This document shows, piece after piece, positions 1 through 35,452 of a DNA stretch of 35,452 bases (the first letter of the stretch is position 1; each line of letters begins with the position of its first letter). The position numbers and the translations under genes are program-made. The DNA comes from Candidatus Methylomirabilis sp. GTDB taxonomy: Bacteria; Patescibacteriota; DYJS01. A model generated the notes under the pieces. That model searched no databases. It saw only the letters and a list, made by a program, of their open reading frames with translations, and had not been told where the DNA came from. Location of the stretch: assembly GCA_020723005.1 (NCBI GenBank), contig DYJS01000005.1:1-35452 (forward strand). The letters are read 5' to 3'.

Positions 1-615
1 TCCCAAAAGTTCTGCTAACCTGTTTTTGTCAAAACCAACAATATATTCAGCATCACCATCATCAAACTCCACCTCTGTTGCTGGAACTCCCATCTGACCA
101 GTTTTTTCAACCATATATTGTGCCATTTTTTGATCTTCATCAACATAAAATAATTCATATTTTACATTATTCTTATCAAACCACTCTTTTTCCATTATGC
201 AATATGGACAAGTTTTTGTGGAAAAAAGTTTAATTCCTTTAACTTTTGGATCTTCTGCTTTTGTGATCTCTTTTATTAAAGTTTTGATATCAGAAGATAG
301 TTTCTCAACAAATTTTTCATCGCCATGATTGTGATGACTTGTTAAATCTTTCAAAATTCCCGTATCAATTGTTCCAACCAAAACTGATGCTCCATCTTTT
401 GAAACTAAAAGAACGGATGGAAGAAATCCTAAAAAATCAATGTGACTTCCTAAAATTCCTTCAAAAATCTCTTTATTGAAAATATGAAAAATTTTTCCAT
501 TTTCAATTTCAATTTCAGATTTTATTTCCCAGCCGATATTTGCAACTGCACCTTGAACATTCGCCAAAACTTCTTCATAAGAGAGTTTTGATTTTCTAAA
601 ATTTGCTATCTTCAT
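1..615 (-). CDS. DUF302-like domain fused to glutaredoxin-like CPYC domain, C-terminus cut by window edge
   Basis: Manual translation of the minus strand from ATG at 615: MKIANFRKSKLSYEEVLANVQGAVANIGWEIKSE...GFLPSVLLVSKDGASVLVGTIDTG...VKGIKLFSTKTCPYCIMEKEWFDKNNVKYELFYVDEDQKMAQYMVEKTGQMGVPATEVEF...; CPYC redox motif and cis-Pro 'GVPA'. Absent from ORF track because the stop is outside the window. Confidence 0.75.
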   Translation of the reverse strand, partial: MKIANFRKSKLSYEEVLANVQGAVANIGWEIKSEIEIENGKIFHIFNKEIFEGILGSHIDFLGFLPSVLLVSKDGASVLVGTIDTGILKDLTSHHNHGDEKFVEKLSSDIKTLIKEITKAEDPKVKGIKLFSTKTCPYCIMEKEWFDKNNVKYELFYVDEDQKMAQYMVEKTGQMGVPATEVEFDDGDAEYIVGFDKNRLAELLG

Positions 616-929
616 TTTGATTTTTTTAATAATAAAAAAATTTGATTTGAAATTTTTCCAACTTCTTCAATTTTTAAAGAATAAAAAACTTCCCTCCCAT
701 CTTTTTTATAATCCACAACACCAAGAGATCTTAATTTCATCAAGTGCTGAGAAACTGCAGACTGCGAAAGTGAACACTTTCTAATAAGCTCAGAAACATT
801 TTTTTCTCCATCTGCAAGACAAGAAATAATTTTTAATCTTGTTAAATTTGAAAAAATTTTAATAATGATTTCATTCAAGTCGGAATTTTCTTCCAGTGAT
901 GCATTAGAAATCACTAATATAAAAGTCAA
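612..929 (-). CDS. ArsR-family winged-helix transcriptional regulator
   Basis: ORF 105 aa; 'NLTRLKIISCLADGEKNVSELIRKCSLSQSAVSQHLMKLRSLGVVDYKKDGREVFYSL' is a typical ArsR HTH/wing; stop TGA overlaps the ATG of the downstream gene (ATGA). True start may be internal. Confidence 0.85.
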   Translation of the reverse strand: MTFILVISNASLEENSDLNEIIIKIFSNLTRLKIISCLADGEKNVSELIRKCSLSQSAVSQHLMKLRSLGVVDYKKDGREVFYSLKIEEVGKISNQIFLLLKKSK

Positions 930-1126
930 GAAAATTTAATTTAAAAAATTATTTAAACTTATTTAAAAAGTTTTAATTTATCTACCTTTTTCGTTCTCTC
1001 TTAAATTCAAAATCTACTTAAAAATATATTTTTTAAAAAAACAAAAACAAAAAATGAATTAGAAAAAATGTTTTTAAAAAATTTTTATTAAAATAAATAA
1101 AAATATTCAAATTTTTTAAAACTTTT

Positions 1127-3997
1127 TTACAGATATTTTTTTAAAAATTTTCCTGTGTAACCTTCTTTACATTCAGCAACCTCTTCAGGAGTTCCTGTTG
1201 CTAAAATTTTTCCACCACCAGTACCACCCTCTGGCCCAAGATCAATAACCCAATCTGCAGTTTTTATTACATCCATATCGTGCTCAATCACAACAACCGT
1301 ATTCCCTGCATCTACCAATCGATGCAAAATTGCAAGAAGTTTTCTAATATCATCAAAATGAAGTCCTGTTGTTGGTTCATCTAAAATAAATAATGTTTTT
1401 CCTGTTGATTGTTTTGAAAGTTCTGTTGCAAGTTTTATTCTCTGTGCTTCACCACCAGAAAGTGTTACTGCACTTTGTCCAAGTTTTAAATAACCTAAAC
1501 CAACTTTTACCAAAGTTTCTAATTTTCTTTTTAAAAATGGAACTGCTGAGAAAAATTTACTTGCTTCTTCAATCCTCATATCCAAAACTTCTGATATGTT
1601 TTTCCCTTTATATAAAATTTCTAAAGCTTCGTGATTATATCTTTTTCCATTACAAACCTCACAAGTAACATAAACTGTTGGAAGAAATTGCATTTCAACA
1701 GCAATTTGACCCTCTCCTTTACAATTTTCGCACCTTCCACCCTTAACATTAAAACTAAATCTTCCAGCATTATATCCACGAGCTTTTGCAGATGGAGTTT
1801 CGGAAAAAATTTTTCTAATAAAAGAAAACATTCCAGTATATGTTGCAGGATTACTTCTTGGAGTTCTTCCAATTGGACTTTGATCAATTACAACTGCTTT
1901 GTCAATTTTATTAAGTCCTAAAATTTTACTATGTTTTCCAGGATCTTCAGACGACCTATAAAATTTTTTCATCACAGATTTTGCCAAAATATCATTTACT
2001 AAACTTGATTTTCCACTACCTGAAACACCTGTTACAACCGTTAACAAACCGATTGGAAATTTCACATTAACATTTTGCAAGTTATTTTCATTGGCACCAA
2101 GAATCTCTATAACATTTATTGGGTTATATTCTCTTCTTTTTGTTGGAACTGGAATCTCTTTTCTTTTTGAAAGATATTGACCAGTCAATGAATTCTCTGA
2201 TTTTTTTATCTCTTCTGTAGTTCCTTGAAAAACCACTTCTCCACCCATATCACCAGCTTTTGGTCCAAAATCGACAATCCAGTCTGCTTTTTCTATCGTT
2301 TCTTTATCATGTTCAACAACGACAACAGTATTTCCTGCATCACGAAGACTCTCTATCGTTTGAATCAACTTTTCAGTATCTCTTGAATGAAGACCAATTG
2401 ATGGTTCATCCAAAACATAAATTACACCAGAAAGCCCTGTGCCAACTTGACTTGCAAGACGAATTCTTTGTGCTTCGCCACCAGAAAGTGTTTGGGAACT
2501 TCTTCCAAGTGTAAGATATGGCAAACCAACAGAGATTAAATAATCTAATCTTCTTACAATTTCTTTTAAAATTGGTTTTGCAATTTCTGATTTTGTTTTT
2601 GATTTAAAGTTCAAATTTTGAAAAATTGAAAAAAGTTTATCAATTGAGATTTCAACAATTTCATCAATTGATTTTCCATCAATTTTTACTGCCAAAACTT
2701 CCTTTCTAAGTCTTTTCCCTTCGCAAGTTTTACACTTACTTGGTTTCATATATTTTTCAATTTCAAAACGAACATAATCTGAAGTTGTTTCTTTATATCT
2801 TCTCTCTAAATTATTCACGACTCCTTCAAATTTTGTTTTGTATGTTCCAGAAAAAGCAGTTCCTTCATGCGAAATTGAATACTCTTCATCTCCAGTTCCA
2901 AAGAGAATTTTCTCAACAATTTCATTTGGAAGAGTTGAAAAAGGAACTTTTGTTGAAAATTTATGTCTTTCAGCAACAGATTCTATTAGATTCATATACC
3001 AACCAAGACGAGTATTTGTAGAATTCCAAGGTTCAATCGCTCCGTCTTCAATAGATAAATCACGATTTGGAATTACTAAATCTGGATCAACAACTAATTT
3101 AACCCCAATTCCATGACACTCCGGACATGCTCCTTGTGGAGAATTAAAAGAAAAACTTGCAGGAGTTAGATCTGGAATACTAACATTATGAATTGGACAT
3201 GAGAGTCTTTCGGAAAATAACTTCTCTTCGTTGGTATCAAAATTTAAAATTTTTATTATTCCATTTCCAAGTCCAAGTGCAACTTCTGCAGAATCTGAAA
3301 CCCTTTCACGAAAAGAATCACTAATTTCTTCAGGCATAGAAATTCTATCAACAACAATCTCTATATCATGTTTTTGATCTTTATCCAAAGAGATCTCTTG
3401 GTCACGAAGTTCAATAATTTTTCCATCAATTCTAACCCTTGCAAAACCACCTTCACGAGCTTTATTTAATTCTCCCTTATGCTCTCCTTTCTTATTTGAA
3501 ACAACTGGAGCAAGAAAAACAAGTCTTGAACCTGAAGAAAATTTTAGAATCTCTTCTACGATTTCTGAAATTGTTTGACTTCCAATCTCAATTCCACATA
3601 TAGGACAAGTTGGAGTTCCAACACGAGCAAAAAGTAAACGAAGATAATCATAAATTTCTGTAATTGTTCCAACCGTAGATCGTGGATTTTTTGAAACAGT
3701 TTTTTGATTTATTGCAACACTTGGAGCAAGTCCTTCAATAAAATCCACATCTGGTTTTTCAGAAAAACCCAAAAATTGTCTTGCATATGGACTCAAAGAC
3801 TCAACATATCTCCTCTGTCCTTCGACATAAATTGTATCAAATGCAAGAGTTGATTTTCCGGATCCAGATGGGCCTGAAAAAACAATCATTTTTTCTTTTG
3901 GAATTTCAAGATCTATATTTTTCAAATTATTTTCACGAGCACCACGAATTTTAATTCTTCCCCGTGCAAAAATTTCATCTTTTTTAGTTTGCAACAT
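1127..3997 (-). CDS. uvrA: Excinuclease ABC subunit UvrA
   Basis: 956 aa; two ABC ATPase modules (GPSGSGKSTLAFDTIYVEGQRRYVESLS; GVSGSGKSSLVNDIL), LSGGEAQRI signatures, Zn-binding Cys motifs. Confidence 0.98.
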   Translation of the reverse strand: MLQTKKDEIFARGRIKIRGARENNLKNIDLEIPKEKMIVFSGPSGSGKSTLAFDTIYVEGQRRYVESLSPYARQFLGFSEKPDVDFIEGLAPSVAINQKTVSKNPRSTVGTITEIYDYLRLLFARVGTPTCPICGIEIGSQTISEIVEEILKFSSGSRLVFLAPVVSNKKGEHKGELNKAREGGFARVRIDGKIIELRDQEISLDKDQKHDIEIVVDRISMPEEISDSFRERVSDSAEVALGLGNGIIKILNFDTNEEKLFSERLSCPIHNVSIPDLTPASFSFNSPQGACPECHGIGVKLVVDPDLVIPNRDLSIEDGAIEPWNSTNTRLGWYMNLIESVAERHKFSTKVPFSTLPNEIVEKILFGTGDEEYSISHEGTAFSGTYKTKFEGVVNNLERRYKETTSDYVRFEIEKYMKPSKCKTCEGKRLRKEVLAVKIDGKSIDEIVEISIDKLFSIFQNLNFKSKTKSEIAKPILKEIVRRLDYLISVGLPYLTLGRSSQTLSGGEAQRIRLASQVGTGLSGVIYVLDEPSIGLHSRDTEKLIQTIESLRDAGNTVVVVEHDKETIEKADWIVDFGPKAGDMGGEVVFQGTTEEIKKSENSLTGQYLSKRKEIPVPTKRREYNPINVIEILGANENNLQNVNVKFPIGLLTVVTGVSGSGKSSLVNDILAKSVMKKFYRSSEDPGKHSKILGLNKIDKAVVIDQSPIGRTPRSNPATYTGMFSFIRKIFSETPSAKARGYNAGRFSFNVKGGRCENCKGEGQIAVEMQFLPTVYVTCEVCNGKRYNHEALEILYKGKNISEVLDMRIEEASKFFSAVPFLKRKLETLVKVGLGYLKLGQSAVTLSGGEAQRIKLATELSKQSTGKTLFILDEPTTGLHFDDIRKLLAILHRLVDAGNTVVVIEHDMDVIKTADWVIDLGPEGGTGGGKILATGTPEEVAECKEGYTGKFLKKYL

Positions 3998-4159
3998 TTA
4001 AAAAAGTTTAAGTTTGAATTCTTTTAATTACTAAAAGTGTTTTTTAAAATTGCAAGAGAAGTTGAGAAAAAACTTAAAATTTTTACTTTTAAAAAATTCT
4101 AAAATTAAAAAACCCAATAAAATAGATTTGAAAATTTCAACTTTTTATTTAGAGAATTT

Positions 4160-5314
4160 TTGAATAAAGAGATTTTGGAACCAACAGAGCTGTTAAAACA
4201 GAAAATTAAAGAAAAGTATAATGGTGTAATTTTAATTTCTGCAGGTGGTGGCGGAACCCGTCTTTGGCCACTTTCGCGAGAAAAACATCCAAAACAATTT
4301 GTAAAACTTTTTAATAAAAAAACTTTATTTAGAAAAACAATAGAAAGAGCCATGAAACTTTTTGATGCTGAAAACATATTTGTCTCAACAAACATAGAAT
4401 ATGAAAATTTTGTTAAAGAAGATTTTCCAGAGCTAAAACCGGAAAATCTGATTTTGGAATCAGAGCGAAGAGATCATATGCCAGCAATTTGTCTTGCCAT
4501 GAAACATATTCAAAAGGTGAAAGGAAATTCTATAATTCACATAGCATGGGCAGATGATCTTTTTGAAAAAGAGGAAAATTATTTTTCATCTGTTTTTGCA
4601 TCAATTGCAATTGCATATAAACATAAAAAACTTGTTAGAATTGGTGTAAAACCAACTTATCCATCAATAAAATATGGCTACATTCAAGTTGAAAATTTAA
4701 TAAACGAAGTTGATGGAACAAAAATTTTTACACTTAAACAATTTAAAGAAAAACCAACTTTAGAAAAAGCAAAAGAGTATTATTCTCGCTGGGATTATTT
4801 TTGGAACATTGGAAGTTTTACCGTTGATCTTGAACTTTTAAACAATTTTTACAAAAATTTTCAATCAGAAACCTTGTCTGTCATTGAAGAGATATACAAA
4901 GATTTTGGAACAAATAAATTTGTTGAATCTTTAAAATCTAATTTTTCTAAAACAAAAAAAGATTCCTTTGAATATGGAATTCAAGAAAAGTTAAATCCAT
5001 CAGATGTTTTTGTTTTACCAGCAGAAGATATTGGTTGGTTTGATATCGGATCTTGGAATTTTGTTTATGAAGTTCAAGAAAAAAATTTAAATAAAAATGT
5101 TTTAAGCGGAAATGGAAATTTTATTGAGATGAAATCTTTTGGAAACTACATAAATGAACAAAATTCTAATAAAACAATTGTAACATATGGAATAAACGAT
5201 ATGACAATTATTGATACCAAAGATATAATTTTAATAATTCCAACAAAAGAAACTGAAAATCTGAAAGAGATTATTGAAGAGATAAAAAAAAGAGGAGAAA
5301 AGGAACTTTTATAA
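4160..5314 (+). CDS. manC: Mannose-1-phosphate guanylyltransferase-like nucleotidyltransferase (TTG start)
   Basis: 384 aa; 'GGGGTRLWPLSREKHPKQF' nucleotidyltransferase signature, 'WFDIGSWN'; no C-terminal isomerase domain apparent. Confidence 0.85.
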   Translation: MNKEILEPTELLKQKIKEKYNGVILISAGGGGTRLWPLSREKHPKQFVKLFNKKTLFRKTIERAMKLFDAENIFVSTNIEYENFVKEDFPELKPENLILESERRDHMPAICLAMKHIQKVKGNSIIHIAWADDLFEKEENYFSSVFASIAIAYKHKKLVRIGVKPTYPSIKYGYIQVENLINEVDGTKIFTLKQFKEKPTLEKAKEYYSRWDYFWNIGSFTVDLELLNNFYKNFQSETLSVIEEIYKDFGTNKFVESLKSNFSKTKKDSFEYGIQEKLNPSDVFVLPAEDIGWFDIGSWNFVYEVQEKNLNKNVLSGNGNFIEMKSFGNYINEQNSNKTIVTYGINDMTIIDTKDIILIIPTKETENLKEIIEEIKKRGEKELL

Positions 5315-5461
5315 AAATATTCTAACTTTTTGCTAAATAAAATCTGTAATTCTAATCTTATTTTTCTTATTAAAAAAAATATTTTAAAGATTTATTGTCA
5401 TTAAATTTTAATTTTTCAATCCAAAACCTTGTTTTGAAAATCTAAAAAACTATTTAATTTA

Positions 5462-6344
5462 ATGTTTGATTTAACATTTCATTAAAAGAATTTTTGCCAT
5501 ATTTTTTCGCACTTTTTTCTGCTTTCTTCCTTTTGCCCTTTGTCTTGTTTATCAAAAAAAATCTGTTGAAAAAAGTAGTTCAAAAAATTTTGTTCTTTCA
5601 GCAAGTCTCTTGGCTTTAATTCCGTTTTACCACTGATTTTTTTGTTCCAATCCCAAACATAAACCTTTTAATAATCTTATTTTTAGGTGCATCAATAACT
5701 GCAATTCAATATTTTCTTGTTTCAGAATCAAGTAAGTGTGTTCCGATCACATATCTTACTCCAACAAAAGCATTAACATTACTTTTTACATGGTTACTTG
5801 GGATTATATTTTTTGCTGAAAAAATTCCAGAATTAAAAGATTCTTTTGGTATTTTTTTAATAATCATTGGTGGAATTTTTTTACAAACAGAACACAATTG
5901 GTGGAAAAATAAAATTTTTCTTTTCCATTTTTTATGTATATTCTTACTCCACGATTTCTCTCTTCCGTAATTACTGTAATTGATAAAGTTGCATTTGGCC
6001 AAAATCATGATGTCAAAACATTTTTATCAATTTTTTTATATGAAAAAATTTTTCTTTTCATAACATCTTTAATAATTTTTATTTCCAAATCTGACTTTTA
6101 AAAAGAAAAACTAAAGATTAATGAATGGATTATTCGTGCATCTGTTGTGTATGTTACAAACGATCTTTTCTATCTTTTGGTACTTTCAAAAACAAAATTG
6201 ATTCTTGTTGCAATTCTTCGAAGAATGGATGTTTTATTTGGAACTTTTTTAGGTGGAAAAATTTTTGGTGAAAAAAATGTAGCTTTCAAATTTTTAATCT
6301 CTCTTTTAATGATCTTTGGTGCAATAATTTTAATTCTTCCATAA
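5462..6344 (+). pseudogene. Degraded DMT/EamA-family transporter (multiple frameshifts/stops)
   Basis: Fragments in different + frames: HFIKRIFAIFFRTFFCFLPFALCLVYQ...LLALIPFYH*; DFFVPIPNINLLIILFLGASITAIQYFLVSESSKCVPITYLTPTKALTLLFTWLLGIIFFAEKIPELKDSFGIFLIIIGGIFLQTEH; YILTPRFLSSVITVIDKVAFGQNHDVKTF; ORF 6147-6344 ...ILVAILRRMDVLFGTFLGGKIFGEKNVAFKFLISLLMIFGAIILILP (EamA-like C-terminus). Confidence 0.75.
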
Positions 6345-6423
6345 AATCTTTAAGACTAAAATAGTTTTTCAAAAACTAAAAAATCTATTAAAACAATTTT
6401 AATAAATTCAATTTGAAAATTAA

Positions 6424-8546
<2,123 letters not shown>

Positions 8547-8749
8547 ACGAGAGAAGAAATAGATTTAAAAAGTAAAATAGAAAATTTAAAATCTAACTGA
8601 GATCGCTTATACTCATTTTATTTATATGAATAAAAATTTTTCGTACAAAAAACTTAAAACAAGAAATATACTCTTTCAAAAAATTAAAAACTAAAATCTC
8701 AAAAAATAATTATGATTTTTATACTTAAATTTTTAAAAACAACCATAAT

Positions 8750-10942
8750 TTATTTCTCAACTTTTCCTTCAGATGAAATTTCTAAATTATTTGAATAGAC
8801 AAAAAATTTGAATGATTTGAAGTTAGAAACTATTCTATTCATTAAATCTTCAATCTTTCTTTGAGTTTCATCAAGAGATTTGCTCTCTGAAAATTGATAA
8901 TTTATATCTCCTGTTATTCCAAAAATCATATCTTTACTTAAATTTACTTTTGATTTTGAATCAGATTGAAAACTTTTTAAACTTTCTTTATCTGACATAA
9001 AAACAATATTTTTTTCTGAATAAACACATGTTCCTTGATAACAAATAAAATTTTCAACCTCTTCTGATTCTGGAAAAATTACCTTAAAATATTCTAAAAA
9101 TTTTACAGACTCAGCCTCTGTTTGAAATTCTAATCCCAAAACAAACTCATTATTTTTCGAATAATATACACCAAGGTTTCCATTTAAAAGATTCATAAAA
9201 AATTCTGCATCTAAATCCAAACCAGAAACATCAACCCATTTTTGTGTTAATTGAGAAATTTTTTTCTCAACATCCTCTCTTGTTGAAAGTTTTTTAAATT
9301 CTCTTGTGTCTCCAAAAAACAGGTTAATCGTAGCCCTGTCTTGATCCGTTGAAGATTCATATACAACATCTAAAAGTTCTCCAAGCTCTGGATTCATCTT
9401 AACCATAATATCATAACAGAAATTTAAAATTCTTTTTGGATATGTAAAAACTCCAAAAACTTTCGTTTCACTTTTTACAAATTCACCAAGTTTTGTTTGA
9501 ACTTTTGGAGCATCCATTAAAAATTTTGATGCAGTTTTAACAAAATCTGAAGTAAATTTTGATGAAGTATTAAATTTAATTCCATTTTCATTGAAATCTA
9601 CATATGAATATGAAAATCCATCTATTTTTGAAAATTTCATTTCATTTTTTAAAACTAGAGCATATTTTTTTGCCAATTTTGAAGAGATCTCTGCATATTC
9701 AGAGTTTTCCTCTCCTAATCCTAATCTAGAATTCATAAAACTATTCATAAAATTCATATATTCATTTATAAACTTTTCATACGAAGGAAGATTTTTGTCA
9801 TTTGAAAGAATAATCATGTTTGAATTATTTGTTTCCTTTATCGCTTTTTGGAATGATTTATCTAATGAAATTCGATTCTCTGAAGATTCAAGTTTTTCAA
9901 AACTATCATCAAAAAAATATAGATAAGAATATCCATCTTTGAATGAAATTTCTGCAATTTTGTCGTTCTCAAAATCTATTGTTCCATATTTTTGACTCTT
10001 TCTTTTGTATGTCAAAAAAATTTCATACTGATTTTCTTTTGAAGATTCTTTGATGGATAGATTAAATTCTTTTAAATTTTCGGATTCTAAGATTTTTGAA
10101 TTTATTGACAACTCTTTAAACATATTTTCTAACGAAGAAACAATTTCGTTTTGATTTAAAATTTTTGAAACAAATACAGATTCGTAATTTTTTGAAGCAT
10201 CGGAAAAAATTTTTGAATATAATTTACAAAGCTCGGTTATGCCATTATTCTCATAACTATAATCTGATAAACCATAACCAACAAACTCACTTAGACCAAT
10301 TTCTAAACAAGATTTTGAAGCATTTTCTGAAATAAAATTTACCAATTTTACATAACCAGAAAATGGAGAACCTTTCTCTCTTTTAAGTGTTAAAACAGAA
10401 AAAAATCCATCTTGATATGATAAAATCTTTGAAAAATTTTTAGAAAAATTTTGACAAGTTTCTTGATTTTTCGCATTTTTACAAAAATCTTCTTTTTTAA
10501 AATTTTCAAATTTTTTTAAAAAATCTGCATAACCATAACCTGAAAAACTCTTTAAAAAGGATTCAAAATTCTTTCCATTTAAATTTTTTGAAAAATCCAA
10601 AACAGCAACAGAAACAAAAGTATCTGAAGAGATTTTTTCAAATTTTTTTAATGGAGAAATATTTTTAGATAATTTTTCTTCATTGTTTCTTTTTTTATTT
10701 TTTTCGTTTCCTTCTTTCAAAAAAAGAGAATCAACACTATCTTTTATTGTAGAAATAAAATTGTTTTTTTGAACTTTTTCTCGAACAGGTGTATCCAAAG
10801 TTGCCAAAGCATACATTCCAGATGTTGCCAAGAAAGAAACTCCAAAAAAACCAAGAAAAATAGAAAGAAAAACCTTTCCTTTTTTCTTTTTTGGGATGTT
10901 TATTTCTTGATTTGGAAGTCTATCGATTGGTTCGTTTGCCAT
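8750..10942 (-). CDS. Large membrane-anchored extracellular protein, possibly DUF3352-like
   Basis: ORF 8750..10993; likely start MANEPIDRLPNQE at 10942. Lysine-rich N-terminus, one TM segment (VFLSIFLGFFGVSFLATSGMYALATL), then about 690 aa of hydrophilic sequence. Confidence 0.7.
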   Translation of the reverse strand: MANEPIDRLPNQEINIPKKKKGKVFLSIFLGFFGVSFLATSGMYALATLDTPVREKVQKNNFISTIKDSVDSLFLKEGNEKNKKRNNEEKLSKNISPLKKFEKISSDTFVSVAVLDFSKNLNGKNFESFLKSFSGYGYADFLKKFENFKKEDFCKNAKNQETCQNFSKNFSKILSYQDGFFSVLTLKREKGSPFSGYVKLVNFISENASKSCLEIGLSEFVGYGLSDYSYENNGITELCKLYSKIFSDASKNYESVFVSKILNQNEIVSSLENMFKELSINSKILESENLKEFNLSIKESSKENQYEIFLTYKRKSQKYGTIDFENDKIAEISFKDGYSYLYFFDDSFEKLESSENRISLDKSFQKAIKETNNSNMIILSNDKNLPSYEKFINEYMNFMNSFMNSRLGLGEENSEYAEISSKLAKKYALVLKNEMKFSKIDGFSYSYVDFNENGIKFNTSSKFTSDFVKTASKFLMDAPKVQTKLGEFVKSETKVFGVFTYPKRILNFCYDIMVKMNPELGELLDVVYESSTDQDRATINLFFGDTREFKKLSTREDVEKKISQLTQKWVDVSGLDLDAEFFMNLLNGNLGVYYSKNNEFVLGLEFQTEAESVKFLEYFKVIFPESEEVENFICYQGTCVYSEKNIVFMSDKESLKSFQSDSKSKVNLSKDMIFGITGDINYQFSESKSLDETQRKIEDLMNRIVSNFKSFKFFVYSNNLEISSEGKVEK

Positions 10943-11081
10943 TTTTAAAATAATTTTCATGTGGAAGCCTAAAGAAAAATATATTTTGGTCAATAAAAAT
11001 AGATTTTTTCAAATAATTTTAAAAAATACTTTTTAAAAAAATAAAATTTCTTTTAAATTTTTTAATAAAATTCTAAGTTTT

Positions 11082-11858
11082 TTAAAAAAAATTTGGAATA
11101 TCAATAAATTCCGTTTCCAATCCTAAATCATTTTTTGTTTTTTTAGCCAAAGCTTTCACACCAAAAGTTTCGGTTATATAATGACCTCCAAAAATTATAT
11201 TCATCTTCAGCTCCCTTGCAATTTCCTGATCATAATGCTTTAGTTCTCCTGTAATAAAAAGATCTGCTCCAAAATCTTTTGCAAGAAAAATATCTTGAGA
11301 TCCAAAGCCAGAACAAACTGCAACTTTTTTAATTTTTTCTTTTCCAAATTTATGAATTTTTGCATTTCCAAAAAAGTTTTTATTCAAAATTTCAAAAATT
11401 TCATTCAAATTTTCCTCTTTTTCAAATTCATCTCCCCAGCCCCAAGAGAGAGTTTCTCCAGAACTAATGCTAAAAGGATATCTTGGTTTAAGATTCAAAA
11501 TCTTTAATATTTCTGAATTGTTTCCAAATTCTTCATTGTGATCTAGTAAAAAATGAAAACCAAAATTTGAAATTTTATTTTGATACAAAAATTTTAAACG
11601 ATTTTGCAAAATTTCATCTAAAGCAAAATTTTTAATATCAAAACGAATTCCATGATGTGTAAGAACTGCATCTGCACCAAATTCTTTTGCTTTTTTCAAA
11701 AATTCCAAGCTCAAATCAACTCCAAATGCAATTTTTAAAATCTCTTCTGAAGCTCGAATCTGAAGTCCATTTGCTCCAAATGGATCAAAAAATTTTTCAT
11801 TTTTTGGATTTAAAATTTTTAAAAAATAATTCTCTAAATCATCTATTTTCATTTTCAA
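11082..11858 (-). CDS. NIF3-like dinuclear metal-centre protein
   Basis: 258 aa; 'GANGLQIRASEEILKIAFGVDLSLEFLKKAKEFGADAVLTHHGIRF' and 'FGADLFITGELKHYDQEIARELKMNIIFGGHYITETFGVKAL' are NIF3 motifs. Confidence 0.9.
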   Translation of the reverse strand: MKMKIDDLENYFLKILNPKNEKFFDPFGANGLQIRASEEILKIAFGVDLSLEFLKKAKEFGADAVLTHHGIRFDIKNFALDEILQNRLKFLYQNKISNFGFHFLLDHNEEFGNNSEILKILNLKPRYPFSISSGETLSWGWGDEFEKEENLNEIFEILNKNFFGNAKIHKFGKEKIKKVAVCSGFGSQDIFLAKDFGADLFITGELKHYDQEIARELKMNIIFGGHYITETFGVKALAKKTKNDLGLETEFIDIPNFF

Positions 11859-11862
11859 AAAT

Positions 11863-13089
11863 TTATTTTTTTAAAAAGATTGTAAATATATTTTCTGAAA
11901 AAAAATTATTACAAAACCCAGAATTATTGCAAAGTGAGAGTTTATTCATATCTACAAAAAAAGCTCCAATTAAAGTTAAAACAACATATGGAAATTTTTG
12001 AAAAAGTGCAAAAGTTAAAATTGTTGTTGCTCGATCTTTCGACTTTGTTGAATTGTTTATTGCAAAACTCAGCCAACGAGAAAGAAATCCATCTGCAGAA
12101 AAAATCAGAACAAAGAAAAAGATATTTGCAAAAACTAAAATTTCAGATTGTTTTGTGAAATATACTCCAGAAAGAATAAAAAAAGTTCCACCTAAAAAAT
12201 TTAAAAATAAAAATCCATATTCATCGAAAAACTTTTTTCGAATTTTTGAAAAATTTTTAATAAAAAATACGCCAACTATTGATGAAATTGTAAATAAAAT
12301 ACTTTGCCCACGACTATCTAAACCCCATTCAATCATCATTCCAGATTTAAAAAACCCCCAAATTGCAAAGTAAAAAATTCCAGAAATAATCATTCCACAA
12401 GGAATTAAAATCCAAATTTGTTTATTTAAAAAATTTTTAAATCCATTTACAATTTGAAAAATATAGTTTTTTAAAGAAAATAAAACTTTCTCAAATTGTG
12501 GTTCAGATATTTTTAAAGAAATTAAAAATCCGATTAGATAAGAAATTTCCCAAAGAATAAAAGAAGATTGTGGAGAAATTTTGTATAAAAACCCACCAAA
12601 AAGTCCGTAAAAAAGTGGAAAAGCTCTAGCAATTGCTCCACTATTAGAAATAACTTCGTCAAAACTTTTTTCTAAACCCTTCTGTTTTAAAGAATTAAAA
12701 AGATATGCTTCAATTGTTCTAGAAAGAAAAGCAAATGTAAATTGAATTAAAAAATTTCCAATTAAGATTGAAGATTTTAAACTAATTGAAAAAAATATTG
12801 CACCTAAAATTCCTGTAAAAAACCCAAAGATCATAGTTTTTTTTCTTCCAAAAATATCGGCGATTGCACCGCTTGGAATCTCTAGAAAAAAACCAAATAA
12901 AAATGCCATTGAATCAAAAAAACCAAATTCTCCATAAGAAAAAAACTTAAGAAACCACAAAACCCAAGCAGCTTTTATAAACCATCCATTTGAAAAAATT
13001 TGCAAAAGATAAAAGTTTCGAACAGAATTCTCTTCCCACAGAACTGGTTTTTTAATTTTTAAAAAATGAATTTTTGGGATTTTAAACAT
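11863..13089 (-). CDS. Major facilitator superfamily transporter
   Basis: 408 aa polytopic; 'LEIPSGAIADIFGRKKTMIFGFFTGILGAIFF' is an MFS loop 2-3 signature. Confidence 0.85.
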   Translation of the reverse strand: MFKIPKIHFLKIKKPVLWEENSVRNFYLLQIFSNGWFIKAAWVLWFLKFFSYGEFGFFDSMAFLFGFFLEIPSGAIADIFGRKKTMIFGFFTGILGAIFFSISLKSSILIGNFLIQFTFAFLSRTIEAYLFNSLKQKGLEKSFDEVISNSGAIARAFPLFYGLFGGFLYKISPQSSFILWEISYLIGFLISLKISEPQFEKVLFSLKNYIFQIVNGFKNFLNKQIWILIPCGMIISGIFYFAIWGFFKSGMMIEWGLDSRGQSILFTISSIVGVFFIKNFSKIRKKFFDEYGFLFLNFLGGTFFILSGVYFTKQSEILVFANIFFFVLIFSADGFLSRWLSFAINNSTKSKDRATTILTFALFQKFPYVVLTLIGAFFVDMNKLSLCNNSGFCNNFFSENIFTIFLKK

Positions 13090-13091
13090 TT

Positions 13092-13436
13092 TTAGATATT
13101 TTTATCTTTTAAAATCCCTTCTCCTCTTTTAATATGAAAAAGATACAAAGGAAAAAAAATAAAAAAGTTCACAACTCCATAAACTATTTTTTGCAAGTTC
13201 TCATTTTCAGAAATATATACAAAACAAAATCCATATTTACATTCTAATCCAAAAATTTTTAATAAAGAACTAAATAAAATTTGATACAAAAACCAAACAG
13301 ACAAAAAGAGAAAAATAAAACTCATTGAATAGAAGTAAAAAATTTTAATAAAAGTTTTTGTGATTTCACCTTTTATAGCAAAATATATAAAAATACCAAC
13401 CAAACCAACAAAAAATAAAAACGGCAAAATAAACAT
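13092..13436 (-). CDS. Small hydrophobic membrane protein, unknown function
   Basis: 114 aa, 3 predicted TM segments; 2 bp upstream of the MFS gene (same strand). Confidence 0.6.
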   Translation of the reverse strand: MFILPFLFFVGLVGIFIYFAIKGEITKTFIKIFYFYSMSFIFLFLSVWFLYQILFSSLLKIFGLECKYGFCFVYISENENLQKIVYGVVNFFIFFPLYLFHIKRGEGILKDKNI

Positions 13437-13468
13437 TTCAAAATTTTAGTTTAAAGAAATTTTTAAAA

Positions 13469-13744
13469 TTATTTTTTATCTTCTTCTGCTTTTTTTCGAA
13501 CAAAAAACCAGTGATAGATAAATAAAATTCCAGAAATAAAAGAGATAACAGAAGATGAAATCATCTTTCTTTTTTCCCAATTAGAACTAATTTCTTCAAG
13601 ATCAAATACAAAATATAAAAGATTTGTGATTATATTTCCAAATGAAAACACAAAGATCAAAAGGGAGATTCCAGAAATTGCATAGATATATAAAAATTTT
13701 ATCCAATCAAATTTTCTTTTTTCAGACTCTTTTTTGTCAGACAT
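13469..13744 (-). CDS. Small membrane protein, possibly DUF5671-like
   Basis: 91 aa, two TM segments: FDWIKFLYIYAISGISLLIFVFSFGNIITNLLYFVF...SSSVISFISGILFIYHWFFVRKKAEED. Confidence 0.6.
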   Translation of the reverse strand: MSDKKESEKRKFDWIKFLYIYAISGISLLIFVFSFGNIITNLLYFVFDLEEISSNWEKRKMISSSVISFISGILFIYHWFFVRKKAEEDKK

Positions 13745-13788
13745 AAAAAATCTTATTCAAAAAAAATCTAAGAAACAAAAATATATTT

Positions 13789-15480
13789 TCAAGACGAAGT
13801 TTCAAATTTTTTTAAAATCTCTTCTTTTAAAATATGTTCCAAAAAAAGTTTTTTATATCCAACTTTTTCAAATAAAATTATAATTTTATCGTTTTCATAT
13901 CTGACAACTTGACCAATTCCCCAAAGAAAATGCAAAACTTTTGATCCAACTTCAAATGGCAAATTTTCATCATTTTTTACATCATTTCTTCTCAAACAAT
14001 TATCACAATTTTCACAAAACTCTTTTGAAAAATTTTCTCCAAAATAATTTAAAATATACTTTCTCCTACAACCTAAATTTTCTGCATAACCTTCAATCAT
14101 CTGAACTCTACTTGATTCAAAATGTCGTAAAAAATTTTGAGTTTCATATGCTTTATAACTTTCAAACTTCACATTTTTTTCATCAACAATAAAAACTTTT
14201 TTTTCAGAATCCATTCGCAAAACTCCTGCATCTGAAAGTTTTTCTGCAATTTTTTTTGCTTTTGCCTTTTCTAAACCAATTTCATAAAGCAACTTTTCGT
14301 TTAGTAAAATATCTGAATTTTCACGAACAAAGATCAAAAAATTTTTTATATCCTTTGGTTTAAAATTTATTTTTCCTTTAAAAAATCTACTTAAATTTAA
14401 ATCCCTTTTGTCATAAAAAAGTGTTGCGATTGTTTTTTTGCCATCTCTTCCTCCTCGCCCAACTTCTTGAAAATACCGATCTACAGAATCTGGAATTTGA
14501 AAATGAAAAATAAAACGAATGTTTGGATGATCAATTCCAAGTCCAAAAGCATTTGTTGCAATTAAAATTTTTATACTTCCATTCATAAAATTATCTTGAG
14601 ATTCAGTTCTCCTTTTTTTTCCTAAACTACCATGATAAACTTCAATTTTATCAAACTTTCTATCTTCTAAAAATTTTTTTAAAATTGGAATTGAATCTTT
14701 TTTCCCAACATAAATTATTCCAGGAAATTCAACATTTTTTAATTTTTCAGAAATTTTTTCCAATTTATCCTCTTCGTTTTCACATTTTAAAACTTCCAAA
14801 AAAATGTTTGGACGATCAAAACCATCAACAACAATTTTTGAATCTTTCATTCTAAGTTGAGAAATTATATCTTTTTGAATTGGTGGAGAAGCTGTTGCTG
14901 TTAGTGCAAGAATTTGTGGAGAATTTAGAAATTCAATATATGAACCAAGTTTTCTAAAATCTGGACGAAAATCATGTCCCCACTCCGAAACAGAATGAGC
15001 TTCATCAACAACAACCAAAGATGGATTTGCCAATTTTATCATCTCTAAAACCCCAGCTCTTGTAAGTTGCTCTGGAGCAAGAAAAAGAAAATTTATCTTT
15101 TTTTCAGAAAAATCTTTTAAAATTTCAATCTGCTTCTCTTTCTTAAGAAGAGAATTTAGAACTTCACTTCGTCCAAGTTTCAAATTTTTTATCTTTTCTG
15201 ATTGATCTTTTTGAAGAGAAATTAGTGGAGAAATTACTAAAATTGGATTTTTAAAAACTAAACTTGCAATGTGATAAATTGTAGATTTTCCATAACCAGT
15301 TGGCAAAACTGAAAGAAGATTATGCCCTTGTAAAACAATTTCTGTAGATTTTAAAATTCCATCACGAAGCCCTGAAAAACCAAGAAAATTTTTTGCAATT
15401 AAGACAATCTCGTCTCGTATATTTTTCAAAAAATTCAAAAAATTCAAAAAAAACTTAAGAGAAAAAATTCTTTTCTGCAA
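13789..15480 (-). CDS. recQ: RecQ-family ATP-dependent DNA helicase with C-terminal DUF3553/UvrD-tail-like domain (TTG start)
   Basis: 563 aa; LPTGYGKS, VVDEAHSVSEWGHDFRPDF, 'ATNAFGLGIDHPNIRFIFHFQIPDSVDRYFQEVGRGGRDG', Zn cluster 'CRRKYILNYFGENFSKEFCENCDNC'. Confidence 0.93.
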   Translation of the reverse strand: MQKRIFSLKFFLNFLNFLKNIRDEIVLIAKNFLGFSGLRDGILKSTEIVLQGHNLLSVLPTGYGKSTIYHIASLVFKNPILVISPLISLQKDQSEKIKNLKLGRSEVLNSLLKKEKQIEILKDFSEKKINFLFLAPEQLTRAGVLEMIKLANPSLVVVDEAHSVSEWGHDFRPDFRKLGSYIEFLNSPQILALTATASPPIQKDIISQLRMKDSKIVVDGFDRPNIFLEVLKCENEEDKLEKISEKLKNVEFPGIIYVGKKDSIPILKKFLEDRKFDKIEVYHGSLGKKRRTESQDNFMNGSIKILIATNAFGLGIDHPNIRFIFHFQIPDSVDRYFQEVGRGGRDGKKTIATLFYDKRDLNLSRFFKGKINFKPKDIKNFLIFVRENSDILLNEKLLYEIGLEKAKAKKIAEKLSDAGVLRMDSEKKVFIVDEKNVKFESYKAYETQNFLRHFESSRVQMIEGYAENLGCRRKYILNYFGENFSKEFCENCDNCLRRNDVKNDENLPFEVGSKVLHFLWGIGQVVRYENDKIIILFEKVGYKKLFLEHILKEEILKKFETSS

Positions 15481-15923
15481 TAAAAAATTTTTAAAAAATA
15501 TCTCTAAATTTATTTTATTTCTCTTTAGAATTACTATTTTTTATTGATTAAACTAAATATAAATTATTTTGGAAAAACATGAACAAAGATATAATTATGC
15601 CTAAAAAAATAATTAGAAAATAATTTTAAATCTTTTTAAAAAATATCATTATTTATGATTTGTTTTTATTTCTTTTTTTTATTAAAAAGATTTGACAAAA
15701 TATTTAAAATTCCGAAAATTTTCTCTGTTAAAATTTCTCTTGAAACAACACTTTCATCGTTCTCTTTTGTTTCTACTTTTTAATAATAAATTTTGTTTTT
15801 CAGATTTTATTTTGAGAAAGAAAAAAGTTTTTTGTTAAAAAACAGAAAAAAGTTTTCAAATTTATAAAATCTCTTTGAAATAAAAATTTTTAAAGTTAGT
15901 TTATTCTTGAAACACTTTTTAAA

Positions 15924-17051
15924 ATGGATTTTGCAATAATTTTTGTAATTTTAATTGGCTTTGCAGGAATTTTTCTTTTTTTAAATTCAAAATTTTCTTC
16001 ACAAAAAAAAGATGATGGAGCTCAAAAAATATTCTTAGAAATTTTGGAAAATTTACGAAAAGAAGTTCGTGAAGGATCTGAAAATTCTCGAAAAGAACTT
16101 TTTGAAATCACGGAAAAATCTCGAAAAGAGACACAGGAAAAATTGGACAAAATCAACGAACAATTCGTTAAAAACATCTCAGAAAATCAAACAACAATTC
16201 AAAGACAATTTAGTGAATCTAGCAAAATTATAAATTCCGTAACAGAAAAATTAACAAAGCTAGACGAAACAAACAAGCAAATTTTAAGTTTTTCAGAAAA
16301 ACTTTCAAATTTTGAAAATATTCTCAAAAATACAAAAGAGAGGGGAAAATTGGGAGAATATTTTTTAGAAACTTTGCTTACAAACTCTTTTCCGCCAGGT
16401 CACTTTGCTTTGCAATATAAATTTAAAAATGGAGATTTAGTTGATGCAGTGATATTTTTTAATGAATTTATTATTCCAATTGATTCAAAATTTTCACTTG
16501 AAAAATATAATTTAATTCAAGAAGAGAAAGATGAAGAGCGAAAAAAAATTTTGCAACAAGAATTTACAAAAGATATTAAAAACAGAATTGATGAAACAAG
16601 CAAATACATTCGTCCAAGCGAAGGAACAATGGATTTTGCTTTTATGTTTATTCCAGCTGAAGGAGTTTATTACTCAATTTTAAATTATGGAGAAAAATCA
16701 AAAAATCCAAATTCAAGAAATTTAGTTGAATATGCTTTTGAAAAAAAGGTGATTATCACCTCCCCATCAAGTTTTTTTGCATACATTCAAACAGTTATTC
16801 AAGGACTTAAAATGTTAAAATTTCAAAGTGAAGTTCAAGAAACTCTAAAAGGTGTTGCAGATCTAAAAAGACATTTGGATACATACGAAATATATTTTCA
16901 AAAAATTGGAAACAACCTTTCAACAACGGTCAATATGTATAACTCTGCATATAAAGAATTTGAAAAAATTGATAAAGATGTTTATAAGCTAACTAGTGGA
17001 GAGTCTGGTGGAAATGTAAAAGTTTTAGAGATTAAAAAACCAGAAAATTAA
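15924..17051 (+). CDS. rmuC: DNA recombination protein RmuC
   Basis: 375 aa; N-terminal TM, coiled coil, then 'RGKLGEYFLETLLTNSFPPGHFALQYKFKNGDLVDAVIFFNEFIIPIDSKFSLEKY' and 'DFAFMFIPAEGVYYSIL'. Confidence 0.93.
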   Translation: MDFAIIFVILIGFAGIFLFLNSKFSSQKKDDGAQKIFLEILENLRKEVREGSENSRKELFEITEKSRKETQEKLDKINEQFVKNISENQTTIQRQFSESSKIINSVTEKLTKLDETNKQILSFSEKLSNFENILKNTKERGKLGEYFLETLLTNSFPPGHFALQYKFKNGDLVDAVIFFNEFIIPIDSKFSLEKYNLIQEEKDEERKKILQQEFTKDIKNRIDETSKYIRPSEGTMDFAFMFIPAEGVYYSILNYGEKSKNPNSRNLVEYAFEKKVIITSPSSFFAYIQTVIQGLKMLKFQSEVQETLKGVADLKRHLDTYEIYFQKIGNNLSTTVNMYNSAYKEFEKIDKDVYKLTSGESGGNVKVLEIKKPEN

Positions 17052-17077
17052 ATTTTTAAAAATTTATAAATTTTATT

Positions 17078-17425
17078 ATGCAAGAGAAAAGATTTATATC
17101 ATTTGAGCAAGAGCTTCTAAAACAATTCACATTAGTTTCAACAAAAGTTTTGAAAAAAATTGATTCAACTAGTTTTCTCTCTCCTGTTAGAATCAAACTT
17201 TCAAAAGATATCAGTTTTGCAGACATTTTTTTGAGCATTTTCCCAGACAAAACTGCAAAAAAAAATTTTGTTTTACTAAATGATAGAATAAAAGAGATTC
17301 AAGGAGAGCTTTTTCGAAAAATGGCTGGACGAAAATTTCCAGAAATTCGTCTTCATCTTGACGACTCAATTAAATATGAAGATAAAATTAGCACAATTTT
17401 GAAAAAAGTTGGTGGTTTAGATTAA
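17078..17425 (+). CDS. rbfA: Ribosome-binding factor A-like
   Basis: 115 aa; KH-like RbfA pattern '...AKKNFVLLNDRIKEIQGELFRKMAGRKFPEIRLHLDDSIKYEDKISTILKK'. Confidence 0.8.
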   Translation: MQEKRFISFEQELLKQFTLVSTKVLKKIDSTSFLSPVRIKLSKDISFADIFLSIFPDKTAKKNFVLLNDRIKEIQGELFRKMAGRKFPEIRLHLDDSIKYEDKISTILKKVGGLD

Positions 17426-17434
17426 AATTTTTTT

Positions 17435-18295
17435 ATGAAAAGATTTCTTGGCTGTCATGTTTCTTCTTCAGGAGGGATGGAAAATGCAATTTTCTCTGCA
17501 AATTTTTTAAATGTAAACTCAATTCAACTTCATCCTTCTCCACCACAAAGATGGAATTTAAATAAATTTTCAGAGAATTTTGAAAAAAATTTTTTAGAAG
17601 CAAAGAAAATATCTTCAGTTGAAAAAGTTTTTTTTCATGGAATATATCTAATAAATCTTGCAAATCCAGATGATGAAAAATTTCACTTTTCAAAAATTTC
17701 ACTTCTAAACTATCTTGATCTGATGAGCAGAATTTCTGGAGATGGTGTAATTTTTCATATCGGATCTTTCAAAGATCAAAAAAATGAAGAAGAGGGCTTT
17801 GTAAGAATTGTTGAAGGATTAAATTGGATTTTTGAACGTTCTGAAAATTCTGCAAAACTACTTTTGGAAGTTGCTGCTGGGAGTGGAAGAGTCGTTGGGT
17901 CAAAGATCTCTGATTTAGCAAAAATTTATGAAAAAGTTAAAGAAAAAAATCGTTTAGGTTTTGCACTAGACACACAACATATGTTTGGAAGCGGTTATGA
18001 TTTTGAAAATGATTTAGAAAAAATTGTTTTAGACTTAGAAAAAACTTTCGGAATAGAAAATATTAAAGCAATACATTTTAATGATAGCAAAGTTGATTTG
18101 GCAAGCAAAAAAGATCGACACGAAAATATAGGACTTGGAAAAATTGGAGAAAAAACTTTGAAAAGAATTTTAAATCATCCAAAATTTTTGAAGATTCCAT
18201 TTATTTTGGAAACTCCAAATTTAGGAAACAAAGAAAGTGCTAAACTTGAAGTTGAAAAATTGAAAAGTTGGATTGAGCAAAGAAATTTAAAATAA
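17435..18295 (+). CDS. nfo: Endonuclease IV (AP endonuclease)
   Basis: 286 aa; 'GCHVSSSGGMENAI', 'LEVAAGSGRVVGSKISDLAKI', 'GFALDTQHMFGSGYD', 'IHFNDSKVDLASKKDRHENIGLGKIG'. Confidence 0.95.
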   Translation: MKRFLGCHVSSSGGMENAIFSANFLNVNSIQLHPSPPQRWNLNKFSENFEKNFLEAKKISSVEKVFFHGIYLINLANPDDEKFHFSKISLLNYLDLMSRISGDGVIFHIGSFKDQKNEEEGFVRIVEGLNWIFERSENSAKLLLEVAAGSGRVVGSKISDLAKIYEKVKEKNRLGFALDTQHMFGSGYDFENDLEKIVLDLEKTFGIENIKAIHFNDSKVDLASKKDRHENIGLGKIGEKTLKRILNHPKFLKIPFILETPNLGNKESAKLEVEKLKSWIEQRNLK

Positions 18296-18366
18296 AATTT
18301 TCAAAATTCTCTATTTTTTAAAATTCGTATTGAAGTTTTTAAAAAAACTTTTAGTTTTATTCAGAA

Positions 18367-18436
18367 TTTGATGAAATTAGATTTATCATCAAATTATTTA
18401 AGAAAAGTTTTTAAAAGACTGACTCTTTTGGTCTTT
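18367..18436. promoter_or_regulatory. Two small inverted repeats between nfo and rny
   Basis: TTTGATGA-(11 nt)-TCATCAAA at 18367-18393 and AAAGAC-(11 nt)-GTCTTT at 18414-18436. Confidence 0.4.
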
Positions 18437-18471
18437 CAAATATCAAACATTTATATTTTTAACTTTTTAAA

Positions 18472-20037
18472 ATGGAAATTTTTTTATATTTACTGATAGG
18501 AATATTTTTAGGTTTTGTAATTGGTTTTTCTATTGTTCGATCAAAAAATATTAAAAAAGAAGAAGAGATTGCAAAAAAAATTTTAGAACAAGAAAAAGAA
18601 TTATCTTCTCTTGAAATCAAATTGAAACAAAAAAAAGATGAAGCTGAAATTGCTGAAAAAGAGATCCTTGTTTCTGCAAAAGAGAAAGCTCAGAAAATTA
18701 TTGATGAAGCAAAAATTGAGATTGACGAAGAGAAGAAAAATCTTCAAAAACGATCTGAGAGAATTGAAAAAGATGAAGAAAGAATTGAAGCTGAAAATAG
18801 AAAAATTTTATCTGAGAGAGAAAATATTGAAATTTTAAAAGAATCTGTTGAAAAAGAGAGAAATGAAGTTTTAAAGAGATCTGAAAAAGTTCTTGCTGAG
18901 CTTGAAAGAGTTTCTGGACTTACAAAAGAATCTGCAAAAGAGGAGATTTTAAAAAAAGTTGAAGAAGAGGAAAGAGATGTTATTGCTCAAAAAATATCTT
19001 TTATTCAATCTGAAATTAAAGAAAGAGAGAAAGCAATCGTTCAAGAAGTAATTGGAACTTCTATTCAGAGATATGCTCCAACTTTTGTTTCCGATACAAC
19101 AACTGTTGCAGTTCCTCTTGGAGACGATGAAATGAAGGGAAGAATTATTGGAAAAGAAGGAAGAAATATCAAAGTTTTTGAAGAAGCAACTGGAACAAAT
19201 ATTTTAATTGATGATACACCGGGAAATGTTGTTATTAGCTGTTTTGAACCAGTTAGAAGAGAGATTGCAAAATTTGCTTTGGAAATTTTAATCAAAGATG
19301 GAAGAATTCAACCTTCAAAAATTGAAGAGGCTGTTGCAAGTGCAAAAAACGAAATCGCAAAAATTATTAAAGATAAAGGTGAAGAGGCTTTAAACCAACT
19401 TGGACTTTCTATGATGGATCCAAAATTAGTGCGACTTTTGGGAAGACTTTATTATCGAACAAGTTATGGACAAAATGTTTTAGCTCACTCCGTTGAAACT
19501 GCAGAAATTGGTCAACTTATTGCAAGAGAGATTGGTTATAAAAATATTGAATATGTAAAACTTGCATGTTTATTGCATGACATTGGAAAATCTGTGGATC
19601 GTGAGTTAGAAGGAACACATGTTGAAATTGGGGTTTCGGTTCTTCAAAAACATAAATTTCCAGAAGAAGTTATTCATGCAGTTCATGCACATCACGAAGA
19701 TATTAAACCAGAAAATATTTTAGATTTTCTTGTAATTACAGCTGATGCAATTTCATCTAGCAGACCGGGAGCGAGAAGAGATTCTTTTGAAAATTATATA
19801 AAAAGACTTGAAGGACTTGAAAATATTGCAAAAAATTATCCGGGAGTTGACAAAGCATATGCAATTTCTGCAGGAAGGGAAATTAGAATTTTTGTTCGAC
19901 CAGAAGAAGTTGATGATAGTGGTGCAATAATTATGGCTAGTGAAATTGCAAAAGAAATCGAAAAAAATCTAACTTATCCGGGACAAATAAAAGTAAATAT
20001 TATTCGAGATGTTCGAGCCGTTGAGTATGCGAGATAG
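18472..20037 (+). CDS. rny: Ribonuclease Y
   Basis: 521 aa; N-terminal TM, coiled coil, KH domain 'GRIIGKEGRNIKVFEEATGTNILIDDTPGNVVISCFEPVRREIAKFAL', HD domain 'LLHDIGKSVDRELEGTHVEIG'. Confidence 0.97.
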   Translation: MEIFLYLLIGIFLGFVIGFSIVRSKNIKKEEEIAKKILEQEKELSSLEIKLKQKKDEAEIAEKEILVSAKEKAQKIIDEAKIEIDEEKKNLQKRSERIEKDEERIEAENRKILSERENIEILKESVEKERNEVLKRSEKVLAELERVSGLTKESAKEEILKKVEEEERDVIAQKISFIQSEIKEREKAIVQEVIGTSIQRYAPTFVSDTTTVAVPLGDDEMKGRIIGKEGRNIKVFEEATGTNILIDDTPGNVVISCFEPVRREIAKFALEILIKDGRIQPSKIEEAVASAKNEIAKIIKDKGEEALNQLGLSMMDPKLVRLLGRLYYRTSYGQNVLAHSVETAEIGQLIAREIGYKNIEYVKLACLLHDIGKSVDRELEGTHVEIGVSVLQKHKFPEEVIHAVHAHHEDIKPENILDFLVITADAISSSRPGARRDSFENYIKRLEGLENIAKNYPGVDKAYAISAGREIRIFVRPEEVDDSGAIIMASEIAKEIEKNLTYPGQIKVNIIRDVRAVEYAR

Positions 20038-20136
20038 AAATCAAAATTTTAAATTTTTATTAAACAAAATTCTTGAAATTTTTTAAAAAATCAATAAAAG
20101 AAGTGTAAAGTTTTAAAAATTAAAAAAATTAAAAAT

Positions 20137-21093
20137 ATGTCAAACAATGCAGAAATTTTAAATTTCAGAGAATATACAATCAAACTTTATGGAAAAAAAT
20201 TGAACATTAGAATTAAAAGAGTTGAGAAAGAAAAAAGTTGTCCAATAGAAACAAATGCAGAAAGTTCTTGCGGTTGTGTGGATGGAAGAGATGTTGAATA
20301 TATAATTTCTGTTCAACCAGAAGGCAAAAAAAATCAAACAGAAAAAAGAGAAATTACAGAATTCGCTCTTGCTGGTGGATCGCATGGACTCGCACAAATT
20401 ATTAAAGAATTAAAAATTGTTGAGGGTGATGCAAATATTTTTGTTGCAAAAGCATTAGAAAAATTTGGATTTATTCCAAATACACATACTAGCGAACACG
20501 GACTTGAAAAAATAAACACTAATCCTGAAAATTTTTTTGATGGAAGGTATTCAGACGAAGAAGCAGAAAAAAAACTTGCACAAATTTTGACAGATATTCC
20601 AGATTGTGGATGGAATGAAGGATTTAAACTAATGTATGATGGAAAAGACCCAGAACAAGAATTTATTAAAACTTTAATTGAAAATGAAATTGAATTTATT
20701 GTTCCAGTTTTGGGTGGTGATCACAAAGAAGATGGTGTTGTTTTTCAAAAAAGAACAATTGGTTCAGGATATGATGTTACAAAATTTGTTGTTGGAATAA
20801 AAGAATTAGCTTTTGTTCAATTTTTAATAAACGCTTTTAGTGCAGAAAATGTTACTATAATTCAAAATGCTTTAATGGCTGATGCTATTTTTACTGCAGT
20901 AAGATTAACTCGAAAAAATATAGCAGGGATTCCAGAAAATGAGAACGACGAAAGATATCAATTTATTAAAAGAATTATAAAATCTGCAGGAGAAGAAAAA
21001 GGAGAAGAGAATTGGGAAAAACTTCGAAAAATTCGTGAAGAGATAGTTCGGAATGAAGAAAATATTAATTGGATAGAACAAAATCAACCATAA
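20137..21093 (+). CDS. Putative carbonic anhydrase-like (beta/zeta-type CxDxR) protein
   Basis: 318 aa; 'SSCGCVDGRD' (CxDxR), downstream His (GGSHG, NTHTSEHG) and Cys (PDCGWNEG) as candidate Zn/Cd ligands. Confidence 0.5.
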   Translation: MSNNAEILNFREYTIKLYGKKLNIRIKRVEKEKSCPIETNAESSCGCVDGRDVEYIISVQPEGKKNQTEKREITEFALAGGSHGLAQIIKELKIVEGDANIFVAKALEKFGFIPNTHTSEHGLEKINTNPENFFDGRYSDEEAEKKLAQILTDIPDCGWNEGFKLMYDGKDPEQEFIKTLIENEIEFIVPVLGGDHKEDGVVFQKRTIGSGYDVTKFVVGIKELAFVQFLINAFSAENVTIIQNALMADAIFTAVRLTRKNIAGIPENENDERYQFIKRIIKSAGEEKGEENWEKLRKIREEIVRNEENINWIEQNQP

Positions 21094-21148
21094 AAATAAG
21101 TTTATTTTTGATTAAAACTCTAAAGCAAATTTTTTAAAAAATTTTAAA

Positions 21149-21772
21149 TTATTCCAAACAACAATTTTTTTGATTTTCAATCACAAATTTTATTAGATCA
21201 TCAATTAAAATTTCTGCTCTATTCACAGCATCATAAATCTCTTCTCGAGAAACTTGAGCTGCAAACATTTTATCTTTTAATTTTCTCTTAACTGAAGAAA
21301 CCTCCATTCCTTCATATTTATTTGGTCTCATCAAAGAATATGCATGAACAAATCCAGAAAGCTCATCAAAAGCATAAATCATTTTTTCCATTTCAGAAAC
21401 TGGATCAACTCCGAAGTGATTTGGACCATGAGAAGCAATTGTTCGAATTACTTCTGGATCAATACTTTTATCTTCCAAAAATTCTACAATTTTTTTACAA
21501 TGAAGTTCTGGCCATTTCTCCCAATCTGCATCGTGAAGAAGTCCAGAAAGTTCCCATTTTTTAATTGCTATCTCGTCATAATTTTTTGAAACTGCCCAAG
21601 ATTTCATCAAATGAGCAACCTGAAACATATGCAAACGAAGACGAACATTCGGAACCCATTCTTCCAAAAGTTTTATTGCATCTTCACGACTCATCAAATT
21701 TCCAAGATTTTTTATATCTCCAAAAGTTGTTCTTCCTAAAAATCTAGAACTATTCAATAGAAATTTATTCAC
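21149..21772 (-). CDS. HD-domain phosphohydrolase
   Basis: 207 aa; 'RLHMFQVAHLMKSWA...WELSGLLHDADWEKWPELH...VIRTIASHGPNHFG' HD motif. True start may be downstream (MSREDAIKLL). Confidence 0.8.
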   Translation of the reverse strand: MNKFLLNSSRFLGRTTFGDIKNLGNLMSREDAIKLLEEWVPNVRLRLHMFQVAHLMKSWAVSKNYDEIAIKKWELSGLLHDADWEKWPELHCKKIVEFLEDKSIDPEVIRTIASHGPNHFGVDPVSEMEKMIYAFDELSGFVHAYSLMRPNKYEGMEVSSVKRKLKDKMFAAQVSREEIYDAVNRAEILIDDLIKFVIENQKNCCLE

Positions 21773-21832
21773 AAAAAATCTAAAAATTCACAAATTTTTG
21801 TCAAAATCGTTGTGAAAGAAAATTAAAAATTT

Positions 21833-22123
21833 ATTTATATCCATGTTGTTTGCAAAGATGTTGAAGAGAGTAGAAAAATTGGATCTGCACTTGTTGATGA
21901 AATGCTAATTACTGCTACAAATATATTTCCAAAAATTGAATCTGTTTATCGATGGGGTGAAGAAGTTATTCATAATGAAGAATCTGTAATGATTTTGAAA
22001 ACAAAAGAGTTGCTGTATGAAAAAGTTGAAGAAAGAATTCGTGAAATACATTCATATATTTGTCCTTCCATTGTATGTTTTAAAATCAAAAAAAATTCAA
22101 AAATGTATCTTCAATGGATGTAG
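21833..22123 (+). CDS. cutA: Divalent-cation tolerance protein CutA; non-canonical ATT start suspected
   Basis: Open frame extends upstream of the listed ORF: (ATT)YIHVVCKDVEESRKIGSALVDEMLITATNIFPKIESVYRWGEEVIHNEESVMILKTKELLYEKVEERIREIHSYICPSIVCFKIKKNSKMYLQWM; in-frame TAA at 21824-21826. Confidence 0.8.
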   Translation: MYIHVVCKDVEESRKIGSALVDEMLITATNIFPKIESVYRWGEEVIHNEESVMILKTKELLYEKVEERIREIHSYICPSIVCFKIKKNSKMYLQWM

Positions 22124-22191
22124 AATGAAAATTTGTAAATTTTTTTAAAAAAATAAATTTGTTGATTTAAAAATTGATTTTCTAAATAAAT

Positions 22192-23076
22192 TCATAAATT
22201 TTTAGACAAATCTTTTAATAAAATTTTTATTGCATCTCGGAATTCGCTTCTTGCAAGCCCAACTTTTAAATTTGTTTTTAGCATATTAACAGGATCTCCA
22301 GTTGTCAAAAACTCTCCATCGATAGGTTTTATTGTTACCTTTTTTTCTTGAGCCATCATCAAAAAACTTGTTGTGATTTGAAATTCATTTCCATCATCTG
22401 GATTTAGTGGAGTTTTGTCGATGTAATCATAAATCTCTGCAGAGTAAGTATGCCTTCCGACATTTATTAAATTTGATGGGTATGGTCTAACTTTTGGCTT
22501 TTCAATAACTTTTTTCAAAACTTTTTCATTATTCACATCTTCAAAATCAAAAACTCCATATTTATGAACCTCTTCTTCTGGAACTTCAAAAGCACCAATT
22601 GTTGCTGAACTCCCACTTTTTTCAAATTCAGAAATTACTTGAAAAAGTGCTGGGGTTTTAGAAAGAAAAATATCATCACCATAAAGAAATGCAAAGTTTT
22701 CATTTTTTGAAATTAAATTTCTCGCAGAAACAAATGGTGCTGCAGTTCCATATGGCAAATCAGAATTTTGACGAACGAAAACAAAATTTGCTTTTTTATA
22801 AACATGTTTGATTTTTGCGACTAGATCAAGTTTGTCTTTTCGCATAAGCAGATCTTCAAGATAACTTGCCGAATCAAAATAATCTTCAATTGCAGAAGAG
22901 CCATATCTTGTAACAATAATGATGTCGCGAATTCCACTCTGCACACACTCTTCTGTAACATATTCAAGCACTGGCATATCAAGAATTGGAAGAAGTTCCT
23001 TTGGAACATTTTTTGTTGCTGGAAGAAACCTTGTTCCATAACCCGCTGCAGTTATTATCGCTTTTGTTACTACCAA
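22192..23076 (-). CDS. galU: UTP-glucose-1-phosphate uridylyltransferase (TTG start)
   Basis: 294 aa; 'KAIITAAGYGTRFLPATKNVPKELLPILDMPVLEYVTEECVQSGI', 'FAFLYGDDIF', 'KPIDGEFLTTGDPVNMLKTNLKVGL'. Confidence 0.95.
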   Translation of the reverse strand: MVVTKAIITAAGYGTRFLPATKNVPKELLPILDMPVLEYVTEECVQSGIRDIIIVTRYGSSAIEDYFDSASYLEDLLMRKDKLDLVAKIKHVYKKANFVFVRQNSDLPYGTAAPFVSARNLISKNENFAFLYGDDIFLSKTPALFQVISEFEKSGSSATIGAFEVPEEEVHKYGVFDFEDVNNEKVLKKVIEKPKVRPYPSNLINVGRHTYSAEIYDYIDKTPLNPDDGNEFQITTSFLMMAQEKKVTIKPIDGEFLTTGDPVNMLKTNLKVGLARSEFRDAIKILLKDLSKNL

Positions 23077-23142
23077 AATTTTTATTATACAATTTCTTAA
23101 TTAGTTTAAATCTTTTTTATTACAAATTTTAAAATAGTTTCT

Positions 23143-25482
23143 TCAAGAATTTTCAATTGCAATTTTATCAGAAATTAAACGAAAAAAAGATTCTATTTTA
23201 TCTTTCATAATAGCAGATTCTCTATCTGTTTTGGACTTTACAGACAAAATTAAATTTCCTTCTTCGTCAAAACCACTAATAATTATGGAAGAATTCATAG
23301 AAATTTGCATTGCAGGAGAAAAAGTAATTCCAGAAAATTTACTACTAACCCAAGAAATTAAAAATTCTCCAGATACATTTCTTTGAATTCCATCTTTAAA
23401 AAGAATTGATACAATGTTACTTATTAAGTGTGCAGATCTTAACTCTTCTAAAATATCACGAGAGATATAATTTGCTAAAAATTTTATGACTTTTGAAACA
23501 AAACCGATACCATTATTTTGTTGACCAAAAAACCTTTCTGAAAGTTCTGGAAATCCTAAGAAAGAAAGTGATTCAATAATTTTTTGAGCATTTCCGGAGA
23601 AAAATCCCGATTTAATGCTTACTATATCATTTTTTAATTTTTCCAACCTTTTTTGTATCTCTTCAGGATTAATACTGTTCATTTCTTCATTTGAAAACAA
23701 AACCTCATTAACAAGTCTTGTTAAAACTTCTCCAGAAGCAACAGAGAATGCAACTTCTCCACCCATTGCAAGTGAGAATAAATAAGGATAAAAAAATCCT
23801 TGACTAACAACTTTTCCATCAACCGTTATTTCTTCTCTCAGAGTTTCTAAATTTTTAATAACTTCTTTTGGAATTTTAAAAATATGTGAATTATATTCTG
23901 ATTCATTTTTGATTGATAAATCAGTTTTTGGAGTTTTTTTTGAAGTTTCCAAACCTTTTTTTGCAGATACTTCAGAAATTTTTTTCATTAAATTCTTAAG
24001 TTGCAAACCATCTCTTCCATGATGGTCTGAAACTGCAACAAGTGTTGAACTGCCATCATCTTTTACCAAAACTTTTAAATGAAGTGGTGCTTCCTTTGCA
24101 TGTTCTCCCGGTTTGCGAAGCTCTTGATCAGATGGAAAATTTTCTTCGTTTGTATAAATCTCCATCATTGCAACAACAGAACTTTTTTCTGCAATAGATA
24201 AGAAATATTTTTTAATCTCTTCAAATTCCCCGCTTTTTGGAACAAACTTTTTTCTAACTTTCAAAAATTCCAGAAAAAGATTAAATTGATCAAGTGGTGC
24301 AACTAAATGCTTAATTGAAACAATTTTAACTAAATAATTTCTAAATTCCAAATATAAATTTAAAGCTTTTTCTGAATCATTTGATGCTTTTTCAAGAAAA
24401 CTCAAATCAAAATTTTCTTCCGCTGTTAATTCTTGCTCGTCAAAAATTGCAAAAGCAACCTTTTCTCTAATTTCATCTTCAGAATCTTTTCCAGAAATAA
24501 TAATATACTTAACAGAACCATTTTTTCGAATTGCAAGAATCATATTTTCTTCGTTTGCATATTCAAGACTCTTTGTTAGAGAATTTTTTTTGATTGATTG
24601 CGGAACATCAATCTCCATATCATCAATTCCAAATTCCGATCCCACCTCTGCTTTGAAACTTCCTGTTTTTATAGATTCAAGAACAGAAAAAACGATATCT
24701 GAAACAATAGATATTTTTTTTTCGTCTTTCTCTTCCTTTTTCTCTTTTTCTTCAATGTTTGAACCATTTTTTTTTGATTCAAAATTAATTGTTGCAGAGA
24801 AACTTGTTGCTTCCGTTTTCCCCGCTATAACCTCTCTTGCAAAATTCATATTTCCTTGAGAAAAATCTGCCCATTCAGAAGATCCGTAAAGAATTATAGC
24901 TAGTTCATTTTTTAAATTTTGATCATTTCCAAAAAAAATCTCTTGCAAAATTTTTCCAAATTCCAAATTAAAGCTTTTAAGTTTTTCTAAAGACTCTTCT
25001 ACACCTCGAAAATAATTGTTTCCAACTTTAAAAATCTCTTGCCCGTTATAACTTTGGAAAAATATTGGTGGTTTTTTCCAAAGATCCTCTGAAGAGATAA
25101 TTTTTTCATTTCCAAAAAATTTTTCAAATTTTAGTTTAAGATTTTTTGAACCTTTTAATCTTTCTAAAATTTTTATTACCAAAAAAGTTTTCTTTCTTAG
25201 TTCAAGATATTCTTTTGCAATTTCTTCAAATTTTTGTTTTTCATTTTCCGGCAAACGATAATCAATTTTTTCTTGAAAAGATTTTGCAAAATCCAAGACA
25301 CTTTCCATCCCAAGATCTTCTCTAACATTTTCTGTGAGCCATTCTATCACACTTTTTTGAAATTTTTCTGGAATAATAGAATTTATAAAATCTGAACCTT
25401 TTCTAATCACCTCAACCAAAAATGGTTTCTTTTCAGAAACTTTTCTTTCTCCCTCTTGTTGACTAAAATTTTCTGGGGTCAT
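23143..25482 (-). CDS. Large protein of unknown function
   Basis: 779 aa intact ORF; no confidently recognised domain; contains 'LHLKVLVKDDGSSTLVAVSDHHGRDGLQLKNL'. Confidence 0.7.
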   Translation of the reverse strand: MTPENFSQQEGERKVSEKKPFLVEVIRKGSDFINSIIPEKFQKSVIEWLTENVREDLGMESVLDFAKSFQEKIDYRLPENEKQKFEEIAKEYLELRKKTFLVIKILERLKGSKNLKLKFEKFFGNEKIISSEDLWKKPPIFFQSYNGQEIFKVGNNYFRGVEESLEKLKSFNLEFGKILQEIFFGNDQNLKNELAIILYGSSEWADFSQGNMNFAREVIAGKTEATSFSATINFESKKNGSNIEEKEKKEEKDEKKISIVSDIVFSVLESIKTGSFKAEVGSEFGIDDMEIDVPQSIKKNSLTKSLEYANEENMILAIRKNGSVKYIIISGKDSEDEIREKVAFAIFDEQELTAEENFDLSFLEKASNDSEKALNLYLEFRNYLVKIVSIKHLVAPLDQFNLFLEFLKVRKKFVPKSGEFEEIKKYFLSIAEKSSVVAMMEIYTNEENFPSDQELRKPGEHAKEAPLHLKVLVKDDGSSTLVAVSDHHGRDGLQLKNLMKKISEVSAKKGLETSKKTPKTDLSIKNESEYNSHIFKIPKEVIKNLETLREEITVDGKVVSQGFFYPYLFSLAMGGEVAFSVASGEVLTRLVNEVLFSNEEMNSINPEEIQKRLEKLKNDIVSIKSGFFSGNAQKIIESLSFLGFPELSERFFGQQNNGIGFVSKVIKFLANYISRDILEELRSAHLISNIVSILFKDGIQRNVSGEFLISWVSSKFSGITFSPAMQISMNSSIIISGFDEEGNLILSVKSKTDRESAIMKDKIESFFRLISDKIAIENS

Positions 25483-25548
25483 CTTTTCAAAAAAACTATG
25501 GACTTTTTTCTATTTTTTATAATAGAATTTTCCAAAAAATCAAGCAGT

Positions 25549-26088
25549 ATGAAAGAAACACAAAATTTAGAAATTATATTTTTTGAACATCATCAATTTT
25601 TATCTAAAAATTTTTGGAAAGAAATTTTATTACTTTTTACAACAAAAAAACATATCATTCAAACTCTAGGAAAAAAAGAAAAAAATGTTCAAGAAGTATA
25701 TGCTATTCATGGAGTTACTTTTAATTTTTTTCTTATATTTTCAAAAATTTTATGGTTTATTGATTTTCCAATTCCTCTCAAATCAAAAGTAAAAATTGAT
25801 CGTTGGATACCAAAACTCTTTTTGTTAGAATTTCTTGCAAAATATTTCTCCAAAGAAGAAAATCAACCTTGGACAGAAAGAATTAAGGAAATTCAAAAAG
25901 ACGCAGAAGAGAAATATGGCAAAATTTTGATTTTGGTTCCTGCAACAAAAGATGCAAAAGAGAAAACTTTCGACGAAGAAATGATAAAAAAAATTTTAAA
26001 AATTTTACAAATAAAAGGTATTAATTTTTCTTGTTCAATTTGGAGAAATGGAAAAATAGGAAATTGTGAAAGTTTGCAACCAAGCTAA
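25549..26088 (+). CDS. Hypothetical protein
   Basis: ORF 25456..26088 overlaps the divergent gene; more likely start MKETQNLEIIFFEHHQ at 25549. Confidence 0.6.
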   Translation: MKETQNLEIIFFEHHQFLSKNFWKEILLLFTTKKHIIQTLGKKEKNVQEVYAIHGVTFNFFLIFSKILWFIDFPIPLKSKVKIDRWIPKLFLLEFLAKYFSKEENQPWTERIKEIQKDAEEKYGKILILVPATKDAKEKTFDEEMIKKILKILQIKGINFSCSIWRNGKIGNCESLQPS

Positions 26089-26100
26089 AATTTTTTAATT

Positions 26101-26394
26101 TTAGTATAAAATATATTCTACTGTATTTTTAATTGCTAATGCTAAAATAACATATATCAAACCATAAATTGATGCTGAAACTGATTTTTTTGCTTTATCA
26201 ATTTTTCCTTGATCACCTTGTGCTTGAATATAATTATATCCTGCAATAACAATATAAACAACCGCAACAAGCCCTGCTATATTTATTGAAGCTTGTAATA
26301 GCGAACCAACTATAGACATAAATCCCCTACCACCCATAGGATCTCGTATTGCCGGAACAAACGATGATGATATTATAAAAAATTTTTGATACAT
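26101..26394 (-). CDS. VirB2/TrbC-like T4SS pilin-type protein (array member 5)
   Basis: 97 aa; 'GLVAVVYIVIAGYNYIQAQGDQGKIDKAKKSVSASIYGLIYVILALAIKNTVEYIL' two TM with polar GD..K.AKK turn. Confidence 0.75.
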   Translation of the reverse strand: MYQKFFIISSSFVPAIRDPMGGRGFMSIVGSLLQASINIAGLVAVVYIVIAGYNYIQAQGDQGKIDKAKKSVSASIYGLIYVILALAIKNTVEYILY

Positions 26395-26416
26395 AATAAT
26401 ATTTTAAAAATATATT

Positions 26417-26740
26417 TTATAAAGAAGAACCAAGAATTGTATATGCAATAAAATTGAACAATGATTTTGATATTGCAACAACAACGAGACCAATTATTGA
26501 ATATTCTAATGTTTTCTTAGCTTTTTCAATTGCCGAAGGTTCTCCATGGCTCATAATATAAGTATAGCCACCCCAAACAATGTATACAACTGCTACTAAA
26601 CTTGAAATATCAAAAAATAGATTAAAAAGTATTGTGATTATTTGTTCTGGAGAAGAAAATTTTGAAAATATACCAGGATTTAAAGAATTTGTTCCTATCT
26701 GTGAATTTAAATTGTGTAAAAAAAGAAATAAATTTTTCAT
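26417..26740 (-). CDS. VirB2/TrbC-like T4SS pilin-type protein (array member 4)
   Basis: 107 aa; 'SLVAVVYIVWGGYTYIMSHGEPSAIEKAKKTLEYSIIGLVVVAISKSLFNFI'. Confidence 0.75.
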   Translation of the reverse strand: MKNLFLFLHNLNSQIGTNSLNPGIFSKFSSPEQIITILFNLFFDISSLVAVVYIVWGGYTYIMSHGEPSAIEKAKKTLEYSIIGLVVVAISKSLFNFIAYTILGSSL

Positions 26741-26753
26741 CTTAAAAAATTAT

Positions 26754-27137
26754 CTAACTAATTTTAAATACCTCCATAACTGCATTTATTATAACAGATA
26801 TAAGCGTTGCAAAGATCAATGCATATGTAAGATTCATAATATATTTTTTCCCCTTCTCTTTTTGTCCAATCATATATTGATATCCTGCAATAACATATCC
26901 TATCATAGCAAAAGGAACAATTATTTTATATAATTCTTCAAAAGCATGTTGAGAGAGTGTCAAAACACAATCAAAATCATCTATCTCTCCTTCTAATTCC
27001 AAGAATGATCCATTTTTTGGAGTTGCAGAACAAGCAGAAATATTTTTTATTTGAGCAAAAAAAGAAAAAGAAAAAACTAAAATTAAAAAAACTAACCTTT
27101 TATAAATATTTTTACTAAAATTTTCTATATTATACAT
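26754..27137 (-). CDS. Pilin-like membrane protein with signal peptide and Cys-containing N-terminal segment (array member 3)
   Basis: 127 aa; hydrophobic leader LVFLILVFSFSFFAQ, then C-SATPKNGS...DFDCVL, then 'AMIGYVIAGYQYMIGQKEKGKKYIMNLTYALIFATLISVIINAVMEVF'. Confidence 0.7.
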   Translation of the reverse strand: MYNIENFSKNIYKRLVFLILVFSFSFFAQIKNISACSATPKNGSFLELEGEIDDFDCVLTLSQHAFEELYKIIVPFAMIGYVIAGYQYMIGQKEKGKKYIMNLTYALIFATLISVIINAVMEVFKIS

Positions 27138-27142
27138 TTTTT

Positions 27143-27436
27143 TTAAAAATATATTGCACCAAAGATATCAACCAAAATATATTCTATTACAACAAAAGAG
27201 CTAGCAATTATAACAAGAGCAATAAATATATCTGACATTAATGTTTTTCCTTTCTGTGCTTTTGAAGGATCTCCGTTTGCAGACATAATCAAATATCCAG
27301 CATATGCAAACATTCCAACAGCAGTTGCTCCAGCGAGTGGAAGTAAGCCTTTTTCAATTAATGCAGCAATTGCTTCGTTAAGACTCCCCAAGGTACTAGT
27401 TGGTGAAATTGTTAATGAAAAAATTTTACTAATCAT
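27143..27436 (-). CDS. VirB2/TrbC-like T4SS pilin-type protein (array member 2)
   Basis: 97 aa; 'LPLAGATAVGMFAYAGYLIMSANGDPSKAQKGKTLMSDIFIALVIIASSFVVIEYIL'. Confidence 0.75.
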   Translation of the reverse strand: MISKIFSLTISPTSTLGSLNEAIAALIEKGLLPLAGATAVGMFAYAGYLIMSANGDPSKAQKGKTLMSDIFIALVIIASSFVVIEYILVDIFGAIYF

Positions 27437-27460
27437 ATTAAAACTTTATCTTCCAAAAAT

Positions 27461-27772
27461 TTATGCCATTAATTTTGTGTTGATTGAATTCAAAACTATA
27501 CCTGAAAGCCCCAAAATAATAACTCCCTGTATAGATCTGAAAAGCTCTTTTTTTGCTTCTGTTAATGCTTGTTCTGACCCATTTTCAAATACAATCTTAA
27601 CAATTGCGATCCCTGCAGTTATTGCAGAATATACAAAGCCTGATGCAACCAAAATATTTGCAACAGCCGTTACCCATTGTCCAAAATTATTTACAGATGA
27701 TAATCCACCAATAGGAACAGATAATTTATATGAAAATAATTTAAAAATTTGAAACGATAAAAAACTAATCAT
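27461..27772 (-). CDS. VirB2/TrbC-like T4SS pilin-type protein (array member 1)
   Basis: 103 aa; 'NILVASGFVYSAITAGIAIVKIVFENGSEQALTEAKKELFRSIQGVIILGLSGIVLNSI'. Confidence 0.7.
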   Translation of the reverse strand: MISFLSFQIFKLFSYKLSVPIGGLSSVNNFGQWVTAVANILVASGFVYSAITAGIAIVKIVFENGSEQALTEAKKELFRSIQGVIILGLSGIVLNSINTKLMA

Positions 27773-27835
27773 AATATTTTTCTCGCTTTACTTTAATTCT
27801 TTTTTTCGTAGAAGTCAAGCAGAAATTATCTTAAA

Positions 27836-29830
27836 ATGGAAAATAATCAACAAGAAAATAATTTTAATTTAGAAATTAATAAAAACAACAAAGAAGATGA
27901 ATTGCAAAAAATATCAGAAACGAAAGAAAACATAAAATCAGTAAATGCAGAACTACATAATCCAGAAACAGACAGAATGGACTCTGAAGATATTTTATTT
28001 GAGGAAAATGAAATAAAAAAAATTTTGAAAAAAAATAATAAATCAAATTTTATAGAAAAAAATAAAAAAAATATAATTTTTCTATCATTTTTTCTCCTAC
28101 TAATCTCTTTTCTTGGAATATATTTTTTTATAAAAAATTTCTTTAACAATGGAACAAAAAAACCAAATATTGAAATCTTGATTCAAAAAAGTGAAATTCC
28201 GGCAGAATCCTCTTTTCCATGGAAGATAAAAATTAACAATTCTGGAAATGTTGATATGAAAAATATAAATCTTGAAATTAAATTTTCAACAAAGAATTTA
28301 AACATTATATCATCAGACACAGAATATACCAAAAAAGATAATGGGGTTTATTTAGTAAACATAGAAAAAATATTAAGTGGAAAAAGTTTTGAATTATCTT
28401 TAGAAGGAACAATTTCTTCTTTTCCCGGAGATTCTGGAACAATATACATAACAACAAAATATTCTCTTGAAGGAACTGATAAAGTTTTTATGATATCGGA
28501 AAACAAGAATTTCGATGTTGTTCGTCCAATAATTTTATCAGAAATTTCCTCTCTTGACCAAAACATTGCAAGTGGAGATAAAGTAAAACTTAATTTAAAG
28601 ATAATAAATAAAGAAAAAAATGAATTCAAAAATGTGTTAGTAAAATTATACACTGATAAGGAGTTTGTTATTGATGAAACCTCCCTTCCTGAAAATTTTA
28701 AAAAGATTGAAGAAGAAAATTATATCTTATTTAATTGGGAAATAGAAAATTTAATTGGAAATCGTGAAATAAAATATGAAATTCTTGGAGAGATAAAGGG
28801 AAAAGATCAAGAAAAAAAAGTTTTTTTAATTGAAACTGGAATACAAAGCAATGAAGAAGAAAATGGATTTGTTAAATTCTCTGATGACTCAATAGAAATA
28901 TTGATTTCTGCACCTGTTATTGAATCCTTTTTAGAAATAAATTCAAGTAAAGAATTTATAAATTTAGATAGAAATGAATTTGTAAAATTTAAAATTATTA
29001 TTAAAAATGAAGGAACAGAAAATGCAAAGAATCTTGTTTCGGAAATTGAAATGCCAAATTATTTTGATCTATCAAAAATTAGTGGGATATCTCCAGAGAT
29101 AAATGGTAGAAAAGTATTTATAAATTCTAAAAATTTTCCAAAATTAATTTCCCTTCCTCCAAAAGAATCAATTGAAATTGAATTTGAAATCAAATCAATA
29201 TCTGAATTTTTTGAATTAGATAATAAATCAGAAAATATATCTTTTAATATCTTTTCAACAATTTTTGAAAATGAAAAAGAGATCTCTAAAACAAATTCTG
29301 TCAAAGTTAATGTAAATTCTTATATTGATTTTCAAACAAACAAAGCTTTTTACTATAGAACAAGTTCGGATTTTCCAGAAAACAGAGGACCTATACCACC
29401 AAAGGTTAACGAAGAAACAACTTATGTAATTCATTGGGTTTTAGAAAGTGGAAGTAATGATCTAAAAAATATTGAAATATCAGATGTTTTGCTTTCCGGT
29501 GTAAAATATGAAAATTCATATTTTGTATCAAAAGGAAGTTTTGAATACGACCAAATCAATAGAAAAATTTTATGGAAAATTCCAAAAATTGAAAGTTTCA
29601 CTGGTTCAATTTCACAAAAAGAGGTAATTGAATGCTGGTTTCAAGTTAGTATTGAACCAACAATATCAGATATTGGACAAATAATTTATTTAGACAATGG
29701 ACCAAAGATAACATCTATTGATGAATTTACAGGAGAAATTATTTCAAAAAATGGAAATTCTCAAAATACAAGCATTCCAGAAGATATCAATGCAAGGAGA
29801 GAAAATATGGGTGGAATTGTCGTTGAATAA
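27836..29830 (+). CDS. Single-pass membrane protein with CARDB/DUF11-like extracellular repeats
   Basis: 664 aa; charged about 80-aa N-terminus, TM 'NIIFLSFFLLLISFLGIYFFI', then repeats such as 'FPWKIKINNSGNVDMKNINLEIKF', 'VKLNLKIINKEKNEFKNVLVKLYTDKEF', 'VKFKIIIKNEGTENAKNLVSEIEMPNYF', 'HWVLESGSNDLKNIEISDVLLSGVKY'. Confidence 0.75.
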   Translation: MENNQQENNFNLEINKNNKEDELQKISETKENIKSVNAELHNPETDRMDSEDILFEENEIKKILKKNNKSNFIEKNKKNIIFLSFFLLLISFLGIYFFIKNFFNNGTKKPNIEILIQKSEIPAESSFPWKIKINNSGNVDMKNINLEIKFSTKNLNIISSDTEYTKKDNGVYLVNIEKILSGKSFELSLEGTISSFPGDSGTIYITTKYSLEGTDKVFMISENKNFDVVRPIILSEISSLDQNIASGDKVKLNLKIINKEKNEFKNVLVKLYTDKEFVIDETSLPENFKKIEEENYILFNWEIENLIGNREIKYEILGEIKGKDQEKKVFLIETGIQSNEEENGFVKFSDDSIEILISAPVIESFLEINSSKEFINLDRNEFVKFKIIIKNEGTENAKNLVSEIEMPNYFDLSKISGISPEINGRKVFINSKNFPKLISLPPKESIEIEFEIKSISEFFELDNKSENISFNIFSTIFENEKEISKTNSVKVNVNSYIDFQTNKAFYYRTSSDFPENRGPIPPKVNEETTYVIHWVLESGSNDLKNIEISDVLLSGVKYENSYFVSKGSFEYDQINRKILWKIPKIESFTGSISQKEVIECWFQVSIEPTISDIGQIIYLDNGPKITSIDEFTGEIISKNGNSQNTSIPEDINARRENMGGIVVE

Positions 29831-29918
29831 AAATTTATTAAAATTTTGATGAACAAAGATCTTTTAAAAGATATATTTTTAAAAATTTTACTAATTCAAA
29901 TTTTTCTATAAAAAACTT

Positions 29919-30692
29919 TTGAAAAAATCGTATTTGAAAATTTTTCAATTCTTTCTTGATATAATTTTTCCAAAAAATTGCTACGGATGTAAAAAAAGTG
30001 GAAAATATATTTGTGAAAATTGCAGAAAAAATTTATCAAAAAATTTTCCACAAACCTGTTTTTCTTGTGGAGCAGAAACAGAATTTGGAGAATTTTGTGA
30101 AGTTTGTAAAAAAAGAGAAAAAAATTTAGATGGAATTTTAGTTTTTTATAAATTTGATGAAATTCTTCGAAAGGCAATTCATTCCTATAAATATAAATTT
30201 CGAAAAGAGGTTGGGGTTGAACTATCTGAAATTTTTAGAGCAAAATTCTTCGAAAGTGATATAAATTTTTTTTCTCAAGTTTTTGTTGCTCCAGTTCCAC
30301 TTCATAAAAATCGTTTATCATGGCGAGGCTTTAACCAAAGTGAAAATTTAGCAAGATCTATCTCTTTTTCTTTTGAGAAAAATGATTTTAATTTTTTGAA
30401 AAATTTTTCTGAAACAAAAAACAATTTTCAAGAAAAGTTTATATTTTTAGATCTTTTGGAAAGAACAAAAGATACTCGTCCGCAAGTTGGTTTAGAAAAA
30501 TTGGAAAGAGAAAAAAATATAAAAAATGCTTTTTCTGTAAAAAAAGAATTTCAAAATTTTGTTCAAGAAAAAACTTTTTTAATTGTGGATGATGTTGTAA
30601 CAACTGGTTCAACTTTAAGAGAATGTGCAAAAACTTTGAAAAATTTTGGTGCAAAAAAAGTTTTTGGAGTTTGTTTAACAAAATCCAGATAA
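29919..30692 (+). CDS. comFC: ComF/ComFC-like phosphoribosyltransferase (TTG start)
   Basis: 257 aa; N-terminal Zn-finger Cys pairs (CYGCKKSGKYICENC...CFSCGAETEFGEFCEVC), 'PVPLHKNRLSWRGFNQSENLA', PRPP motif 'LIVDDVVTTGSTL'. Confidence 0.92.
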   Translation: MKKSYLKIFQFFLDIIFPKNCYGCKKSGKYICENCRKNLSKNFPQTCFSCGAETEFGEFCEVCKKREKNLDGILVFYKFDEILRKAIHSYKYKFRKEVGVELSEIFRAKFFESDINFFSQVFVAPVPLHKNRLSWRGFNQSENLARSISFSFEKNDFNFLKNFSETKNNFQEKFIFLDLLERTKDTRPQVGLEKLEREKNIKNAFSVKKEFQNFVQEKTFLIVDDVVTTGSTLRECAKTLKNFGAKKVFGVCLTKSR

Positions 30693-30886
30693 AGAGAAAA
30701 ATTATGAAAATTTGGAGATTAATCTTATTTAAAAAAATTTATTTTTAGTAATGAAATTTATAAAATATAAATTGTATCTTTCTTAAAATTTAAAACTTTT
30801 ACAAGAAAATAGAGAAAAAATTTTAATTTTTTATTTGTAAAAACTAAAAAAATTTTTAGTTTGAAAATAAGAAATTTCAAAAAAAT

Positions 30887-32248
30887 ATGCCACAAAAATC
30901 AGCAAAAAAAATGGATTTGATGTTGCCACCACAAAATATTGATGCCGAAGAAGCATTTTTAGGAGCAATTCTTTCTGATTCTTCCTCTCTTGATAAAATT
31001 ATTGGGACAATAAACCCATCTGATTTTTATGAAATTAAATATGGAAAAATTTTTGAAGTTTGTTTAAAATTATATCAAAACAACTCTCCTGTTGATTCCG
31101 TCACGGTTAGAAATGAATTACAGAAAGATAAAAATTTAAATGTTGATGAAATTCAGGGAACACTAAGTTTTTTAGTTTCACAAGTTCCTTCTATTGCAAA
31201 TGCAATGTATTATGCAGAGATTATTAAAGAAAAATCAATTTTAAGAAATTTAATTTCTGTTTCTCGTGATGTTGCAACCATTGCACTAAACGAAGGAATG
31301 GAAATAACTGAAATTTTAGACCTTGCAGAAAGAAAAATTTTTGAAGTTTCCCAAACTCAATCTCTTCAAAAAATGGTTCAAATAAAAGATGCTTTGGAAA
31401 ATGCATATAAGAGAATTGATAGTATGCAAAGAGATTCTGGAAAATTACGAGGACTGAAAACTGGTTTTGATGATTTGGATAATTTGACTTCTGGATTACA
31501 AAAAGGAGATTTTATAATTCTTGCAGCAAGACCATCTATGGGAAAATCTACACTTGCACTTGATATTTCAAGAAATATTGCAACAAAACAAAAAGTTCCA
31601 GTCGCAATGTTTATGCTTGAAATGAGCACAGATCAGGTTGTTGATAAATTAATTGCAAGTAGTGGACATATTGATCTTTGGAAAATGCGAACTGGAAAAC
31701 TTCGAGATGATGATTATGATAAAATTGCTATGGCTTTTGAAGAGTTAGAAAATTCTCAAATTTTTATTGATGATTCTCTCACAACAAATGTGATGGACAT
31801 TCGTAGTAAATGCAGAAGGCTAAAATCTGAACAAGGAAATTTAGGTATTGTTGTAATAGATTATCTTCAACTTTTAGAAGGAACACACAAAGATAATCGT
31901 GTTCAAGAAGTTTCAGAAATTTCCAGACAACTAAAAATGTTAGCAAAAGAGCTTGATGTTCCAATTATTGCACTCTCTCAGCTTTCAAGAAATTTAGAAG
32001 CTCGTCCTGATAAAAGACCAATCCTTTCTGACTTAAGAGAATCTGGAAGCATTGAACAAGATGCAGATATTGTTGCTTTCATCTATCGTGATGCATATTA
32101 TCACAGAAACGATGATTCTTTAAGCGAAGAAGAAAAACATACTGCAGAAATAATTTTAGCAAAACATAGAAATGGTCCAACAGGAACAATAAAACTATAT
32201 TTCAATGAAAATGAAGTTAGTTTTAAAAATATGAATAAAGATTTTTAA
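30887..32248 (+). CDS. dnaB: Replicative DNA helicase DnaB
   Basis: 453 aa; 'PPQNIDAEEAFLGAILSD', 'ILAARPSMGKSTLALDI', 'VVIDYLQLLEG', 'LSDLRESGSIEQDADIV'; no intein. Confidence 0.97.
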   Translation: MPQKSAKKMDLMLPPQNIDAEEAFLGAILSDSSSLDKIIGTINPSDFYEIKYGKIFEVCLKLYQNNSPVDSVTVRNELQKDKNLNVDEIQGTLSFLVSQVPSIANAMYYAEIIKEKSILRNLISVSRDVATIALNEGMEITEILDLAERKIFEVSQTQSLQKMVQIKDALENAYKRIDSMQRDSGKLRGLKTGFDDLDNLTSGLQKGDFIILAARPSMGKSTLALDISRNIATKQKVPVAMFMLEMSTDQVVDKLIASSGHIDLWKMRTGKLRDDDYDKIAMAFEELENSQIFIDDSLTTNVMDIRSKCRRLKSEQGNLGIVVIDYLQLLEGTHKDNRVQEVSEISRQLKMLAKELDVPIIALSQLSRNLEARPDKRPILSDLRESGSIEQDADIVAFIYRDAYYHRNDDSLSEEEKHTAEIILAKHRNGPTGTIKLYFNENEVSFKNMNKDF

Positions 32249-32260
32249 TATTTTTTTAAA

Positions 32261-33175
32261 ATGGCACAAGGAAATTTACTAAAAAAAGCATTTTTTGAAG
32301 AAAAAATTGTTGATATTTCTGATGCAAAAGTTTCTATTGCAACGAACTCTTTGCAATATGGAGCAGGGTGTTTTGGTGGAATTCGTGGTTATGTATCAAA
32401 AAATGGAGATGTAAATATCTTCAGAATTGATGATCACATTGAAAGACTTTTAAATTCTGCAAAAATTTTACGATTTCCAATAAATTTTGATAAAAATTTT
32501 GTAAAAAATGCAATTTTAGAAACTATGAAATTAAACTCCCCAAAAACAGATATTTATATTCGTCCATTTATTTACAGATCTGATGAAGGAATTTCACCCG
32601 GTTTCTTTGGAAAATTTGACCTTGCAGTTTATGGACTAGAACTTTCTGAATATCACTCAATTTCGAAAGGTTTAAATATCTGTGTGTCAAGTTGGACAAG
32701 AATTTCTGAAAAAAATATTCCACCAAGAACAAAAGCTATTGGTGGATATGTAAACTCTTCTTTGGCAATTGAAGAAGCAAAAAGAGGAAATTTTGACGAT
32801 GCAATTATGCTTGATGAACGAGGAAAAGTTTCTGAAGGAAGTGCAATGAATATATTTTTGGTAAAAAACGGAAAAATTTTTACACCAAGCACAACAAGTA
32901 GCATTTTAGAAGGAATTACAAGAAGAAGCTTAATGCAAATTGCAAAAGACGAAAATCTTGAAGTTATTGAAAGAGATATTGATAGAAGCGAACTTTACAC
33001 AGCAGATGAAGTCTTTTTTTCTGGAACTGGAGTTCAGGTTTCTTGGGTAGAAAAAATTGATGGAGTTTTGATTAGAAAAGAGATTGGAGAGATCACAAAA
33101 CTTATGCAAACAAAATTTTTTGAAATTGTTCGAGGAGAAAATCAAAAATATATGCATTGGCTAACAAAAATTTAA
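32261..33175 (+). CDS. ilvE: Branched-chain/class IV aminotransferase (IlvE-like)
   Basis: 304 aa; 'SLQYGAGCFGGIRGY', 'YIRPFIYRSDEGIS', 'KAIGGYVNSSLAIEEAKRGNFDDAIMLDERGKVSEGSAMNIFLVKNG', 'ILEGITRRSL'. Confidence 0.9.
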   Translation: MAQGNLLKKAFFEEKIVDISDAKVSIATNSLQYGAGCFGGIRGYVSKNGDVNIFRIDDHIERLLNSAKILRFPINFDKNFVKNAILETMKLNSPKTDIYIRPFIYRSDEGISPGFFGKFDLAVYGLELSEYHSISKGLNICVSSWTRISEKNIPPRTKAIGGYVNSSLAIEEAKRGNFDDAIMLDERGKVSEGSAMNIFLVKNGKIFTPSTTSSILEGITRRSLMQIAKDENLEVIERDIDRSELYTADEVFFSGTGVQVSWVEKIDGVLIRKEIGEITKLMQTKFFEIVRGENQKYMHWLTKI

Positions 33176-33187
33176 ATTTTAAAAATT

Positions 33188-34501
33188 ATGAAAAAAGTTT
33201 TAATAGTTGGTTTTGGAAGATTCGGTAAAGTTTTAGAAAAAATTTTGTCTGAAGATTTTGATGTTTTTATTAACGAAATAAACAAGGAAAAGATAAAGTC
33301 TGAAAAAAATTTGAAATTTGTTGATATCTCTGAAGGAATTTCTCTTTGCGACACAATTTTTTATTCGGTTCCAATTTCAAATTTTGAAGAAACTTTTTTA
33401 TCACATAAAAAATTTTTTAATGAAAAAAACCCAAAAACAATAATTGATACCTGTTCTGTTAAAATTTTTCCAAAAAAAATTTTAGAGAAAAATTTACCAA
33501 AAAATTTTGAATCTATCTTGACACATCCAATGTTTGGTCCAGATTCATATGAAAAAAATAAAAGTTTGCCGATTGTTTTAGACAGATTTAACTCTAGCAA
33601 TGAAAATTATAATTTTTGGAAAAACTTTTTTATTTCAAAAAATCTAAAAGTTGTTGAGATGGATGCAGATACTCACGATCAAATTGCATCAAAAACTCAA
33701 GGTGTAACACATTTTATTGGAAGAATTTTAGAAGATTTTGGTTTTGAAAAAAGTGAAATTGATACAAATGGAGCAAAAAAACTTCTTGAAATTAAAGATC
33801 AAACTTGCAATGATTCTTGGCAACTTTTTTCTGATCTGCAAACAAAAAATCCATATGCAATTGAAATGAGAAAAAAAATTGGAGAATCTTTTGACAAGAT
33901 TTATTCAAAACTTTTACCAAACAAAATTTTTACGGATCGTCTTGTAATTGGAATTCAAGGAGGTCCAGGAAGCTTTAACGACGAAGCTGTGCGATACTAT
34001 CTGAAAAGATCAGAAATTGAAAATTTTGAAATCGTTTATCTTTACACTTCTGAAAATGTTTTAAAAGCTTTGACAGAAGGAAAAATTGATCGTGGACAAT
34101 TCGCAATTCACAATTCAACTGGTGGGATTGTTATGGAAAGCATAAAAGCAATGGCAAAATTTAAATTTAAAATTTTAGAAGAATTTGCAATAAAAATTTC
34201 CCACACCTTGATGATCCATCCAGATGTCACTTTGGAACAAGTAGATAGTATTATGACACATAATCAAGTTTTTAGACAGTGTAAAAGAACTTTAGCAGAG
34301 AAATATCCAAACTTAAAACTTGTTGATGGAATTGACACTTCTCTCACAGCAAAGGAGATTTCAGAAGGAATTTTGCCAAAAAATTTTGGTGCAATGGGAA
34401 GCAAAGTTTTAGCAGAAATTTATAATTTAAAAATTGTTGAAGAGAATTTACAAGATTCAGATCAAAATTTTACAAGTTTTTTATGGATAGAGAGATTGTA
34501 A
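33188..34501 (+). CDS. Prephenate dehydrogenase-prephenate dehydratase fusion (TyrA-PheA)
   Basis: 437 aa; N-terminal Rossmann 'VLIVGFGRFGKVLEKIL' and TyrA 'LTHPMFGPDSYE'; C-terminal PDT 'IGIQGGPGSFNDEAVRYYL', 'AIHNSTGGIVMESIKAM', 'SIMTHNQVFRQCKRTL', 'FGAMGSKVLAEIYNLKIVEENLQDSDQNFTSFLWIER'. Confidence 0.88.
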   Translation: MKKVLIVGFGRFGKVLEKILSEDFDVFINEINKEKIKSEKNLKFVDISEGISLCDTIFYSVPISNFEETFLSHKKFFNEKNPKTIIDTCSVKIFPKKILEKNLPKNFESILTHPMFGPDSYEKNKSLPIVLDRFNSSNENYNFWKNFFISKNLKVVEMDADTHDQIASKTQGVTHFIGRILEDFGFEKSEIDTNGAKKLLEIKDQTCNDSWQLFSDLQTKNPYAIEMRKKIGESFDKIYSKLLPNKIFTDRLVIGIQGGPGSFNDEAVRYYLKRSEIENFEIVYLYTSENVLKALTEGKIDRGQFAIHNSTGGIVMESIKAMAKFKFKILEEFAIKISHTLMIHPDVTLEQVDSIMTHNQVFRQCKRTLAEKYPNLKLVDGIDTSLTAKEISEGILPKNFGAMGSKVLAEIYNLKIVEENLQDSDQNFTSFLWIERL

Positions 34502-35010
34502 AATTTAAAAAAATAAAAATCACGAATTTTTAAATATTGAAAATTTAAAAAACAAAAATCTTCTTTTTTAAAAATAGCTTAAAATTTTTTAGTTTTTTTA
34601 TAAAATTTGAGAAGAATCACACTTTTTAACACTTCTTCTTTTAATTGTTTTTCAAAAATTTTGCTCCATAAAAAAGCTCATTTTCTTTACATTAAAACTT
34701 TTAGAATAATTTGAATTTCCAGATTTATTTCTTTTTTTTTAATTCTTGCCCACAAAGTCAAAATTGGAACAATAAAAAAACAATAATCTCAATTTCAATT
34801 TTATTTTTTTTGTACAATTTCTATGTATTTTTTTCTTTTTTTTGACCAAAATCGATTTTCCAAAACCACAACTTCATTCTTTTTACAAAGTGTTATAGGA
34901 AGATTAAAAAATATATTTTCAAGATTTACTCAAATTTCACCATCTTTCTCTCTTATATAATTTTTCAATTAGAATAAAGTCACAAGCGAATTGAAAATTT
35001 TGTTAAAGGT

Positions 35011-35415
35011 TTATTTTCTCTTTTTCTTTGCCAATTTCATTTTTGCCATCATAAATGCCAATGCCCTATTTCTTGAATCTTCATTTTCAAAAGTTTTAGA
35101 TGATAAAGTTTTATCTTTAGCTTTTGAAATTGCTTCCAAAATTTCACTTTCCACCAAACCAGAATCAATTGCAACTTCATCAGTGATGACTGTAATTAAA
35201 TTATTTGAAACTGATAAAATTCCACCATTCACAACCAACTCTTCTTTTTTCCCATTTTCTTTTTCAATTGTTGCAATTCCAACAGAAAGAAGAGAAACAA
35301 GATTAGCATGATTTTCTAAAATTTGAATTTGCCCACTTTCCGTATCAATTAACAAAGATTTTATTCCATCCTCTTCTTTCTCAATTTTTTTCTGTGTAAC
35401 AAGCTTTAATTTCAT
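35011..35415 (-). CDS. atpC: F-type ATP synthase epsilon subunit
   Basis: 134 aa; 'GQIQILENHANLVSLLSVGIATIEKENGKKEELVVNGGILSVSNNLITVITDEV' epsilon N-domain, helical C-terminus. Confidence 0.9.
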   Translation of the reverse strand: MKLKLVTQKKIEKEEDGIKSLLIDTESGQIQILENHANLVSLLSVGIATIEKENGKKEELVVNGGILSVSNNLITVITDEVAIDSGLVESEILEAISKAKDKTLSSKTFENEDSRNRALAFMMAKMKLAKKKRK

Positions 35416-35452
35416 TAATTTTTTTTAATTTTTAAAAAAATACAAGAGATAA

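Follow-up and report, generated by a model that had tools for sequence, protein, structure and literature searches.

The window analysed here, a stretch of 35,452 nucleotides, covers the initial 35 kb of contig C15 in a genome of 749 kb (25 contigs, 91% complete), whose size and gene content point to the phylum Patescibacteria. A scan of genome contigs with the DnaB protein encoded in the window matched Clostridia only, with ~40% identity. Between its positions 26101 and 27772 the minus strand carries five consecutive ORFs of 97-127 aa, termed P5 to P1 in reading order (see the table), each of which starts with ATG and is separated from the next by 5-24 nt (24, 5, 13 and 22 nt from P5 to P1), in agreement with the coordinates, sizes and spacings given in an earlier note on this DNA. 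From this spacing we infer a single co-transcribed operon. No terminator-like site was found, and a promoter scan returned many matches in what is AT-rich DNA. The pilin genes are not preceded by any clear Shine-Dalgarno sequence (26394-27802), and their leaders are AT-rich. A divergently oriented gene, separated by 63 bp from where the array begins, encodes a DUF11-repeat protein, which has no relatives in the pilin regions examined in other genomes; it is a neighbour only, and at most a candidate member of the system.

Table. Coordinates of the features in the window and at the associated loci elsewhere in the genome
Feature	Contig, region	Coordinates	Strand	Properties
P5	C15, window	27461..27772	-	103 aa; first gene of the array; most divergent; no cleavable-type leader, no Cys
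P4	C15, window	27143..27436	-	97 aa; T4SS_pilin
P3	C15, window	26754..27137	-	127 aa; hydrophobic leader (15-31); Cys36 and Cys57 ahead of the hairpin
P2	C15, window	26417..26740	-	107 aa; T4SS_pilin, best match of the set
P1	C15, window	26101..26394	-	97 aa; T4SS_pilin; last gene of the array
DUF11-repeat protein	C15, window	27836..29830	+	664 aa; single TM (80-96); PF01345, 48.8 bits
gyrB	C15, window	6445-8457
SBP_bac_1 solute-binding protein	C11, L010	8666-10261		in the T4SS cluster, immediately ahead of PrgI
PrgI/VirB3	C11, L010	10263-11450		PrgI, 43 bits (cut-off 27)
TrsD-like protein	C11, L010	11453-12181		adjoins VirB4 and PrgI/VirB3
VirB4 ATPase, CD1110 family	C11, L010	12191-14074		384 bits (cut-off 325)
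Giant protein, taken as VirB6-like	C11, L010	14188-19860, runs off contig		at least 1891 aa; TM cluster; directly downstream of VirB4
Second array	C23, L009	9412-10650		three pilins
Last pilin of second array	C23, L009	10075-10650		long C-terminal extension with four Cys

Family assignment of the five proteins

Hydrophobicity and charge analysis revealed in each of P1-P5 two hydrophobic segments with a short polar, lysine-bearing loop between them, the identity over this hairpin being 16-41% between members. The turn GYxYI..G(D/E)xxK..KAKK, which had been claimed as common to all five, is clear in P1 and P2 only and degenerate in P3-P5. In Pfam searches P2, P1 and P4 score 52, 39.3 and 28.5 bits against T4SS_pilin (PF18895), above its curated cut-off of 26.6 bits, and P3 reaches 21.5 bits (E 2.4e-4), which is under the cut-off but significant. 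Matches to TrbC/VirB2 (PF04956, cut-off 27.9 bits), the other family named in the earlier note, are weak and sub-threshold, the best being that of P2 (19.7 bits). The description of the ORFs as pilin-type was hence correct, with PF18895 as the family.

A broader T4SS_pilin profile was seeded with thirty PF18895 domains, all from other genomes, and then iterated; with it P4 scores 52 bits. P5 and P3 score 17.0 and 11.9 bits before iteration and 19.4 (residues 35-96) and 14.9 bits after it, against best scores among shuffled controls of 9.8 (P5, 1000 shuffles) and 12.6 (P3, ~1000 shuffles). As the score of P5 stands well over its shuffle maximum, this protein is best regarded as a divergent pilin relative, called through the broader profile only; P3 would likewise be a weak member, with its Pfam E-value and its architecture as the main support. 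P5 has neither a Pfam pilin match nor an NCBIfam match and occupies a long branch in the tree, as might be expected if some members, and above all this one, were other small hairpin membrane proteins residing in a pilin operon. However, the alignment of its full-length hairpin to the pilin profile, at a score reached by none of the shuffled sequences, makes this improbable.

AF2 models, of low to moderate confidence, depict helical hairpins both for P5 (H26-64/H67-102, pLDDT 60) and for P3 (H54-89/H93-125, pLDDT 70); Foldseek searches of the PDB with these two yielded nothing significant among solved pili, the hits being generic helical bundles with E of at least 0.97. Taken as a set, P1-P5 are all two-helix hairpins that belong or are related to the T4SS_pilin family. 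PHROGs returned families of unknown function only (best, P3 to phrog_28964, E 3e-5), and the designed proteins and profilins matched in a PDB-sequence profile search were put down to composition.

Secretion genes and a second array elsewhere in the genome

The contig bearing P1-P5 has no VirB4 gene. A type IV secretion system (T4SS) set of the Patescibacteria type, with VirB4, PrgI, TrsD and a VirB6-like protein, is found in the same genome on contig C11 (L010 10263-19860), where the giant protein is taken as VirB6-like on the basis of position and TM pattern only. The search for VirB4 and VirB6 elsewhere in the genome, which the earlier note had recommended, in this way found VirB4 and a putative VirB6-like protein; for VirD4 its outcome was divided, as PF02534 has no match in the genome and PF12696 matches one protein on contig C14 (TraG-D_C), a possible relative of the coupling proteins. 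In the cluster's surroundings gyrA adjoins the virB4 genes, gyrB being in the window, and in eight other genomes gyrA occurs within the same 16 kb as a pilin array (L060, L070, L074, L078, L081, L082, L083 and L086).

A second array on contig C23 lies directly behind a gene for Amidase_2, a peptidoglycan amidase and cell-wall hydrolase. The extension of its last pilin is a possible tip or adhesion domain. When the genome was searched with a profile of its own pilins exactly eight matches emerged, namely P1-P5 and the three on C23.

The window holds no T4SS core gene, and the array and virB4 are on separate contigs, which would be compatible with an independent structure, either a membrane complex or an organelle for attachment, lacking any T4SS connection. 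We regard this as very improbable, given the VirB4, PrgI, TrsD-like and VirB6-like genes in the same genome and the frequent location of pilins in this phylum at a distance from virB4 (they are near virB4 in only 1135/1948 assemblies; PMC12102498). Of the two settings that had been envisaged for the array, the genes on C11 contradict the first, an apparatus for export or attachment that stands alone; nor is the array, which is encoded apart from virB4, the edge of the larger T4SS locus.

Pilin arrays and positional relatedness across the phylum

Of 192 genomes drawn evenly from across the phylum, 189 have genes with PF18895. Arrays of at least four pilins, and up to ten, number 41 in the 63 regions inspected, a count that is not a frequency, since the choice of regions (60 with strong pilin matches, a short contig and both loci of the present genome) favours arrays. 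Of 279 pilins, 106 have two or more cysteines ahead of the hairpin, mostly following a signal-peptide-like leader, so that P3, whose leader and two cysteines had been pointed out in the earlier note, does have these features and represents a common type. C-terminal extensions of more than 40 residues are seen in 56 of the 279. Pilin domains also occur within very long ORFs (1239, 2954, 606 and 702 aa) of related genomes (L058 5331-12021, L102 0-10822, L105 4826-10030), which are perhaps VirB6-like or adhesin fusions.

For 34% of the pilins the nearest relative lies in the own locus, against 1.6% expected, indicating that local duplication does occur. In the present genome P1 has its closest relative in the pilin that opens the C23 array (47% over the hairpin; paired in the tree with local support of 89, in a domain tree of 65 columns with few supported forks), whereas the nearest relatives of P2-P5 all lie in other genomes, the top relatives of P2 being the last genes of four-gene arrays. 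Across 28 families, with array positions classed as first, middle or last, relatives taken from other families only and positions shuffled within arrays, nearest relatives share their position in 127 of 206 cases (94 ± 8 by chance). This excess indicates that many of the paralogues are of long standing and have been retained at their positions, which favours specialised subunits over interchangeable variants, though the signal may in part derive from gene order inherited in wider or deeper clades and not from function.

A proposal made in PMC12102498 is that such paralogues are alternative major pilins that serve antigenic or host-range variation, comparable to the VirB2 families of Bartonella and Anaplasma. 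The high divergence within the array and the local duplication noted above accord with it. Nevertheless, the location of the nearest relatives of P2-P5 outside their own genome, the retention of array position across families and the differences in kind among members (P3 alone has a leader and cysteines, and some relatives carry long extensions) render it unlikely for P1-P5.

Proposed role of the pilin paralogues

Arrays of this kind have been described before: Quinonero-Coronel et al. 2025 (PMC12102498) reported 441 arrays of 2-11 pilins, with a mean identity of 25%, in 383 Patescibacteria assemblies and suggested a role in variation, and Wang et al. 2023 (PMC10633639) found that in S. epibionticum, the one case tested, epibiotic growth requires a pilin array and T4SS, the pilins of this species being counted as six in a 2025 review (PMC12857230). 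The idea of a multi-pilin set was accordingly right and already published, and the five-gene array belongs to a known and widespread class. It shares with the VirB2 arrays of Patescibacteria (PMC12102498), which are defined by two or more pilin genes in tandem (here five), the PF18895 domain, the range of 2-11 genes, an identity of about 25%, the chromosomal setting and VirB4, TrsD and PrgI elsewhere or nearby; there is no essential difference, four of the five members here being without a Sec-type leader. The six-pilin array of Southlakia epibionticum (PMC10633639) similarly combines several sequence-divergent pilins of one fold with the same type of T4SS, but is placed inside the T4SS cluster, whereas here five plus three genes lie away from virB4. 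The conjugative pilins VirB2/TraA and the archaeal CedA1 and TedC (PMC9905601) are likewise small two-helix hairpins that work with VirB4 and a VirB6-like protein; each of those filaments consists of one pilin, and the similarity to PF04956 is sub-threshold here. In the archaeal pili, pilins of this fold are exported with or without leader cleavage (PMC9905601), and P1, P2, P4 and P5, which have no obvious cleavable leader, resemble CedA1 in this respect, P3 with its leader being akin to TedC and VirB2.

We propose, with a probability of roughly 80%, that the five genes constitute a single operon, the VirB2-like pilin paralogues of which serve the chromosomal T4SS of the cell. The pilins would enter the membrane so that both termini face outwards and the basic loop inwards; the VirB4 ATPase would extract them from there and, on the VirB6-like channel, polymerise them to give a pilus or conduit for host-cell contact and exchange of material. 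We are less sure that the paralogues are specialised subunits (base, shaft, tip, connector) that would be co-assembled. To our knowledge, no pilus has been demonstrated for a T4SS of the Patescibacteria type. A bolder and rather doubtful extension is that hetero-polymerisation would be obligate for the pili of these systems, each array position corresponding to a distinct, anciently conserved subunit and Sec-processed, cysteine-bearing pilins being mixed with unprocessed ones, unlike in any known conjugative pilus.

As a member of its class the array is ordinary, yet it is informative and comes from a lineage of ultrasmall bacteria that has been little sampled. Few machines other than the T4SS have been shown to be required for epibiotic growth in these organisms, most of which are uncultured, and the analysis of array position addresses the question of whether the many T4SS pilins represent variants or distinct subunits. 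What the analysis adds is the position-specific relatedness of pilins across families, which points to distinct subunits.
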